Source: Spirochaetota bacterium | GTDB taxonomy: Bacteria; Spirochaetota; UBA4802; UBA5550 | Direction of reading: 5' to 3' | DNA length: 64,000 nt | Assembly: GCA_025457915.1 (NCBI GenBank) | Contig: JALOTL010000007.1 | Location: 1 to 64,000, forward strand | Program-made: the position numbers and the translations under genes | Notes under the pieces: model-generated | Database searches by the model: none | Seen by the model: only the letters and a program-made list of their open reading frames with translations | What the model was told of the DNA's origin: nothing | Part shown: positions 1-64,000 of the stretch, in pieces | How positions within the stretch are numbered: the first letter of the stretch is position 1 | Layout: each line of letters begins with the position of its first letter

Positions 1-91
1 GATTTTATAATGAAAAGAATTACATGAGTAAGTTAAAATTACTAAGGAAATACGGATTATTTACTTGTGCGGCTTGACTTTTATCATAGAT

Positions 92-1294
92 GACGGTATT
101 CGCCTGACAGTCACCTGAAAAATAAAGGTGGTCAACGTTCCTCTGAAAGATATAATGATTTTACCACAAAACTTTATATCAAAGGAGAAAAACGATGACC
201 ACCAACAGCAATGTAGCACAAAAGGCGGCAAGAAGAAAGCTAAATTTATTGGAGCTGGCCCAGGAACTTGATAATGTCAGCAAGGCCTGTCTGATTATGG
301 GATATTCCCGGCAGCAGTTCTACGAAATCCGGCGGAATTTCCAGACATACGGATCCGAAGGGCTTTTGGATAAAATTCCTGGAGCGAAAGGACCTCATCC
401 TAACAGGGTATCGGAAGAGGTTGAAAAGGCGATCCTTGAATATTCGTTAATGAATCCCACACAGGGATGCCTCAGGGTTGCCCAGCAGTTAAATTTGCAG
501 GATGTCAATGTGAGTTCCAGCGGGGTCAGGGGAGTATGGTCAAGAAACAAGCTCCTTTCGAGACACCAGAGGCTGATGAGGCTGGAAGATCACCACAGGG
601 AAACGCAGATTGAGCTAACGGAAGACCAGGTTCGGCTTCTGGAAAAATTCAGCCCGGAGTACCGTGAAAGGCACATACAGGCCGATTTTACGGGTCATTT
701 GGTGGCCATGGACACGTTTCTGGTGGGAACTCTCAAGGGGATCGGCAGGGTGTACCTCCAGACGGTGATCGACTGTCACAGCCGGCATGCCTGGGGCCGG
801 ATGTATACGACCAAGGTGCCGGTCACCGCGGTCCAGACGCTGAACAATGACGTGCTGCCGTTCTTTGAAGAACAGGGCGCAAAGATAGAAACGGTGCTGA
901 CGGACAATGGGCGGGAATATTGCGGCCGTCCTGACAAGCATCCGTTCGAACTGTTTCTTCAGCTTGAAGATATCGAGCACCGGACGACAAAGGTCCGCAG
1001 GCCCCAGAGCAACGGATATGTCGAGCGTCTGCATCGGACATTTCTTGATGAGCATTTCAGAATTTCCGGCAGGACTAAATTCTACGAGTCGGTTCAGGAA
1101 ATGCAAAATGACTTTGACGGATACTTGAAACATTACAATAATGAGAGGCCTCACCAGGGACGCAATATGGATGGCAGAACGCCGTATCAGGCATTTGTCG
1201 AAGGGATTAAGCCGATAGAAAATGAACCAATGGAGATGAATAGTGTAGCCTGAAAATCAAGTCTTTCAGAGGAAAGTGTCAGGCGAATACCGTC
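92..1294 (+). mobile_element. IS481-like insertion sequence
   Basis: The transposase gene lies between perfect 18-bp inverted repeats at 92-109 and 1277-1294 (outer end GACGGTATTCGCC). A second inverted block of 13 bp follows inside each end (138-150 and 1262-1274), but it is 28 bp from the outer repeat on the left and only 2 bp on the right. I see no target-site duplication next to the ends, so the flanks may have rearranged after insertion. The family call rests on the transposase; the ends were defined by eye. Confidence 0.85.
195..1253 (+). CDS. IS481-family transposase (DDE integrase core)
   Basis: 352 residues, full length for the family. An N-terminal helix-turn-helix region (about 15-75, with SRQQFYEIRRNF) is followed by an rve-type integrase core. 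The three acidic residues of a DDE site can be placed: Asp in VAMDTFLV (about 174), Asp in LTDNGREY (about 236) and Glu in SNGYVERLHR (about 278). A good ribosome site (AAGGAGAAAAACG) precedes the ATG. It would cut and join the inverted repeats that flank it. The frame is intact, so the element may still be active. Confidence 0.93.
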   Translation: MTTNSNVAQKAARRKLNLLELAQELDNVSKACLIMGYSRQQFYEIRRNFQTYGSEGLLDKIPGAKGPHPNRVSEEVEKAILEYSLMNPTQGCLRVAQQLNLQDVNVSSSGVRGVWSRNKLLSRHQRLMRLEDHHRETQIELTEDQVRLLEKFSPEYRERHIQADFTGHLVAMDTFLVGTLKGIGRVYLQTVIDCHSRHAWGRMYTTKVPVTAVQTLNNDVLPFFEEQGAKIETVLTDNGREYCGRPDKHPFELFLQLEDIEHRTTKVRRPQSNGYVERLHRTFLDEHFRISGRTKFYESVQEMQNDFDGYLKHYNNERPHQGRNMDGRTPYQAFVEGIKPIENEPMEMNSVA

Positions 1295-1325
1295 GCTAAA
1301 CAGAAAAAACATAATAGGACACCCA

Positions 1326-1831
1326 ATGCCAACCCTCCACTTCAAAGGAAAATCCTTTGTCCAGAACCACCACCTGGCGGTTCCCTATTGCCAGCTTGTA
1401 CCGGACAAAAAGAAAAGCCTAACCGACAAGGTGAGTCTTCATGATAATCTCATTATCCATGGCGATAATCTGAAAGCGCTCAAGGCTCTCCTTCCTTTAT
1501 ATGCAGGAAAAGTAAAATGTATTTATATTGATCCTCCTTATAATACCGGTAACGAAAATTGGGTTTACAATGATAATGTTAATAACCCCATGATGAAGGA
1601 ATGGTTGGGTGAAGTTGTTGATAAAGATGATTTAACGCGTCATGATAAATGGCTTTGTATGATGATGCCGAGGTTGAATTTACTTAAAGAATTATTAGAC
1701 AAAGATGGATTAATATTCGTAAGTATTGATGAAAATGAACAGCATCGATTAAGATTATTATTGGACGAAGTTTTCGGGGAAGATAATTTTATTGAATGCA
1801 TTATTTGGAAAAAAAGTTACGGTGGCGGTTC
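1326..1831 (+). pseudogene. 5' part of a DNA adenine methyltransferase (type III Mod-like), cut by IS3
   Basis: The reading frame begins MPTLHFKGK and carries the S-adenosylmethionine/catalytic region of an N6-adenine methyltransferase of the type III Mod kind: HGDNLKALKALLP, then the catalytic DPPY in IYIDPPYNTGNE, then LIFVSIDENE. After about 168 residues (WKKSYGGGS) the frame runs into the left end of the IS3 element at 1832. No continuation is visible beyond the far end of that element, so the target-recognition half has been lost. The frame stays open to 1883 only by reading into the IS. A matching restriction subunit is not present in the window. It is a dead remnant of a restriction-modification locus. 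Confidence 0.88.
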
Positions 1832-1874
1832 TGACCTGCCCCCATTTTGTGTACCACTCCTTGAGGGAAAATCC

Positions 1875-2684
1875 TCATGCTGATTTTCCAATGAATTCAT
1901 AGGGCGTAAGGCCATTCAATGAACTGTGGGGCCTTTCCGTATTATATTCATTTCTCCAGACTTCAATTTTATTCCTGGCATCCTTAATAGTCACGAACCA
2001 TTCTTCATTGAGACACTCATCTCTGAATTTTCCATTAAAACTTTCAACGAAAGCATTCTGCGTCGGCTTGCCCTTTTCAATAAAATGAATATCCACATTA
2101 TTTTCATCAGCCCATTTTAAAAATACTTTAGAAGTAAACTCCGGACCATTATCCACAACGATCTGCTCGGGCAGAGGCCGTATCATTCTCAATTCTTCTA
2201 AAATCCTGACGACCCTCCTGCCATTTATTGAAAAATCAGGCTGCAGGCATATTGCCTCGCGTGAATAATCATCTATGATATTGAGAACCCTGAACTTCCG
2301 GCCATCATACAGAGCATCATGTACAAAATCCATAGACCAGCGCTTGCTTGTTGATCCGGGTATGATCAATGGTCTACTCTCGCCGGTAAATCGTTTCTTC
2401 TTGCGCTTAATCCTGTATTTTAAGCCCATTTGGGTATATATTCGATATACCTTCTTGTGATTTACCTTCCGCTTCTTGATTAATGTGTTATAAATACGTC
2501 GATATCCATATCGCCTTTTCTTCATGGCGATAGAACGTATCTCTTTCTCAAGCTCGGTATCTTTTTCTACATGCTCATGCCGGAAAACAGATCGATGGAT
2601 GTCAAAAACCTTACAGGACCGTCTCTCACTTATGAATTCTTTCCCGATCCTGACGGCTTCTTCTCTCTGCTCCCGGCTTACCAC
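1875..2684 (-). CDS. IS3-family transposase OrfB (integrase core)
   Basis: 269 residues. An HTH_21-like region (about 45-85, ending YRIKRKKKRF) precedes an rve core with the DDE residues in SMDFVHDALYDG (Asp about 119), IVVDNGPEFTSK (Asp about 178) and AFVESFNGKFRDE (Glu about 214). The GTG start overlaps the end of OrfA. Immediately upstream, at 2684-2690, the minus strand reads A AAA AAG, the standard slippery heptamer used for -1 frameshifting in this family, so the active product is probably an OrfA-OrfB fusion. Confidence 0.92.
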   Translation of the reverse strand: MVSREQREEAVRIGKEFISERRSCKVFDIHRSVFRHEHVEKDTELEKEIRSIAMKKRRYGYRRIYNTLIKKRKVNHKKVYRIYTQMGLKYRIKRKKKRFTGESRPLIIPGSTSKRWSMDFVHDALYDGRKFRVLNIIDDYSREAICLQPDFSINGRRVVRILEELRMIRPLPEQIVVDNGPEFTSKVFLKWADENNVDIHFIEKGKPTQNAFVESFNGKFRDECLNEEWFVTIKDARNKIEVWRNEYNTERPHSSLNGLTPYEFIGKSA

Positions 2685-2959
2685 TTTTTTGAAAGAACCG
2701 CCTTCATCGCCTGGATGTCAAGCGCCTGCTCGGCAACGAGTTTCTTTAATTTTGTGTTTTCATCTTCAAGCTGTCGCATCTTCTTGAGATCCGATAACTC
2801 CATTCCTGAATATTTGGATCGCCAATTATAGAATGTATTTTTGCTTATTCCATATTTACGACACACTTCAGGTGTTGCCATCCCGGCTTCTGATTCTTTG
2901 AGAATCTCGTGGATTTGTTCTTCCGTAAATCTCTTTCGTTTCATGCTATCCTCCTGCAT
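2678..2959 (-). CDS. IS3-family OrfA (helix-turn-helix)
   Basis: 93 residues: a HTH_8/transposase_8 domain (KRKRFTEEQIHEILKESEAG, then CRKYGISKNTFYNWRSKY) and a C-terminal leucine-zipper-like helix (LKKMRQLEDENTKLKKLV). It binds the inverted repeats as part of the OrfAB transposase. The start is ambiguous: MQEDSMKRKRF from 2959 has no better ribosome site than the internal Met at 2944. It ends SKKW-stop directly after the A6G slip site. Confidence 0.9.
   Translation of the reverse strand: MQEDSMKRKRFTEEQIHEILKESEAGMATPEVCRKYGISKNTFYNWRSKYSGMELSDLKKMRQLEDENTKLKKLVAEQALDIQAMKAVLSKKW
2684..2690 (-). promoter_or_regulatory. Programmed -1 frameshift heptamer (A AAA AAG)
   Basis: On the minus strand the OrfA codons TCA AAA AAG TGG TAA contain A AAA AAG. 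A -1 slip here continues as AAA AAA GTG GTA AGC, which is exactly the OrfB frame. The heptamer and the frame relation are seen directly; its use in IS3-family elements is established, its use here is inferred. Confidence 0.75.
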
Positions 2960-3142
2960 TATTTTATTGCTTTTTGCAAGAGGATTTTTCCCTGTTTAAA
3001 TGGTACTGTTTTCGGGGGGCAGGTCAATTCGACCTCATGTGCCGGACATCTTTATTTTCCCCCCGCACCGTATCCTTTCCGCCCTCCCGCGCGTCATTAA
3101 TTAATATGAAACTCATATCGCATTTATTTTGACCTGCCCGCA

Positions 3143-3457
3143 CGGAAGGTTCTTAAAAACGGAAGAGTATTGATGAAATTTGAAATGAGAAAACGGATCA
3201 AACAGATCATCCCGGCAGCCGGGCTGGCGATTGGAATGGTTTTATTTCCGGACGCGGTCAACATCGCGTCGCGGCTCGAGGGCATGAACAAGCGGTTTAA
3301 TTCCGAAATCCTCATCAGCGGCGACGTTCACGACGGGCTGTCGGACCCGGACAGGTTCAGCGCGAGGAAGCTCGGACTGGTGCGCATAAGGGGAAAGGAA
3401 AAACCCAATGCGGGCGCGCAGGCGCGGCACACGTTGCCTGCGGCCGTCAACGGTTGA
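3143..3457 (+). pseudogene. Fragment of a class III adenylate/guanylate cyclase domain
   Basis: The open frame has a TTG start at 3170 and is open upstream to at least 3143. It contains DAVNIASRLEGMNKRFNSE followed by ILISG and LGLVRIRGKEKP. This is the conserved C-terminal half of the class III cyclase catalytic domain (the DAVNxASRLE motif includes metal and transition-state contacts). The usual preceding part (phenylalanine/metal Asp motif and GIxxG region) is missing, and the end (ARHTLPAAVNG) has lost the usual KPVxVYE tail. It follows the scar right of the IS3 element, so I read it as a broken gene. Confidence 0.7.
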
Positions 3458-3461
3458 CAAA

Positions 3462-4142
3462 CTAATCCATGAACCTGAAATCATTCTTCTTGAGTTTAAT
3501 ATACAGCAGGGATGGAAGAACGATCGGTGATGTCATTAAAACGAAAAAAATTTCAAAAAGCAGATAACTGCCCTCCGCCTTCATCCCCTTCAGCCTGCTC
3601 ACGAACGCGGAAAACGTATTCCCCATGAGATTGTAATAATGGGATTTCATCGTAAGGGCCGCGACCGCGTCTGCCCTGTCCCAGGGATACGATTCGTAAA
3701 GCCGTTTAACCGGGCCGGGATTCACGCTGCCGTTTGTCTCGGCATAATCCCTGGCGAAAAGCAGGGCTGCGATTTCATCTTCATTGCACGAAGCCGTTCC
3801 ATTCAAGTCCATGTTTAAAAGGGACAGGACCTCCTCTTTCGCGACCCCTTCGGAAAAGGCCATCTCAGATGCAAAGCGCGCGCATATGATGCACTTGTTC
3901 ACGGACGTGGTGGTCAGCAGTATCTTTTCCTGCAGGGAATAAGGGACCCTGTTGAAAAACGTCGCGGATATCAGGCGCGGGGTGGACAGGACCATCCTGC
4001 TTGAATATCTGATGAAGCCGCTGAAATTGAATATTCTCCTGGTGAACCCTTTTTTCATTATCTTCTCCGACGCTTTTTCTGAAAATCCCCATGGATGATC
4101 ATTGATCATTTCTTCATTGGTCCCGATAATTACACCGGTCAT
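3462..4142 (-). CDS. AhpD-like (carboxymuconolactone decarboxylase fold) protein
   Basis: 226 residues. The central part NKCIICARFASEMAFSEG matches the AhpD-like helix with a redox CxxC pair, followed by LFARDYAETNG, the next helix of the fold. The family normally has CxxCxxxH; here the histidine position is alanine, so the peroxidase proton relay is probably altered. A C-terminal hydrophobic helix (about 200-220, ending YIKLKKNDF) suggests membrane attachment. It is monocistronic and near the IS scar. Substrate unknown. Confidence 0.6.
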   Translation of the reverse strand: MTGVIIGTNEEMINDHPWGFSEKASEKIMKKGFTRRIFNFSGFIRYSSRMVLSTPRLISATFFNRVPYSLQEKILLTTTSVNKCIICARFASEMAFSEGVAKEEVLSLLNMDLNGTASCNEDEIAALLFARDYAETNGSVNPGPVKRLYESYPWDRADAVAALTMKSHYYNLMGNTFSAFVSRLKGMKAEGSYLLFEIFFVLMTSPIVLPSLLYIKLKKNDFRFMD

Positions 4143-4224
4143 ATAAAGTCATCCCCGGATTTAAAGCGTAATGTCCATATAATTATAAATTCATATGGAA
4201 GACTGCCGACCATTTTCCATTTTA

Positions 4225-4860
4225 TCACCTTTTCGCCAGCTCGTCTATTATCGATTTCCTTACCTGAATGAATGTTTTCAGCTCCGCCATGGAAAATTCA
4301 AAAAATACAGGATCAAGTTCTTCCTGTGTTTTGTTTATCATTTGATCTAATTCAATAATTTTTAATGAAGTGATGCTTCTCAGAAGGAGAAGCGTATCCT
4401 TTGTAGAATTTTCATTATTAATTTCTTTTTCTGCCAGCATTCTTAACATATACCTTTCCGCCGGTATGCCCGTTTTGGTATATGCGTCAAAATGTTTTTG
4501 CTGTAATTCAATAGCCCTCTGCTTTTCCCTGTCAGGTGCATCCAGGCCCTCATTTTTTATCTTTGTTTTATATTGCTCAATCGCCTTTTTTTCATCAGAT
4601 GAAATTATATATTTAAATTCGGTTTCTTTTTCGGGAAGAAGACAAGGGCAGGCTTCATCGGATTTTTTAATAAAATCCCTCATGTCCTTCAAAACGGTAT
4701 TTTTTTGATTTTCATTTAATATTTTGGCATTTGTTATATTTGAAGCGGCCAGGGTAAGATAATTTCTTTTATTGTCGCTCAGTGAGTCAGAGCAGGAAAC
4801 AAGGAAAAGACAAAAAACCAGACCGGGTAAAAAAAATTGAAAAAAATTAAGTTTTTTCAT
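4225..4860 (-). CDS. Envelope cassette 1: lipoprotein of unknown function
   Basis: 211 residues with a type II signal peptide (KKLNFFQFFLPGLVFCLFLVSC, lipobox LVSC). The mature part is helical and charged, with a conserved CPCLLPEKETEFKYII segment and a strongly conserved C-terminus (ELKTFIQVRKSIIDELAKR). It is the third gene of a cassette with the SGNH hydrolase (18 nt upstream) and the outer-membrane-like protein. A second copy on the other strand at 38967-39592 shares these same segments but is frameshifted. No known family recognised. Confidence 0.8.
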   Translation of the reverse strand: MKKLNFFQFFLPGLVFCLFLVSCSDSLSDNKRNYLTLAASNITNAKILNENQKNTVLKDMRDFIKKSDEACPCLLPEKETEFKYIISSDEKKAIEQYKTKIKNEGLDAPDREKQRAIELQQKHFDAYTKTGIPAERYMLRMLAEKEINNENSTKDTLLLLRSITSLKIIELDQMINKTQEELDPVFFEFSMAELKTFIQVRKSIIDELAKR

Positions 4861-4878
4861 AACTCATCCATCCATAAA

Positions 4879-6126
4879 TTATATCGGCGTTGATTTGTAA
4901 TATAAATCATATGTATAAAAGCCCCAGCCGAGTTTAAAGATTGATGTAAGGACAACATAATAATCAATCTGCATGCCGCTCGAATTTCCGCATACATCAA
5001 TTGCCTTAACTTTTATTTGTCCGGATTCTCCCATGGAAATGTTTGTGTTTAATAAAACCACATATTGGCCTCCGCCGACCTGTTCGGCATTTTGTACGTC
5101 CAATATTCTACCTGTGTCATTGATAAAAAAAGCAAGAGGAACAGGAGCATTTACGACTCCGAAGGCGCCCAATCCATGGAAAACACCTCCTGTTGGACAT
5201 ATGAACGAAGGCGGGATTGAATCCCCCAGGCATAGGGATTCGTTTCTTTGAAACCATCCCAGACTTGTTAGTCTCCTGGCTATCATTCTTCCCCATTCTA
5301 TATTTCCCAGATCGGTAAAGTGTATTCCGTCAGAATAATATAAATAAATCATCAAGGGGCCGCCTGCTATCACATTATAGAAAAAAAGTGTAGTTCTTAA
5401 AAACTGGACACGGTTTTCTCCATATATTTTTTGGAGGCGGGGAATAAGGTTGTCCCTGTATTTGAGGTTCATAACCTCGACCATGCAATTTGCTAAAAAA
5501 ACATCTTCAGATTTCAGACCAAATTTATTTACAAAATCTGTTAAGACTATCGGGGCAATATCATTCAACAGAACGCAATTTTTATTGGTTACATCCTGGT
5601 TCAGAATATATTTGATTAAAAAATCATTATTCATCGAAGCGATGTCTGCGGTCACCTCGGCGTACCAGGATAAAATGCACATGCTTAACCAGGCTTTATC
5701 TATTGATTTGCTTAATATTCCAGTTAATCTTCTGTATATATCCTGAGTGATTATTCTTGTCGGTTTTCCTCGGCCTAAATCTATCATTGGCAACAATATA
5801 TCATTGCCGCCAAGAGAAATTATTGAAATATCAGTATTAAATTTAATATTATTTAAAATAACATATCGAGGCCAAAAGCAAGATGGGCTCATGCTTGCTG
5901 CCTGATTAATGAAGATCATTGCATCACGCTCTTCCTGTTTTATAATATATTCTTTACCACCTTGGACATATTCTGAATCACGTATGTATATGTTTGGTTT
6001 ATTAGGGTCAATTTTAAAACCCCCTAAAAAATCAGCCCTGCTATCGCCGATAAAGGTAATGGTTTTTGAATAGCTATAAGAAGTTGAAAGAATTATTAAA
6101 AACATCAGATTGAAAATAGTTTTCAT
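4879..6126 (-). CDS. Envelope cassette 1: secreted SGNH/GDSL-type hydrolase
   Basis: 415 residues from ATG 6126, which has AGGAG 7 nt upstream; a longer TTG start at 6132 is less likely. A signal peptide (MKTIFNLMFLIILSTSYSYS) is followed by SGNH block I (TFIGDSRADFLGG, nucleophile Ser), block III (SLGGNDILLP) and block V (SDGIHFTDLG, Asp and His of the triad). Such enzymes hydrolyse acyl esters on lipids or glycans. The C-terminal about 110 residues after PPSFICP look like a beta-sandwich (HYR-like) domain ending KSTPI. The paralogue at 37636-38949 keeps the same blocks. Substrate unknown; location periplasm or cell surface. Confidence 0.8.
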   Translation of the reverse strand: MKTIFNLMFLIILSTSYSYSKTITFIGDSRADFLGGFKIDPNKPNIYIRDSEYVQGGKEYIIKQEERDAMIFINQAASMSPSCFWPRYVILNNIKFNTDISIISLGGNDILLPMIDLGRGKPTRIITQDIYRRLTGILSKSIDKAWLSMCILSWYAEVTADIASMNNDFLIKYILNQDVTNKNCVLLNDIAPIVLTDFVNKFGLKSEDVFLANCMVEVMNLKYRDNLIPRLQKIYGENRVQFLRTTLFFYNVIAGGPLMIYLYYSDGIHFTDLGNIEWGRMIARRLTSLGWFQRNESLCLGDSIPPSFICPTGGVFHGLGAFGVVNAPVPLAFFINDTGRILDVQNAEQVGGGQYVVLLNTNISMGESGQIKVKAIDVCGNSSGMQIDYYVVLTSIFKLGWGFYTYDLYYKSTPI

Positions 6127-6180
6127 AATCAACTCCTGTTATAGGTATTTAAGGTCTAAAATCTTAAATATTTAAAAAAA

Positions 6181-6909
6181 TCATGAACCAAATCTATAGA
6201 TAATCGATATATATATATTACCCGAATATCCGATTCCTGTTGAAGTTATATACTTTGACATACTGCTCAAATACAACATCCATAAATTGTACTCGATTAA
6301 AAACGGATTAGATGCTGTATAAAAGGGATTTGTATATGCATAAAAAACTATATTAAATGCAGAGCATTTAATATTTCTAACAAGCAATGAAATACTGAAA
6401 GCTGTCTGAAATGAAAGAGTAATGCTGTCTGAAATATGATAATTCAATCCTAGTACAGGCCCTGAAAATAAAGTGAATAATTTAAATCTATTTCTAAAGC
6501 CCGCTCCTAATCCGAATTGTGGACCCAGATAAAATCGTACTGTCGAAGATGAATATACACCGAAACCAAAATCATTTATCAAATTAATCCTTGGAATATT
6601 AATTTGATGTTTTTTATTATATAAATCAGAGGAAGGAATATCGGTACTGCTTGAACCAGAAATATATTTAAACCTTTCCCGGTATCTATCAACCCCCAGA
6701 TTCAGCCTGTAGTTGAATCCCTCCTTATCGACATTGGTATCGTATAGCAACCCGCCGCCCATCATCGATATGGATGGAAAGCCGCCGTAATACTTGTTTG
6801 ATATGCCGCCTCCTCCAGTGACATACCCGCCGAAACCGGAAGCGGCCATGCAGTTTATTGCCATGAAAAACACGAAACCGGCAAACAGAATGACTGTTAT
6901 CTTTCTCAT
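6181..6909 (-). CDS. Envelope cassette 1: predicted outer-membrane beta-barrel protein
   Basis: 242 residues. The signal peptide (KITVILFAGFVFFMAINC) is almost identical to that of the paralogue at 36887-37573. The mature part is Gly- and aromatic-rich with alternating strands (FRFYLGPQFGLGAG type repeats) and no helices, typical of a small outer-membrane barrel. It has GGAGACC before the ATG and is first in the cassette behind the promoter at 6968-6996. Function unknown; possibly the surface partner of the SGNH hydrolase. Confidence 0.65.
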   Translation of the reverse strand: MRKITVILFAGFVFFMAINCMAASGFGGYVTGGGGISNKYYGGFPSISMMGGGLLYDTNVDKEGFNYRLNLGVDRYRERFKYISGSSSTDIPSSDLYNKKHQINIPRINLINDFGFGVYSSSTVRFYLGPQFGLGAGFRNRFKLFTLFSGPVLGLNYHISDSITLSFQTAFSISLLVRNIKCSAFNIVFYAYTNPFYTASNPFLIEYNLWMLYLSSMSKYITSTGIGYSGNIYISIIYRFGS

Positions 6910-6967
6910 TTGGTCTCCTTATTACATAAGCGTTGATTTTGTGATAAAAACGACAAAAAATTTATGA

Positions 6968-6996
6968 CATTATAGCAGAGTCGTCAATTTTTGTCA
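6968..6996 (-). promoter_or_regulatory. Sigma-70 promoter of envelope cassette 1
   Basis: On the minus strand TTGACA (6991-6996) and TATAAT (6968-6973) are both consensus and 17 bp apart. The second cassette has the same two hexamers with the same spacing and a similar spacer (ends GACTCTGC in both). Confidence 0.88.
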
Positions 6997-7007
6997 ATTG
7001 GGCATTT

Positions 7008-7040
7008 TACCTATAAAAAACATAGGTGATTTTACTGAGG
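7008..7040 (-). repeat. Conserved block with palindrome upstream of the cassette promoter
   Basis: The 20 bp at 7021-7040 are identical to 36756-36775 upstream of the other cassette. They run into an inverted repeat ACCTAT-N8-ATAGGT (7008-7027) that lies just upstream of the -35 box; in the second copy the matching repeat is CTATG-N5-CATAG (36771-36785). Position and conservation suggest a regulator binding site. Confidence 0.65.
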
Positions 7041-7205
7041 AGATTAATAGTAGATGCCGTACATGTATTGGGAAAGAGTATCATCTTAAGAATCATATTT
7101 CTGAAGGGTCATAATGGGAATAATATCGAACGGGGGAGCGCTGACAGCAATAAAATAATGCATCCATGAGATGGACGCGCCGGGGCCGGTCTGCCCGGTC
7201 ATTCA

Positions 7206-8006
7206 CTACCGCAAGACAAACCATGGGTGATGGCAATAACGGCAGCGGACCTTGTAGGCGTCGACGCGCTGACTGACCTGGACCGGAGAGCCGCCCGGGC
7301 CAAGCGATCCGATAGGCCTGGCGGGTGTATTATAACTGCCGGCATACTTTAAGGATTGGCGGGCAAAGAAGCGTTTGCAGTTCGGGCAGCGCCTGGCGAA
7401 AACCAGGCTCAGGGCGATAAACCCCGTCACAAGCACAATCCAGCCCGCGATAATTAACTGAAAAAACCATTTGCCGTAGCTGAAATAGGTGCCCATGATC
7501 CCGCCAAAAATAAAAAGCGCGATGAGCGGATAAATAAACATTGTGCGTGATTGTTTTTCTGCTATCTTTGCCAGTCCATCATGATAAGAAAGCCGGGGCG
7601 GCGGATTGTCCGGATCAACGGCCCGGTAGAAAAGATCATCCATATCGGGTAATTTTTCCATGTTCTCCACATCTTCAGGTTTGATGACCCTGAGCGCATC
7701 GACGGCCGCCCAGCGCAAGCGAAGCGGCTCGCTGGTATCATTGCTGATTATATGCAGATAAGACCAGGCCTTCCCCATCGCGTCATCACGGCCGATTTTA
7801 TGCAGCATGTCGACCGCGCGGAAGCGGACTTCTAATTTTCTTTCCTTCAAACCGGCGATACAGGCGATATTTTCTATAAAGTGATCGGTGCGGCCGGGTT
7901 TAGGAGGTGTCTTAATGAATTCAATGATCTTCTCTATCTGCTTTGATGATTCAGCCTGGTCCCCGGCAGTCAGCGCCGTTTCAATATACGTATCATCGAT
8001 CATCAT
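7206..8006 (-). CDS. HEAT-like membrane protein with zinc ribbon
   Basis: 266 residues. The N-terminal half (about 20-130) consists of helical pairs resembling HEAT/ARM repeats (KLEVRFRAVDMLHKIG, LRLRWAAVDALRVI). Two transmembrane helices lie at about 155-205. The C-terminal tail holds CPNCKRFFA and CRYCHHPW, a four-cysteine zinc ribbon. No enzyme motif. It is monocistronic with a weak ribosome site. Possibly a scaffold at the inner membrane; function unknown. Confidence 0.7.
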   Translation of the reverse strand: MMIDDTYIETALTAGDQAESSKQIEKIIEFIKTPPKPGRTDHFIENIACIAGLKERKLEVRFRAVDMLHKIGRDDAMGKAWSYLHIISNDTSEPLRLRWAAVDALRVIKPEDVENMEKLPDMDDLFYRAVDPDNPPPRLSYHDGLAKIAEKQSRTMFIYPLIALFIFGGIMGTYFSYGKWFFQLIIAGWIVLVTGFIALSLVFARRCPNCKRFFARQSLKYAGSYNTPARPIGSLGPGGSPVQVSQRVDAYKVRCRYCHHPWFVLR

Positions 8007-8681
8007 GTCTTTTTATATTATCCGTTAAATAATTAAATAATTATCAATACCAGATGCCTTCCTTCCAATTTTTCAACCACTATTTTAACGTTATAAATCA
8101 CCTTCTCCCCACCCCGCAACTCCCCGTCTAATTAACGAACGTAAGTCATTTGCTGAAAAAAAATTCCCCTGCTTTTTCACTCATGGTCCGGTTCGTTCAA
8201 AGACACGCTTCGAATCAACCTCGAATCAACCTCGTTGCAAGTTCTATCTTTCCGGCATGTTCCGCCTTTATGCCGGTTAAATCTGCATTGGTTTTCACCT
8301 GTTTTCCTTTGAAAAAATTTTACGCCGGGCTGTGGGGGTGTTTGACAATGACATTGTCGGGATTTTTCAACCTTGAAATAGAGCAAACCCGTATCAGGTC
8401 AAGTATCATATGCCTCTCACAAGGCAAGGGCTGTCACTGACCGTGACGGGGTTCAATTGCCCCTTTCTTTTGCATGCTCCAAAAGAAAGGGGCGAAAGAA
8501 AAGGGCACTCGCTCAAGTGCCGCGAGGGGCTGCGGGCGAAACTCGTCAAATCCGCTTTGCGGAATTTGACTTCGGACATCTCGCCCGGTTTGAATGTTCG
8601 CCTGACGGCGAACGGTTTTGATTATACTATCAAATATATATCACAGAGGAATAAAACAAAGTCGCCCGCAGGACGGCCGTT
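8007..8681. other. 675-bp intergenic region with REP-like stem-loops
   Basis: I find no convincing gene here. It carries a tandem CGAATCAACCT duplication (about 8210-8231) and several inverted repeats: a 13-bp perfect stem at 8460-8472/8480-8492, an imperfect TCAAATCCGC/GCGGAATTTGA pair at about 8547-8570 and a 7-bp perfect stem at 8596-8602/8607-8613. The cluster resembles dispersed palindromic repeats. Confidence 0.6.
8460..8492. repeat. Perfect 13-bp inverted repeat (stem-loop)
   Basis: CCCCTTTCTTTTG and its exact complement CAAAAGAAAGGGG are separated by 7 nt. No T-run follows on either strand, so it is not a standard terminator. It is part of the stem-loop-rich intergenic region. Confidence 0.75.
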
Positions 8682-9479
8682 TTATAGTGAAGAATTCACG
8701 GCGCTGACAATTCCAATATTGATGTCGTTAAATAAATTTCCGGATACATTTTCATAAACATTTTGCTTTTCGCCTTCAAATCCCATGTCATTCCACGAGC
8801 CCATTCCGCCGAAAACCCAGGAGACATGGCAGGCGGCTAAAATTTGCACCGCCTCCACGCATAAATAACCATCAGGAATTAAATCCTTATGATAAACGGC
8901 ATCATTGCCGAAAGGATCATTCGAGGTCAAACAATCCAGACCGTTTTCAAAACACCCGGAAAAGTATGATAAATCATTTTCTTTTGCAAAGATCAATATT
9001 TCATTTAAATCTTTTATAAGTTTATTCTTAACCTGCTTCAAATCCGCGGAACAATCAGCGTTAGAATCTAGGTTTGCGACAATTCTGCCGTACGATACTG
9101 ACCATATTTTTTTATTGATGTTATTCGGATCAGTTACTTTCCAGGTGCCTTCATAAAAATCAGATCCATTATCCTTTTTCGCTTCAACAAGCCATCGCCC
9201 GCCGCCGCCGACAAAACCGGCCAGATTCCTGTCTTCTTTTTTCACGGATTCGTAATGCAGTTTTAAATATTTAACATTGTTATTCTTTAGAAACGAAAAC
9301 CACTCACTTGCCGATTTTGAAATAATTGCTTCATTGTTATTAACATAATATATAAAACGGACCATGTTGCAAAAACGCAGGGTGGTATTGGAATCAAGTA
9401 ATTCATTTTTTAATGAATCTCTCAAATAGCAATTACAATGAGTTGCCAGAAAAACCAGTTGTGCTATAGTTCCCGTCAT
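8682..9479 (-). CDS. Protein of unknown function
   Basis: 265 residues, AT-rich gene, no signal peptide or transmembrane segment. Visible features are a glycine patch (FVGGGGRWLVEAKK, about 95-108) followed by GSDFYEGTWKVTDP and a C-terminal part with AACHVSWVFGGMGSWNDMGF. The Gly/Trp-rich C-terminus recalls enzymes that bind small ligands, but I recognise no family. Its base composition differs from the GC-rich neighbours downstream, suggesting separate acquisition. Confidence 0.65.
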   Translation of the reverse strand: MTGTIAQLVFLATHCNCYLRDSLKNELLDSNTTLRFCNMVRFIYYVNNNEAIISKSASEWFSFLKNNNVKYLKLHYESVKKEDRNLAGFVGGGGRWLVEAKKDNGSDFYEGTWKVTDPNNINKKIWSVSYGRIVANLDSNADCSADLKQVKNKLIKDLNEILIFAKENDLSYFSGCFENGLDCLTSNDPFGNDAVYHKDLIPDGYLCVEAVQILAACHVSWVFGGMGSWNDMGFEGEKQNVYENVSGNLFNDINIGIVSAVNSSL

Positions 9480-9498
9480 TTTTGACCTTATATAAATT

Positions 9499-9525
9499 AA
9501 AAAAGCATAAGCCGCCCATGCTTTT
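9499..9525 (-). terminator. Rho-independent terminator of the reductase operon
   Basis: Minus strand: an 8-bp stem AAAAGCAT/ATGCTTTT (9518-9525 and 9501-9508) with a 9-nt loop, followed by TTTTTT and an A/T-rich tail. It lies just after the small frame ending at 9540. Confidence 0.75.
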
Positions 9526-9539
9526 AAAATTCGCAGTTT

Positions 9540-9605
9540 TCACTGAACGCAATCGATGATTCCCGCGGCAACGCCGATGATCATTGAAACCAGTAATGTC
9601 CTCAT
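9540..9605 (-). CDS. 21-residue hydrophobic ORF, small or truncated protein
   Basis: ATG at 9605 follows the upstream reductase stop by 12 nt, with GGCGGG as a weak ribosome site. The frame reads MRTLLVSMIIGVAAGIIDCVQ then stop: one amphipathic/hydrophobic helix. It looks like the N-terminus of a longer membrane protein whose remainder is gone, or a genuine single-helix small protein, and sits before the operon terminator. Confidence 0.35.
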   Translation of the reverse strand: MRTLLVSMIIGVAAGIIDCVQ

Positions 9606-9617
9606 GAATTTCCCGCC

Positions 9618-10610
9618 TTAAACGGTTATCACGACATTTCCCTTTTTTCGTCCCGTCTCCGCGTACCTGTGCGCCTCCGCGGCCTGCGCCAGCGGAAAGC
9701 GCCTGTCTATCATCGTTTTTATCTTCCCGGCTTCAATGAGCTCTTTGACGGAAACCAGGTCTTCAACGCTTCCCGGAGCAATCGCGCATATGACTTTCTT
9801 TTTGCCCGTCATTGAAGTCCACAGCATCTGAAAAAGCTGCTTCATCTTGAAGCTGGCAAGAAGGTAGCGCCCGTTCGCCGTCAGGGAATTCCTGCATTGT
9901 GAAAACGAACTCTTCCCCAGTATGTCGAATATCAGGTCATAGGTGACGCCGCTCAGGGTAAAATCCTCTTTCGTATAATCGATGACCCTGTCCGCTCCCA
10001 GGGATTTTACATAATCCAGTCTCGGGGTGCCGCACACACCGGTGACTTCCGCGCCAAAATATTTTGAAATCTGTACCGCGGCCGATCCTATACCGCCCGA
10101 TGCACCGTTGATCAGCACCTTCTGTCCCGGCCTGATGTCCGCTTTTTTCAGCAATGACAGCGCCATTATCGCCCCGTAGGGAACGATTGCGGCTTCCTCG
10201 TATGACATGTTGACCGGTTTTATCGCAAGCACTCCTTTCTCGGGAACGCACAGATACTCCGCGTAAGCGCCCATGTTTTGACCGAGGTATCCGAAAACAC
10301 TGTCGCCCGGTTTGAATGATTTCACGTCTTTGCCCGTCGATTCTATCTCGCCGGAAAATTCGCTTCCCAGGACCGTAATCTTCGGCCTTCTCAAACCGAA
10401 ATATATTTTCGCGAAAAACCAGAAAAGCCCGAGCATGTTGAATTTACGGGAAGAGACTTCCCTGAAATTCCGGGCCAGGATGTCCCCGTAATTTACTGAT
10501 GTGGCGTACACCCTTACCAGTACTTCATTTTTCCGTGGAACGGGTTTTTCCGCCTCTTTGATCTGAAGCACTTCGGGCGCTCCATATTCCGTGTATACGA
10601 TTGCCTTCAT
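9618..10610 (-). CDS. Medium-chain NAD(P)H-dependent reductase (quinone oxidoreductase-like)
   Basis: 330 residues from ATG 10610 ([10 protein letters not shown]), with GGAAGG 7 nt upstream; an upstream TTG adds five residues but is less likely. GroES-like N-domain (about 1-120), then a Rossmann fold with the nucleotide loop in LINGASGGIGSAAVQ (about 145-160). The structural-zinc cysteines of alcohol dehydrogenases are absent, which fits the quinone-reductase/crotonyl-type branch. Its neighbour upstream is a close paralogue, with identical stretches such as [19 protein letters not shown], so this is a tandem duplication. Substrate unknown. Confidence 0.88.
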   Translation of the reverse strand: MKAIVYTEYGAPEVLQIKEAEKPVPRKNEVLVRVYATSVNYGDILARNFREVSSRKFNMLGLFWFFAKIYFGLRRPKITVLGSEFSGEIESTGKDVKSFKPGDSVFGYLGQNMGAYAEYLCVPEKGVLAIKPVNMSYEEAAIVPYGAIMALSLLKKADIRPGQKVLINGASGGIGSAAVQISKYFGAEVTGVCGTPRLDYVKSLGADRVIDYTKEDFTLSGVTYDLIFDILGKSSFSQCRNSLTANGRYLLASFKMKQLFQMLWTSMTGKKKVICAIAPGSVEDLVSVKELIEAGKIKTMIDRRFPLAQAAEAHRYAETGRKKGNVVITV

Positions 10611-10641
10611 GGATATTCCTTCCAATCATCTGGTTTTGTTA

Positions 10642-11568
10642 TTATTGCTCCACGTTTATGACGACATTTCCCTTTTTATGTCCCCTGTCGACATACCCGT
10701 GGGCTTCTGCGGTCTTTTCAAGGGGATAGCATTTATCAATGACCGGCTTGATCTTTCCGGCTTCGGCAAGCTCTTTGAGAAAAACAAGGTTTTCAGTCTT
10801 TTCGACTGTCGGTGATTTAATGGAAAGATAGGTCCCCTTTTTATTCAGGGACTTTTTACAGCGCGAATACGGGCTCCTGCCCACGGCGTCGAAAATGACA
10901 TCATAGGTTTCGCCGCTCAGGGTAAAATCCTCTTTCGTATAATCAATGACCCTGTCCGCTCCAAGTGATTTCACCAGCTCCAGGTTGGCGGTACTGCACA
11001 CGCCCGTGACTTCCGCGCCGTAATATTTTGCAAGCTGTACGGCATAAGTACCGACGCTTCCCGAAGCCCCGTAGACAAGGACTTTTTGTCCGCTCCGGAC
11101 ATCTCCTTTCCTGAGCAGATACAATGCGGTCATTCCCCCGACGGGTATCGCAGCGGCTTCCCCGTAGCTCATGTTCGCGGGCATTACCGCCACGGCCCCA
11201 GCTTTCCATTTTTCAGGCAGGCATACGTACTCGGCGTATGAACCGAAACGCAGCCCGGTCGTTGTTCCGAAAACCCTGTCGCCTTCCCTGAATAATTTTA
11301 CGTCTTTTCCCGTGGATTCAATTATCCCGGCCAGCTCATACCCCAGGATGGTTTTCCCTGGTTTCCTGATGCCGGACATCAACCGCAAAAAGAAAGTGAA
11401 AAGCCTTGAATCCGGATATCTGCCGCTGCGAATGAACGTCGCCCCGGATGTTACCGTTGCCGCAAATACCCTTACGAGGATTTCATTGTCCCGTGGAACG
11501 GGTTTATCCACCTCTTTAAGCTTAAGTACTTCAAGCGGCCCGTATTCCGTGTATACGATTGCTTTCAT
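10642..11568 (-). CDS. Medium-chain NAD(P)H-dependent reductase, paralogue
   Basis: 308 residues from ATG 11568 ([14 protein letters not shown]), chosen by alignment with the paralogue; the frame is open to 11649 but the extra 27 residues are not family-like. GroES-like domain, then [15 protein letters not shown] nucleotide loop, and the same [19 protein letters not shown] segment as the downstream copy. It is shorter because the loop between the Rossmann strands (after SIKSPTV) lacks about 20 residues. It ends 31 nt before its paralogue starts; same operon. Confidence 0.87.
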
Positions 11569-11658
11569 TTTCAAATTATCCCGGCGTTTTTTTAAAAGGC
11601 TGATATTTTCACCAGCATGTTGTTTGTGAATAAAGCTGTTAAAAGGCAAAATTTCAAG

Positions 11659-11973
11659 CTAAATGTCTTCCACTAAAAATACCCGGGCGTGGTCTGATAA
11701 TATTCTCGCCCTGTGTTTATTTTCATCTCCTGGAGGAATAAATATGCCGTCCCCAGGTTTATAACAGACTGGATTCCCGTTGAAATCGATTTCTATCTCT
11801 CCGCTGATAATGTAGCCCGCATGGCCTTTCATGCACCAGTCCGGCTCAACGAATTCTTTCGCGTATTCAACAAGCCGGACCTGTTTTTTGCCGGACGTGA
11901 ATTTTTTGAACCTCACGCCTTCAAGCGGGGATTCCCATTCGATGGAATCAAAATTAATTCTGCATCCATTCAT
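11659..11973 (-). CDS. Cupin-domain protein
   Basis: 104 residues forming one cupin barrel: HAGYIISGEIEIDF (first motif, with His and Glu) and CYKPGDGIFIPPGDENKH (PGD turn plus second-motif His). These usually bind a metal or a small polar ligand. It lies between the DUF4386 gene and the two reductases on the same strand. The role is not predictable, but stress- or metabolite-sensing is common in such operons. Confidence 0.8.
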   Translation of the reverse strand: MNGCRINFDSIEWESPLEGVRFKKFTSGKKQVRLVEYAKEFVEPDWCMKGHAGYIISGEIEIDFNGNPVCYKPGDGIFIPPGDENKHRARILSDHARVFLVEDI

Positions 11974-12015
11974 GTTTATTTCCTTTAAAATAATCCGGGA
12001 TAAAAATTATCTCCA

Positions 12016-12708
12016 TCATACAGGTGGCCCGGAAACGGTTGCGGATGGATTGAATCCTTTAACAATCAGCCATGCCGGGAGCAGAAGTAATTCAAATACG
12101 CCTCCCGGTACATACATGATGATTCCCTTTCCCTGGATCGTATCGATAATTCCGAATATGTCCAGGACAGCGCTTGCCAGCAGCAACGCGTACCCGGCAA
12201 GTCCCCAGGCCGATATGAACCGCGGAATGAGTTTTGATTGATAAAATAAATAAAAGAGCATCAGGCTGCCAACGCCGAGAATTATCATGGCTATCTGGTA
12301 CGCGTAATACCTCACCTTCATGGCTAAAACGCCTAAAGTCTGAAAATAAGAAGCTTCAGGCGCGCCTGCTTTAATGTATTCCCGGCTCAGCGTGACGAGA
12401 AACAGAGAGACGATTACACCGGCGACAAGGAGCACGCACTCGATGATTCTGAAGCTGAGATAAGTCACGGCTATCGATTCATTGTGCTTTTTCACTACCG
12501 GGAAAAACGCGACGGCGATGCCGACGATCCCGACGGACATGACCAGCATGAGAAACGCCCCGGAAATCACCTGCAGCCTGTTCGGAAAAACATTTACAAG
12601 GGGAGACAGCAGGATGGGATCAACCAGATATGAATTTATCCCGCCCGCGATCATCGTAATGATGAATAATGTCCCCGCGATTCTTGCGGCGTTTTTGTAT
12701 GTGTTCAT
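12016..12708 (-). CDS. DUF4386 family membrane protein
   Basis: 230 residues from ATG 12708 (MNTYKNAARIAG), with AGGAG 6 nt upstream; the frame is open to 12804 but the added basic stretch is not conserved-looking. Six hydrophobic helices follow, starting AGTLFIITMIAGGI, with the family's RIIECVLLVAGV and LGVLAMK segments. Inner-membrane protein of unknown function. It starts the minus-strand operon that continues with cupin and two reductases. Confidence 0.82.
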   Translation of the reverse strand: MNTYKNAARIAGTLFIITMIAGGINSYLVDPILLSPLVNVFPNRLQVISGAFLMLVMSVGIVGIAVAFFPVVKKHNESIAVTYLSFRIIECVLLVAGVIVSLFLVTLSREYIKAGAPEASYFQTLGVLAMKVRYYAYQIAMIILGVGSLMLFYLFYQSKLIPRFISAWGLAGYALLLASAVLDIFGIIDTIQGKGIIMYVPGGVFELLLLPAWLIVKGFNPSATVSGPPV

Positions 12709-13117
12709 TTGTTGTCTCCTCTTGATTCCTCTTCGCGTTAACTGTTCCTGCATCCACCGGAAAATAACTGACGAATGCCGTATATGCAGCCGGGGTTTTC
12801 GCAAAAAGTCAATATTAATTCAAATCATGATAAAGCATGCTTGTCGCAGGTGCAATCGTGCCCGCCGCATCCTGCCCATGGTTTCTCCTGTTCGCTCTGT
12901 CGATGTTGCGCAGGATATTAAAAAAACACCGGCAGGAATGACCCGGCTCCGGGTCGATTAATTTCAGCGGGAATGGTACCGGGTGCAAATAAACACCCGG
13001 AACGGGAAATTTGTTTTTATCTTGACATTCGCACGCTGCAGGTATTAAAAATTCCGGATCCTCCGGTCTCGGCGGAAAAAATCTAAATCGATATTCACAA
13101 TAAAAGCGGGTATACCC
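12709..13117. other. Divergent intergenic region
   Basis: About 400 bp between the minus-strand DUF4386 operon and the plus-strand YbjN-protease pair. It must hold both promoters, but I see no consensus pair of hexamers I would commit to. A minus-strand frame through here continues deep into the next gene and is a shadow. Confidence 0.5.
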
Positions 13118-14260
13118 ATGGAAAAATGTCTGAGCTATTCCAGGCCAATATCGAAGTACACGAGGAGCGTGTCGCTCGACGACTGGTACAAATCGATGGA
13201 CCTCTACGAAGCCGGCGACTTCGCCAAATCCATCGTGCACCTTCTCAGGTACATCAATCCCCCGGTCGAGATCCCGGACGCGAAGAAGCTCAACCTGACC
13301 ATCCCCCACGGATCGGTGAACGTGAGCGTTAAAATGGACTCGAAAAATTTCTCCGTGAGCGTCCCATTCCTCAAATTCGGCCCCTCATCCCTGAAGGTGC
13401 CGGCAATGAGGCAGATAATCGAGGGGAATTTCTCCTCCCTCACCCTGGCCCAGACGGTCCTCAAGGACGGGGAGCTCTGGATGGAATACGGGGCCCCGAT
13501 CGAGGACTGCGAGCCTTACAAGATATACGCCGTCCTTGACGAGATCTGCCGCGAGGCCGACAGCAACGACGACTACTACATCGACAGGTTCAAGCTCGAG
13601 CACATAAACGAAATAAAGGCCGAAAAATACGGCCCGAAGGAGCGTGAAGCCGCCGCGAAGGAATTCAAGGCGATTATCGAGGAGGGGCTGTCATACGCGG
13701 ACTACCTGGAGGGAAAGAGATACTACGACATGGGATGCGACGCCCTTGCCATAACGGTATTCAGGCTCAAGTACGCGATCTTCCCGCAGGGGATACTGGG
13801 AAGGGACGTGCAGGACGTCCTCCAGTCAATGTTCGAGCACAATCCCCCCGAAACCATTGCCTCGAAAACGAAAGAAAAGCTCAAAAAGCTTTTAAACTAC
13901 GACAAGGCAAAATTCGAGGAATCGCTTTATCACCCGAACTTCTTCATGCCGATAAAGCCGAGGGCGGAGATACCCCGCGTGAAGGAACAGCTCGACAGCG
14001 GGTACCAGACCCTTTCAAAGAACATGCCGGAAAAGGCCTACATGTACTGCGCGCTTTACGGCATGTACGAGCTCTACTATCTATGGGACGTCTACACGGT
14101 CCCTCCCGAGATACTGAAGGGACTCGAAAAGACGCTGTCAGGGGCCGCCGGCAGGGACTGGAAGGCCGCGGCGGAAGCCGTCTACGGGTTCATGTCCAAA
14201 ATCATGGAGCTCGAGATCGACGGCGACGGCAAGCTTATCAAGGGCTCCCTTAAATTCTGA
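13118..14260 (+). CDS. YbjN-like domain protein, partner of the adjacent protease
   Basis: 380 residues, soluble, no signal peptide. Residues about 45-175 look like a YbjN/type III chaperone-like alpha-beta fold: SVKMDSKNFSVSVPFLKFG, MRQIIEGNFSSLTLAQTVLKDGE, then LDEICREADSNDDYYI, the typical AD-hh-D helix. The C-terminal half (about 190-370) is helical with TPR-like pairs (YLEGKRYYDMGCDALAITVF) and no recognised family. The protease gene starts 24 nt downstream and carries its own YbjN-like domain, so the two products probably interact. Gene symbol unknown; the fold call is by pattern only. Confidence 0.7.
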   Translation: MEKCLSYSRPISKYTRSVSLDDWYKSMDLYEAGDFAKSIVHLLRYINPPVEIPDAKKLNLTIPHGSVNVSVKMDSKNFSVSVPFLKFGPSSLKVPAMRQIIEGNFSSLTLAQTVLKDGELWMEYGAPIEDCEPYKIYAVLDEICREADSNDDYYIDRFKLEHINEIKAEKYGPKEREAAAKEFKAIIEEGLSYADYLEGKRYYDMGCDALAITVFRLKYAIFPQGILGRDVQDVLQSMFEHNPPETIASKTKEKLKKLLNYDKAKFEESLYHPNFFMPIKPRAEIPRVKEQLDSGYQTLSKNMPEKAYMYCALYGMYELYYLWDVYTVPPEILKGLEKTLSGAAGRDWKAAAEAVYGFMSKIMELEIDGDGKLIKGSLKF

Positions 14261-14284
14261 AGGCGGAAAATTCGAGAGGTAAAC

Positions 14285-15370
14285 ATGAGCGAACTTGAAA
14301 AATATTTCTCCACGGTCGTAAAGATAAACACGGCGGACGGAAGCGGAAGCGGCCTGTACTACAAGCCGGAAGACCTGGTGGTGACGAACTTCCACGTGAT
14401 ATCCGGCTTCAGGAAGGTCGGCCTCGAGACGCAGAACCGGGACTCCTTTCCCGCTGACGTGGTGCTCGTCAACCCCCTGCTCGACATAGCGATACTCAAA
14501 CCCTACAGGGTGCTGGACGTGCCCGTCATCGAGTTCCAGCCGGTGAAAAACGTGAAAAACATGGACAAGGTCAGCGTGCTCGGGTACCCTTACGGCATGC
14601 CGTTCACCGTGACGGACGGAATAGTCTCGTCCGTGAAGCAGGTCCTTGACGGACAGCCGTACATCCAGACCGACGCGGCCATCAACCCGGGAAACAGCGG
14701 CGGCCCCGTCCTCAACCAGAAGGGCGAGGTCATAGGCATCGCGACATCCAAGTTCAGCGAAGCCGACAACATGGGTTTCGCGCTGCCGATCGACCTGGTG
14801 AAGGATGAGCTCGACGCGCTGAAGGCCAATCCAAACTATTCCTTCGCGGTGAAGTGCCCGTCGTGCGGCCATTCCCTGTACGAGGAAACCGAGCACTGCC
14901 CCAACTGCGGCGTGAAGCTCGAGGTTGAATCGATCTTCGCCGAAAAGCCCAAGTCCGCGATAGCGGTCTTCGTCGAGGAGATCTTCGGCGAGCTCAAGAT
15001 AGACCCGGTCGTGGCGCGAAGAGGCTTCGATTTCTGGGAATTCTACCAGGGGAGCGCGCTGGTGCGGTACTTCGTGTTCAGGAACGACTACCTCTTCGCG
15101 GTAAGCCCGCTTGTGAAGCTCCCCAAACAGAACCTCGAGGGCGTATACGCCTTCATATTAAGCGGCGGGGAAAAGCCGTTTTTCCTGGGGATCTCAGAAT
15201 CGGCCATTTATATCTCCTACAGGGTGCACCTGTCCGATCTCAACGGCGCGCATAAAAAAGAAATACAGGACAACCTGCTGAAACTGGCGCTGAAGGCCGA
15301 CGAGCTCGACAACATGTTCGTGGAAAAATACGGCTGCGAGTTCTACGACGAGGAATCTGCAAAGGCCTGA
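14285..15370 (+). CDS. Cytosolic trypsin-like serine protease with zinc ribbon and YbjN-like domain
   Basis: 361 residues. An HtrA-type chymotrypsin fold at about 5-185 has a complete triad: His37 (VVTNFHVISG), Asp67 (NPLLDIAIL), Ser138 (NPGNSGGPVLN). There is no signal peptide or membrane helix, so unlike DegP/DegS it should act in the cytosol, and there is no PDZ domain. Instead a CPSCGH/CPNCG zinc ribbon (about 195-215) is followed by a YbjN-like domain (about 230-345, ending LALKADELDNMF). A ribosome site (GAGAGG) precedes the ATG. It is co-transcribed with the YbjN-like protein. Target unknown; regulation through the shared domain is an inference. Confidence 0.85.
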   Translation: MSELEKYFSTVVKINTADGSGSGLYYKPEDLVVTNFHVISGFRKVGLETQNRDSFPADVVLVNPLLDIAILKPYRVLDVPVIEFQPVKNVKNMDKVSVLGYPYGMPFTVTDGIVSSVKQVLDGQPYIQTDAAINPGNSGGPVLNQKGEVIGIATSKFSEADNMGFALPIDLVKDELDALKANPNYSFAVKCPSCGHSLYEETEHCPNCGVKLEVESIFAEKPKSAIAVFVEEIFGELKIDPVVARRGFDFWEFYQGSALVRYFVFRNDYLFAVSPLVKLPKQNLEGVYAFILSGGEKPFFLGISESAIYISYRVHLSDLNGAHKKEIQDNLLKLALKADELDNMFVEKYGCEFYDEESAKA

Positions 15371-15371
15371 T

Positions 15372-16145
15372 TCAGCCGATGATGAAGCTCCTCATCGAGA
15401 TGGAGCCGTGCTGGAAACCCTCGTGGAAGAATGAAACATCTTCACCCTCCCGCCTCATCGCGGAGACGTAGAGAAGAGGAAGGTAATGCTCGTCCGTTGG
15501 ATGGGCGGTATTGAAGCCCGTCAGCTCCCCCTTTACAAGCTGCCTTTCATCATTGTTAAGAAGGCAGTGCGCGACTTCCGCGTCGAAAGCAGTGGCCCAG
15601 CCGTAAGGCTCCGGCCCGAACTGCTTTCCGTCCATCATGTACAGGTTGTGCACGATGTTGCCGCTCCCGATCACAAGGACGTCCTCGCCCCTGAGATACG
15701 ACAGCCTCTTCCCGAGCTCATAATGCCCGTCCATCGTTTTCCCGGCGTCCAGGCTTATCTCTATCACGGGCACGTCGCATTTCGGAAACATGTGAAGAAG
15801 CACGGACCAGGCCCCGTGGTCTATCCCCCACGCATCGTCGAGCCCCACGGGCACGTCGGCCAGCCCGCCCGAAATCTCCGTCGCAAGCGACGAATGCCCC
15901 GAGGGCTCGTACCTGACGGTATAGAGCTCGTCCGGGAAACCGTAGAAGTCGTACATCTGGTGCATGTCCGTCGAGGAAGTAACCTTCGTTCCACTGGTCA
16001 CCCAGTGGGCCGATATTACGACGACCGCGTGCGGCCTCCTTAACTTCGAGCCGGTTTTTTTCAGGCTCGACGTGAAATCGTTTTTCTGGACTGCGTTCAT
16101 CGGCGATCCGTGTCCGACGAAGATTACAGGCATCAGGTCCGTCAT
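15372..16145 (-). CDS. DODA-type extradiol aromatic ring-opening dioxygenase
   Basis: 257 residues, the usual size of the YgiD/LigB-like class. Metal ligands are recognisable: FVGHGSPMNA (His12), VVISAHWVTSG (His about 47) and AHPTDEHYLPLLY (His about 226-231); GSGNIVHNLY is also conserved. Members open catechol-type rings (4,5-DOPA dioxygenase activity in YgiD). The gene is convergent with the protease gene, the stops being one base apart, and is monocistronic. Confidence 0.88.
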   Translation of the reverse strand: MTDLMPVIFVGHGSPMNAVQKNDFTSSLKKTGSKLRRPHAVVVISAHWVTSGTKVTSSTDMHQMYDFYGFPDELYTVRYEPSGHSSLATEISGGLADVPVGLDDAWGIDHGAWSVLLHMFPKCDVPVIEISLDAGKTMDGHYELGKRLSYLRGEDVLVIGSGNIVHNLYMMDGKQFGPEPYGWATAFDAEVAHCLLNNDERQLVKGELTGFNTAHPTDEHYLPLLYVSAMRREGEDVSFFHEGFQHGSISMRSFIIG

Positions 16146-16259
16146 ATCGTCATCTCCCGCGGCGTTATTGTTGTTGAAATAATCAGCGGCGGTATTATTA
16201 ATATACCAGTAAAGTGCATGATTTCAAAAATTTTGGAAGGATAAAATGACCGGCCTGCG

Positions 16260-16286
16260 GAAAAAAAGGCCCCTGCGCTCGGGCCT
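16260..16286 (-). terminator. Rho-independent terminator
   Basis: Minus strand: AGGCCC (16281-16286) and GGGCCT (16267-16272) form a 6-bp GC-rich stem with an 8-nt loop, followed by seven Ts (16260-16266 region). It lies 35 nt past the stop of the secreted Cys-rich protein gene. Confidence 0.75.
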
Positions 16287-16320
16287 CTCGCTTGTCACCG
16301 GCGTGAAGCCCCGGGTCAGT

Positions 16321-16680
16321 TCACTCGAGGTATTCGTCGAGCATTTTCGCTGAGGTCTTCGGGCATTTCTTCTTCATTTCACCCGCCGACTTCTTCAGCT
16401 GTGGAAAAAATTTCTGCATGCAGGACGCGGTTTTCGCCCCGGAGCCGCCCCTGACCGTGCATTCATCGTAGTCCCTGACATGGGTGTTGCAGAAGGCCAT
16501 GACGGTCCCCCTGATCACGGACAGGTCCTGCTCGATCGACTCCCTCTCGAAATCGCTGCGTCCGACCCTGAATTCGTCCGTGCAGGCCGTTATATAATCA
16601 AGGCATTTGGCCCTGTCGTAGCCCATGGCCGCCGTGAAAATCCCGGCCACTGCGGCCATGCAGCAAAATATTTTTTTCAT
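16321..16680 (-). CDS. Small secreted cysteine-rich protein
   Basis: 119 residues from ATG 16680 (an in-frame GTG four codons earlier lacks a better site). Signal peptide KKIFCCMAAVAGIFTAAMG, then a helical domain with six cysteines (KCLDYITACTD, FCNTHVRDYDECT, SCMQKF, KKCPKT), suggesting three disulfides in the periplasm. No family recognised. It has its own terminator downstream and a promoter must lie in 16681-16854, divergent from the next gene. Confidence 0.7.
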   Translation of the reverse strand: MKKIFCCMAAVAGIFTAAMGYDRAKCLDYITACTDEFRVGRSDFERESIEQDLSVIRGTVMAFCNTHVRDYDECTVRGGSGAKTASCMQKFFPQLKKSAGEMKKKCPKTSAKMLDEYLE

Positions 16681-16854
16681 CCGCCGCTCCACGTCTGCAT
16701 ATTACATAAAATCGTCCCGCGCGGGAAGGTTCTTATTGCTACCCGATCGTTCCGGAAATGTCAATTTAAAAAAAACATGCGGCGGCCGGGCATGACCCCT
16801 GCCGTCCGCGAATAACTTGTTGACATTCCCGGCAAGCCGGCTGCATTTATTGCC

Positions 16855-17706
16855 ATGGAAAACAGGGAACAGATGCAAATCCCGCCGGAGCTGGTTTCCA
16901 AAGTGCGCCTGGTCAGGACCGGCCTGTACTGCTTCATTTCATGCCTTTCCGGGTGCATCGTGACCTCCGCGTCAAGCGCGCCTTTCGAAATAATAGGCGG
17001 GCCCGTGTTTTCCGTCATCGGCTCCTTCCTGACGACCCTGGCCGTGATCCTCTTTGCGGGCTGCTTCGCGTCGTTCGGCATTCTCCTCACCGGACTGCTG
17101 AAAAAACCCAGCGCGACCGACGTGGGCCCCTACATGTCATCGGCCCTCTCCGGAGTGGTCGTGATCTTCACGGCGGGCGGATGCTTTTTCGTCCTAATAA
17201 TCATAGGAATGTTAGCGGCCCTCACGCTGTCGTTCTACGCGGATACAGGCGGGCTCATTCTCCTTTCCATAACATATTTCCTTTTTTCAACGGCGTTCTT
17301 CTTCATTGCCCACTCCTTCATACTGGCAGGGAACATACTGAAAAAAAACGAGCACCCGGACTGGCTCAAGAGGATCGCGTCAAAGCTCGGTTCCGCCGGC
17401 GGGGAAAAGCCTGTCAGTTATGACGAGGGAAAAAAAATCATCGGCCGGGACAAAATGCTGTCCGTGATGGAAAAAGTGCTCGGCACGGCGCTCGGCCTTG
17501 TCCTTTTCATCCTTATGGGAGCGGCCGATTATACCGGCCTTGTGGGAAAATTCCTTGGCTCTGAAGCGGAGGAAAAGGCCGAAACGGCGCTTTCATCGAC
17601 GGAGATCATCCTGGCCGCCCTCTCCCTCTTCATATTCATCTTCAGCACGATGTTCGTGGTAAAAACGATACGGAGCATCGTAAACTCGAAGCTTGAAATT
17701 TCCTGA
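16855..17706 (+). CDS. Multi-pass membrane protein of unknown function
   Basis: 283 residues with about six hydrophobic helices: roughly 22-42, 50-78, 92-118, 122-150, 198-220 and 240-262. A cytoplasmic loop of about 45 charged residues (KKNEHPDWLKRIASKLG) sits between helices four and five. TTGACA occurs at about 16819 and I see no ribosome site before the ATG, so the start is uncertain or the message is nearly leaderless. Convergent with the next gene. Confidence 0.65.
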   Translation: MENREQMQIPPELVSKVRLVRTGLYCFISCLSGCIVTSASSAPFEIIGGPVFSVIGSFLTTLAVILFAGCFASFGILLTGLLKKPSATDVGPYMSSALSGVVVIFTAGGCFFVLIIIGMLAALTLSFYADTGGLILLSITYFLFSTAFFFIAHSFILAGNILKKNEHPDWLKRIASKLGSAGGEKPVSYDEGKKIIGRDKMLSVMEKVLGTALGLVLFILMGAADYTGLVGKFLGSEAEEKAETALSSTEIILAALSLFIFIFSTMFVVKTIRSIVNSKLEIS

Positions 17707-17712
17707 ATCCGG

Positions 17713-18219
17713 TCAATCACCGAAGCGAACCAGCGATTTCCTGAACCTCTCGTAGCCGCGCCTGAACTTCCCGCACGCGGCATCATCCCTGCATTTTAAT
17801 CCGAACACCAGTCTTGTGTTTGAACCGGCGTCCTCCGTGTCGTTGATGTATCGGACATGGCTGCCGTCGGCCGCCCTTATCGCCGTCATGACGGTTTTCC
17901 CGTCCCCGCTTTTCACGGTCTTCGATGAAACGACTTTCTCGGTTGAAGGGTCAGGTAAAATATCCGTCGGGGACCCGTTCCACTGGGGGGAATAAACGTA
18001 GAATTCCACTGTACCGTCTCCCGACGTGAAAAAGGCGCTGTCGAAGCCGTTCTCCGCGGAAGGGCTTTTAATGGAAGGCCGGGCCGTAAACCCGGGCGGA
18101 TATTTTATCTCGAACCATGCCCCCCTGAAAACGCGCCATTTCGCCGGCCCGCCCTCCGCGTGCGGTCCGGCCGCCGCGAGTATTATTAATAAAGCGGCGA
18201 ATGCGAAAAAATTATTCAT
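17713..18219 (-). CDS. Secreted protein of unknown function
   Basis: 168 residues: signal peptide (NNFFAFAALLIILAAAGPHAEG) and a mature domain of about 145 residues with WFEIKYPPGFTARPS near its start. This resembles small beta-rich periplasmic proteins that open with a YPxxW/F strand; the protein at 43729-44199 has a similar plan (YLVPDDW then VWSPD). Two cysteines near the C-terminus (GLKCRDDAACGK). It begins 7 nt after the ankyrin gene stops, so the two are co-transcribed. Confidence 0.65.
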   Translation of the reverse strand: MNNFFAFAALLIILAAAGPHAEGGPAKWRVFRGAWFEIKYPPGFTARPSIKSPSAENGFDSAFFTSGDGTVEFYVYSPQWNGSPTDILPDPSTEKVVSSKTVKSGDGKTVMTAIRAADGSHVRYINDTEDAGSNTRLVFGLKCRDDAACGKFRRGYERFRKSLVRFGD

Positions 18220-18226
18220 GTCAGTC

Positions 18227-20317
18227 TCAGTATTTCGCGCCGGCGGCCTTCAATATCCCCACCACCGCGTTCTTTTTGCTGTTCTTCGCGATAACCAGGG
18301 CGTCCTCCTCGAACCAGTTCGTGAGGTGGATGTTGGCCCTGTACCTTAACAGGATCTTTACTACCTGCGCGTGCCCCCTCCCGGACGCGAGCATGAGCGG
18401 AGTCTCGCCTGTCAGGTACTTCTGGTAATATTTGTCGGTGCCGGTCCTTACGTCGACGTCGGCCTTTTTCGACAGGAGCAGCTCGACCGTCCCGGCGTGC
18501 CCGCCCTCCGCCGCAAGTGACAGGGGCGTCCTGGAATAAAAATCCTCCTCATCCACGTCGGCACCCTTTGAGATCAGCAGGCGGACTATCTCGGTATGGC
18601 CGCCTTTAGCGGCCTTCATCATAGCGCTCTCCACGAAAAAGGATTTATACAGGGGATCGGCCTTCTTCGATATCAGGTACTTCACGACATCCATTTTCCC
18701 CTTTCCGGCCGCGGTCCCGACCGGAGTGGAATAACCGTACTCGTAATTCACGTCCGCCCCCTTTTCGACGAGCATCCTTACCATCTGCATGTTGCCCGCC
18801 CTGGCTGCCTGATGCAGGGCCGGACCGAGCACGTCCGAAGACGGCTTCGCCCTGTTTATGATGAGAAGGGCCCTTGCCGCGCTCCCGTCCAGGACGGCCC
18901 ACTTCAGCGCGGACGACAGGATGTCGTCGCTCAGGCTCCACTTCTTCGCCAGGGCCTTCTGCATGAAATCGGCGTCGCCGTAGTCGGCGGCCAGCCAGAA
19001 GGCGTAGCTCTTGTCCTCGTCGTCGAGCTTCTTTTCGTACTTCATCAGGAGGTCCGCCATGTCCCGGCTCCTGTTTTTGACCGCGAGCGTCAGGGGGCCG
19101 TAATCCTCGGGACTCCTGACGCCGAGTGATTTGCCCTTGGCGATGAGAGCCTGTATCCTGCCGGCGTTCCTCTCCCTCACTGCCAGTATCAACGGGTCCT
19201 CCCTGGCGCCCGCCGCAAGAAGGGTTTTCGCGATGTCCCCGTGCTTCATCCTCCTGGCGTATGAGAGGGCCGTCAGGTCGCTGTTGTTTTTCGTGTCGAC
19301 CTTCGCGCCGCTCGCGAGGAGCAGCCTTACCATGCCGGCGCGTCCGTTCTTCGCGGCCAGCATCAGCGGAGTCATGGTGAAGTACTGTTGGGTTTCCGTC
19401 TCGATGGTCATGCGGTTGCCCGCGGTCGTGGTTTTTATGCTTTCAAGGTGCGAGGCCGCGGACATGTGGTTGACGTCCGCCTTTTTTTTGATGAGGATCC
19501 TGGCGATCGCCTCGTTTCCCGCCGCGGCGGCGAACATGAGGGCCGTGTATTCCTCCTTGTCGGATTCCTGGTCGATCTTCGAGCCGCTGTCTATGAGGAA
19601 CCTGGCCAGCTCGGTATGCCCGCCCATGATGGCGTGCATGAGGGGAGTGTAGCTGTCGGATTTCTCGTAACTGCCGGCCCTGCTCGCCGTGGACTTAAGG
19701 CTCGCGCCCCTCTTCATTGCCGTCTTCACCAGGTCGGTCCATCCCCTTGCCGCGGCGTTCCCGATGAAGCTTCCGGACCTCTGGTAGCTTCTGGCGAGGA
19801 ACCAGCTCGTTTCGTAATCGAACCCCTTCGTGTAATTCACGAGGAGCATGTAAAGGTCTTTTTTCCCGCTCCTGAGTATGTGGGAAGAGTCCTCGCTGTT
19901 GCCGTAAATCCTCGCGCCGCGCTCACCCAGGTACCTGGCGATTTCCGGGTGGCCGTTCTCGACTGCCCAGATCATGGCCCAGCCGCCGGTGGAACCGCAG
20001 AGCAGGTCGGTCTTGTCGAGCTTCGCGCCCTTCTGGACCAGGAGCTTCACCAGCGGGAAATTGCCGGTCCTGGCGGCAACGCTTACGGCGGTCTTGTCGG
20101 CCGGGCCAAGGTCATTGAGGCCGTGCCTCTTCGCGATGAGCTGGCGCGCCTTCGCGTCATTGCCGAGCTCTATGGCCCGTATAAGCTGGTTCGCGTCCTT
20201 CACCCTTGAAGGGTCCTCCGCCCTGAGATTGAGGGTCCATGCCGGGCCGCAGCCCGAAAGGGAAAGCGCGGCTGATGCCGCAAATACGCAGATTACCAGG
20301 TAACGCAATTTTACCAT
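18227..20317 (-). CDS. Ankyrin-repeat lipoprotein
   Basis: 696 residues from ATG 20317 (a second ATG one codon upstream is also possible; AGGAGAG precedes both). Signal peptide II with lipobox LSGC at about 21-24. The rest is at least fifteen ankyrin repeats, several close to consensus (TPLMLAAKNGRAGMVRLLL, TPLSLAAEGGHAGTVELLL), giving a long solenoid for protein binding anchored to the inner or outer membrane. First gene of a two-gene unit with the 168-residue secreted protein. The partner is unknown. Confidence 0.9.
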   Translation of the reverse strand: MVKLRYLVICVFAASAALSLSGCGPAWTLNLRAEDPSRVKDANQLIRAIELGNDAKARQLIAKRHGLNDLGPADKTAVSVAARTGNFPLVKLLVQKGAKLDKTDLLCGSTGGWAMIWAVENGHPEIARYLGERGARIYGNSEDSSHILRSGKKDLYMLLVNYTKGFDYETSWFLARSYQRSGSFIGNAAARGWTDLVKTAMKRGASLKSTASRAGSYEKSDSYTPLMHAIMGGHTELARFLIDSGSKIDQESDKEEYTALMFAAAAGNEAIARILIKKKADVNHMSAASHLESIKTTTAGNRMTIETETQQYFTMTPLMLAAKNGRAGMVRLLLASGAKVDTKNNSDLTALSYARRMKHGDIAKTLLAAGAREDPLILAVRERNAGRIQALIAKGKSLGVRSPEDYGPLTLAVKNRSRDMADLLMKYEKKLDDEDKSYAFWLAADYGDADFMQKALAKKWSLSDDILSSALKWAVLDGSAARALLIINRAKPSSDVLGPALHQAARAGNMQMVRMLVEKGADVNYEYGYSTPVGTAAGKGKMDVVKYLISKKADPLYKSFFVESAMMKAAKGGHTEIVRLLISKGADVDEEDFYSRTPLSLAAEGGHAGTVELLLSKKADVDVRTGTDKYYQKYLTGETPLMLASGRGHAQVVKILLRYRANIHLTNWFEEDALVIAKNSKKNAVVGILKAAGAKY

Positions 20318-20405
20318 CATGGCTCTCCTGTCGGTCGGGATAGTTTGATTTTTTATACCGCAAAAACGCGGAGTGTCAATTATAATTCAGCGGCTTGCGC
20401 AGGGA

Positions 20406-20443
20406 GAAACAAAAAGCGCATGGATGATGCCTCACCCATGCGC
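20406..20443 (-). terminator. Rho-independent terminator of the small-lipoprotein operon
   Basis: Minus strand: GCGCATGG/CCATGCGC stem (20436-20443 and 20416-20423), 12-nt loop, then CTTTTTGTTT. It lies 27 nt past the last of three tandem lipoprotein genes. Confidence 0.75.
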
Positions 20444-20469
20444 GTGTCTGTTAAAATTATTCCGTCCAG

Positions 20470-20772
20470 CTACCTGGCTTTCTTCACGTATATGGTGCAG
20501 CGGTACTTTGTGCTGCCCTCGCCCATAACGTCGTCGTAGCTGTAGTCCTTTTCGCATTTCGCCTTTGCCGTCTCGACGTACCTGCCGAACTGTCTCGCAG
20601 CCTCGTAACCCGCCTCTTTTTTGGCCTCAGCGACCGACCATCCGAAACCGGTGATCGTGGCCGAGTCCGCGGTCTTGTTTGTCACCTCAACGCTCGTGCA
20701 TGAAAAAACGACGAAAGCAAAAACTGCGATCAATGACAATAATGCAATTCTTCCATCAGTTATTTTTACCAA
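20470..20772 (-). CDS. Small lipoprotein, tandem paralogue 3
   Basis: 100 residues from TTG 20772, which follows GAGGAT and overlaps the context of the previous stop; the frame is open further upstream but only as an arginine-rich shadow of the preceding gene. Signal with lipobox VFSC; mature part SATITGFGWSVAEAKKEAG, two cysteines and a C-terminal KYRCTIYVKKAR. It matches the two upstream genes in plan, but is the most diverged. Function unknown. Confidence 0.72.
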   Translation of the reverse strand: MVKITDGRIALLSLIAVFAFVVFSCTSVEVTNKTADSATITGFGWSVAEAKKEAGYEAARQFGRYVETAKAKCEKDYSYDDVMGEGSTKYRCTIYVKKAR

Positions 20773-20779
20773 TTTATCC

Positions 20780-21076
20780 TCACTTAACCTTTTTGACCGT
20801 AATTGTGCATACCCAGTAGGTTTTGGCCCTGGCCTTTCCATGGCTTGCTGACGCCTTGAACTCCTGCGTGCAGTCCGTGTCCTTCGTATGCGCGAACCTG
20901 CCAAAAAGTTCCGCCGCCTTTTCCTCCGCGGCTATCTTTGCCTCTGGCATGCTCCCGCCGTATCCCGCTATGATGGCGGTGTCCGGTGTCTGCTGAAGGA
21001 TTCTGGTGTTTGAACATCCCATGACGCAAACCATCGCCATGACCATGAACAATAATGCGGTTTTTCCTTTCCTCAC
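20780..21076 (-). CDS. Small lipoprotein, tandem paralogue 2
   Basis: 98 residues: signal RKGKTALLFMVMAMVCVMGC with lipobox VMGC, then QQTPDTAIIAGYGG, EAKIAAEEKAAELFG, FAHTKDTDCTQEF and the closing WVCTITVKKVK. Two conserved cysteines (about 67 and 90) could form a disulfide. Its stop TGA overlaps the ribosome site of the next copy, so translation may be coupled. Confidence 0.78.
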   Translation of the reverse strand: MRKGKTALLFMVMAMVCVMGCSNTRILQQTPDTAIIAGYGGSMPEAKIAAEEKAAELFGRFAHTKDTDCTQEFKASASHGKARAKTYWVCTITVKKVK

Positions 21077-21113
21077 GATACCCTCATTGTTTTAAAAAAA
21101 CTTATCGAATAAT

Positions 21114-21398
21114 TCAGTTCACTTTTTTAACGGTAATGGTGCAGATCCAGTGCGTACTGGCGCTGCCGCCGGAAGCCGAGAATTCCTGCGTGCAGTCCGT
21201 GTCCTTCGTATGCGCGAATTTTCCGAATATCTTCGTCGCCCTTTCCTCCGCGGCTATCTTCGCCTCGGCCATGGTCGCCGCGTATCCTGATATGACTGCC
21301 GTATCCGGGGTCTGCTGAAGGACCCTTGTGAATGAACATGCCATGACGAACGCAAGCGATATGATCATCAAAAATAACGCGATTTTTCCTTTCTTCAT
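21114..21398 (-). CDS. Small lipoprotein, tandem paralogue 1
   Basis: 94 residues from ATG 21398 with GGAGGG 8 nt upstream. Lipobox VMAC, then QQTPDTAVISGYAATMAEAK, FAHTKDTDCTQEFSASGG and WICTITVKKVN. It is very close to paralogue 2, and the long identical stretch FAHTKDTDCTQEF indicates recent duplication. It is the promoter-proximal gene of the three. Confidence 0.78.
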   Translation of the reverse strand: MKKGKIALFLMIISLAFVMACSFTRVLQQTPDTAVISGYAATMAEAKIAAEERATKIFGKFAHTKDTDCTQEFSASGGSASTHWICTITVKKVN

Positions 21399-21593
21399 AA
21401 TACCCTCCACCTGTTGTTTTTTTCAAGATTTAACAATGACCGTAAGAAGTCAAGAATAATTAAAACGCATAGATTAAGCCGTAGCGGTGTAAACCGCTTT
21501 TTATGTTATACCCGCCGGTCGTTATAAAGTGTAAAAATTTTTCTCCGGACCCGCTATTTTGGCTCCAGGCAAGCAGCCGCCCGATCAAAAAAT

Positions 21594-21844
21594 AAAATGA
21601 ACCACCCTGTACCTGACCCTGCGGAAATACTCCAGGTATCCGGGAAGCTCCCTCTTCAGAATGGTCGACAGTCCGGCAGGCATCATGACCCGCCACGACT
21701 CGAGGATCAGGGGCGCGCTCCAGTTCATGAGGATGAAGCGACGTATCCCGGGTGACTGGGATACGCGTACGGGCCCCTGTCGTCCTGTATCCGGAAGCGT
21801 CGAGCTTCCCGCTGCTTTTCCCGGTTTTTCGCACGCATTCGATG
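21594..21844 (-). pseudogene. Possible decayed coding fragment
   Basis: No intact gene fits 21399-21864. On the minus strand, however, two adjacent frames look protein-like: FRIQDDRGPYAYPSHPGYV followed by a stop, and in the next frame NWSAPLILESWRVMMPAGL then LKRELPGYLEYFRRVRYRVV and stop at about 21594. A single frameshift near 21735 would join them. I do not recognise the family. It may be the C-terminal remnant of a lost gene. Confidence 0.35.
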
Positions 21845-21864
21845 ATTAAATAAATGCGGCGCCT

Positions 21865-22794
21865 TTATTTTTTACAGCAGGGGCCGGAGTCCTGCACATG
21901 CCATAACTCCTCCCGGTTCTCCTCGATCTCCCCCCACCTGAGCGTCTCCTTCGAGGAAATCTTTTTCGAAAACGGTTTGTATTTATCGTAAAAGCACGTG
22001 GCCCCGCATCCGGCGGGCCTCCCTATCCCCTTCTCTCCCTCCTCGACCCGCCATTCGATGCTTACGATATAATTCCTGAAGGACCACTTCCCGTAAAGCC
22101 TGTGGTTCTTTATCTCCGATATCGATTTCCGGAGGACGGCGGTCCCGTCCGGGCAGAAACAGTACGCGTCGGAGGTGCTCGCGACCTCCAATACGGCCGT
22201 CTTGCCCGAGACCAGCGGCGTGTTGCCGCGCTCGAAAATTTTTTTCAGCTCCGACAGCGTCCCGGTCCATCCCCGCTCCTTCCGTATTCCGGAAAGGTCC
22301 GGGTCCTTCGAAATATTTTCAATGGAAGGGTAACCGTAGATAATGGCTTTCCTGAGGCTGTTAACCGCTTCGGAATTTTTCCCCATTCTGCTCTGGGCGC
22401 AGGCCATGTTGAACCAGGAGAGCTCCGGGTTCGCGAAAATCAAAGAGTTCGATATGTCGTATGATGAAACGGCATTTTCCAGTTCGCCGATGTTCGAAAG
22501 GCTGTTGCCGTACAGGTAATAGATCTCGCCGTCCGTATGGATCTCCATTGCCTGTTCATATTTTTGTACCGCCTCGGCGTCCCGTTTGGCCCCATAAAGG
22601 GACAGTCCCTCCGCCTTAAGAGCGGAGAAAACCGACTTGAGTTTTTTCTGCTCGCCTTCATCCGGGCTGGATATGCGGTTCTTTTTAAACGCGAATTTGG
22701 GATCGAGATATCTCTTCCTGGAAACATCGGCCCACAGCATGGAAAAAGAGACGAGCAAAACGATTATCGCAATTGATTTCTTCATCTCCGGCAC
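21865..22794 (-). CDS. Exported TPR-containing protein
   Basis: 309 residues (GTG at 22794 or the ATG three codons later). A signal peptide ends near LLVSFSMLWADV. TPR-like helices at about 50-170 (GLSLYGAKRDAEAVQKYEQAM, LSWFNMACAQSRMGKNSEAV), then a beta-rich C-terminal domain with KTAVLEVASTSDAYCFCPDG and a closing Cys pair (GPCCKK). Probably periplasmic. Followed nowhere by a terminator I can see; the 96-residue membrane protein gene lies just upstream on the same strand. Confidence 0.7.
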   Translation of the reverse strand: MPEMKKSIAIIVLLVSFSMLWADVSRKRYLDPKFAFKKNRISSPDEGEQKKLKSVFSALKAEGLSLYGAKRDAEAVQKYEQAMEIHTDGEIYYLYGNSLSNIGELENAVSSYDISNSLIFANPELSWFNMACAQSRMGKNSEAVNSLRKAIIYGYPSIENISKDPDLSGIRKERGWTGTLSELKKIFERGNTPLVSGKTAVLEVASTSDAYCFCPDGTAVLRKSISEIKNHRLYGKWSFRNYIVSIEWRVEEGEKGIGRPAGCGATCFYDKYKPFSKKISSKETLRWGEIEENREELWHVQDSGPCCKK

Positions 22795-22806
22795 CCCCGT
22801 TTGACT

Positions 22807-23097
22807 TCATTCCGTTCCATGTTTATTAATTAACGGCGCGGGATTCAACTGTTTACCGGCCGGCCCTCCCCTCCCGACGAAAAGAAGATAAAGGTTCGAC
22901 CAGGCTGCGAACACCGCGCCCGCGGCAAAAAGGACGGCAGATACAGCCGTCCGCGCCTCTTCACCCATGAGGCTTCCGTCGTAAAACACCCTTGACCGCA
23001 CTATAAAGATAAAAAGCCCGAAAGGCACGGCAACGATGAATATGCCGATCCCGACCAGATATCCGGATATATGCCTGATGATTTTTTTAAGTTCCAC
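22807..23097 (-). CDS. Small two-helix membrane protein
   Basis: 96 residues, GTG start. Two transmembrane helices at about 12-32 and 50-72 (SGYLVGIGIFIVAVPFGLFI; ISVLFAAGAV-type second helix) with short charged ends. It ends 12 nt before the exported TPR protein, so the two are probably an operon. No recognisable family. Confidence 0.55.
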   Translation of the reverse strand: MELKKIIRHISGYLVGIGIFIVAVPFGLFIFIVRSRVFYDGSLMGEEARTAVSAVLFAAGAVFAAWSNLYLLFVGRGGPAGKQLNPAPLINKHGTE

Positions 23098-23168
23098 CTG
23101 CAGACGCCCTCGATTGTTTTTGTAATTGATATGATGACCCGATATTGAAATTTTTCAAACAAAAAATA

Positions 23169-23197
23169 TTGATTGTTTCAGCCGGATGCTGTAAAAT
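23169..23197 (+). promoter_or_regulatory. Probable promoter of the hemerythrin gene
   Basis: TTGATT (23169-23174) and TAAAAT (23192-23197) separated by 17 bp, about 50 nt before the gene start. Each hexamer matches consensus at most positions. Confidence 0.5.
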
Positions 23198-23248
23198 GGT
23201 TGTATCAAATCCAGATACTGAAACATCCCGTATGAAATGGAGAAATCG

Positions 23249-23641
23249 ATGCAGTGGAACGAAAATTTTGAAACAGGCATAGAAAAAATCGACTCCCAGC
23301 ACAGGGAGCTGTTCAGAAAATTAGACCAGCTCGAACTGGACCTGTACAGCGGCAGGGCAAAGCTTGAAATTCAGAAAATGATCGGCTTTCTGGAGGATTA
23401 CATAAACACCCATTTCGATGACGAGGAGAAAATAATGCTGGATGCGGGCGTGCAGGAATTCGGCAAGCACCGCGAACAGCATAAGAATTTCATGCAGATG
23501 CTCAGGGACTTCAAGATCGAGTTTGAAAAAAAAGGCGCGGACTCCTATCTCGCGATACGCCTCGACAAGGAGCTCAGGTCCTGGTGGGAAAACCACATAC
23601 TGAAAACCGACAAGCTGTATATATCCCGCGTGAAAAAATAA
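23249..23641 (+). CDS. Bacteriohemerythrin
   Basis: 130 residues from ATG 23249 (GGAG 8 nt upstream); this gives the family-typical MQWNENFETGIEKID start, while the ATG 12 nt earlier does not. All seven di-iron ligands are present: His18 (SQHREL), His55 and Glu59 (HFDDEE), His74 and His78 (HREQH), His116 and Asp121 (NHILKTD). It binds oxygen at a non-heme di-iron site, as storage, sensing or delivery in the cytosol. Stand-alone, not fused to a receptor. Confidence 0.95.
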   Translation: MQWNENFETGIEKIDSQHRELFRKLDQLELDLYSGRAKLEIQKMIGFLEDYINTHFDDEEKIMLDAGVQEFGKHREQHKNFMQMLRDFKIEFEKKGADSYLAIRLDKELRSWWENHILKTDKLYISRVKK

Positions 23642-23676
23642 CCGTCAGCTTTTCATGTTTTCATTATCAAAAATCA

Positions 23677-24585
23677 ATGATCAATAAATCCTGCAGACTA
23701 ACAGCATCAGTTTTGCTGTCCCTGCTGATCATGATTCCCTCATGCAAAAAACAGGACGATGTAAAAGCGATGGATATATCCGAAGGCATTATAAAAACAA
23801 AAAGGCTCATACTCGATAAACTCGCGGAGGAAGGTTTCCCGGCGGACCGCGCGGTTTTTTCGGCTTTCTGGGACTTCGACGGGACCATCATCAGGGGCGA
23901 CTGCACCGAGGGACTGATAGAAAACGGCAGGCAGGTGTACGCGGGGCTTGCCGAGACCGCGATAAGAGCGGGTTTCTCGACTGAATTTCCCCGCGAAGGC
24001 TACCCTTCCTATGAAAAAAAATACAGGGAAATCATGGCTGAAAATGGGAAGGCCGCCGCCTATTCCTTCGTGCCGTCGGCCTTCGCCGGCGCGGGCCGCG
24101 ATGAGCTGCTCGGACTTTCGGAAAAATACTTCGAGAGCGACCTGAAAAAATATTTCTTTTCAGCGTCGGTCCGGATCATCCGCCGCCTTCTTGAAAACGG
24201 GATAGCGGTCCGGGTGATTTCGGCCAGCCCGGAATTCTTCGTCGCGGCTTCGGACGCGACCCTCGGCCTGGACCGATCCTTCATCAACGGCATGAGGCCG
24301 GTGACCGTGAACGGCAGGATAGCGCCCGGGGTGGAAAAGCCAGTCCCGTACGCCGGTGGAAAAACCGATATCATTAAAAAAATCGACGTGTCGGTAAGGG
24401 CGACCGGGGTCCGGCACTTCATCCTTGCCGGTTTCGGCAACAGCTACGAAAGCGACGGCCCTTTCCTGTCATGGATAGTATCGCAGAAGCTCCCGGCCGG
24501 AACGCCGGCCGCGGTGATGATAAACGGAGGCGAGCCGCCCCCCGGATACCGGGGCGGATTTATTCGCCTCGAGCTCGCGGAATGA
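23677..24585 (+). CDS. Lipoprotein HAD-superfamily phosphatase
   Basis: 302 residues from ATG 23677; no ribosome site is obvious. The signal peptide has lipobox IPSC. HAD motif I is FWDFDGTIIRGD (nucleophile and acid Asp about 66/68), motif II VRVISASPEFF, a Lys in AGGKTDIIKK, and a modified motif IV (LAGFGNSYESDGPFL) that keeps one acidic residue. The closest pattern is the phosphoserine-phosphatase-like class with a helical cap (EGLIENGRQVYAG). An exported, lipid-anchored HAD enzyme is uncommon. Substrate unknown. Confidence 0.8.
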   Translation: MINKSCRLTASVLLSLLIMIPSCKKQDDVKAMDISEGIIKTKRLILDKLAEEGFPADRAVFSAFWDFDGTIIRGDCTEGLIENGRQVYAGLAETAIRAGFSTEFPREGYPSYEKKYREIMAENGKAAAYSFVPSAFAGAGRDELLGLSEKYFESDLKKYFFSASVRIIRRLLENGIAVRVISASPEFFVAASDATLGLDRSFINGMRPVTVNGRIAPGVEKPVPYAGGKTDIIKKIDVSVRATGVRHFILAGFGNSYESDGPFLSWIVSQKLPAGTPAAVMINGGEPPPGYRGGFIRLELAE

Positions 24586-24592
24586 ATTCCGT

Positions 24593-25339
24593 CTATTTTT
24601 TTGATTTCCCGAACCCGGTCTTGATGAAGTACTCGCCCATCATGACGGTGCGTATCCTGCTTACCCTGAGGAACGAGCGAACCGCGCGGAGTATCCTGAT
24701 CATGTTCACAAGCATCCCGAAAACATTTCCCGAACCGTAAAAAAGGAACGGGTTTTCCACGTGCCTCTTCGACGGCCAGGATTCAACCACGATGCCCTCT
24801 ATGCCGAGCGAGCCCGGGGTCAGGGACTCGAGGACCAGGTTCCTCACGTATCTCGTCCTGGGCTGCAGCTTCTCCGATACAGGAGACATTATCCCGTGCC
24901 ACCTTTTTATCCATTCATCCCTTGCTATCCCGTCCGGGCGCTCGAGAAGGTTTACCGAGACCACTCCCGGCGACCTTGAGCCGTCGGGCCAGCTCCTGGA
25001 CTGCGAGTGCCTGTTTCCGCCGTATTCAGTGTAGACGGATTCCTCGACCTGATACGCGGCAGTCCTGTACCCGGCCTGCTTCAGGATCGATTCGACTTTG
25101 CCGGCCGTCTTCCTGTCGCCCGCCCAGACGTCGACAAGCGCGCAGTACGGCTCCTCCCTCCTCAGCCATGGCGACGGCGGCCGGACCCTGGACCCGGAAT
25201 CCCTGCAGTACAGGACAAGGCCTTCCGCCCCGGCGCGCAGAATCGAAGCGGCGATATCACCGGCGAGCAGTTCGCTGTTCGTTTCTTGGGGCCTGCCCGC
25301 CGGCGCCCATAGAAGAAACTGGAATTTAAGGCTTTTCAT
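24593..25339 (-). CDS. EthD-like dimeric alpha-beta barrel protein
   Basis: 248 residues from ATG 25339 (GGTGG 6 nt upstream). Around residue 130-175 the pattern RPDGIARDEWIKRWHG then LQPRTRYVRNLVLESLTPG is that of EthD-type ferredoxin-like barrels; the N-terminal half looks like a second, diverged copy of the same fold. The C-terminal 40 residues are basic. Convergent with the HAD lipoprotein gene. Related proteins include polyketide cyclase-like enzymes and ETBE-degradation proteins, but no active site can be assigned. Confidence 0.65.
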   Translation of the reverse strand: MKSLKFQFLLWAPAGRPQETNSELLAGDIAASILRAGAEGLVLYCRDSGSRVRPPSPWLRREEPYCALVDVWAGDRKTAGKVESILKQAGYRTAAYQVEESVYTEYGGNRHSQSRSWPDGSRSPGVVSVNLLERPDGIARDEWIKRWHGIMSPVSEKLQPRTRYVRNLVLESLTPGSLGIEGIVVESWPSKRHVENPFLFYGSGNVFGMLVNMIRILRAVRSFLRVSRIRTVMMGEYFIKTGFGKSKK

Positions 25340-25381
25340 ATAATCCACCGAAATCATTCATCATAATGCATTTGCCGCGTT

Positions 25382-27841
25382 CTATAGCTGGATCCCCCAG
25401 ACCTTCTGGCTGTATTCCTTAATGGCGCGGTCGCTGGAAAATTTCCCCATGTTGGCGGTATTCAATATCGACCTCCTGGTCCATTCGTTCCTGTCCGAGT
25501 AGGTCCTCGCCGCCTCGTCGTGGGCCTCGAGATATCCCCTGTAATCCGCGAGCACGAAAAACCTGTCTCCCTGGTCGAGAAGCGACCTGATGATCGGCTC
25601 GAACAGATCCTGGTTTCCCGGGGAAAAATAACCGGAGCGTATCATATCGATCGCCCTTTTCAGCTCGTCGTCTTTCAGGTAGTATTTCCTCGGATCGTAT
25701 CTGCTCTTCCTCATCGCCCCTATCTCGTCCGCCTTCAATCCGAATATGAAGATGTTACTCCTTCCCACCTCCTCCATGATTTCTATGTTGGCGCCGTCGA
25801 GAGTACCGATGGTAAGAGCCCCGTTAAGGGCGAACTTCATGTTGCTCGTCCCGGACGCCTCCAGCCCGGCCGTGGATATCTGCTCGGAAAGATCGGCGGC
25901 CGGTATCACCTTTTCCGCCTGGGAAACACAGTAGTTCGGGAGGAACACCACCTTAAGGAGGCCCCTGATCGACGGGTCGTTGTTTACGGTCACTGCCACC
26001 GAGTTGATCAGCTTTATTATGAGCTTGGCTATGAAATAGGCCGGCGCGGCCTTTCCGGCGAACACCACGGTCCTGGGAACGAAGCTCCCTCCCGGGCTGT
26101 CCTTCATGCGGTTGTACAGGGTCACCACGTGAAGAAGATTGAGGAGCTGCCTCTTGTATTCATGTATCCTCTTGACCTGCATGTCGAAAAGCGTGTCGGG
26201 ACTGATTTTCATGCCCGTCTTTCTCTCGATGTACTTTACCAGCTTGAGCTTATTCGCGTATTTGACCCCGTCCCATGATTCGATGAAAGAGGCGTCGCCC
26301 GCGAGCGGGACCAGCTTCTTCAATTCGTACAGGTCCGTGATCCATCCGTCCCCGATGGTCGACGCGAGCAGACCCGAGAGGTTCTGGTTTGCCTGCAGGA
26401 GCCATCTCCTCTGCGTGATGCCGTTGGTTATGTTGATGAACCTGCCCGGAAAAATCGCGTTGAAGTCGCCGAAAAGCTCGTCCCTGAGGATCCTGGAGTG
26501 GAGCTCGGCGACGCCGTTCACGGAATGGCTCCCAACTATCGCCAGGTTGGCCATCCTCACCCTCTTCTCCGGCGATTCCTGGATTATGGAGACCCTGGAG
26601 AGAAGCGATTCGTCGCCCGGGAACCTGGATTCAACGTATTTGAGGAAGCGCCTGTTTATCTCGAATATTATCTCCATGTGCCTTGGGAGCATCCGCGACA
26701 GCAGGTCGACCGGCCATGTCTCGAGGGCCTCCGGGAGCACCGTGTGGTTCGTGTAGGCGAAGGTCGCGGTGCACACCTCCCATGCCTCTTCCCATACAAG
26801 GCCCTCGTCGTCCAGAAGGAGCCTCATCAGCTCCGGAATGCTTATCGCCGGATGCGTGTCGTTGAGATGCACGGCGACCCTGTTGTGGAACTCGCCGAAA
26901 CCGGCATGAAATTTCTTGAACCTCCGCATGATGTCCTGGAACGTCGCCGCCACGAAGAAGTACTGCTGCTTCAGCCTGAGCTCCCTGCCCTGGACCACCT
27001 CGTCGCTCGGATACAGGACCTTCGAAATGTTTTCGCTGAAAACCTTTGACTCCATCGCCCCCATGTAGTCGCCCCTGTTGAAATCCTGGAGGTCGAAGTC
27101 GCGGCTGGATACGGCGGACCACAGCCTCATGTTGATGACGTTTTCATTGGCGTATCCCGGTATGAATATGTCATTGGCCAGGGCCATGACCGATTCGGTG
27201 TCCACCCACCTGTACCCGGTCCCGCCGCCGGGAGCGGTGAAGGGCTCGCTCCTCCCGTAGAACATGACCTTGTATAGATATCCCCTTCGGGAAAATTCCC
27301 AGGGGCACCCGTACCTTACCCAGTTATCGCTCTGCTCGACCTGGTATCCGTCGACGATCGTCTGGTAGAATATGCCGTAGTCGTACCTTATCCCGTAGCC
27401 GTACCCCGGTATCTTCAGCGTAGCCATGGAATCCATGAAGCATGAGGCCAGCCTTCCCAGACCGCCGTTGCCGAGGCCGGCATCGTATTCCTCCTCCTCG
27501 AGATCCTCGAGGTTGAAATCAAGGCCCTCCATGGCGTTTTCGCAGTCGTCCCTCATCTGCAGGTTGGTAACGTAATTCATCAGGAACCGGCCCGGGAGAA
27601 ACTCAAGGGACAGGTAATATACGCTCTTGGACTTGTTATCGTAATAGGAGCGGAGCGCCTTGAGCCACTGGTTGACCATCCTGTCCCGGACGCAATAGGC
27701 CAGCCCGCTGAAAAAGGTGTCTTTCCTGGGAAAAGTGAAGTCATTGCCGAGGATCGTGATAACGTGCCTTTCTATGTTATGCCTGAGGTTGTCGGCAGAA
27801 TGCTTCCTGTCTCCCGAACGGCCGTCATTCTTTGCAGTCAT
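25382..27841 (-). CDS. glgP: Glycogen/starch phosphorylase
   Basis: 819 residues, full length for GT35. It releases glucose-1-phosphate from alpha-1,4-glucans using pyridoxal phosphate. Recognisable segments: YLSLEFLPGRFLMNYV, LGNGGLGRLASCFMDS, HLNDTHPAISIPELMR, and the PLP region EASGTSNMKFALNGALTIG with its Lys. The ribosome site GGAGGAGA precedes the ATG by about 8 nt. No transport or branching genes are adjacent; the synthase/amylase fusion at 48434-53314 supplies the opposite reaction. A cytosolic core enzyme. Confidence 0.97.
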   Translation of the reverse strand: MTAKNDGRSGDRKHSADNLRHNIERHVITILGNDFTFPRKDTFFSGLAYCVRDRMVNQWLKALRSYYDNKSKSVYYLSLEFLPGRFLMNYVTNLQMRDDCENAMEGLDFNLEDLEEEEYDAGLGNGGLGRLASCFMDSMATLKIPGYGYGIRYDYGIFYQTIVDGYQVEQSDNWVRYGCPWEFSRRGYLYKVMFYGRSEPFTAPGGGTGYRWVDTESVMALANDIFIPGYANENVINMRLWSAVSSRDFDLQDFNRGDYMGAMESKVFSENISKVLYPSDEVVQGRELRLKQQYFFVAATFQDIMRRFKKFHAGFGEFHNRVAVHLNDTHPAISIPELMRLLLDDEGLVWEEAWEVCTATFAYTNHTVLPEALETWPVDLLSRMLPRHMEIIFEINRRFLKYVESRFPGDESLLSRVSIIQESPEKRVRMANLAIVGSHSVNGVAELHSRILRDELFGDFNAIFPGRFINITNGITQRRWLLQANQNLSGLLASTIGDGWITDLYELKKLVPLAGDASFIESWDGVKYANKLKLVKYIERKTGMKISPDTLFDMQVKRIHEYKRQLLNLLHVVTLYNRMKDSPGGSFVPRTVVFAGKAAPAYFIAKLIIKLINSVAVTVNNDPSIRGLLKVVFLPNYCVSQAEKVIPAADLSEQISTAGLEASGTSNMKFALNGALTIGTLDGANIEIMEEVGRSNIFIFGLKADEIGAMRKSRYDPRKYYLKDDELKRAIDMIRSGYFSPGNQDLFEPIIRSLLDQGDRFFVLADYRGYLEAHDEAARTYSDRNEWTRRSILNTANMGKFSSDRAIKEYSQKVWGIQL

Positions 27842-28122
27842 CTGGATGTCTCCTCCGTATGATTGTTAACGATAGCTTCCTTTAATAATTTTTCAACCCG
27901 TTTTTTATTAATAATCATCATGGGCATGAAACCACGGCAATAGTATTGACCATATAATGCGGTTTTGAACAGAAAAACCTTTCAAACGCTTCCCCAGTGC
28001 CCGCCGCGTTACACGTTCAAAAGGCCCTGCTGTATCGATAAAAAAAGATTGAATTGACGCGGCCTTCTCTTATTATATATCCATTGGATTGCTTAATGAA
28101 ACCTTTTGAACGGAGCGAATAC

Positions 28123-29361
28123 ATGGTAGCGCGAAAAATACTGATATTATCCGCCGCAATCTGCATCCTGATGCCCGGCACGCACGTCAGGGCCTACGAC
28201 CTTTTCGACAGGGCCTACGAGATGATGTCGCAGGGCAAGCTGGTCAAAGCACTCGAGCTGTACGAAAAGGCGCTCGCGGCAAACCCGGAATCCCCGGACA
28301 TATGGCAGGAATACACCATCTGCCTGAGAAAACTGAAGAGGTTCCAGAAATCGCTCCAGGCCGGCTGGAAGACCATGGAGCTGGGGGGAGAGACCGAGGG
28401 CAGGTGGGCCAATATCGGGAACGTCATGCTCGAGGTCCATGCCTGGGAACAGGCCTTCGATGCATACAGGAAGGCCGATGCGATGACGAGGAATAAAAAA
28501 TGGGCCGCCCAGAATTTTCTCAACCTGGGCTTCGAGCAATGGATATACGGAAACAACAGCGGCGCTGAAAAATGCTTCACGCAGGCGCTTTCCATAGATC
28601 CGGAAAACGGCCTCGCAGTGCTGGACCTGGGAAATTTCCACGCTTCCACCGGAGATATCGTGTCAGGAAAGGAACAGATCCGGAAGGCCATCGAGCTCCT
28701 GAAAAACGATCCCAAGTCCAAGGCCATGGCATACGCGAAGCAGAGCCTTGATGCGATCGAGAAAAACGGCAGCCTTACCGCGCCGTTTCCGAGGGGAAAA
28801 TCCTACCAGTTCGCGCCGGAGCACCTGCTGAAAAGACCGCCCGCGAAGGCCGCCCTCAACATGATGACCGACCGCATGGTGAAAAGGCTGGTAAGCATTG
28901 AGGAAAAGGCCACCCTCACGTTGACGACGCCGGAAGAATGGCTCGAACTGCTGAAAGTCAACGAACAGAGGGGGATATTGACCATCGAATACCTTTCCCC
29001 TCCTGGAAAGGAAAGGTTCCATTTCCTCATATCGCCGCTTACGGGATTGAAGGACAGCAAGACCGCCAGGGACGTTAAAGCCATGGCGGAGGGATCCGGT
29101 AAAAGGCTCCTGGGAAGGTCGATTGAAAAGGAGCTTGAAATCTTCGAGCTGAAGGGAAGGGAGATAGAGGGATACGCATACACCCTTTCCGATAAAAGCT
29201 TTAAAAAAGGCGCTAATCCCGAGGAATATCCGTTCGTCACGCAGGGGTTCCTCCTTTCATCCGGGACGGTGCATTCATTCACGGTGCTCACCGACTCGAA
29301 GGAAAAAGCCTTCATAATGTCCGTGCTGGACGTCCTGAAATCAATTTCATACGTCAGGTGA
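28123..29361 (+). CDS. Exported TPR protein
   Basis: 412 residues from ATG 28123 (GGAG 8 nt upstream). Signal peptide ARKILILSAAICILMPGTHVRA. TPR repeats at about 25-220 (YEMMSQGKLVKALELYEKAL, GNFHASTGDIVSGKEQIRKA), then a mixed alpha-beta domain with LTLTTPEEWLELL and a C-terminal FIMSVLDVLKSI helix. The C-terminal half resembles domains that measure quantities such as periplasmic lipid-transfer modules, but I cannot name it. Monocistronic, between a phosphorylase and a metallopeptidase. Confidence 0.7.
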   Translation: MVARKILILSAAICILMPGTHVRAYDLFDRAYEMMSQGKLVKALELYEKALAANPESPDIWQEYTICLRKLKRFQKSLQAGWKTMELGGETEGRWANIGNVMLEVHAWEQAFDAYRKADAMTRNKKWAAQNFLNLGFEQWIYGNNSGAEKCFTQALSIDPENGLAVLDLGNFHASTGDIVSGKEQIRKAIELLKNDPKSKAMAYAKQSLDAIEKNGSLTAPFPRGKSYQFAPEHLLKRPPAKAALNMMTDRMVKRLVSIEEKATLTLTTPEEWLELLKVNEQRGILTIEYLSPPGKERFHFLISPLTGLKDSKTARDVKAMAEGSGKRLLGRSIEKELEIFELKGREIEGYAYTLSDKSFKKGANPEEYPFVTQGFLLSSGTVHSFTVLTDSKEKAFIMSVLDVLKSISYVR

Positions 29362-29641
29362 AATGAATTCCGGAAGGTCGCGTTTTTTATGTTTAAAAAA
29401 AATTTCCTAAAATGCTTGTCAAATTCCTTCCCGTTATTATTTTAATATGAAGGCGGGGATTGAAGATATTGTAACATATATCGTTCATCCGCCCCACAAT
29501 CATGGGCTACTTGATAAATTTGATTTTTCATTATAAAACCGCTGAAAAACGAATTTATACGCTGAGGAGCCCGCAGGGGAACACGCGAATTTGATTATCA
29601 GAAGTTCCCTTATTCCAGTTCAGCTGTAAAAGGAGAAAAAA
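29362..29641. other. Intergenic region with a dispersed repeat
   Basis: No gene. Its second half (29514-29607) is a copy of the intergenic element also found at 60033-60241. It ends in the ribosome site (AAAAGGAG) of the metallopeptidase gene. Confidence 0.6.
29514..29607 (+). repeat. Dispersed intergenic repeat, copy A (uninterrupted)
   Basis: The first 36 bp (29514-29549, ATAAATTTGATTTTT onward) match 60033-60068 with one mismatch. The tail GGGAACA ... GATTTGATTAT ... GTTC (29577-29607) matches 60211-60241. The middle aligns once a 112-bp interruption is removed from copy B. It does not code and has no clear terminal repeats. Confidence 0.7.
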
Positions 29642-30337
29642 ATGTTAGGAATAGACCCACTCTACTGGATGATGATGATACCGGTCTTCATACTTTCGGC
29701 CTTCTCGTCATTGAGGGTCAAGACCACCTTCAATAAATTCTCGAAGCTGGGCTCCAGGTCGGGAATGACCGGCGCCGAAACCGCGGCCCTGATACTCAAG
29801 AGGAACGGACTGTCGGACGTGCAGGTGGTGGAAACCGGCGGGTTCCTCTCCGACCACTACGATCCGTCCAAGAGGGTCGTGAGGCTGTCGCCCGACGTGT
29901 TCAGGAATAATTCGATCGCCGCCATCGGAGTAGCCGCGCACGAAACAGGCCACGCCGTTCAGCATAAGACCGGCTATTCGCCCCTGGTGCTGAGGAACAT
30001 GATGGTTCCGATAGCATCCATCGGGTCTAACTTCGCATGGATAATCATTATTGCCGGCTTCGTCCTCGGATTTCTCGGCCTTGTAAAGATAGGAATTGTT
30101 CTTTTCAGCGCCGTCGTGTTCTTCCAGATCGTAACTCTTCCGGTGGAATTCAACGCCTCGAGCAGGGCGAAGGAGATGCTTTCCTCTTACGGCATACTCT
30201 CTTCGACGGAGATGGAGGGCGTAAAAAAGGTGCTTTCCGCGGCGGCCATGACCTACGTGGCTGCGGCGGCATCGGCCATCATGACGCTTCTTTATTTCCT
30301 GATAAGGGCCGGGCTTCTCGGCGGCAGGGATGATTGA
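29642..30337 (+). CDS. YugP-like membrane zinc metallopeptidase
   Basis: 231 residues, Zn_peptidase_2 family. The zinc motif HETGH lies at about residue 100 in VAAHETGHAVQHKTG. An N-terminal helix (YWMMMIPVFILSAFSS) and two or three further helices after residue 120 place it in the inner membrane. The third ligand is probably in the LPVEFNASSRAKEML helix (Glu about 171). Family members are of uncertain substrate. Ribosome site AAAGGAG 6 nt before the ATG. Confidence 0.9.
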   Translation: MLGIDPLYWMMMIPVFILSAFSSLRVKTTFNKFSKLGSRSGMTGAETAALILKRNGLSDVQVVETGGFLSDHYDPSKRVVRLSPDVFRNNSIAAIGVAAHETGHAVQHKTGYSPLVLRNMMVPIASIGSNFAWIIIIAGFVLGFLGLVKIGIVLFSAVVFFQIVTLPVEFNASSRAKEMLSSYGILSSTEMEGVKKVLSAAAMTYVAAAASAIMTLLYFLIRAGLLGGRDD

Positions 30338-30461
30338 CACCCGTTCGCGGACCAACATACGCGAAATCTGATTAATCAGCGTAAAAAACAATTTTTCCTG
30401 TCACTTTTCCAGTCCGGAATTGTTAAATACAATAATCACATCAATTTCGAGGTTTATCATT

Positions 30462-31223
30462 ATGAAAAGAATATTACTAACGGCGGCGGTGATCGCCTGT
30501 CTCGCATCGCCGTCATTCGCGCAGGACGAAAAAACCGAAAAAAAAGAGGCCGATAAAAAACCCGCGGCAGAAACGGAGATAAAACGCCCAAAAAAAGACG
30601 ACCCCGTCAAAAACGACGGCAAGGCCTCCGGCGACGTGAAAAAAACGCCTGTCGACCAGTGGAACGTCGTGCTTCACGTCGGGAAAATAGCTGGATTTTC
30701 GATCGGTGGAGGAAAGAACGGCAGTTCCATGGGAGTAAACGTCAATCCCGCGGTTTCCCTGGGGGCGGATCTTTTCCTGTTCAGGGGAATCGCTTTCGGC
30801 GGGACCGCCATGTACCGCTATATGAACCAGAAGATCGATATCCCGATCATCATATCAAGCATGCCCGTCAAGGTCAGGGTGAATCCGAAAGTCCACGCTT
30901 GGAGCGCCGGGCCGTCCATGATCCTGTACTACCCCCTCACGGACAACTTTTATCCTTACATAAGGGGCCAGTTCAATTACGGGCAGGCCTTTGCCAAGGT
31001 TAAAATACTGAAGGAATTTTCCGGAAAGGGGAGCTACATGGAATACGGAGGCGGGCTGGGGTTCGTTTATGTTTTCAAGAACAACCTCGGGCTGTTTCTT
31101 GAAGCGACCCATATAAGGGACAGGATGAAAATGGAAGAACCAAAAATGATATCGGATTTAATCAGGATGAACACCAGGGGATATACTACGAACATAAACC
31201 TCGGATTGAGCATATTTCTCTGA
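30462..31223 (+). CDS. Outer-membrane beta-barrel-like protein
   Basis: 253 residues from ATG 30462 with GAGG upstream. Signal peptide KRILLTAAVIACLASPSFA, then a linker of about 50 residues dominated by Lys, Glu, Asp and Pro, then eight or so amphipathic strands (GGTAMYRYMNQKI, FYPYIRGQFNYGQAFAK, LGLFLEATHIRDRM, TNINLGLSIFL) ending in a C-terminal Leu/Phe strand. This fits an OmpW/opacity-type barrel with a charged N-terminal extension. A strong terminator follows. Confidence 0.72.
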   Translation: MKRILLTAAVIACLASPSFAQDEKTEKKEADKKPAAETEIKRPKKDDPVKNDGKASGDVKKTPVDQWNVVLHVGKIAGFSIGGGKNGSSMGVNVNPAVSLGADLFLFRGIAFGGTAMYRYMNQKIDIPIIISSMPVKVRVNPKVHAWSAGPSMILYYPLTDNFYPYIRGQFNYGQAFAKVKILKEFSGKGSYMEYGGGLGFVYVFKNNLGLFLEATHIRDRMKMEEPKMISDLIRMNTRGYTTNINLGLSIFL

Positions 31224-31248
31224 AAAAAAAGCACCTTATTGGCACACG

Positions 31249-31278
31249 GGGCGGTCGGAATTTACCGCCCTTTTTTTT
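31249..31278 (+). terminator. Rho-independent terminator
   Basis: GGGCGGT (31249-31255) and ACCGCCC (31264-31270) with an 8-nt loop, followed by eight Ts. It ends the beta-barrel gene. Confidence 0.9.
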
Positions 31279-31293
31279 CTTTACGCTAAACTG

Positions 31294-31323
31294 TTGACAA
31301 ACCCGCAGGAGAAAGTGTAATAT
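31294..31323 (+). promoter_or_regulatory. Probable promoter of the YihY gene
   Basis: TTGACA at 31294-31299 and TAATAT at 31318-31323, spacing 18 bp, 20 nt before the ATG. The position between a terminator and a gene fits. Confidence 0.55.
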
Positions 31324-31343
31324 TATCAAAACCCCTTTTTACC

Positions 31344-32312
31344 ATGAAAAAACAGAAATTAAAAAAATCGGCCCTGAAACTCCTGCGCCCCTTCAAGGCC
31401 ATCGCCCTTTTTGTCGCCGTGGACATGAAAAAGGTCATGAAAAATTTCGCCAGGCACGACGGTGAGCTTTCCACTTGCGCGCTAGCTTTTTTTCTTTTAA
31501 TATCCTTTATCCCCGCGTCCCTGGTGATAATTTCCATATTGAGCTTCTTCTATGATTCGGAAGACATGGCCTCTTTTTATCTTACAAACATAAAGTACCA
31601 GCTCCCATCGATCAACATAGAGGACATCAGTTCAATATTCGACAAGATCGTTTACAGCAAACGGTACCTCGCGTTCATCTGGCTACCTTTTCTTTTCTGG
31701 TGGGGAAGCTTCGTCTTCGACATCATTGAAAGGGGCCTGGAAAAGGCGTTCAAGATCAAGGAAAGCAGGAAGTACTGGAAGGCCAAGATCCGACATTTCA
31801 TCATCATAATCGGGATCGGCTTTTTCGTCCTGTTCCTGACACTCGCATCAAACCTCATCGCGGTCGCGAAAAACAGCGACATAGTGAATTACGCAAACCA
31901 GAATCTTGGGAATATCCCGATTTTAAAAAGCTACCTTCTGAAGATAGGGCACATACCCCTGATCCTGAGTTCCGCCATGACCCTTCTCATCAACTCGGTC
32001 CTGATATTCCTGCTGTACAAGTTCGTACCGCCGGCGAAGCTGAAAAACCGGTCGCTTTTCAAAGGCGCCCTTTTCGCCTCGCTGAGCTACGAGGTTGTTA
32101 AGTGGCTCTTTTCGTACTACATCACGGAGATAAACGACTATTCATCGATCTTCGGATCCCTGAACACAGTGGTAATCCTGATGATATGGATCTGGTACAC
32201 CTGTTTCCTGTTCGTGATAGGCGCGGAGATGGCATGGGTGATGGACGAAAAAAAAACGGCCGCCGCGCTGAAGGCATCTGAAAAAAACAACGCCGCTGAA
32301 ACAGGCAAATGA
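31344..32312 (+). CDS. YihY/BrkB family inner-membrane protein
   Basis: 322 residues with six hydrophobic segments, starting LSTCALAFFLLISFIPASLV (about 40), and the family pattern GSFVFDIIERGLEKAF, then WLFSYYITEINDYSSIFGSLNTVV (about 255-278) and IWIWYTCFLFVIGAEM. The family was once annotated as RNase BN, which is now considered wrong; the function is uncertain, possibly envelope transport. The tail is Lys/Ala-rich. The ribosome site is poor. Confidence 0.9.
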   Translation: MKKQKLKKSALKLLRPFKAIALFVAVDMKKVMKNFARHDGELSTCALAFFLLISFIPASLVIISILSFFYDSEDMASFYLTNIKYQLPSINIEDISSIFDKIVYSKRYLAFIWLPFLFWWGSFVFDIIERGLEKAFKIKESRKYWKAKIRHFIIIIGIGFFVLFLTLASNLIAVAKNSDIVNYANQNLGNIPILKSYLLKIGHIPLILSSAMTLLINSVLIFLLYKFVPPAKLKNRSLFKGALFASLSYEVVKWLFSYYITEINDYSSIFGSLNTVVILMIWIWYTCFLFVIGAEMAWVMDEKKTAAALKASEKNNAAETGK

Positions 32313-32346
32313 ACAATTCAGTCCGGGCCGGCAGGCACGGACCGGT

Positions 32347-33150
32347 TCAAGGGTGCTTCCTCCTGAAAGCGCCCAGCCTGAAGTCCCCAATAATTTCGGA
32401 GCAGTATTCCTTCACCCTGAATACCGCGCCGTAACCCGTAAGTCCTGTAAAAGTCCCTATTATCTTTTTTTTCCTCTTATCCTCGACGAAAAGGCCCTTG
32501 AACAGAAGGGGCGTTTCCAGTCCGCCGCTTCTTGATTCTATGAGCTTATCGCAGAATTTAACGAGATCATGGAGCAGGAAGCCGCATTCCTTGAGATAGT
32601 CGTTCCTGTCCGCCTCTATCTCTATGTCCCTCGCGTTGTTCCTCGAAAGCACCAGGATATGGTCCTGAATCCTTTTGGGATGCCGTGATTTTACCGGCGT
32701 CGCGAGGAAATCAAGACGATCAAAAAGTTCCCGCAGTTCGTTTTTTTTATCTTCAGCGAGTTCCATGAGCGAGAATACCGGCATGAAGTGAAGCGACAAT
32801 TCCGACATGGCGCCGTAGAGGTGGGTTATCTCGTACATGGCCGAAGGATGAAATCCGATTTCTGGATATTTCCTGATCCTGGCCGTATTCTCTTCTATTA
32901 TCCGGTCCACCTTTTCCGAAAAGGATTTCCGGCTGCCGCTCTTCTCGTACCTTTCCCTGGTTTTTTCGAAATTGGCGATCTCGGCGAGAACGAACCCCTC
33001 GAGGTTCATTCTGTTCCGGACTGCCATCTCGAGCCTTTCGTTGAAGGCGTCGAGGTTGAACCATTTCGGGCTGTGCTTCTTCGAATACTCCCCGTACTTT
33101 TCCCTGAGCTTTGAAATGACCCTTTCGATCTCCTTTTCAGTCATCGGCAC
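32347..33150 (-). CDS. Helical protein of unknown function
   Basis: 267 residues, no signal or membrane segment, strongly charged. N-terminal helices contain coiled-coil-like stretches (MTEKEIERVISKLREKYGEY, RMNLEGFVLAEIANFEKTRE). The C-terminal 50 residues look beta-rich (KKIIGTFTGLTGYGAVFRVKEY). It starts 12 nt after the HEAT-repeat gene stops, on the same strand, so they are an operon. No family recognised. Confidence 0.65.
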   Translation of the reverse strand: MPMTEKEIERVISKLREKYGEYSKKHSPKWFNLDAFNERLEMAVRNRMNLEGFVLAEIANFEKTRERYEKSGSRKSFSEKVDRIIEENTARIRKYPEIGFHPSAMYEITHLYGAMSELSLHFMPVFSLMELAEDKKNELRELFDRLDFLATPVKSRHPKRIQDHILVLSRNNARDIEIEADRNDYLKECGFLLHDLVKFCDKLIESRSGGLETPLLFKGLFVEDKRKKKIIGTFTGLTGYGAVFRVKEYCSEIIGDFRLGAFRRKHP

Positions 33151-33162
33151 AACCGGGCCTTC

Positions 33163-34467
33163 CTATATGTGGCGCCTGATATAGTCTCTGATCAGGTTTC
33201 CGAGAATGTCCCTGAAAAGCGGCTCCCTCTCCATCGAATAAATATCGAAGAGGGAAACAAGAGTCTGCCTGTCCAGCATGGTTTTGATTGAATAGAGGGC
33301 GGCAGTCCTTACGTATGTTATGGGGTCCTTTTCAATTATTTCCAGGAGCCTGTTTATCGTCTGCCTGCTCTTGTAATTGCCGAGCGCGTCGCACAGTTCG
33401 GCCCTGACCTTGTAGTCTGAGTCAGATAGTCCGTTGTAGATGACGCCGACGGCCCTCTGGTCCCTTATCGCGCCCAGTATATAAGCGGACTTGACCCTCC
33501 TCCTGTAATCGGAATCCGAGGCGAGAACCTTCTCCACGCCCCTCAGGTCACCTCCCCTTTTAAAGTTCATGAGACCGTCAAGGATGCTGTCCTTTATCTC
33601 CGGGTCGTCCTCAACCATCAGCCTGGAGGAAAGGGGCTCCGCGGCTCCGTACGAACCAATCTGGATGAACGCCCTGGCGGCGGCGAGCCTCAGGTCGCGG
33701 TTCCTTTCATTCAGGGCCTTCACGAGCACGTAGCTGGCGCCGTTGTCTTTCATCTCTCCCATTGCCTCGATGGCGCTGATCCTCACCTCGTCGTTCCTGT
33801 CGCCGGCGCCGGCGTTCCTTATGATGCCGGCCGCCTCCATGAGCTGGTTTTTCCTGAAGCAGTTGATCACGTATATCCTGATGGACTTGTTTTCGTCCCT
33901 CATCATTTCCACGAGATGGCTGTAAAACCTCTTGTCATAAAGGTAGTTCATTGCCTCGATGAAATAAATCCTGTGCACGGGATTTTCATGCCCGGCCATT
34001 GCCAGTATGACGGGATACATCCTGTCGTCGCCGTTCTTTCGCAGGGCCATGGCCGCGCTTATTCTGACCGGCTGATGAGGACTCGTCAGCTCCTTCGCGA
34101 TCGGAAGAACGACGCTCCTGTCCCTCAGTTCGGCCATGAATTCAATGAGGTCCCTCTTTAAAATATACGAATCCGACTCCCTCAGGATTTCCAGGCACGG
34201 CTGCACGAGCTCCTTCTGGGGATAGAACTTGAGGGCCTCGAAAAGGGCCTTCTGTTCCCCGTATCTGCCGCTCCTGAGCCTGTCGAGGATCTTTGCCGGA
34301 AGGTCGGCCGGCCTGTTTTTTTTCAAATAATTCAGCGCCTGTCGGTTTTCCTTCTGGTCCCTGCTGAGGAGCATGGAAAACAGGCTCCCGGCTGATTCCT
34401 CGCAGTATGCCGTCCCCGAAAAAATCAGCATGGCCATGACAATGACGATCGGGCTATTGTTTTTCAT
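33163..34467 (-). CDS. Exported HEAT-repeat protein
   Basis: 434 residues: signal peptide (VIVMAMLIFSGTAYC) and about ten HEAT repeats filling the rest, e.g. VRISAIEAMGEMKDNGA, LRLAAARAFIQIGSYGAAEPL, VRAELCDALGNYKSRQTI. A Cys at the end of the signal (AYCEE) makes a lipoprotein possible, although the -1 position Tyr is unusual. Likely a periplasmic scaffold. It heads a two-gene unit with the helical protein downstream. Confidence 0.8.
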   Translation of the reverse strand: MKNNSPIVIVMAMLIFSGTAYCEESAGSLFSMLLSRDQKENRQALNYLKKNRPADLPAKILDRLRSGRYGEQKALFEALKFYPQKELVQPCLEILRESDSYILKRDLIEFMAELRDRSVVLPIAKELTSPHQPVRISAAMALRKNGDDRMYPVILAMAGHENPVHRIYFIEAMNYLYDKRFYSHLVEMMRDENKSIRIYVINCFRKNQLMEAAGIIRNAGAGDRNDEVRISAIEAMGEMKDNGASYVLVKALNERNRDLRLAAARAFIQIGSYGAAEPLSSRLMVEDDPEIKDSILDGLMNFKRGGDLRGVEKVLASDSDYRRRVKSAYILGAIRDQRAVGVIYNGLSDSDYKVRAELCDALGNYKSRQTINRLLEIIEKDPITYVRTAALYSIKTMLDRQTLVSLFDIYSMEREPLFRDILGNLIRDYIRRHI

Positions 34468-34500
34468 ATAAAATTCCGGTTATAATCCGAGCTCTAACAT

Positions 34501-34525
34501 GAAAACCCGGCTTGACCGGGTTTTC
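34501..34525 (-). terminator. Terminator hairpin after the TetR gene
   Basis: Perfect 10-bp stem GAAAACCCGG/CCGGGTTTTC with a 5-nt loop, 27 nt past the TetR stop. The Ts are inside the stem, so it can work on both strands. Confidence 0.65.
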
Positions 34526-34552
34526 GTATTAATTCTAATATTTTAAAAGGCC

Positions 34553-35170
34553 TCAATTTGACTGCTTTAATACACCATTGAGATAATTGTTTGCGATTGA
34601 ATCCACGACAGACCCGTCGAGCACGTTCAGGTTCTTCTTGTCGTATTCATATACGATCATCATGACCCCTCCCACAATCATCGAAGCGGTAATGTCCGGG
34701 TCCACGTTGTTTTTAAAAACCCCGAGGTTCTTTATCTCCGCGACCTCCTTGGCGATTATCTTCACGATTGACATTACCGACAAATTGACCCTGTCGACCA
34801 CCTCGGTATCAATGCCGGAAATGTCCCTGAAGATCAGCCTGATGACGATGGGCTCGTTGACGAGAACGGATATGCATTTTGAAATCCGGTTGTTTATGAA
34901 TTTCACCATCGCCTTGGGGTCAGGGGACGATTTGAAATATTCCTTCATGTCGTCCTGGTCGAAGATGTCCTCGATATCGTCGATCACTGAATCAAGTATC
35001 GCGTAAAGGATTTCCTTTTTATTGCTGAAATACTGGTAAACAGTACCCCTGGCTATGTTTAACTTTTCGCAAACCTGTCCAATATGGGTGCTTTGAAACC
35101 CGTTTTGAATGAACATTTCCTTGGCCGTCTCGATTATCTGCAGTTTTCTTCTTTCACCCTTTGGCGGCAT
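34553..35170 (-). CDS. TetR-family transcriptional regulator
   Basis: 205 residues from ATG 35170 with GAGG upstream; the frame is open to 35251 but that part overlaps the small gene. HTH at about 8-52: LQIIETAKEMFIQNGFQSTHIG, VCEKLNIARGTVYQYFSNKKEIL, which is the canonical TetR pattern. The C-terminal ligand domain ends NYLNGVLKQSN. It is preceded 4 nt upstream by a 44-residue gene on the same strand. No divergent target gene is close; the ligand is unknown. Confidence 0.93.
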   Translation of the reverse strand: MPPKGERRKLQIIETAKEMFIQNGFQSTHIGQVCEKLNIARGTVYQYFSNKKEILYAILDSVIDDIEDIFDQDDMKEYFKSSPDPKAMVKFINNRISKCISVLVNEPIVIRLIFRDISGIDTEVVDRVNLSVMSIVKIIAKEVAEIKNLGVFKNNVDPDITASMIVGGVMMIVYEYDKKNLNVLDGSVVDSIANNYLNGVLKQSN

Positions 35171-35174
35171 AGCA

Positions 35175-35309
35175 TTACCTCGTCTTTTGATTAAGCCTTC
35201 TATCGTCAGAAGAATTCTTGAGTTTTTTGAGCTCCTCCTTGATAGGCACAAGAGCCTCCTTGAGTTCTCTTATCATCCTGTCCGCCTTATCCTGGAGTTC
35301 TTTGCTCAT
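35175..35309 (-). CDS. 44-residue helical protein upstream of TetR
   Basis: ATG 35309 follows GAGAG. The sequence starts MSKELQDKADRMIRELKEAL and continues to EELKKLKNSSDDRRLNQKTR: a single amphipathic, charged helix with heptad-like leucines. Its stop is 4 nt before the TetR ATG, and the TetR ribosome site GAGG lies within its last codons, so translation is probably coupled. Unknown family; perhaps a small regulator partner. Confidence 0.6.
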   Translation of the reverse strand: MSKELQDKADRMIRELKEALVPIKEELKKLKNSSDDRRLNQKTR

Positions 35310-35647
35310 TCAATCTCTCGTTCACATCATGAAGTATTTGAAGCCTGTTAAATATATCGAAAAATTTCCGGTATGTTGTGAAACAGAAATTAAAAAAAAC
35401 AAGATTGATTTGATATACAATTTTAACTACAAAAAAAATTCTAATTATGAATATAAAATAAAAATATACGCAAAGGGTCAACAATTTTTCATAATCATTC
35501 AGTTTTTTTATTAACAGGTGGTTTTGGCGGAGGAAATTAATGAGACATAATTATGGCATATAAAACAATGGATGCGGCCTTAATCTTTTTTAAAAAAGGT
35601 TCCGCATCCGATCGGTAATATCATCAGCCTCACACCCGGCCCGGTCA
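35310..35647. other. AT-rich intergenic region with a long hairpin
   Basis: No convincing gene. The stretch 35380-35520 is about 80% A+T. An 8-bp stem GGATGCGG/CCGCATCC (35570-35577 and 35602-35609) with a partly paired interior (CCTTAATC ... AAAAAAGG) lies about 40 nt past the stop of the 85-residue gene on the minus strand and may terminate it. GGAGG followed by a 7-codon frame (35540-35563) is also present. Confidence 0.5.
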
Positions 35648-35905
35648 TCATACCTGCGCGTCGAGGTTGACGCCTACGGCCCTGGTTCCGGCATCAACAT
35701 GTATCCTGGTTTTAACGATCAGGTAAAGAAAATTCTGTACGTCCTGGAGATCCATCATGGATTTTTCGGCTATATGCATGTCGAATTTGGGCTGAATTAT
35801 CTGCTCGGATAGTTTTACTTCAGCGCCGCGGGTTTCCAGGCGCTCCGGTGTTTTGAAGGCCGGAAATGGCATTGTATTGCTGGTGTTGTTGATGTTGACT
35901 TCCAT
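35648..35905 (-). CDS. Small protein of unknown function
   Basis: 85 residues, with a very strong ribosome site (GGAAGGAGGTTAACG). N-terminal 30 residues are polar and Pro-containing; about 35-80 (QIIQPKFDMHIAEKSMMDLQ, NFLYLIVKTRIHVDAGTRAV) form one helix and strands. No signal or membrane segment. The strong translation signal suggests an abundant protein. The size and the MxxLQDVQNFLYL pattern are reminiscent of small flagellar or motility-associated proteins, but I cannot assign it. Confidence 0.65.
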   Translation of the reverse strand: MEVNINNTSNTMPFPAFKTPERLETRGAEVKLSEQIIQPKFDMHIAEKSMMDLQDVQNFLYLIVKTRIHVDAGTRAVGVNLDAQV

Positions 35906-35998
35906 TTCGTTAACCTCCTTCCCTGGAATTTGCCTGTTATATATTTCGACAGGTTTGCTGATTATGATAATATCTTTAATACATTTTTTATTATTTAC

Positions 35999-36035
35999 TT
36001 GACAAAAATTATATTTATAATACTATGCTTATAGT
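35999..36035 (+). promoter_or_regulatory. Promoter with overlapping operator palindrome (arsR-like gene)
   Basis: TTGACA (35999-36004) and TACTAT (36021-36026) are 16 bp apart. An inverted repeat ACTAT-GCTT-ATAGT (36022-36035) covers the -10 box. A regulator bound here would block transcription; autoregulation by the ArsR-type product is the simple reading. Confidence 0.6.
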
Positions 36036-36046
36036 GTTATTCAATT

Positions 36047-36400
36047 ATGAAAGACAAGTTAAAATCCATGGCCGAAGTATTCAAGGCGCTCGGCGACCAT
36101 AAGAGGCTGATGATCATCAAGATGCTTGCGTCCAATGCCGGGGAAACGCTCTGCGTCACTGACGTCGCGAAAAACCTCGGAATCACCCAGCCTGCAGCGA
36201 CCCAGCATATCAGGGTCCTGAAAAACGTGGGCCTGCTCGATGAAAACAGGAAAGGCTACAGGGTATACTACGCGATCAATCCTGGAATTATGGGAGAATA
36301 TAAGAAGGAAATGGATGAGCTTTTCAAAAAGGCGTTCGAAAAATGCCCGCATGATTATTCCTGTACGGAATGCGAATACAACCAGGGATGCGGGAAATAA
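36047..36400 (+). CDS. ArsR-family winged-helix regulator
   Basis: 117 residues. Winged helix: VFKALGDHKRLMIIKMLASN, CVTDVAKNLGITQPAATQHI (recognition helix), VGLLDENRKGYRVYYAIN (wing). A cysteine-rich tail follows (CPHDYSCTECEYNQGCGK, five Cys), which is unusual and likely a metal or redox sensor. The first Cys, ETLCVTDV, is in the position of the alpha-3 sensor site of ArsR/CadC. The next gene is a Cys-rich 55-residue protein with its own operator-like repeat in front. Confidence 0.9.
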   Translation: MKDKLKSMAEVFKALGDHKRLMIIKMLASNAGETLCVTDVAKNLGITQPAATQHIRVLKNVGLLDENRKGYRVYYAINPGIMGEYKKEMDELFKKAFEKCPHDYSCTECEYNQGCGK

Positions 36401-36418
36401 ATTTTTTTGCCGTTGCTT

Positions 36419-36434
36419 ATAAGTATATGCTTAT
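36419..36434 (+). promoter_or_regulatory. Operator-like repeat before the Cys-rich small gene
   Basis: ATAAG-N6-CTTAT (36419-36423 and 36430-36434) sits between the ArsR gene and the small gene. It shares ATGCTTAT with the palindrome at 36022-36035 (TATGCTTATA there), so both are probably sites for the same regulator. Confidence 0.5.
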
Positions 36435-36461
36435 TATATTTAAAATTAAGGGTTATCTGTC

Positions 36462-36629
36462 ATGATGGAAAAGGAAGCTGAAACACAGAAAGAAAAAATC
36501 ATGAAATGCGGTTCAGATTTCTGCATTTATAGAATTTTCGACGAAGACGCTGCGCCCGATGCCGGGATGTGCAAATACTGCGAAAGGTTCATGCAGAGGC
36601 AAAAGCTTTTCCTGAATAACGTGGGATGA
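36462..36629 (+). CDS. 55-residue Cys-rich (zinc-ribbon-like) protein
   Basis: ATG 36462 (or the adjacent ATG). It reads MMEKEAETQKEKIMKCGSDF then CIYRIFDEDAAPD and GMCKYCERFMQRQKLFLNNVG. Four cysteines (KCGSDFC and CKYC) make a small zinc- or metal-binding knuckle. It follows the ArsR gene by 61 nt and has a similar operator-like site in front, so it is a probable regulated target or metal chaperone. No ribosome site better than a weak purine run (TAAGGG) at about 20 nt. Confidence 0.6.
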   Translation: MMEKEAETQKEKIMKCGSDFCIYRIFDEDAAPDAGMCKYCERFMQRQKLFLNNVG

Positions 36630-36755
36630 ATGGAAGTCTAAAAAAAAATTCTGATGCATTTACCCCAATGATCAAATGAAAAAAACAGTGATTCCCCGCT
36701 GTATGCCATCAGTATGATGTAACTCGGGAGTTCATTACAGATATATATTTAATCC

Positions 36756-36785
36756 CCTCAGTAAAATCACCTATGTTTTTCATAG
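36756..36785 (+). repeat. Conserved block and palindrome before cassette 2 promoter
   Basis: 36756-36775 is identical (inverted) to 7021-7040. It overlaps the inverted repeat CTATG-N5-CATAG at 36771-36785, 13 bp before the -35 box. Confidence 0.65.
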
Positions 36786-36798
36786 TCAATATCACCGA

Positions 36799-36827
36799 TT
36801 GACAAAAAGTGATGACTCTGCTATAAT
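36799..36827 (+). promoter_or_regulatory. Sigma-70 promoter of envelope cassette 2
   Basis: TTGACA (36799-36804) and TATAAT (36822-36827), 17 bp apart, both perfect consensus and arranged exactly as in cassette 1. A leader of about 50 nt follows, which is also partly conserved (AATCAACGCTTAT in both). Confidence 0.9.
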
Positions 36828-36886
36828 GCCACAAATTTTTTGTCATTTCCAGTAATAAATCAACGCTTATAGATTAAGGAGATCAA

Positions 36887-37573
36887 ATGAGAAAGATAAC
36901 AGTCATTCTGTTTGCCGGTTTTGTGTTGTTCACGGCAATCGACTGCATGGCGGCGCCAGGGTTCGGCGCGTACGTCAACGGCGGCGGGGGCATGAATTTC
37001 CAGAAGTACGGCATCCATAATATCGGGGGAGGACTGCTCTTCGACACGAACGTTTCAGGCGACAGGCTGTTCAATTACAGGCTGAATATCGGCGTGGACC
37101 GCTGGCATGAAGAGTTCATGATAAGCGAATACAAGTTTTTTGAAAAGCCTGTAAACACTAAATCAATCGATTATCCGAGACTTCACATCAACAATTCATT
37201 CGGTTTCGGATTGATAAAAGAGAAGGACTACAGGCTCTGGCTCGGTCCTCAGATAGGTTTCGGTTTCGGCTTCAGCAAGAGGTTCAGACTTTTCACCGGT
37301 TCGATTGGACCGGTACTTGGATTTAATTATAATCTGTCCGACAGGGTCACCTTCGGTATCGAAGGATCGATCATGACATCAATCGAAGATAAAATCTATA
37401 AAAAATATGCACCGTATGAAATCGGCGCACCACCTTCTATAGTATGGAAATTAGCATATTTAGGTTTCCCTATACAATGGTATCTGCATCAACACAGGGT
37501 CAATAAATCCATGATTGATGGGTCAATAATCGGGAATATTTCATTAAGCATTATATACAGAATTGGCGAGTGA
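36887..37573 (+). CDS. Envelope cassette 2: predicted outer-membrane beta-barrel protein
   Basis: 228 residues. The signal peptide (KITVILFAGFVLFTAIDC) is nearly the same as in the paralogue at 6181-6909. Conserved mature segments are GGGLLFDTNV, NYRLNIGVDR, FGFG and LGPQIGFGFGFSKRFRLF. The middle and C-terminus differ, as expected for surface-exposed loops. A GGAG site precedes the ATG. First gene of the cassette. Confidence 0.65.
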   Translation: MRKITVILFAGFVLFTAIDCMAAPGFGAYVNGGGGMNFQKYGIHNIGGGLLFDTNVSGDRLFNYRLNIGVDRWHEEFMISEYKFFEKPVNTKSIDYPRLHINNSFGFGLIKEKDYRLWLGPQIGFGFGFSKRFRLFTGSIGPVLGFNYNLSDRVTFGIEGSIMTSIEDKIYKKYAPYEIGAPPSIVWKLAYLGFPIQWYLHQHRVNKSMIDGSIIGNISLSIIYRIGE

Positions 37574-37635
37574 TTAGCTTTGTTGATTAACAAATATTAT
37601 TAAGTAGAAGGTGCTGTGCAAGTTTTCAAGGTGAC

Positions 37636-38949
37636 ATGGCGATGAGAACAAAATTATTTCTAATAATAATAATGTTGATACCATTTGCGGGTTACTCAAA
37701 AGATTTCACTTTTTTAGGTGATAGCAGGGCGGCGATGTTGGGAGGTTTAACATTTCCAATTCCTTTATTTCAACAAAATGATGAATTACCTAAATTATAT
37801 ATAAAAGATGTAACATGGGTTGATGGAAGTCCGGAGAAAGTTTTAAAAGGCGATGATATTATCTTTAAAAAAAAAGCTTTATCTATGTCGATGTCGGGAT
37901 TATGGGTCCAATGGACAAATGATTACAAAGCAAACATCAGCAAAGGCGGCCTGCCGTATCGTTCCGATGTCAGCCTTATTTCTCTTGGCGGCAACGACTA
38001 TCTTGTACCTGCAATGATTGGTGTCCCTCAGCATCTGTCAAAAATGATATCACAGGACATCCTGAAATATATTTCTCATCTTCCATATGAAGAAGCAGAA
38101 ATCACCCGTTATCTGGTTTATTGCATTTATTCATGGTATGCAGAAACAACAGCGGATATTGCAGTGGCAAATACCGGTTATTTAATGAAATTCATTCTGG
38201 ACTGTGATCCGAATAATAAAATAATTTTAAATGATATCGCACCGGTTTTAATGATGGACCCAATGGTTGTAAATTTAGAAGCAAATACTCCAAGAAAACT
38301 AGACGTTGAATTCACCTGCATAATGAATCACATGGTGGACGTATTGAATATGAAGTACAGGGATGAATTGATGCCTTCATTGAAATCAATCTATGGCGAC
38401 AGGGTCCAGCACCTGAAAACCTTCACGTTTTTCATGACGGCAATACAGTTGTGGGACATCCAGCATTACTGGCCGTTTATATATTACAGCCTTGTCGACG
38501 GCGTTCATTTTACATTTTTGGGTAACATGACCTGGGGAAGAATGGTGGCAAAAAAAATCGGTGCTCTTGGATGGTTCAACAGGGCGGACTCGATATGCAA
38601 TTCCGACTCAACGCCCCCGACATTTAATCTGCCGTCTTCCGGATGCATTCCCGGCATCGGAATGTTCGGTATACTTAATACACCGCTCCCATTAGATTTC
38701 ATCATTAAAGACAACGGAAGGGTGATGGACGTGGAGAACGCGGAACAGCTTCTGGGAGATTCATACAGGATTTATTTGAACAACAACATGCCTGCAGGCA
38801 AGGAAATGGAGCTGGACATAGTAGCGAGGGACACCTGCGGCAATCCTTCGGGATATAAAATCAGGTACTGGATGGCGATTACCGGCATGTGGAGGGCGGT
38901 CTGGGGCTTTTACAGTTATCTCCTTTTTTACACCTGCACTCCCATATGA
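37636..38949 (+). CDS. Envelope cassette 2: secreted SGNH/GDSL-type hydrolase
   Basis: 437 residues with a signal peptide (RTKLFLIIIMLIPFAGYS). Catalytic blocks: TFLGDSRAAMLGG (Ser), LISLGGNDYLVP, VDGVHFTFLG (Asp, His). Conserved C-terminal domain from PPTFNLPSSGC to YTCTPI. Upstream AAGGTGAC is the ribosome site. Paralogue of 4879-6126 with the same neighbours; intact. Confidence 0.8.
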   Translation: MAMRTKLFLIIIMLIPFAGYSKDFTFLGDSRAAMLGGLTFPIPLFQQNDELPKLYIKDVTWVDGSPEKVLKGDDIIFKKKALSMSMSGLWVQWTNDYKANISKGGLPYRSDVSLISLGGNDYLVPAMIGVPQHLSKMISQDILKYISHLPYEEAEITRYLVYCIYSWYAETTADIAVANTGYLMKFILDCDPNNKIILNDIAPVLMMDPMVVNLEANTPRKLDVEFTCIMNHMVDVLNMKYRDELMPSLKSIYGDRVQHLKTFTFFMTAIQLWDIQHYWPFIYYSLVDGVHFTFLGNMTWGRMVAKKIGALGWFNRADSICNSDSTPPTFNLPSSGCIPGIGMFGILNTPLPLDFIIKDNGRVMDVENAEQLLGDSYRIYLNNNMPAGKEMELDIVARDTCGNPSGYKIRYWMAITGMWRAVWGFYSYLLFYTCTPI

Positions 38950-38966
38950 TGTTACGGAGGTCCGGC

Positions 38967-39592
38967 ATGAAAAAAATCATTAAGATGCTGTCAGTTACAA
39001 TCGCATTTATAAGTTTTCTCTCCTGTTCCATCTTGAGTGACGGCAAAAAAGATGGATTGGGACTTCTAATCGGTTCCGGTATCGACAGGACTGGGAAATT
39101 AACATCTACACAGAAAACAGCTGTTATAAAAGAAATGACCGAGTTTTATGAAAAAGTCGATGAAGGCTGTCCATGCCTGGTTCCGGAAAAGGAAACTGAT
39201 CCGAAATATATTATCGGCAAAGAAGAGAAAGCGGCGCTTGATTCATACAGAAACGGCATCAAGGCAGACGGACTTGACAGACCGGATAGAAAAAAGAAAG
39301 AATTGAGCTTCTGCAGGATAAACACTTCAAGGCGTATGCGGAAGTCAGCATCCCTGCAGAGCGATATTTGATGAAAACGCTCGCGCAGAAAGAAAAAAAC
39401 AACGAAAAATGCACGGTTCCGATTTTGAAGGCACTGCAGAATATTACATCAGCGAAAATCATAGAGCTTGAATCAACCATTAATGAAAACGGGAAAGGCC
39501 TTGATCCATTATATTTTGAATTCATGAATGCCGAACTCAAGACTTTCATACAGGTAAGGAAGTCCATTATAGACGAGCTGGCCAAGAGGTGA
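38967..39592 (+). pseudogene. Envelope cassette 2: lipoprotein gene, frameshifted
   Basis: ATG 38967 has GGAGG 7 nt upstream. A lipobox (ISFLSC) and the CPCLVPEKETDPKYII segment match the intact copy at 4225-4860. After DGLDRPDRKKK, in the A-rich run at 39288-39301, the frame shifts by one base. The second part (IELLQDKHFKAYAE-like in the other frame, through FMNAELKTFIQVRKSI and IDELAKR at 39592) is well conserved. One indel thus separates otherwise good halves. A real mutation, a sequencing error or slippage on the A-run are all possible. Confidence 0.8.
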
Positions 39593-39732
39593 TGTCTGGA
39601 ACTAAAATAAATCGACTATATCAAAAAAAATCATCGTTTATGAGTGTCTCCACCTGTCCACATCGTGAATTTTAGTTGATAAATCACTCCGCCCGTCCCA
39701 CTCTGTCAAAAATTAGTTCGCGTCTTCTTCAA

Positions 39733-41121
39733 ATGCTGAAAAATCTTGACCAGATCAAATCCAGGGCGGCCGATATAGTGGCTTCCCTATCATGCGACTA
39801 CGCGGAGATAAGGATCTCCTCGTCAAGGAGCACTTCCATAACTCTGTCCGGCGGCGAGACCGATTCCTTCTCGTCCGGAAGCTCCCTTGGCGGTTCTGCG
39901 AGGGTGCTGGCAAACGGCGCCTGGGGCTTCGTGTCCTTCAACGACATCGGCGACCTTGAATCCTTTTCGAAAAAAGCGCTCGAGATCGCCCTGAAAATCG
40001 ACCCGGCTGAAAAAACTGCCGTCGCGAGGTCGGGCGCGGTGAAGGGGTCGTTCTTCACGGAAACAGCCAGGGACGTCGATTCCGTGACGCCCGATGAAAA
40101 ATTCGAGCTCCTGAAAAAATACAACGAAATCCTCAGGGCGCCTTCAGCGGTGAAGACGACCCGCGCCGTTTATTCCGACGTCAGGTCCGGATACCTCTAC
40201 GTCAACAGCGAGGGCAGCGACCTGTCCTACGACAGGTCCTACTGCGGCGTTTCCCTGGCCTCGATCGCGAGGGACGGCGCGCTCATACAGCCCTTTCATG
40301 AAAGCGTTTCCGGATACGGCGGGTTCGAGCTGGTGGAAAACATGGAGGAGGCGGCGGAAAGGGTCGCCAGGACCGCGGTCGATCTCCTCGGGGCGGAAAG
40401 CGTGCCTGGCGGCAGGTACCGCGTGGTCGCAGACCAGAAGCTGGCCGGGGTGTTCATACACGAGGCGTTCGGCCATCTCTCGGAGGCGGACTTCGTCCAT
40501 GAAAACGAGCGGATGAAAAAAATCATGACGATCGGGAACGTCTTCGGGCCGGAGGGCCTCAACGTGGTCGACTGCGGCTCGATGCCGGGTCTTTCCGGAT
40601 ACATACCGTTCGACGACGAGGGTGTGGTCCCGGGAAAAACGCGTCTTATCAGCAACGGGGTGCTCTCCGGAAGGCTGCACTCAAGGGAGACCGCCCTGAA
40701 AATGGACGAACCCCTTACCGGAAACGCCAGGGCGATAAACGTGATGAGGCAGCCAATCGTGAGGATGACAAACACCTATATTGAAAACGGGAAATCAAAG
40801 ACACAGGACCTGTTCGATTCCGCGGAAAACGGCATTTACGCCATAGACATGAACGGCGGCCAGACCAACCTCGAGATGTTCACCTTCACCGCCGCCTGCG
40901 GCTACGAAATAAAAAACGGCAGGCCCGGGAAAATGTACAGGGACATTGTCCTTTCAGGGAACGTTTTCACCACCCTGAAAAATATTCTAATGATAGCGGA
41001 CGACGGAAAAATGTTCGGCGGGCTTGGCGGATGCGGCAAGGGGGGCCAGGCGCCGCTTCCGGTGTCGCTCGGAGGGCCGCACATCCTCATAGACGACGTG
41101 CTGATAGGCGGCAGCCAGTGA
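39733..41121 (+). CDS. tldD: TldD metalloprotease subunit
   Basis: 462 residues from ATG 39733 (the frame is open to 39676 with only a TTG). The TldD zinc motif HExxxH is present as IHEAFGHLSEAD at about residue 243. TldD and TldE (PmbA) form a heterodimeric protease that processes modified peptides such as microcins and acts on unfolded peptides. The gene overlaps pmbA by one base. GGCGKGGQAPLPVSLGGPH near the end is family-conserved. Confidence 0.95.
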   Translation: MLKNLDQIKSRAADIVASLSCDYAEIRISSSRSTSITLSGGETDSFSSGSSLGGSARVLANGAWGFVSFNDIGDLESFSKKALEIALKIDPAEKTAVARSGAVKGSFFTETARDVDSVTPDEKFELLKKYNEILRAPSAVKTTRAVYSDVRSGYLYVNSEGSDLSYDRSYCGVSLASIARDGALIQPFHESVSGYGGFELVENMEEAAERVARTAVDLLGAESVPGGRYRVVADQKLAGVFIHEAFGHLSEADFVHENERMKKIMTIGNVFGPEGLNVVDCGSMPGLSGYIPFDDEGVVPGKTRLISNGVLSGRLHSRETALKMDEPLTGNARAINVMRQPIVRMTNTYIENGKSKTQDLFDSAENGIYAIDMNGGQTNLEMFTFTAACGYEIKNGRPGKMYRDIVLSGNVFTTLKNILMIADDGKMFGGLGGCGKGGQAPLPVSLGGPHILIDDVLIGGSQ

Positions 41122-42407
41122 TGGATTTAATAATAAAACACGCTCCCGGCGCAGGATGGTTCGATATCATCGAGACAGGCGGGCGTTCCACGCCGGTATC
41201 ATTTAAAAACAACAGGATACATTCCGCCGTCGAAAAGCAGAACAGCGGGTACGGGGTGAGGATCAACCTCGCTGGAAAAACCGGTTTCTCATACACCAAC
41301 GACAGGGATAACCTGGAGGAAACGGTAAAAAAAGCCGTCCTGCTGTCAGGCTACGGCGACGATGAAGGGTTCGAACTGCCTTCCCGGATGGAAAGAACCT
41401 TCAATCCGTACGATCCCTCCATAGAAAGCTTCGATATAAAAATTGAAATGGAAAAAGCGGGCGAGGCCATATCCAGGATCATGGAAAAATTCCCCGGTTC
41501 CAACACCGACCTGGGAATAAGCAGGTCCACGGGGAATGTAAGGATAATGAATTCAAGGGGCCTTGATGTTTCGTATAAAAGCTCCGCTTATTCCGCATAC
41601 ATCGGGACAACCCATATCCTCGATGACGGGACGAAAATTGACGTTTCTGAAAGCCTCACTTCCAGGAAACCGGAGCCGTTCGACCGGCTTGCGGACGAGG
41701 TGATTAAAAAAATGAGCCTCGCACTGGTTACGAGAAAGCTTCCCGGCGGAAAGGTCCCTGTGATACTTACCCCCGGGGCCTTTTCAAGAATGATAGGAAT
41801 AGTCCTCTCCGGCCTCAATGCCAGGTCGGTATGGAAAGGGATATCCCCTTTTTCGGATAAAATAGGAGCCAGGCTGTTCAGCGCGTCTCTGAACGTCACG
41901 GAAGACCCGTTGATGAGCGATTCCCCGTACAGTTTTCCTTTTGACGACGAGGGGGTGCCTTCCCGTAAAAAACCCCTGATAGAATCAGGGGTTATCAAAA
42001 CATTCATAACGGACCTGAAACACGCTGAAAAGCTCGGGATTGAGCCTACTGGAAACGGTTCAAGGGACTTTTCCTCGCTTCCGGCCCCTTCGTTGAGCAA
42101 CGTGATAATTTCAGGACCGGGGATAAGCCTCGCCGACCTCATCGGTGGAATGGGAAAAGGCGTACTGGTTGAAGAATTTATCGGTTTGGGCCAGTCGAAT
42201 ACTCTGACCGGCGATTTTTCTGCGAGCCTGGACCTCGCCTTCATGGTTGAAAAAGGAGAAATCACGGGAAGGGTCAAGGATTGCATGATATCCGGTAACC
42301 TTTTCAGACTGCTGGAAGGGGATATAATATTCAGCAGGGAAAGCAGGGTTACAGGCTCCGTCACCGCGCCGCATGTCTTTTTCCCTTCGGTAAACTACAC
42401 GGGATGA
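41121..42407 (+). CDS. pmbA: TldE/PmbA, non-catalytic partner of TldD
   Basis: 428 residues from ATG 41121, which overlaps the tldD stop (TGATG). It has the TldE fold without the HExxxH motif, with conserved PVILTPGAFSRMIGIVLSGL, FPFDDEGVPSRKKPLIESGV and GEFSASLD-type (TGDFSASLDLAFMVEKGEI) segments. It pairs with TldD. The stop overlaps the start of the following small gene. Confidence 0.95.
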   Translation: MDLIIKHAPGAGWFDIIETGGRSTPVSFKNNRIHSAVEKQNSGYGVRINLAGKTGFSYTNDRDNLEETVKKAVLLSGYGDDEGFELPSRMERTFNPYDPSIESFDIKIEMEKAGEAISRIMEKFPGSNTDLGISRSTGNVRIMNSRGLDVSYKSSAYSAYIGTTHILDDGTKIDVSESLTSRKPEPFDRLADEVIKKMSLALVTRKLPGGKVPVILTPGAFSRMIGIVLSGLNARSVWKGISPFSDKIGARLFSASLNVTEDPLMSDSPYSFPFDDEGVPSRKKPLIESGVIKTFITDLKHAEKLGIEPTGNGSRDFSSLPAPSLSNVIISGPGISLADLIGGMGKGVLVEEFIGLGQSNTLTGDFSASLDLAFMVEKGEITGRVKDCMISGNLFRLLEGDIIFSRESRVTGSVTAPHVFFPSVNYTG

Positions 42408-42766
42408 AGTTAAAAAAACTGACAGCAATAATATTCCTGGCGGTCTTTTTACCTGCCATGTCCCAGAATGGATTCATTAAAACCTTCATAAAACAGGGAC
42501 GATTCGAAAAATTAAGAAAAAACTGCATCGAATCCGCAGAATCAGGTTCCTCAATCATTCTCCAGGCTGAAATCATCTCCCCTGAAGAAGCGTTTTCAAG
42601 ATGGCATGTCCACTACAGCCTTTATTCCGGGGGTGACGACGAGGAAGAAATCAGGGAAAACGCATCATGGGCAAATTATCTGAGGAAAAAAATCTATAAA
42701 TACTATTGCCCTGACATTAAAGAAAGTAAAAGACTCCCGATTCTTATTCTTCCCGTGGAAAAATAA
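42404..42766 (+). CDS. Small secreted protein
   Basis: 120 residues, signal peptide KLKKLTAIIFLAVFLPAMS, then an acidic/basic helical part with two cysteines (KNCIESAE and YYCPDIKE). The start overlaps the pmbA stop (ATGA), so it is co-translated with tldD-pmbA. The coupling suggests a role linked to TldD/E, but the family is unknown. Substrate of the protease is one possibility (inference). Confidence 0.6.
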   Translation: MKLKKLTAIIFLAVFLPAMSQNGFIKTFIKQGRFEKLRKNCIESAESGSSIILQAEIISPEEAFSRWHVHYSLYSGGDDEEEIRENASWANYLRKKIYKYYCPDIKESKRLPILILPVEK

Positions 42767-43466
42767 ACCTCTTTATGAAGAATAATTCCCTGTTTTTTCC
42801 GGCGGATCCCGCAAAATCCGCCGTCTGATCGGACAAAAAACTTAAAGACCGGATTTTTCGCCTGTTTCCGGCGGCAAATTCCGTTAACAATAAGCCTTAT
42901 ACCTTGATCATAAAGCAGTCGATCAATAAAATAACGGATAATTCAGATTATAAATCGTAATTCGAATTAACTTTCATCAAAAAATAAAAAATTTGGCTGT
43001 TATTATTCAAATCTCACATGAAAAACAGTCATTCGCGGAAAATTCCGGCGATATTTTATTCCTGAAATGTTTCTTCAGCCGTTTTTATCTGAACAATTAT
43101 AGAATTTTCAAACTCGTAAAATCACACGACGATAAAAAAACTTGTGAAATATCACCGTCAGCAAGAATTTTCCAGAGAATCGCAGCGAATTGCATGGTTT
43201 AAAATAATTTTCAGCTGTGACGGACCGATTTTTCGACGTGATAAAAAATTTTCCAGGTCAATCCGCCTTGTGCGGGAAAAAAAATTCGGTTTTCCAGTCA
43301 GCGAAACATCAGGTGAAGAAAAAAAATCCTCTGCTGACCGATAAAAATCGGCGGAGAGATGCCGGAGCGGCGCATGAAACAAAAAAATTTTCCCGAAAAT
43401 TTTTTTTGCGGACTGAAAAACAGGTTTTTTAGAAAAAAAATAAAAAAAATTTGAATAAAATTGCAG
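42767..43466. other. 700-bp AT-rich intergenic region
   Basis: Open frames here are unconvincing (Phe/Lys/Ser-rich with poor starts). An 8-bp stem CGGCGGAT/ATCCGCCG at 42800-42823 with an 8-nt loop may end the tldD operon. The rest is A/T-rich with many AATTTTC/GAAAATT words. Confidence 0.55.
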
Positions 43467-43512
43467 GAGACATAATAAAGTAATTGAAAAATTATGTCTC
43501 ATTTATTATAGT
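43467..43512 (+). promoter_or_regulatory. Promoter with overlapping palindrome (Lys/Thr-rich protein gene)
   Basis: TTGAAA (43484-43489) and TATAGT (43507-43512) are 17 bp apart. A 10-bp perfect inverted repeat GAGACATAAT/ATTATGTCTC (43467-43476 and 43491-43500) brackets the -35 box. The geometry suggests a repressor site, but a regulator is not known. Confidence 0.6.
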
Positions 43513-43543
43513 GGAAAAAATTTAATTACCCAGGAGGGATTCA

Positions 43544-43639
43544 ATGCCTACAAAAAGCACTCCTAAGAAGACGACGAAGAAGGCTACTACAAAAAAGACG
43601 ACCAAGAAGTCTACTTCAAAAACCACAAAAAAGAAATAA
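43544..43639 (+). CDS. 31-residue Lys/Thr-rich histone-H1-like protein
   Basis: ATG 43544 with a strong GGAGGGATTCA ribosome site. Sequence MPTKSTPKKTTKKATTKKTT continues KKSTSKTTKKK: nearly all Lys, Thr and Ser with repeated KKTTKK units. This is the composition of bacterial histone-H1-like tails (Hc1/alanine-lysine-rich type) and would bind DNA or RNA. The strong promoter, ribosome site and terminator suggest high expression. Being only a tail with no fold, it may be a nucleoid-compaction peptide. Confidence 0.7.
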   Translation: MPTKSTPKKTTKKATTKKTTKKSTSKTTKKK

Positions 43640-43651
43640 TTATCCTATCTT

Positions 43652-43685
43652 TCAGAATACCCCGTTTTCAAACGGGGTATTCTGA
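43652..43685 (+). terminator. Terminator-like hairpin after the Lys/Thr-rich gene
   Basis: Near-perfect inverted repeat TCAGAATACCCCGTTT/AAACGGGGTATTCTGA with a very short loop, starting 13 nt past the stop. The downstream strand lacks a T-run, so termination is probable but not certain; it may also serve the opposite strand. Confidence 0.65.
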
Positions 43686-43728
43686 ACCATCTTAAATCCC
43701 TGAACGTTTCAATAATACCAAAAAAAAT

Positions 43729-44199
43729 TTAATTAAACTTGAAGGATTCTGCTACAGAAGCCGCCTGCATGAATACATCCTCGGAGTCGCTGCTGACCTT
43801 ACTTTCTATCATAACGAGAAAATTGCCCCTGGTGAAGGCGAAAATCCTGTAAGAATATCTTACAAGATTTAATTCCATCCCAAGATGGACCATTGCCACC
43901 CTGTCCGAATTGCTTAATTTCTGCCATTTTAGCGTGTATGAAGGAGGATCAATGACCCTCCTGGCCGGTAAGGCGGTTATTTTTTTTAATATAAAGTCGA
44001 GCGGATCCGGGTTTTTCATCGCGAATTCGGTTATTATAACCTGTGCCGACCTGTCCGGAGACCAGACCGATAAAACCGCGCCATCTTCCTTTTCGAAAAG
44101 CCAATCATCCGGAACAAGATACCTGTATCTTGTTCCGGAATCCGCGTGAAAGGCGCCGACAACCGCGATGAATAAAGCGTAAAAAATAACTTTTTTCAT
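43729..44199 (-). CDS. Small secreted protein of unknown function
   Basis: 156 residues from ATG 44199. Signal peptide KKVIFYALFIAVVGAFHA, then YRYLVPDDWLFEKEDGAVLS and WSPDRSAQVIITEFAM: a beta-rich domain of the type found in small periplasmic proteins (PsbP/MOG1-like fold is a possible analogy). The last gene of the lptE-holA-helicase unit, 34 nt after the membrane-protein gene. Function unknown. Confidence 0.65.
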   Translation of the reverse strand: MKKVIFYALFIAVVGAFHADSGTRYRYLVPDDWLFEKEDGAVLSVWSPDRSAQVIITEFAMKNPDPLDFILKKITALPARRVIDPPSYTLKWQKLSNSDRVAMVHLGMELNLVRYSYRIFAFTRGNFLVMIESKVSSDSEDVFMQAASVAESFKFN

Positions 44200-44233
44200 G
44201 ACTGGGCCGGATGAAAATAAAAAATTGACCGGA

Positions 44234-44887
44234 TCAGTAATTCCAGCCCATGATCGCAAAACCGAAAATATTCATCAATATGGCTATAAGGTACAAAGCG
44301 CCGACCACAATCTGCTTTGTCCTGAGCTTTTTCAGACTGATCACTATCAATGCCGCCACATAAAAATGCAGGTAGCCGATAAGAAAAATCAGCCAGACCC
44401 CGCAAATGGATCTGTGCCACCACGGGTATTCCCATACAAGATGCCCGCCGATGTTCAGCATTATTTCAACAAAAACGCAGAAAATGGAATACCCAATGGC
44501 CCAGAACCATTTTTCAGGGAGCAGGAGGATTTTTTTACCCGGTTCGTTTGTCAGGGTATGATAATAGATAATGCCCGATATGGCGAACATGAACATGATT
44601 TCAATGTTCCATCCCACCATGGTGCGCAGGGCCGTTTCCCCAGGAGTGGTCCAGAAGGCGGAACGTCCGGTCAGATAAAAGACCCATCCGTTCCAGGTCT
44701 CGTTGATGAAATCCATTCCGAAAACAGTGAGCCCGGCCAGTACGGCGTTCCAGTCCCCGTCCTTCCTGGCTTTTTTTATCTCCGTTACGTAAATGTAGAT
44801 TACTATAGCCAGAAAAGGAATCACGTACCATTTTAACGTGCTCAGGGTCCTCATCCCTTCAAGTGCTGCCTGTGATGCTGGTGTCAT
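44234..44887 (-). CDS. Multi-pass membrane protein
   Basis: 217 residues with six hydrophobic helices (TLKWYVIPFLAIVIYIYV, then FMFAISGIIYYHTL, FVEIMLNIGGHLVWEYPWW). Conserved-looking aromatic motifs FINETWNGWVFYLTGR and WEYPWWHRSICGVWL. No known family. Its start ATG overlaps the stop of the helicase gene (ATGA), so the two are translationally coupled. Confidence 0.65.
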   Translation of the reverse strand: MTPASQAALEGMRTLSTLKWYVIPFLAIVIYIYVTEIKKARKDGDWNAVLAGLTVFGMDFINETWNGWVFYLTGRSAFWTTPGETALRTMVGWNIEIMFMFAISGIIYYHTLTNEPGKKILLLPEKWFWAIGYSIFCVFVEIMLNIGGHLVWEYPWWHRSICGVWLIFLIGYLHFYVAALIVISLKKLRTKQIVVGALYLIAILMNIFGFAIMGWNY

Positions 44888-46497
44888 TTGCTATCCCCTC
44901 CTTTTTTTGATTTATTCGGTATCAGTTTTTTTATCTTTTTCAGCAGGTTTTTGACTTTCCCCTCTTTGCCGGAAACCCCCTGCTCTTTTTTTACCGGAAC
45001 GCCGGTCTTCTGGCCCTCATGTTTCCTTTTTCTTTTTCGTTTACGGAATTCATCCGGGGATTTTTGCGACTGCTGTCCCTGGCTCCTTCTTTCATTATCC
45101 CTTTCGCGCGAACGGCCGGCCGTTGCCCTTTTTTCATCATCCCTTTCATGAGCATGCCCGGCCGTCTTTTTTTCTTCTTTCCGCTCGGCCGACTCCCTGG
45201 AAACGTATTTTTTTTCGCCGCCCCTTTCCTGCGAGTATCTTGAAGCCGGTTTTTTTCCCTTTTTCCTGTTTTTATCGTCCCTGAAATCCCTTTCGCGCCT
45301 ATCGTGCGGCCTCAGGGCGTTTTTACCGAGGAGCTCGCTCATCCGCATTCCCTTGCTGACGTCCTGTATGAACATGTCATCTTCCGGCCATTCAACCGGT
45401 ATCTTCATCTTCGTGAAGGACTCAATGGCCTGCAGGCCGTAAACGTATTCCTCGCAGGCCAGTGAAACGGCCACCCCCGTCTTTCCGGCCCTGGCGGTCC
45501 TGCCGATCCTGTGGACATAGTCCTCGCTGTCCTCCGGCAGGTCGTAATTGACCACAAGCTCCAGATCGTCGATGTGAAGCCCCCTGGCCGCGACGTTAGT
45601 GGCGACCAGGAACCTTATCGTACCGGACTTGACGCCATCGATAATACTCAGCCTCTTTTTCTGCGGAAGGTCGCCGATGATGAATTCGCATTCATACCCG
45701 TTTTTCGTAAGCCTCGCCGCCACCTCTACCGCGGCCCGTTTCGTGTTGGTAAAAATGAGCGCATTGGCTGGTTTTTCCTTTTTCAATACACCCAGCAGAA
45801 GGCTGAATTTCTCCTTCCTGCCGACATGGTAGAGCTTCTGGATAACGTTTTCCACGGTGACGTTTTCAGACTTGACGACTATCTCTTCAGGGTTGTTCAT
45901 GTAATCACCGGCAAGGAACTTGACCCTGTCTGAAAGGGTGGCGCTGTAGAGCATCGTCAGCCTTTCGGAAGAAGGCCTCATCCTTTTAAGCATCCTCTTA
46001 ATGTCCGGGAAAAAGCCCATATCGAACAGCCTGTCCGCCTCGTCGATTACCAGGATATTGACCTTCCTGAAATCCAGCCGGCCCGACTGGTTGAAGTCGA
46101 TCAGCCTGCCGGGGGTGCCTATTATTATATCCACGCCGGACGAAAGCAGCCTCTCCTGCTTGTCGTATCCCACGCCGCCGTAAAACGAGCCTATTATAAA
46201 ATCCAGGTGCTTCCCTATGGCCCTGGCCTCCTCCTCTATCTGGACCGCGAGCTCCCGGGTGGGGACTATTATAAGCGCCTTGCCCCCCCTGAAGGATTCG
46301 TTTTCCAGGAACAGGTTGTATATCGAAACGAGGAAGGCGACCGTCTTCCCGGTCCCGGTCTGCGATTGAACGCAGACGTCTCTGGCCTTCAGGGTATGCA
46401 CGAAGGTCTTCTCCTGCACGGGCATGCATTCAGCAAATCCCATGTCGTCGATCCCCTTCAGCAGTTTTTCATTGAGTCCCAATTCTTTAAAATTCAT
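44884..46497 (-). CDS. DEAD-box RNA helicase
   Basis: 537 residues. All helicase motifs are present: Q motif (GFAECMPVQEKTF), I (QTGTGKT), Ia (PTRELAVQ), II (VIDEADRLFDMGF), III (SAT), IV-VI (LVATNVAARGLHID, HRIGRTARAG). Residues about 395-537 are a basic, Lys/Arg/Glu-rich, low-complexity tail that binds RNA. Overall like RhlE/RhlB-type helicases that remodel RNA or assist cold growth. Four nt after holA; overlaps the membrane protein gene by ATGA. Confidence 0.95.
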   Translation of the reverse strand: MNFKELGLNEKLLKGIDDMGFAECMPVQEKTFVHTLKARDVCVQSQTGTGKTVAFLVSIYNLFLENESFRGGKALIIVPTRELAVQIEEEARAIGKHLDFIIGSFYGGVGYDKQERLLSSGVDIIIGTPGRLIDFNQSGRLDFRKVNILVIDEADRLFDMGFFPDIKRMLKRMRPSSERLTMLYSATLSDRVKFLAGDYMNNPEEIVVKSENVTVENVIQKLYHVGRKEKFSLLLGVLKKEKPANALIFTNTKRAAVEVAARLTKNGYECEFIIGDLPQKKRLSIIDGVKSGTIRFLVATNVAARGLHIDDLELVVNYDLPEDSEDYVHRIGRTARAGKTGVAVSLACEEYVYGLQAIESFTKMKIPVEWPEDDMFIQDVSKGMRMSELLGKNALRPHDRRERDFRDDKNRKKGKKPASRYSQERGGEKKYVSRESAERKEEKKTAGHAHERDDEKRATAGRSRERDNERRSQGQQSQKSPDEFRKRKRKRKHEGQKTGVPVKKEQGVSGKEGKVKNLLKKIKKLIPNKSKKGGDSK

Positions 46498-46501
46498 TTT
46501 T

Positions 46502-47545
46502 TTACCACGTTTTATAGATTAATTGATCATTCCCCGAAACCACGTCATGCACCAGATCAAACAGGGGATTTGAAGCAAGGGTCGAATACGAGCCGCTTTT
46601 TATCCTGGCGTCCGCCCTGCCGATATGAAAAAAAAGCGGCCTTATCCTGTCAGCCGGCATCGTCCTCGCATACGCGAGAAAATTGTCCCTGTTCCTGGTA
46701 GTTACACCGCAATTTTTCATCGCCTCATCCGGCAGCGCGCCGTCGCTGATCTGGGCATGGTATTTTTCAAGGAGCTCGGCCTGCCAGAGTATTCTTCCCA
46801 GGACAAGCAGTTCGGGTGTGCCGTCGTCCATCAATTTCTTGAAGTACCTGAACGCCATCCTGTCCCTTTTAAAAAGAAGGTCCAGGAAATCATACACCGA
46901 CACCTCCTTGACGTCGCTGATATAGCTCCTGATAATTTCGCTGTCTACCGCCCTTGATTCGCCAGAATATTTTATCATGTCCAGCGCGTCATCGATTTTT
47001 CTTATATCCTTGCCCGTAAGCTCTATTAAAAGATCTATGGCGCGGTCGTCCATGTCCACGCCGTTCTTCCTGGCGTTTATCCTGACGTAGTTGTAAAGGT
47101 CCCTGTCGAAGTATCTCCAGAACTGCACTATCTTCATTTTATCCAGCAGTCCGGCCGGAATGAAATCCGGCGGCCTGTTATTGGCCGAGGTCATGATAAT
47201 CCTGGTCGATTCGGGCAGGTCATCGATCATTTCACTGAAAAGCCTCTCCGACGACCTGGGATTCTTCATCGCCTCCACGTTTCTCAATATGCAGAGCCTT
47301 GAGTTTGAAAACATGGACTGGGAGAGCGCGAAATCAGCGGCCTGCATCAATTCGTCGTTTTCCGCGTGGAACCTTCCAACCGACCCCGAGGGGTCATCGC
47401 TCCCGCCCAGCACAAGCCCGGTTATCAGGTTGATGAATTTGTCCTTTTCCCCCTCTTCCTCGCCAAGGAAGAGATATATCCTATCCAGCCTGCCCCTGTC
47501 AAGCTCCCTTCGGAATTGAGAGGAAGACGGATATTTCTGGGTCAT
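46502..47545 (-). CDS. holA: DNA polymerase III delta subunit
   Basis: 347 residues, normal length. It loads the sliding clamp as part of the tau/delta/delta-prime loader. Pattern: IYLFLGEEEGEKDKFINLIT near the N-terminus, then VEAMKNPRSSERLFSEMIDD, LTGKDIRKIDDALDMI and the C-terminal collar domain (LGRILWQAELLEKYH, RPLFFHIGRADARIKSG). Its start overlaps the lptE stop. The lptE-holA order is the same as in E. coli. Confidence 0.9.
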   Translation of the reverse strand: MTQKYPSSSQFRRELDRGRLDRIYLFLGEEEGEKDKFINLITGLVLGGSDDPSGSVGRFHAENDELMQAADFALSQSMFSNSRLCILRNVEAMKNPRSSERLFSEMIDDLPESTRIIMTSANNRPPDFIPAGLLDKMKIVQFWRYFDRDLYNYVRINARKNGVDMDDRAIDLLIELTGKDIRKIDDALDMIKYSGESRAVDSEIIRSYISDVKEVSVYDFLDLLFKRDRMAFRYFKKLMDDGTPELLVLGRILWQAELLEKYHAQISDGALPDEAMKNCGVTTRNRDNFLAYARTMPADRIRPLFFHIGRADARIKSGSYSTLASNPLFDLVHDVVSGNDQLIYKTW

Positions 47546-48123
47546 TTCTTGTTCCTTTCAATAATCGTCATCTGGCCGGTATACCAGCCGGTAATCGTCT
47601 TGGCCGCGATCCTTCTGGCAAGGTCGGCAAGGACAGACTCGAGCGCCTGCGGCTGCATCTCTATCGGCGGCTTTATATCGGAAAAAATCCTGAATGCCTG
47701 CAGCCCCGACTCGTGCAGGATTACCCTGTCTTTTTTCAGATCAAACACCCTCATATTGCACGTGATCCTCATCCTTTTCCTGACGGGAAAACCCATTGAG
47801 TCGTATTCGATGTTCTGGATCTCAAACCCGGCCACGGCGACGTCGAGCCTGAGGTCCGACACGGCTGAATCATCGGAGATCCCGAGCCTTCCGTCCATGC
47901 CGATCTCGTCCCTGATTTTAAGAAACAGCCTTTCTGAAAGGCCGGCTCCCGTCATGTCGGAAAGCGGCTGTATGAACAGACTGTTTGCGCTCCTCGGAAC
48001 GACCGGCTCGCCGCGGAACTCATCGACGACCTTGCCCACCTTTTTGCTGCCGTCCCTTATATCCGTTTCGGATACGCAGCCGGTCAAAAGGGACAACGCC
48101 AGCAATGAACATAACGACTTCAT
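47542..48123 (-). CDS. lptE: LptE-like LPS-assembly lipoprotein
   Basis: 193 residues from ATG 48123 (KSLCSLLALSLLTGC, lipobox LTGC); the frame is open to 48306 but the signal peptide fixes the start. Strand pattern SDLRLDVAVAGFEIQNIEYD, then RMRITCNMRVFDLKKDRVIL resembles LptE, which plugs LptD in the outer membrane. The position immediately before holA, as in proteobacteria, supports it. Identity is by context and pattern; sequence similarity of LptE is normally low. Confidence 0.65.
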   Translation of the reverse strand: MKSLCSLLALSLLTGCVSETDIRDGSKKVGKVVDEFRGEPVVPRSANSLFIQPLSDMTGAGLSERLFLKIRDEIGMDGRLGISDDSAVSDLRLDVAVAGFEIQNIEYDSMGFPVRKRMRITCNMRVFDLKKDRVILHESGLQAFRIFSDIKPPIEMQPQALESVLADLARRIAAKTITGWYTGQMTIIERNKK

Positions 48124-48383
48124 CCCTTCCGGAATTATATGATGCCGCGCCCGGAAAGCCGCCTGACGGCAGCGGCATTCATTGACCGGATCCTTGCCCT
48201 GCTTAAAGCGACATAAAATATCCGCGGCCGAGGCAGGCTCAAATCGCTCAAAAAACTGGATTATTCCAAAATTTTTGCTAAATATTTTTTCCATGATTCC
48301 GATCATAATAGCAGATCATTTTACACTCTGATGGTCTTCCTTGAAACTAAAGGGCAGTCATTGAGGAAGAACCTTTCGCAACA

Positions 48384-48403
48384 ACGGGATAGCAATATCC
48401 CGT
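48384..48403. terminator. Hairpin after the synthase/amylase gene
   Basis: 8-bp perfect stem ACGGGATA/TATCCCGT with a 4-nt loop, 31 nt past the minus-strand stop. Minus-strand T content after it is moderate (TGTTG), so termination strength is uncertain. Confidence 0.5.
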
Positions 48404-48433
48404 TTTGTATTAATGGGCGTTAAATCCCGCGCT

Positions 48434-51400
48434 TCATTCTTCGGACGGTTTCAGTATCCTTATCGTCTCGGTGAGATTGTAAACTGTCTCGACGTACTGC
48501 CTCGCCGGCCTGTCCCAGTAATACACGGAGCTTTCCGCGTTCTTCCTGGCCTTGTAGATCGTATCATCGTCACTACTTCTAAAAAAATACGACGCCCTCT
48601 CCATCGCGTCATAAAAAGACGCGGGATTGTAGTCCGAGAAAAGAAAGCCGTTGCCCTCGACCCCTTCCCCCCTGATCCTCACGGGCGTGACCGTGTCCCT
48701 GAGTCCGCCCGTCGCCCTCGCAAGCACCAGCGCGCCCGCGGCGAAAGCCTCCAGCTGTGATATGCCTCCCGGCTCATGCATGGACGGCATCAGGAAAATA
48801 TCGCACGACAGCAGCGGAACGCTTATCTCCTGGAACCCTATTGAAACGCTCACCTGCTCCTGATAATACTGTCCCATCTTGTAAAGCCCGTGCGCTATCT
48901 CCTCCCCCTTTTTATCTCCTGAAGATACCGATCCGCCTATGATGGCCTGGAATCCGAGGTTCTTAAACACGCCCTCTGAGGCGTCCAGGAGGAGCTGGAA
49001 ACCCTTCTGCTCGCAGATCCTGTGGATGAACGTGCAGAGTATGAGGTCGGGGTCTATCTTCAGTCCCTTCTGCATCTGAAGCATCAGCTTGTTGGCCATT
49101 CTTTTAACTATGTATTTCCGTTTCTCATCCTTGATGGAATCCACATGGGCCAGGCCCTTCAGTATTTCGGGGTATTTATTTATTAATTTTGCGTTAAGAT
49201 CATCATCTTCTTTTATCCTGTCGAGAAGATCCCGGTAGTTATTATCCACGAACCCGGAATCCCTGAACTGCTTTACGAGTTTTTCCCTGAAATCCCTGCC
49301 TATGGCGTTGCTTATGCCTACGACGTTCCTCAGGATCCTTTCAAGGCCGTCGCAGGCGTATTCTATCTGTCTCGCGTAGGACGGGCTTACGGTTATTACC
49401 TTGTCCGCGAACCTGATCCCGGTCGCCATGCAGTTCAGCCTTTCGGAAAAAACCGGATCGCAGAACTCGCCCGCCCTCCAGAACGGAAGGTTGAACAGGG
49501 TGAAAAGATCGAAGTTGTTCTCGTGTCTGTTGTAGGCGTCAAAGTATTGCCATCCGCCGTTGTGAATGATGTGGAGAAACTTGTTCCGCTGGAAATTGGG
49601 GTTCCATGAATAATACGGATCGCATCTCACTATGCCGTTGAAAAGGCCGATATAGGCGTCGTTGGTGAAGGTGAAATGCGGCCTGATGTCGAAAAGAAGT
49701 ATCACCTCCGCGCAGGCCCTCGCGAAAGCTATCCTTCTCCTGAGCTTTTCCTCGGCGGTATAGCCCCAGTAGAGCCCGTCGAAAAACTCGTAGTGGTCGA
49801 GAAGATAATACCTCACCCCGTCGACAAGGGCCGTATGAACGCCGATCTCGTAATCGAACTCCATTATCTTGAACCGGACGCTCACCCCGGAATATTCAAC
49901 CCCGTATTTTTCAACGGCCGACTGCATCTTCTTCACGGCCTTGTCGTCCCCATAGCGGTAATAGCACGTTATGACGCAGACATCCTCGCCGAGTTTGGCC
50001 AGCTCCCTGGGCAGCTCGTAAACGACGTTGGCAAGCCCGCCGCTTTTTGAAAACGGGTCGGCCTCCGCGGACATGAACACAAGCGCGCCCCTCTGGTTGT
50101 GAAGGATCAGCGATTCACCCAGGCCCCTCAGCACCTCGTTTTTTTCAGACGACATCCTGCCGGAATACTGCAATATGACATCTCCGCTCATCAGGCCTTT
50201 CTTGAAAAAATAAAAAGACGCCCTCTTCAATCCAAGCTCCAGGTAATTCCTCATGTCCGGCAGGAAAATCGGCACGAGCTTTTCAAGGATAAAAGCGGTT
50301 ATCGCTTCATAGCTTCCTATATGACCGGCCATTTCCATGAACGCGAAATTCGACATGATCCTGTCAGTGTTCGGCATCTCGCAGAGCCTGATGTATGAAT
50401 CCCTGAGAAAATCGGAATAATGATCCTCCAGCTTCACCGGATCCAGCCTCAGGAGCTTCACCCTGTCGGTATAGGACACCACCGTGTTGATCCTTGAAAT
50501 CTTGAGCTCCCTGCCGCTGTAATATGAATAATTGCCGGTTGTGATAGAGAAAAGAGGGTCTGAGAGTATGTAATAGGAATCGTCATGTATTGGCAGGACC
50601 GGGCTGTCGAACTGTATCGCGGCCGCCTGGTTCGAGTCGGCGAAATTAAAAGACCCGATCCAGACGCATTCATCGGTGAACATCGCAGCTGCGGCGACGT
50701 TGGTGTTGTTTGCCCAGACCAGGTAGCCATTCCCCCTGTTGTCCCTGTGGAACCTGTACCAGACGCTGTAAAAGGATTCCAGGCTCCTGTGCGCCGCGTA
50801 CTCGAACTGGTTCCAGTTTACGTATATGTTGTCCAGGTATACCTTCCAGCCCTCGCCCTCCGCGCTCCCCTCGTAATCCATGATGATGTTGCTCATGAAT
50901 ATGGTGAGCGCCGTGGCCGCGCGCAGGCCCCTGTGACCGAACGTGTTCAGGCCCCTTCTTTCGTCATGGTTGCCGAGGATCCCCAGCAGCTCGGTCCCCC
51001 TTGGCAGAACAGACGGGAAGTAGTTGTCGTATATGTGGTATATCTCCCTGACGTCGGTCTTGCCGTGTATTATGTTCTCGCAGATCTTGAAAAGCGATGA
51101 ATTGTAGGGTATTATGCCCGTCCTGGCGAGGAAACGCTCATGTCCCCAGTAGCATTCCGCGATGTATATGAAGTAATTCCTTTTGAGCTCTTTAATCTTT
51201 TTTTCAATCCTGAGCATGAGATAGTAATGGATGGGAACGGAGATAACGTCCCTGCAGGCGCAGTCATAGTATCCCGTGGTGATGAAGTGCCCGTCCTCCC
51301 GGTCGTTGACTATGATGTTGCCTTCGATCATCTCCTCCGGGGTCCTCTTCCTGTTGTAGACGTACGGGTAGTTGTTTTTCTTCATCATGATGGGCACGGC

Positions 51401-53314
51401 ATGGGCGGAGTCGAACCTTATCCCGTCTATGCCGAACTTCTCTATCAGGATGTCGATTGAATCGGCGAGCCATTCCCAGATCTCGAATTTCCTGTAGTTA
51501 AGAAGCTTGCCGTCGTTCCACGAGCCGTACCTTCCGTCCGTCGAGGCCCTCTGCACGAGATTGCCGCTCCCGTCGTAGGTCATGACGCACAGGTCATCCG
51601 GCAGGTGGTCGCTCCTCCTGTTGATATGGGGTATGATGTCCACGATCACCCTGATCCCCAGCGAATGGGCCTTGTCCACGAGATCCTTGAACTCCGCATC
51701 GCCGCCGAGGGTCGGCTCGATATCCACCAGGCTCAACGGCGAGAAGGGCGAAGGCGACGACGCCTCGAACGCCCAGTCTTCCCTGTTGCTGCCCCTTTTC
51801 TGGACCCCGAGGAGATAGAGCCCGGTGATGTGATACTTGCTCTTGATCTGGTCGAGGTGCTCGGCGATGTCGGAAAACCTCCCGAGCCGTATGACCTCGC
51901 CGTTTTCGTTGTAAAGGAGACCCGGATGACCCGTGTTGTCGTGCCAGTACGATTTTGTGTGGCCGTGTATGTCCGTGAATACCTCGAGGATTACCTCGCC
52001 CCTCACGTCGGGTATTACATTTACCCTGCCGCTGGTGTCGGAGAGCTTCAGCCACTCGCTCTTCCCCCCGCTCTTCCGCACCACGGTATAGTCGAAATGT
52101 CCGAATTCGTCGAACCTGCAATCCGCGTAGTATTTTTTTCCGGGGGCGTCGAACGAAAGCCTGACCTCGGAATTGGTTATGTCAGTCTCGGATATAATCC
52201 TGCTCTTCTTTGAATTTTTGTACCTGCAGAACCGGAGATAATACTCCTGCCCCTCGCCTGGGAGCTCGAACTCGAAGCGGTGGCTGTCTCCGACGCGTAG
52301 GTTTAAAAACCTGGATGACAGCGGCGCGTCGAATTCCTTCGGCGCCAGCATCCTTTCAAGCACCAGGTTCGCCCTGTTCCTCACCTCGTGGACGTCGTGC
52401 CCCGAGGCCGCGACCAGGATCCTCAGGATTTCGCGGACCGAGTCCCTGTCGCCTGCGGCTTTGTATATCCTGGCCAGCCTCTCAAGGCTCTTCATGGCCT
52501 TCATGTTTCTTTCATAGTCGAAATTGAATTCGTCGCCCACGACCCTGGCGTCAAGGTCCCTGATGAGGTTTCTCCTGGAGGTCCTGGTGAACTTCCTCGG
52601 CTTCCTCTTCTCGACCGCCTCTTCGATCTCCTCGAGCTCCTCGCGGGAAGCGCTCCTTATCACCTCCTCCACCAGGAGGTTCAGAGCCTTGAATACCTCG
52701 GGCGGGTACACGGCCCCGTGGGTGTAACCGGTCTCTATGGCCCTTTCCTCTATCATGAGAAGGAGCATGAAAGCGCTGAAAAGCTCGCTTGATTTCCTCT
52801 TCTGCCCGGCCACTATCGCGTCGAAAGTATTCAGTCCAAGATAAATCGTCGGGACCTCCGCCCAGGGCGGCCCCTGTCCGACGTGCGAGATGACGGTAGT
52901 TTCGCCGGAGACGTGGAGCATGGTGGGCGCGCCGGGCCTTTCCTTCACGATGACGAACCTTCTGGAATGAAGGCTTGAATAATTTCCCTCCGCGGCCGCC
53001 CTGTGCGTCACCGCGATGGCGGATATGAGCCTCGATGAAAGTCTCGTGTCGGAAAGCATCCTGTTCCTGACGGTCTGGTCTTCCCTGGCAAGGATGTCTA
53101 TCATCCCGTTCCTCATGTCGAGGAACCTCTCCCTGAAAAACTCCGCGGGATCGCCGTCCCTGATCCTTTTCACCACGTCCGCGTCGAGATAGAACTCGAA
53201 GCACCTCAGCTCATCGAAAGCCCTGGATATCTCGTCCTTGACTATTTCGTCGGTTATAAGGTGCTCGTCCGTTATCTTGAAGCGGCAGAGGCTTGAGGAT
53301 ATTACGCTTTCCAA
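48434..53314 (-). CDS. glgA: Glycogen synthase fused to an alpha-amylase-like (GH13) domain
   Basis: 1626 residues, more than three times the usual GlgA. About 1-330: helical region without a recognised family. About 335-460: beta-rich, possibly a carbohydrate-binding module. About 460-900: GH13 barrel with RVIVDIIPHINRRSD (about 561), GIRFDSAHAVP (nucleophile Asp about 638), YIAECYWG (acid/base Glu about 721) and GNHDERRG (about 783). About 1080-1620: GT5 glycogen synthase, starting GALVFMSAEADPFSKSGGLA (ADP-glucose loop) and ending with the donor-site segment MHEPGGISQLEAFAAGA, then TGGLRDTV. Either a bifunctional enzyme or a maltosyl-transfer/branch-handling enzyme coupled to elongation. 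Monocistronic; a hairpin at 48384-48403 follows. Confidence 0.92.
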   Translation of the reverse strand: MESVISSSLCRFKITDEHLITDEIVKDEISRAFDELRCFEFYLDADVVKRIRDGDPAEFFRERFLDMRNGMIDILAREDQTVRNRMLSDTRLSSRLISAIAVTHRAAAEGNYSSLHSRRFVIVKERPGAPTMLHVSGETTVISHVGQGPPWAEVPTIYLGLNTFDAIVAGQKRKSSELFSAFMLLLMIEERAIETGYTHGAVYPPEVFKALNLLVEEVIRSASREELEEIEEAVEKRKPRKFTRTSRRNLIRDLDARVVGDEFNFDYERNMKAMKSLERLARIYKAAGDRDSVREILRILVAASGHDVHEVRNRANLVLERMLAPKEFDAPLSSRFLNLRVGDSHRFEFELPGEGQEYYLRFCRYKNSKKSRIISETDITNSEVRLSFDAPGKKYYADCRFDEFGHFDYTVVRKSGGKSEWLKLSDTSGRVNVIPDVRGEVILEVFTDIHGHTKSYWHDNTGHPGLLYNENGEVIRLGRFSDIAEHLDQIKSKYHITGLYLLGVQKRGSNREDWAFEASSPSPFSPLSLVDIEPTLGGDAEFKDLVDKAHSLGIRVIVDIIPHINRRSDHLPDDLCVMTYDGSGNLVQRASTDGRYGSWNDGKLLNYRKFEIWEWLADSIDILIEKFGIDGIRFDSAHAVPIMMKKNNYPYVYNRKRTPEEMIEGNIIVNDREDGHFITTGYYDCACRDVISVPIHYYLMLRIEKKIKELKRNYFIYIAECYWGHERFLARTGIIPYNSSLFKICENIIHGKTDVREIYHIYDNYFPSVLPRGTELLGILGNHDERRGLNTFGHRGLRAATALTIFMSNIIMDYEGSAEGEGWKVYLDNIYVNWNQFEYAAHRSLESFYSVWYRFHRDNRGNGYLVWANNTNVAAAAMFTDECVWIGSFNFADSNQAAAIQFDSPVLPIHDDSYYILSDPLFSITTGNYSYYSGRELKISRINTVVSYTDRVKLLRLDPVKLEDHYSDFLRDSYIRLCEMPNTDRIMSNFAFMEMAGHIGSYEAITAFILEKLVPIFLPDMRNYLELGLKRASFYFFKKGLMSGDVILQYSGRMSSEKNEVLRGLGESLILHNQRGALVFMSAEADPFSKSGGLANVVYELPRELAKLGEDVCVITCYYRYGDDKAVKKMQSAVEKYGVEYSGVSVRFKIMEFDYEIGVHTALVDGVRYYLLDHYEFFDGLYWGYTAEEKLRRRIAFARACAEVILLFDIRPHFTFTNDAYIGLFNGIVRCDPYYSWNPNFQRNKFLHIIHNGGWQYFDAYNRHENNFDLFTLFNLPFWRAGEFCDPVFSERLNCMATGIRFADKVITVSPSYARQIEYACDGLERILRNVVGISNAIGRDFREKLVKQFRDSGFVDNNYRDLLDRIKEDDDLNAKLINKYPEILKGLAHVDSIKDEKRKYIVKRMANKLMLQMQKGLKIDPDLILCTFIHRICEQKGFQLLLDASEGVFKNLGFQAIIGGSVSSGDKKGEEIAHGLYKMGQYYQEQVSVSIGFQEISVPLLSCDIFLMPSMHEPGGISQLEAFAAGALVLARATGGLRDTVTPVRIRGEGVEGNGFLFSDYNPASFYDAMERASYFFRSSDDDTIYKARKNAESSVYYWDRPARQYVETVYNLTETIRILKPSEE

Positions 53315-53374
53315 TGATTCACCCCTAGGATGGTCTGTTTTCTATGATAGACATGTTTTTCAGCAAGTCAATCG

Positions 53375-53402
53375 AAAAAAAAAGGCGGCCCTACCTGCCG
53401 CC
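53375..53402 (-). terminator. Rho-independent terminator containing the AAA gene stop
   Basis: Minus strand: GGCGGC/GCCGCC 6-bp stem (53397-53402 and 53384-53389), 7-nt loop, then nine Ts (53375-53383). The stop codon of the AAA ATPase lies in the loop, so translation and termination are tightly abutted. Confidence 0.85.
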
Positions 53403-54647
53403 CGTCCACAGCCTCAAGGCCTGCTTGTAATACTCGAACGGCGGAGCCTCGGGATCCAGCTTTTTCACCAGAACCATCCTGACCCACCTCCTCTCGGCGA
53501 ATTCGCAGATGTCCTTGATGTTCCTGCCGGCGAGGCCGTCGCTCCTTTCCCCGAGAACCGCGCATTCGTCCGGCGTCAGATGGACGGCGTAATTGGAAAA
53601 AATCGCCGATCTCTCCGGCTGGTTCGGGAGGGGGAAGGTTATGGTCTGGTCAAACCTGCTCATCAGGGCGTGGTCGAGGTCTCCCATTCTGTTCGTCGCG
53701 CCTATTGTTATCGTGTTCATCGCGGCGTCTATGCCGTCGAGCTTGCGGAGCAGCACGGAAAGGATACTCCTGGTCGCCTCGAACATGTTCTGGTCCCTGC
53801 TTCCCGCGAGGGAATCAATCTCATCGAGAAAAATAATCGCCCCGCCGAGGTCCTCGCATGCGTCGAAAATCCCGGCCAGGTTCTGGGAAGACTGGCCGTA
53901 CCACTTGGACATTATCGATTCCACAGGGACGTACACGAGGGGGACATTCGTCTCCCCGGCAATGATTCTCGCTGCGGTTGTTTTACCCACGCCCGGCGGG
54001 CCTTCGAACAGGACGGCCCTCGGCCTGTTGGACTCGAAGACCCTTCTTGTTTTTTTCGCGATCGTATCGTAAACATCCGGGTTCTTGAGCGGGAGTATGA
54101 TGGATTCCCTTATTCCCCTCTTCACCTCTTCGTATCCGGCTATATAGTCCCAGTCCATGCCCGCGCCGTCGATGACGGTCGAGCCCAGCTTCCTCAGCCT
54201 GGAAAGAGGGTCATCCGTTGACGACTCGTTGGCCATCCTGAAAAGGTCCACCGCGAGGCTCACCTCCTCCTGGGAGAGGTTGCCTTTTTTTGAAATTTCA
54301 ATTTTGGAGGACGTGGACAGGCTGAAAAATTCAATCTTCAGGTTGTCGTAGATGCCGTCGGTCTTCTGGAGGTTTTTATTGAGGGCCTGGAAGGCGAAGT
54401 ATCCCTCGTCGAACGAATGTATTCTGACATTGGCGATGTGCTTCTTAATCGAACCGATGAAATCAAACAGGACGCTTTCACTCATCGGCTTGATGGTGAA
54501 CGATATCCTGGTAAGCCCCTTTTCAAAAGACAGGGCAGGCGGCGGGATTTCCACGGAAACGGGCAGATCGTCGATGAAGGCCCTGGCCTCCTTTTCGACC
54601 TGCTCCTTCATTTTATCGTAGGATATCAGATGATCGTCGTCTGCCAC
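53391..54647 (-). CDS. Vps4/katanin-like AAA ATPase
   Basis: 418 residues. Walker A FEGPPGVGKTTAA (about 220), pore loop SKWYGQSS (identical in pattern to Vps4/katanin), Walker B IIFLDEIDSLAG (about 272), sensor 1 ITIGATNRMGD and the arginine finger region MSRFDQTITFPLPN. The N-terminal about 150 residues are a unique mixed domain, which could recognise substrates. It remodels protein complexes by threading. It follows a lipoprotein and a DUF2937 gene on the same strand; substrate unknown. Confidence 0.88.
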   Translation of the reverse strand: MADDDHLISYDKMKEQVEKEARAFIDDLPVSVEIPPPALSFEKGLTRISFTIKPMSESVLFDFIGSIKKHIANVRIHSFDEGYFAFQALNKNLQKTDGIYDNLKIEFFSLSTSSKIEISKKGNLSQEEVSLAVDLFRMANESSTDDPLSRLRKLGSTVIDGAGMDWDYIAGYEEVKRGIRESIILPLKNPDVYDTIAKKTRRVFESNRPRAVLFEGPPGVGKTTAARIIAGETNVPLVYVPVESIMSKWYGQSSQNLAGIFDACEDLGGAIIFLDEIDSLAGSRDQNMFEATRSILSVLLRKLDGIDAAMNTITIGATNRMGDLDHALMSRFDQTITFPLPNQPERSAIFSNYAVHLTPDECAVLGERSDGLAGRNIKDICEFAERRWVRMVLVKKLDPEAPPFEYYKQALRLWTGGR

Positions 54648-54657
54648 AGCCAGCGCC

Positions 54658-55299
54658 TCAGGAACCGGGCCCGAAATTAATTTTTATGAATTCCCTTTTC
54701 TTCTCCATTCTCCTGGTATAATCAGCGTTCCATTCCAGGCTTATGAAGACCAGGTAGATGGAATCGCCGTCCAGGGCGGAAATATTTTTCTTTTCCATGG
54801 ATTTGTCCGCGTCGATCACGGATGAAACGGACCTCTTGCACATGACGATCCCGTCTTTTGATATGATCTCGTTGAAGCGGTGTTCCCCCTCGTTCCTGTA
54901 GTACCAGTAGTTCGGCGACCTGCGCGACAGCATTATCACCTTGTCCCGGTTGAAAAGCTCGTCAGCTATTTCGACGTCGGAAAACCCCCGCATGTCCTCA
55001 AGGGCCCTGCCGGAACGGGCCGCCTCGTATGATGACGGCTCCGTCGATGCGCTGACGAAAATGCCGTCAGGCTTCGCGAATGACACCGTTATCGAAAACG
55101 GTCTCCTGGCGAGAAAAACCTCGTTCTTGTTATAATCCTTTAAAACCCCGTCCTGTTCTATCATCAGGCTGAAATGATCGATCGCGGGCCCCGCCGCCTT
55201 TTTTTTCGAGACGCATCCGGGTATTGATGCGGCCAGCAGCGCGGCGAATGCGGCGGATATGATTTTCACGGCGGTTGTTTTATTGCCGGTTTTCAACAT
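54658..55299 (-). CDS. Lipoprotein of unknown function
   Basis: 213 residues, signal with lipobox IPGC at about residue 26-29. Mature domain beta-rich: FLARRPFSITVSFAKPDGIFV, VIMLSRRSPNYWYYRNEGEH, SALDGDSIYLVFISLEWN. Start at 55299 overlaps the DUF2937 stop by 20 nt. Ten nt before the AAA ATPase gene. No family recognised. Confidence 0.7.
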   Translation of the reverse strand: MLKTGNKTTAVKIISAAFAALLAASIPGCVSKKKAAGPAIDHFSLMIEQDGVLKDYNKNEVFLARRPFSITVSFAKPDGIFVSASTEPSSYEAARSGRALEDMRGFSDVEIADELFNRDKVIMLSRRSPNYWYYRNEGEHRFNEIISKDGIVMCKRSVSSVIDADKSMEKKNISALDGDSIYLVFISLEWNADYTRRMEKKREFIKINFGPGS

Positions 55300-55846
55300 A
55301 CCCCTCCCGTCCCGGTCCCCTGCCGCTCAGCTTCCTTCCCAGCACGGTAAGAATTTTTTTTAACGCGGCGTAAAGGATCATGCCGAAAACGAGCCCGATA
55401 GATGCGTAAACGAGTCCCTCGAGGCTGAAAGGCACGCCGGGAGTGAAAGACTTCATCGTTGAAGACGCGGCTTCGATGTTGATCGTCTTTATGAAGACGA
55501 AAAACTTCATCCCCGGGGACGCCGAGGAAAGGGCGTCCAGCGCGGATTTCATGGAATTGAACCTGTCCAGGTTGTCGAGCATTATCCTTCCGGTCCTGGC
55601 GAACTCCGGCACAGTGGAACCCGTATGAAGCTGTATGAAAGCCTCAAGGCTCTTGCCGGTGTCGATGGCGGCGCTCCTGTACTGGTCCATGAGACGCGCA
55701 AGCTCGTCGACTCGGCCGCCCAGCCTCTGCTGGTAGAGGAGGATGAATTGCGGTATCTGCGCAAACACCACGGCGCAGACAATGGAGACGGCCCTGTCCA
55801 GCAGGGTGTCGATAAGCCTTACAGGATAAGCAAGTATTTTATTCAT
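55280..55846 (-). CDS. DUF2937 family protein
   Basis: 188 residues. N-terminal hydrophobic helix and the pattern AQIPQFILLYQQRLGGRVDELARLMDQYR that is characteristic of DUF2937, a C-terminal helix GLVYASIGLVFGMILYA. Predicted inner-membrane protein with a periplasmic or cytosolic helical domain. Gene order: DUF2937, lipoprotein, AAA ATPase, all tightly packed. Confidence 0.75.
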   Translation of the reverse strand: MNKILAYPVRLIDTLLDRAVSIVCAVVFAQIPQFILLYQQRLGGRVDELARLMDQYRSAAIDTGKSLEAFIQLHTGSTVPEFARTGRIMLDNLDRFNSMKSALDALSSASPGMKFFVFIKTINIEAASSTMKSFTPGVPFSLEGLVYASIGLVFGMILYAALKKILTVLGRKLSGRGPGREGYVENRQ

Positions 55847-55897
55847 AAAAAACCGCGTTTTCTTTTTTCTTGTTTTCCCCGGATTATGAAATCGCGT

Positions 55898-56290
55898 TCA
55901 CTCCAGAGTTTCGGAATCCATCACGCAGGTCGACCGTATCCCGCCCCTTACATTGTAGACGGTTGTGACCACGAGGCGCCTGGGAGCCAGGAACTTCATT
56001 AAATCTTTAAAAATCCTGTCGGTCGCAGCCTCCTGGTAAATTCCCGCGTTCCTGAATGAAATGAAGTAGTACTTCAGGGACTTGAGTTCAACGAGTTTTT
56101 TCTCAGGAACGTACAGGATCTCAACCATACCGGCGTCCGGCAGCCCGGAAAAAGGACAGACAGCCGTAAATTCGTCGGTTTCATAAGTAATTTCCTGGGG
56201 GTTGCCTTCGTAATCGATGGTCTCAAGGAAATCGGTTCTTATAGAACTTTCATCATCGAACTTGAATACCCTTCCCTCTGCAACCGGCAC
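55898..56290 (-). CDS. queF: NADPH-dependent 7-cyano-7-deazaguanine reductase, QueF type I
   Basis: 130 residues, the single-domain (type I) size. GTG start at 56290, GGAG 7 nt upstream. It reduces preQ0 to preQ1 in queuosine synthesis. Catalytic Cys in [12 protein letters not shown] (about 45), substrate-binding Glu and the pattern [14 protein letters not shown] (QueF signature ES(K)S(L)K). No queuosine genes are adjacent. No preQ1 riboswitch seen in the 120 nt upstream. Confidence 0.92.
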
Positions 56291-56412
56291 TTCTGACTCC
56301 CGATAAAAAATATCTGCGATATAACGTGTTTTTTTATACTGCGCCGCGAATGAAAAACTCCACGGGCGATTAAGAATACAAATTCAGGGGATGGAAGTCA
56401 AGTAAAATTGGT

Positions 56413-57123
56413 TCAGCCGAATACAACTTTAAGGTCGTCTTTTACAGTGAAGGACTTTTTGCAGCTGCCGCAGGTATAATAACCGGAGCCCGTGACGGAA
56501 AGAAGGGATTTGCAGGATGGGCATTCGATAATAAAAGTCCCGCTTTTTGTCCGCGCCTCCTTTTCTCCGGGACGTTGCGCCCCTCTTCCGACGGCAACCA
56601 GGGCGCTGCATTCCGGACAGATATAATCGCCATCGCCTTTAATCCTGATGAGGGATTTGCATCCCTGGCATTCGATGATGAAGCTATCGGCAGTTTTGTT
56701 TGAGTCTTCCGCTGCGACGGCCGAAGGCTCCGCTGCGGCAACGGAAGGGGGCGAGGTGTGACCCGTTTTTACGGCCGGTGTTGATTTTATCCTGGCTATG
56801 GCCTCCTCGGGATCGGGGGACAGATCGATTATTTTATCGAAACCAAGCATGCTGAAAAGGGACAGGACCTCGCCAGAGGACCCGCTCACGGAAAGGCTCC
56901 CCCCCCTTTCACGTATCCTTCTGTTTAGCAGGAATATCATCCCTATGCCCTCGGAGCTGATATAATCCATGCTGCTGGCGTCGAGGACTATTATGCTGTA
57001 TTTGCCGACCACGCTTCCCACATAGTCTTCGAAGTCCCTGCTCGTGGAACTGTTCAAAGGGCCGTCCATTTCAATCACCGCGGCCCTTCCATTGTCCGCC
57101 TCCCTCAGGCTGATGACCATCAT
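56413..57123 (-). CDS. STAS-domain protein with two zinc ribbons
   Basis: 236 residues. N-terminal STAS domain (about 1-105) with LDASSMDYISSEGIGMIFLL, the anti-anti-sigma-factor site (Ser about 58/59 in the DxSxxxxISSxG pattern is a phosphorylation candidate). A Ala/Ser-rich linker, then two zinc-ribbons in tandem: CQGCKSL..CPEC and CPSCKSL..CGSCKKSF. Such a combination is rare; the ribbons may bind RNA, DNA or a partner kinase. ATGA overlap with the sensor gene upstream. Confidence 0.85.
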   Translation of the reverse strand: MMVISLREADNGRAAVIEMDGPLNSSTSRDFEDYVGSVVGKYSIIVLDASSMDYISSEGIGMIFLLNRRIRERGGSLSVSGSSGEVLSLFSMLGFDKIIDLSPDPEEAIARIKSTPAVKTGHTSPPSVAAAEPSAVAAEDSNKTADSFIIECQGCKSLIRIKGDGDYICPECSALVAVGRGAQRPGEKEARTKSGTFIIECPSCKSLLSVTGSGYYTCGSCKKSFTVKDDLKVVFG

Positions 57124-58106
57124 TGATCTACCCCCTTTACGGGTATGGCGTTTTTGATTTCCCTGCCGGCGATTTTAAACTCGCCCGCGGTCACTGCCGC
57201 GGCAGGTCTTGCAGCTGACCTGCCGGCATCGGTCGTGAGCTCGATGGTTATGGCGTCCTGAGCGCCATGTCCCTGCGCTGTTTCCGGACCGTTGAACGGA
57301 ATTATATCGGAAGGCTCCACCGGATAAAAATCTTCAGGCGATCCGCAGAGGAGCGCGCTTTTCTGGGCCGACCTTGTTCTTACGAACACCACCAGGGATA
57401 TTACAAGCGATATGATGAAGGCGGCCGAAACGGAAACAGTCATAGCGGCGCCGGAAATCCTGATGCGCCTCCATATGAATTCATAAACCCTTTTTTTGCC
57501 GATTATTAAACTCACCGTTCCCACCGGCTTCTTATCAATGAACACCGCCCTGCTCGCAAGCCAGCCTGTGCTTTCGATCCCCTTATAGAAGTAATCCTTC
57601 AGGGCCTTCCTGACCGGTTCCCGGAAAGGAACCTGCAGGCTCATGTAATTGTAATCGGTGAACTGGGTTTCACTGGAGCCTTTTCTGGCAGGCTGGAGGA
57701 TGAGGTCGAGATTGTACGCGAATTCATCGTTCGCCAGGCTCCCCTTCATTTTTTTTTCAACGTCCGTGCTGTAATGTGCGACCAGCTTCCCGTCCTTCAG
57801 CACGAAAAAGGCCTCGTCGATGACGTTCTCGCCGATCTTTTCATGAAACAGCGCGGAAAGCCTTGCGTGTTTCCTGTTCCTGTATCCCATCTCGGCCACC
57901 CTTGCGAACGCCTCGGCCATCGTAACGGAGTAGCTGCGGGTGTATCTTTCGATTTCGGATATCCCGCTTCTTCCGCCGTAATAGAAATAAACGGCGGTGC
58001 CTGCCACCGAAAGTAAAACCTCGGTAAAAAACAGGAAAAAGAATATCCCGGCGGGGAATCCCTTTCCTTTAACCGGCTTTCTGCCCATTGTCATGTTTGT
58101 ATTCAT
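57120..58106 (-). CDS. Membrane sensor-like protein with Cache-like extracytoplasmic domain
   Basis: 328 residues. Transmembrane helix at about 18-40, periplasmic region of about 175 residues (SYSVTMAEAFARVAEMGYRN, LVAHYSTDV, TGWLASRAVFIDKKPVGTVS: a single Cache/4-helix type with the A-V-x-Id-kkP-v pattern), second helix about 220-245, then a 80-residue Pro/Ala/Glu-rich cytoplasmic tail with no kinase, cyclase or HAMP domain. It is first in the operon with the STAS protein, implying a sensor-to-STAS relay, possibly through unknown partners. Confidence 0.75.
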   Translation of the reverse strand: MNTNMTMGRKPVKGKGFPAGIFFFLFFTEVLLSVAGTAVYFYYGGRSGISEIERYTRSYSVTMAEAFARVAEMGYRNRKHARLSALFHEKIGENVIDEAFFVLKDGKLVAHYSTDVEKKMKGSLANDEFAYNLDLILQPARKGSSETQFTDYNYMSLQVPFREPVRKALKDYFYKGIESTGWLASRAVFIDKKPVGTVSLIIGKKRVYEFIWRRIRISGAAMTVSVSAAFIISLVISLVVFVRTRSAQKSALLCGSPEDFYPVEPSDIIPFNGPETAQGHGAQDAITIELTTDAGRSAARPAAAVTAGEFKIAGREIKNAIPVKGVDQ

Positions 58107-58228
58107 TATATAAAGGTCTATCCTTATAAATATCGGATAATAAAACGCATATTTTCATAAAAAAACTTCATTTAAAAAGCTTGTAAATAAGCAATCCCGG
58201 TGCGAATTGTGTCGTATTGCGAGGCAGT

Positions 58229-58888
58229 ATGACCGCTGATGAAATACTGGAAATATGGGACTGGGAAACGGGAAGGCCTACCGGAAGGCCGGTCCCCAGG
58301 AGGGTTTCGCACAGGGAGGGAATTCCCCACGAAGGGATCCACATGTGGATCATAAGGTCCGGAAAGAACGGTCCGGAATTCCTTTTCCAGAACAGGGCGA
58401 TGCACAAGGAAAGCTACCCCGGGGTCCTCGACATAACCGTTGGCGGTCACGTTCCCTTCGGACTCGAAAGCAGCAAGATCCAGAAGGAGGCCGTTGAGGA
58501 GATCGGAATACTCCCGGACGAGGAAAACCTCGTCGATCTCGGCTATACCAGATACGAGGAAATCAGCGAATCCGTATTTCACAGGGAAATCCAGCACGTG
58601 TACCTTCTCCGCGACGACAGGCCGCTCGATAAATACAGGTTCAATGACGGAGAGGTCGACGGGATATACGCTGTTTCCATGGACAGCCTGGAAAGGCTCA
58701 TGGCCGCGGATTTCAGCTTCGATGCCGAGGGCTACGACGGAAAGCGGCTGTTCATTAAAAATGTTTCGAGAAGCGACTTCCATCCGCAGCTCTTCGCGGA
58801 TTCGATGAAGGAATACATGGCCGCCCTCATCACCGCTTCCCGCGAGCTTTACGAGCGCGGGACAACCGGCACCAGGATGAAGCTGTGA
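58229..58888 (+). CDS. Nudix hydrolase, isopentenyl-diphosphate-isomerase-like
   Basis: 219 residues from ATG 58229 (GAGGCAGT immediately upstream). The Nudix segment is DITVGGHVPFGLESSKIQKEAVEEIG (about 75-100, with GHV and EEIG). N-terminal EIWDWETGRPTGRPVPR is like the IDI1/Nudix subclass that starts with LxxVDxxG. Substrate unknown. It overlaps mnmH by 4 nt (GTGA), so the two are translated together. Confidence 0.88.
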   Translation: MTADEILEIWDWETGRPTGRPVPRRVSHREGIPHEGIHMWIIRSGKNGPEFLFQNRAMHKESYPGVLDITVGGHVPFGLESSKIQKEAVEEIGILPDEENLVDLGYTRYEEISESVFHREIQHVYLLRDDRPLDKYRFNDGEVDGIYAVSMDSLERLMAADFSFDAEGYDGKRLFIKNVSRSDFHPQLFADSMKEYMAALITASRELYERGTTGTRMKL

Positions 58889-59916
58889 ACGGCCCGGGCG
58901 ACAGGGACATCTCGTACGCGGAAGCGCTCCTGCTCGGCGACCCGGTATTCATCGACGTCCGTTCGCCGGACGAATTCGCCGCGGACCACATCCCCGGATC
59001 CATCAACATCCCCCTGTTCTCGGACGAAGAGAGAAAGGAAATCGGCATCATGTACAGGCACACAGGCAGGGAGGAGGCGGTGATACTGGGTACGGGTTTC
59101 GTCGGCGGTAAAATATCCGACCTTGTTTCCAGGATCGGGTCCATGGCCGGAAGGGACATCGTGATACTCTGCGCGAGGGGGGGAATGAGGTCTTCATCCC
59201 TCGCGTCCCTTCTGAATTCGCTCGGGATCAGGGTGTTCAGGATCAGGCATGGCTACAAGGAATACAGGAAGCACGTTTTTGAAAGGATGAAACAGCTGAC
59301 TGTCAAACCGCCGCTCTTCGTACTGCAGGGACTAACGGGCGCCGGAAAGACCGAGATCCTCGGATTCATGGAAAATTCAATCGACCTGGAAGGAATCGCG
59401 GGACACCGGAGCTCCGTCTTCGGCGGCATTGGAATGGCCTCAAATACCCAGAAGTGGTTCGAGAGCCTTCTTCTCGAAAGGGCCGGAAAGCTGGAAGGGT
59501 GCCGGTACGTCGCGATAGAAGGGGAATCCAGGAAGATAGGCGACATCCACATACCGCAGGCCCTTTTCAGGCAGATGAGGGAAGCTCCGTGCATTTTCAT
59601 TAAAACTACGATAGAAAGAAGGGCCGAAATCATAATGAAGGAATACACAAAAAAAGCGGACCCATCCGAGGTCATACCCATAATAAAGGGCCTTGCCGGC
59701 AGACTCGGGGAAAAAAACGCCGCCGGTTTGATACGTCTTATCGAAACAGGAAAGACAATGGATTTCGTAATCATGCTGCTTGAAACATATTACGACCCGT
59801 TATACCGCTACAGCTTTAAAAAAATGAAATTCATCGCCGAAATCGAAAACCTGGACAGCGGAAAAGCCGCGGCAGAGGCCGGGGCAATTATTGAAAAACA
59901 CCTTGATACCGACTGA
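58885..59916 (+). CDS. mnmH: tRNA 2-selenouridine synthase
   Basis: 343 residues, GTG start overlapping the Nudix stop. N-terminal rhodanese domain with catalytic Cys96 in LCARGGMRSSS (matching the E. coli SelU CWRGG site) and a P-loop domain GLTGAGKTEIL (about 149-156). It swaps sulfur for selenium at the wobble uridine of tRNAs, via a geranylated intermediate, using selenophosphate. Implies that the organism makes selenophosphate; selD is not in this window. No SECIS or UGA readthrough needed here. Confidence 0.95.
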   Translation: MNGPGDRDISYAEALLLGDPVFIDVRSPDEFAADHIPGSINIPLFSDEERKEIGIMYRHTGREEAVILGTGFVGGKISDLVSRIGSMAGRDIVILCARGGMRSSSLASLLNSLGIRVFRIRHGYKEYRKHVFERMKQLTVKPPLFVLQGLTGAGKTEILGFMENSIDLEGIAGHRSSVFGGIGMASNTQKWFESLLLERAGKLEGCRYVAIEGESRKIGDIHIPQALFRQMREAPCIFIKTTIERRAEIIMKEYTKKADPSEVIPIIKGLAGRLGEKNAAGLIRLIETGKTMDFVIMLLETYYDPLYRYSFKKMKFIAEIENLDSGKAAAEAGAIIEKHLDTD

Positions 59917-60032
59917 TTTTCATACACCGCGGCTGTCTTTCCGGTGTTATATTAATGTATAAAAAATCGCATTTAAACGGATGGCTACAAAACTGTACTT
60001 TTATTTAAATACTGTTTATTATGGGCGCCTCT

Positions 60033-60241
60033 ATAAATTTGATTTTTTATTATAAAACCGCTGAAAAAATCTAATGGGTGATCACAAAAACTATCGTTTT
60101 TGTGCCTGCCATAGGGCGCTAGTATTGAAAAAACCAGTTTTTTATTTGTTTTAAAATGAAAAAGCTGGTTTTTGTGACCGCTCTAATTAATACATTGAAA
60201 GTGCCAACAAGGGAACATCCTGATTTGATTATTAGTGGTTC
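60033..60241 (+). repeat. Dispersed intergenic repeat, copy B, interrupted by a MITE-like insert
   Basis: Outer parts align with copy A (29514-29607): 36 bp with one mismatch at the left end and GGGAACATCC ... GATTTGATTAT at 60211-60232. Removing 60076-60187 restores continuous alignment with copy A, including AATTAATAC/AATTTATAC next to the junction. Confidence 0.7.
60076..60181. mobile_element. 106-bp MITE-like palindromic insert
   Basis: Flanked by a 6-bp direct duplication TCTAAT (60070-60075 and 60182-60187). Termini carry near-perfect inverted repeats (GTGATCACAAAAAC at 60078-60091; complement of 60168-60181, 12/14 match). Internal hairpins: CACAAAAAC-TATC-GTTTTTGTG at 60083-60104 and AAAAACCAG/CTGGTTTTT at 60129-60137/60165-60173. 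No coding frame. Non-autonomous element of unknown parent. Confidence 0.7.
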
Positions 60242-60481
60242 AATTATTATAAATGATCCATAAATATCAAGGGACAAAATGGATTTTTTGTATTTATTAT
60301 ACGGATACCCGCTTAATACGGCCTGCTATTTTTATTGAACAAAAATTTTACTTAATTGACAATAAACCGAATATTATAAAAATTTATTACACGGGTGGTA
60401 TTTAAAAATTTTGTTTCTTCAATCTGTTAAGATGTTGTATCATTATTATAGCCGTTTTCACAATCCTTATGGAGGTACTCT
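60242..60481. other. AT-rich intergenic region before the LpoB-like gene
   Basis: No gene. TTGACA occurs at 60356-60361, but no -10 at a usual distance is convincing. The ribosome site GGAGG lies 8 nt before the ATG at 60482. Confidence 0.45.
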
Positions 60482-61048
60482 ATGAAAATTTCGCATCTGG
60501 TCTTCGCGGTAATTTTTTTAGCTGGCTGCAGCAGCGTACAGTACAAGGACCCGGACAAGGCAAAAGGCCAGGCGGGCTGGGGATATTATGAAATAAACGC
60601 AACAACTGAAAAAATGGTTGATTCGATGTTCAATTATTTGAAGAGCGACTGGGCCAAGGAATGCCTGATCCAGGTAAAAAAAGTAAGGGTTAAAACATCA
60701 GACCATGATATAAAACCCAAGATGCTTGAAAATGCGATCGTGACCAACCTCATCAAGAAAAAAATAGCCATACTCAACGACCAGTTCTTCAAGGACACCC
60801 TCAAGGAGATTGAAAAAGGCCAGACCGGCCTTATCGATCCTAACTATGCAATACCGGTGGGCGAACTCCAGTCTCCGAACATGTTCCTCAGCGGCCTTAT
60901 AGAAACCAGCACCACCGGCGTCGACAGGGACGAGACCATCAGCATAGACGTCACCTTTACGCTCCAGGAAATAAAGACCGGCAGAGTCCTGTGGCAGGAC
61001 CAGAAAAGATTTCTGAAGGAAGTTAAAAGAAGCGGAATAAGCTATTAG
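60482..61048 (+). CDS. LpoB-like lipoprotein (penicillin-binding-protein activator)
   Basis: 188 residues, signal with lipobox LAGC, CSSVQYKDPDK mature start. The C-terminal half matches LpoB: MFLSGLIETSTTG, then ISIDVTFTLQEIKTGRVLWQ and KRFLKEVKRSGISY. In E. coli LpoB reaches through the periplasm to activate PBP1B. The next gene is a COG3014-like lipoprotein, a pairing also known near lpoB genes in proteobacteria. Good GGAGG ribosome site. Confidence 0.8.
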   Translation: MKISHLVFAVIFLAGCSSVQYKDPDKAKGQAGWGYYEINATTEKMVDSMFNYLKSDWAKECLIQVKKVRVKTSDHDIKPKMLENAIVTNLIKKKIAILNDQFFKDTLKEIEKGQTGLIDPNYAIPVGELQSPNMFLSGLIETSTTGVDRDETISIDVTFTLQEIKTGRVLWQDQKRFLKEVKRSGISY

Positions 61049-61064
61049 CCCCGGGGAGGCAGTT

Positions 61065-62468
61065 ATGAAAAAAACAAAAGGAATCATCCTTTCGTTACTC
61101 TCCCTGGCCGTGCTTTCCTGCTCATCCGGAAACTACAGGGAGATTATAGCCGTACCGGAAAAATTGTTCCTTGAAGGGAAGTATCTCGAGGCGGCCAGGA
61201 CGCTCCTCCCACAGATAAACTCCAGGAATAAAAACCATCTCCTCCTGCTCATGGAGGCGGGCTCGATGCTCCACGCCGGCGGTGAATACGAAAAAAGCAA
61301 CAAGGTCCTCCTTGAGGCCTCGAAGATCGCCAAGATCATACCCGTCAGCGTATCGGAACAGGCTTCGTCGCTGCTGCTCGATGAAACGACCACCAGCTAC
61401 AGGGGCGAGGATTTCGAAAAGGTCCTCATCCATATGTACATGGGCCTCAACTACCTGCTGATGAAGGACTATGCCAGCGCGCGTGTTTCCTTCCAGGCGG
61501 TCAACGAACAGCTCGCGAAAATCAAAAACGAAAACGGCCTGCCGAAATACAAGCAGAACATAATGGCCAAATATCTCACGGCCATGGCCTATGAAATTTC
61601 AGGCGACATGGAAAACGACAAGGACGACCTTGAATTCGCCTATATCGAATTCAAGCAGATCAACCAGCTCATGCCGAACCTCGACATGGTAAAGACCGAT
61701 CTCCTGAGGCTCTCGAAAAAGCTGGGTTACATGGACGACTTCCAGCAATGGTCCGCAAAATTCAGGCGGAACCTTGCACTGTCAGAAAACAGCGGAGAGC
61801 TTGTACTCATTTTCGAGTCCGGCCTCTGCCCGATCAAGGTCTCCAGGGGAAAGCTCCTGTCCGACCCGGACATGAAGGCGGCGATAATAATCTCCCTTAA
61901 TTCCCCCGGGGCGCTCGCAGCGGGCGTAACGGTCGCGGCCGTACTGGCGACCCTCGGCACCTCGGAGAATCCAATCCCCGACTTCGTTAAAAGGTCAAAC
62001 CAGACCAGCTACGTGAGAATGATCTCGAGGAACGGCATGCAGAATACCGTGATGCTGGAAAACGTGGAAAACACCGCCACCGAGACCCTCAAGGATGATT
62101 ATTCGAGGCTCAGGGCCAAAGTCGCAGCCTCCGTGGCAATAAAGGCGGCCGCAGCTGTCGGTGCCGGTTATGCCGCGAAGAAGCTCGCTGAAAGCTCGAA
62201 GAAGACCCAGGGGTTCGCGTCCCTTATCGGCGCGGGCGTAGGACTTATAACCGGCGCGGTGCTTTTCTCCCAGGTGAGACCGGATCTCAGGTGCTGGCAC
62301 ACGCTTCCCGCGAACCTTCAGATGTCGCGGGTTTTCCTCCCTCCCGGCAAACATGACATAAGGCTCGATTTTGTGGGCGGCGGCAACAACACGGTCAACA
62401 CCAAATCCGTTACGGTAGAAATAAAAAAAGGAGAAAAAATCTTTATCAACGAAAGGACTCTGAATTGA
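61065..62468 (+). CDS. COG3014-like lipoprotein with TPR-like helices
   Basis: 467 residues; signal with lipobox VLSC, then helical repeat region to about 240 (KLFLEGKYLEAARTLLPQIN, YEKSNKVLLEASKIAKII, HMYMGLNYLLMKDYASARVS). A C-terminal mixed region holds a glycine-rich, hydrophobic stretch (AAAAVGAGYAAKKLAESSKK, IGAGVGLITGAVLFSQ). It starts 16 nt after the LpoB-like gene. Known from gene context as a partner of LpoB-type lipoproteins; biochemical role unknown. Confidence 0.75.
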   Translation: MKKTKGIILSLLSLAVLSCSSGNYREIIAVPEKLFLEGKYLEAARTLLPQINSRNKNHLLLLMEAGSMLHAGGEYEKSNKVLLEASKIAKIIPVSVSEQASSLLLDETTTSYRGEDFEKVLIHMYMGLNYLLMKDYASARVSFQAVNEQLAKIKNENGLPKYKQNIMAKYLTAMAYEISGDMENDKDDLEFAYIEFKQINQLMPNLDMVKTDLLRLSKKLGYMDDFQQWSAKFRRNLALSENSGELVLIFESGLCPIKVSRGKLLSDPDMKAAIIISLNSPGALAAGVTVAAVLATLGTSENPIPDFVKRSNQTSYVRMISRNGMQNTVMLENVENTATETLKDDYSRLRAKVAASVAIKAAAAVGAGYAAKKLAESSKKTQGFASLIGAGVGLITGAVLFSQVRPDLRCWHTLPANLQMSRVFLPPGKHDIRLDFVGGGNNTVNTKSVTVEIKKGEKIFINERTLN

Positions 62469-62519
62469 CAGGGATGCCTTTTATTTCCAGATCCCGGTTG
62501 TTAAAGAATACTGACGAAA

Positions 62520-64000
62520 ATGAATGCGGAGACGGAATACACCAATAAAGATGAACAGCCGCACCTATGCAGCGATTATGACATGCTGGAATCCCTCAGG
62601 CACCCGGCCTGCGTCCTCGGAATGGACGGGATGTTCATTTACGGAAACGAAGCATTCCACAGGTTCTTCGGCGCCTATAAAAGCGGGATAAGGCTCAATC
62701 TCGACCATCCATTTTATCCGGAATATCGAAAGAGGATAGCGCAGGCATACCTGAGCGCCATAGGTGGGACCGAGAAGCAGTGCTTCGCGATCATAAATTC
62801 CCCGGAAGGCAAAGAGCTCCCGGTCGAGATCTATCTTTTCCCGATGATGAAGGACGGGGCGGTGTCATCAATTCTGGCAATGCTCAAGATGGTAGACGAC
62901 AGGCTCCTTTCCTTCGACCGATCCACCCTTTCAATAATATCAGAGGAAAATTTCAGTTACGAGAATCTTTACTACGAGTTTTCACCGATGCCCGTGATCC
63001 GTATAAATGAATTCTGCGAAATTATCAAGTGCAGCCATTCGCTCGAGACCTACACCGGCTTCAACTCGGAAGAAATACTCGAAGAAAAAATCATCACCTG
63101 CAAATCCATTTTTCCATATGACTCGGAGAGGATCAAGAGGGCCGTGGCCGACATCATCTCCGGCCTTGCGCCTTTCCAGAGGATCGGCGAGGTGAAGATT
63201 TCCACCAGGACGGACGAGGAAAAAATCGGCAACCTGAACATCTTTCCCGCTGTCATGAACAGCGAGATAACCCTCATCGACGTAATTATCGAGGACATTA
63301 CGAGGGTAAAAGAGCTCAGGGACAGGCTGAATTCCCTTAACAGGACGCAGCTCATCAGCGACATCACCAAGGGATTCATCCATTCACTCAACAATTCAAT
63401 CAACGTGATACTGAGCAAAACTCAGATGCTCCTGCAGATCACGGAAAAGGAAACCGTTATCGAAGGCATACAGGTCCTCGAGCGCTCGGCAAAGGACATA
63501 GCCGACCAGGTGAAAAGGATCAGAAACTTTACCGGCTCCAGGAACGGTCTTGACGAGGAGCAAGCCGAATCCCTGGTCAACACAATAGAAGACTCGATCG
63601 AATTCGCGAAAATGCACTTCAAGGTCGAGGACAAGGAAAACAGGAGAAACATCGTAATAGACCGTAAATACTTCACCCGGGCCCTGGTTAAGACGGACAC
63701 CAGGCTCCTCAGGGAGATAATCATATCAATCATCATAAAGGTCTCAACCTTCATCCAGAAAAACGGCAAGATTAACGTGATTCTCAGGGAGGCCAACGAC
63801 GTATGCCTTTCCGTGAAAATCGACAAGGACGGCGTCACGGACACCTCTTCAGTTCTGCCGTCCATGGTGAACGTTTTTACCGGTATAGACATAAGACAGG
63901 CGGCCGACATAATAAAGCTTAAAATAATCGAGGAGGAGTCGGCGGACTATTACGAAATCAAGGCCATCTTCCCTTCGAAAATATTCGTAAACGACCAGCA
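62520..64000 (+). CDS. PAS-domain sensor histidine kinase, 3' end beyond the window
   Basis: Open frame from ATG 62520 to the window end, at least 493 residues. PAS-like domains at about 20-110 (RHPACVLGMDGMFIYGNEAF) and 145-245 (YEFSPMPVIRINEFCEIIKCS, YTGFNSEEI). Then a DHp-type helix ITKGFIHSLNNSINVILSKT with the phospho-acceptor His (about residue 285), and an ATPase-like region that is degenerate as far as seen (DTRLLREIIISIIIK but no clear DxGxG in view). No transmembrane segment in the visible part, so cytosolic. Completeness and response regulator are unknown. Confidence 0.75.
   Translation, partial: MNAETEYTNKDEQPHLCSDYDMLESLRHPACVLGMDGMFIYGNEAFHRFFGAYKSGIRLNLDHPFYPEYRKRIAQAYLSAIGGTEKQCFAIINSPEGKELPVEIYLFPMMKDGAVSSILAMLKMVDDRLLSFDRSTLSIISEENFSYENLYYEFSPMPVIRINEFCEIIKCSHSLETYTGFNSEEILEEKIITCKSIFPYDSERIKRAVADIISGLAPFQRIGEVKISTRTDEEKIGNLNIFPAVMNSEITLIDVIIEDITRVKELRDRLNSLNRTQLISDITKGFIHSLNNSINVILSKTQMLLQITEKETVIEGIQVLERSAKDIADQVKRIRNFTGSRNGLDEEQAESLVNTIEDSIEFAKMHFKVEDKENRRNIVIDRKYFTRALVKTDTRLLREIIISIIIKVSTFIQKNGKINVILREANDVCLSVKIDKDGVTDTSSVLPSMVNVFTGIDIRQAADIIKLKIIEEESADYYEIKAIFPSKIFVNDQ

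Follow-up and report, generated by a model that had tools for sequence, protein, structure and literature searches.

A recombining barrel-SGNH-lipoprotein locus in a spirochaete and a candidate lipoprotein partner domain of SGNH enzymes

What do a barrel-like protein, an SGNH hydrolase-type enzyme and a lipoprotein do together, and why does a spirochaete hold several copies of their genes that are alike at the front and diverged behind it? The question is raised by a stretch of 64,000 nucleotides (the window) on contig C19 of a draft genome (G000), compared here with relatives that are mostly drafts as well. The original prediction placed the trio twice in the window, in the same order and on opposite strands, and both trios are found there. 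The count holds for the window and falls short for the genome, because the 3.66-Mb draft contains four trios: copies A and B in the window, copy C on contig 35 (C35:3283-5996) and copy D on contig 44 (C44:29983-32676).

Copy A lies on the reverse strand and consists of the barrel gene (6181-6909), an open reading frame for a signal peptide and a beta protein of ~220 residues; the SGNH gene (4879-6126), which encodes a signal peptide, a catalytic domain and a C-terminal beta-type domain and whose start is taken as the ATG at 6126, where the list of open reading frames has the TTG at 6132; and the lipoprotein gene (4225-4860), an open reading frame that the family alignment resolves into a lipobox (LVSC) and a helical domain given the name LIPO. 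Copy B lies on the forward strand, with open reading frames for the barrel (36887-37573) and the SGNH enzyme (37636-38949) followed by the lipoprotein gene (38967-39592). Two lipoproteins had been described in the window; the copy A reading frame is intact and that of copy B is broken near 39300, its N-terminal part running from 38967 to 39296 and its C-terminal part continuing in another frame from about 39314. This frameshift may mark a real pseudogene or an assembly error, and an assembly error could account for the frameshift but not for four independent trio contexts. The broken lipoprotein means that copy B, at least, can exist without this component, or is decaying.

All four trios have the order promoter, barrel, SGNH and lipoprotein with every gene in the same orientation and intergenic gaps of 15 to 81 bp, and the best explanation is that each trio is an operon with its own sigma-70 promoter. 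The trio was also considered as a mobile or transposable element, and this was ruled out: a comparison of copies A and B shows no terminal inverted repeats bounding the trios, and there is no transposase in the trio. The copy A inverted pair 4213-4228/6941-6956 is 81% matched over 16 nt, sits off the edge of the block and has no counterpart among the copy B pairs. A separate 58-bp relict of the trio lipoprotein 3' end, 93% identical to copy A, is located 164 kb away on the contig at C19:168243 (L026:6244-6301), where it is joined to the remnant of an IS3-type transposase.

The front of each trio is a shared leader composed of the promoter, the 5' untranslated region and the signal peptide. The copy A promoter (6969-6997, reverse strand) is TTGACA-17-TATAAT with a TG before the -10 element, and the copy B promoter (36799-36827, forward strand) has the same TTGACA-17-TATAAT arrangement; each matches the consensus at 12 of 12 positions. 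Copy D also has a full TTGACA/TATAAT promoter, and that of copy C is weaker. The copy A leader block (6668-7043, reverse strand) has 84-96% DNA identity with the other trios compared to about 50-60% beyond it, and the tract that it has in common with copy D extends to about 6668. The copy B block (36753-36993, forward strand) is 84-90% identical to A, C and D. The earlier description of nearly unchanged promoters and signal peptides in front of a diverged mature barrel is thus accurate, with leader identity of 84-90% in every pair and about 50% for the rest of A against B or D. A search of the 3.66-Mb genome with the leader block returned the four trio loci only, a likeness well outside what chance would give, and an Rfam search of the leader matched no known RNA element.

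Synonymous sites distinguish between two causes of this pattern. Divergence of the body by selection alone predicts an even synonymous difference along the gene, and the observed difference is uneven, which attributes the likeness of the leaders to recombination. In the A-D barrel comparison, the synonymous difference is 0.06 in codons 1-25, 0.11 in codons 26-50, 0.42 in codons 51-75 and 0.5-0.96 beyond. For A-B, A-C, B-D and C-D, it starts at 0.35-0.40 in codons 1-25 and lies mostly at 0.5-1.0 in the rest of the gene, and the B-C profile is itself a mosaic. Permutation of polymorphic sites identified significant tracts between A and D (7020-6668, p<0.0005), between A and B (7043-6975, p=0.0005) and between B and C (p of 0.0005 or less), and none in A-C or C-D. 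B and C, with about 85% DNA identity, are recent duplicates; outside the leader, about 50% of the DNA agrees between A, D and the B/C pair. At the protein level, the copy B barrel is 77% identical to that of copy C and 48% to that of copy A, and the copy B SGNH enzyme is 45% identical to that of copy A. The barrel tree is ((A,D),(B,C)) with support of 94/96, the A+D pairing retaining 85/89 when the leader is removed, and it conflicts with the SGNH tree, which is ((A,(B,C)),D) with support of 98/97. The uneven synonymous difference, the permutation tracts and the conflict between trees together support recombination among the copies as the cause: the copies recombine, with the leaders staying alike while the bodies shuffle. 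Diversifying selection as the cause of leader likeness is rejected by the synonymous/non-synonymous profile. The divergence of the mature barrel had been read as the mark of a surface-exposed or adaptive protein, a reading the data do not sustain, since synonymous sites are saturated there and non-synonymous change lies below synonymous change nearly everywhere.

The enzyme is classified by its motifs and a TesA profile match as a distant member of the SGNH hydrolase superfamily. Conservation of the catalytic residues, on which the original prediction depended, is complete among 10 homologues: the block I GDS (Gly29, Asp30 and the nucleophile Ser31), the block III GGND with its oxyanion Asn (Gly108, Asn110, Asp111; GxND) and the block V DxxH (Asp268 and His271) are invariant. 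The family profile matches the structures of TesA (E=1.4e-4), DUF459 and PatB, and either esterase or acyltransferase activity is conceivable. Relative to these SGNH/GDSL hydrolases, including the PatB-type O-acetyltransferase, the trio enzymes have the GDS, GGND and DxxH blocks in common and differ in a GDSR motif, an extra C-terminal beta-type domain of ~100 residues, a dedicated lipoprotein partner and scores below the Pfam cut-offs. Copy A scores 16 bits and a homologue from a relative (L088) 30.9 bits against a gathering cut-off of 32.9, which is a convention and not a biochemical feature. The LIC10707 family hydrolase of Leptospira (NCBIfam NF047594) is likewise a spirochaete SGNH enzyme, and copy A reaches 22.8 bits with that model, far under its cut-off of 380 bits. 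A secreted subtilase in the relative G019 (L093:7078-8871) has a C-terminal domain in common with the SGNH proteins (E 3e-5, 23-29% identity).

The trio lipoprotein is defined in the family alignment by a lipobox, a conserved CPC motif and a C-terminal AELKxxIQxRxxxIDELxxR tail. LIPO corresponds to no known family in Pfam and was absent from the plasmids searched. Its model, built from 4 sequences, is all-helical with a pLDDT of 50.6, which makes it uninformative as the query of a Foldseek search that found no solved-fold match at E<=0.001. A LIPO domain lies beside a same-strand SGNH gene at about 16 loci in 9 Spirochaetota genomes (393 genomes searched), and an SGNH neighbour is present at every examined LIPO locus with an intact flank, a set that leaves out threshold matches in G001 and G212; the remaining clear LIPO matches are cut by a contig end. 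Both profiles were built from few sequences, the most distant SGNH matches (G136 and G213) are weak, and the weaker loci of G116 and G132:C92 match the refined profile by construction because they belong to its build set. Matches in G118, G146 and G070 were taken as chance, the neighbourhoods in G118 and G070 being unrelated. The SGNH family itself occurs in 6 genomes among 148 relatives that include the window genome, with G019 represented by the C-terminal domain only.

The relatives also indicate where LIPO may have come from. In locus E, G012 and G132, a DUF4382 lipoprotein is followed by a fusion of a metzincin-like protein with LIPO and then by the SGNH gene, with small lipoproteins between the fusion and the SGNH gene in G132. 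G012 is a member of the same family as the window genome and carries a homologous SGNH locus. In G221, a single chain of 928 residues joins DUF4382, metzincin and LIPO, and its gene precedes the SGNH gene. G132:C92 preserves a complete zinc motif (HEFGHALGLDH); in E and G012 the Glu is missing from it (HHIGHAxGLxH), and G132:C1, G132:C53 and G221 no longer have it (KQLGYVIGFFT in the series). The whole metzincin domain is absent from G020 and from the trios, which keep only the end of the chain as LIPO. Most simply, a protease-like partner would have lost first catalysis and later the domain that carried it out, with LIPO retained for its service to the SGNH enzyme; the order of these steps is inferred. 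Locus E is a divergent fifth SGNH locus on the contig of the window (C19:191.1-195.4 kb; L027:3109-7427; SGNH gene at C19:194185), and the stretch read there contains the DUF4382 lipoprotein, the metzincin-like protein, in which His takes the place of the catalytic Glu and which is fused to LIPO, and the SGNH enzyme, with no barrel. The intact metzincin with a LIPO-type tail (L157:4115-5359) is upstream of a LIC10707-type SGNH gene, and at that locus (G132:C92) DUF4382, metzincin-LIPO and small-lipoprotein genes precede the enzyme, which is the same type of locus.

The barrel has a different distribution. It has no sequence match in Pfam or the PDB, and its model consists of predicted strands with a pLDDT of 36.5 from a two-sequence alignment. 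The best structural matches of this low-confidence model are 8-strand outer-membrane barrels of the OmpW, OmpA and NspA type (best Z 11.8 to OmpW in a structure search), from which the trio barrel differs in being a spirochaete-lineage paralogue family with no sequence match to them. Six further barrel paralogues occur in the window genome outside the trios, and the family is present in 15 genomes among the 148 relatives (window genome included) with up to 14 copies each. One paralogue (L025:4650-5399) adjoins trio D on the opposite strand and has a signal peptide unlike that of the shared leader. Barrel and SGNH genes are linked in the window genome only and the 14 other carriers of the barrel show no such linkage, so the part of the barrel in the module rests on one genome. 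The original prediction would have failed if the three genes were found mostly apart elsewhere; this is the case for the barrel, and the lipoprotein domain and the SGNH enzyme stay together.

A constant front with a variable body recurs in two Leptospira-like genomes, G082 and G049, as tandem arrays of small-lipoprotein and truncated SGNH genes (L149:5652-9677, L150:7223-10405 and L155:5161-12651) accompanied by one or two full-length SGNH genes. On G082 contig 37, identity among the lipoproteins is 81-96% in the leaders (68 residues) and 20-30% in the bodies; the SGNH fragments agree at 38-56% up to the GDS block and at 81-99% past it. In G049, two leaders are 99% alike over 247 nt. The vls system of Borrelia is a form of cassette variation with constant ends and a variable middle (PMC9102653), and the G082 and G049 arrays resemble it in their constant ends, variable middle and truncated tandem copies near a full-length gene. 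The window-genome copies differ from vls in being dispersed, in each having its own promoter and in having bodies that are 20-45% identical rather than 90% or more. A promoter in front of every copy argues against a single expression site, and antigenic variation by one expression site with promoterless silent copies was rejected for this genome, where A, B and D have full promoters and C a weaker one.

We give even confidence to a reading in which the LIPO lipoprotein keeps an exported SGNH enzyme at the envelope and probably assists it there, the barrel acts as an outer-membrane partner specific to this lineage, and the set exists in several recombining copies. Each trio operon would produce an exported SGNH-fold hydrolase or acyltransferase and a lipid-anchored partner whose helical LIPO domain is dedicated to it. 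LIPO would dock or activate the enzyme at the membrane, and the role of the lipoprotein as a tether, suggested in the original prediction, is plausible. The substrates of the enzyme may be ester-linked groups, either of the envelope or of polymers outside the cell. The barrel, a recruit of this lineage, may provide the site in the outer membrane, and with four copies the cell could run several versions of a single surface activity, all controlled by the same regulatory leader. LIPO could instead be a foldase-like helper, as Lif is for lipase. This is a tentative possibility by analogy only, since the sequence comparison with Lif failed. Both arrangements consist of a secreted hydrolase and a neighbouring membrane-anchored protein predicted to be helical, LIPO has a lipid anchor or a membrane segment and is an obligate neighbour of a secreted hydrolase gene, and two genuine lipase and Lif (PF03280) pairs in the window genome (L135:1438-3514 and L136:1423-3476) mean that the organism has this kind of partnership at its disposal. 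LIPO, however, is a lipoprotein that in relatives forms the tail of a protease-like protein, and it has neither a Pfam Lipase_chap match nor a sequence relation to the two Lif proteins of the genome (hhalign probability 0.1-0.2), which rules out Lif homology.

Ordinary family expansion, in which duplicated operons drift with occasional neutral gene conversion where they are still similar and the barrel is a passenger, is possible though doubtful. The numerous barrel paralogues, unlinked elsewhere and reaching 14 per genome, fit such a history, as do the broken copy B lipoprotein and the lipoprotein relict in the insertion-sequence remnant, but the frames of A, C and D remain open and the catalytic motif survives despite saturated divergence, and similar constant-leader arrays recur in G082 and G049. 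The original prediction favored a surface-glycan acyl-modifying set with a barrel under diversifying selection. The SGNH profile does match both PatB-type O-acetyltransferases and TesA-type esterases and the barrel bodies do differ, but pS exceeds pN in nearly every barrel window and is saturated outside the leader, and the flanks read contain no evident glycan-synthesis genes, which leaves this reading improbable. An effector and immunity pair comparable to the type VI lipase effectors, with the SGNH protein as a phospholipase-type toxin against other bacteria and the lipoprotein as its periplasmic immunity protein, is very improbable: the linkage of a secreted hydrolase to a lipoprotein, the duplicated copies and the truncated SGNH copies in relatives would suit it, but the SGNH protein has an ordinary signal peptide, no secretion-system genes are evident in the flanks read, and LIPO, unlike immunity proteins, is conserved and in relatives joined to DUF4382 and metzincin parts. 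A broader form of the envelope-anchored enzyme reading, which we consider unlikely, is a previously undescribed Spirochaetota surface-enzyme system in which an SGNH hydrolase works with a lipid-anchored domain left over from a metzincin, and its envelope partner (the barrel here, the small lipoprotein in G082 and G049) is diversified by recombination between constant leaders and constant ends with the truncated-copy arrays as donors.

No described system of the trio composition was found in Pfam, NCBIfam or the literature searched, in agreement with the original prediction. The literature search, with subscription journals outside it, returned no report of DUF4382 with spirochaetes, and none for Leptospira of a locus combining SGNH and lipoprotein genes or of silent cassettes. 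If the envelope-anchored enzyme reading is true, an unnamed domain can be predicted to act as a dedicated SGNH partner throughout the phylum, including the relatives of Leptospira, and the metzincin series would illustrate clearly how an enzyme can become a partner protein. The pattern of a constant leader and a variable body in three lineages would make surface variation in environmental spirochaetes directly testable.
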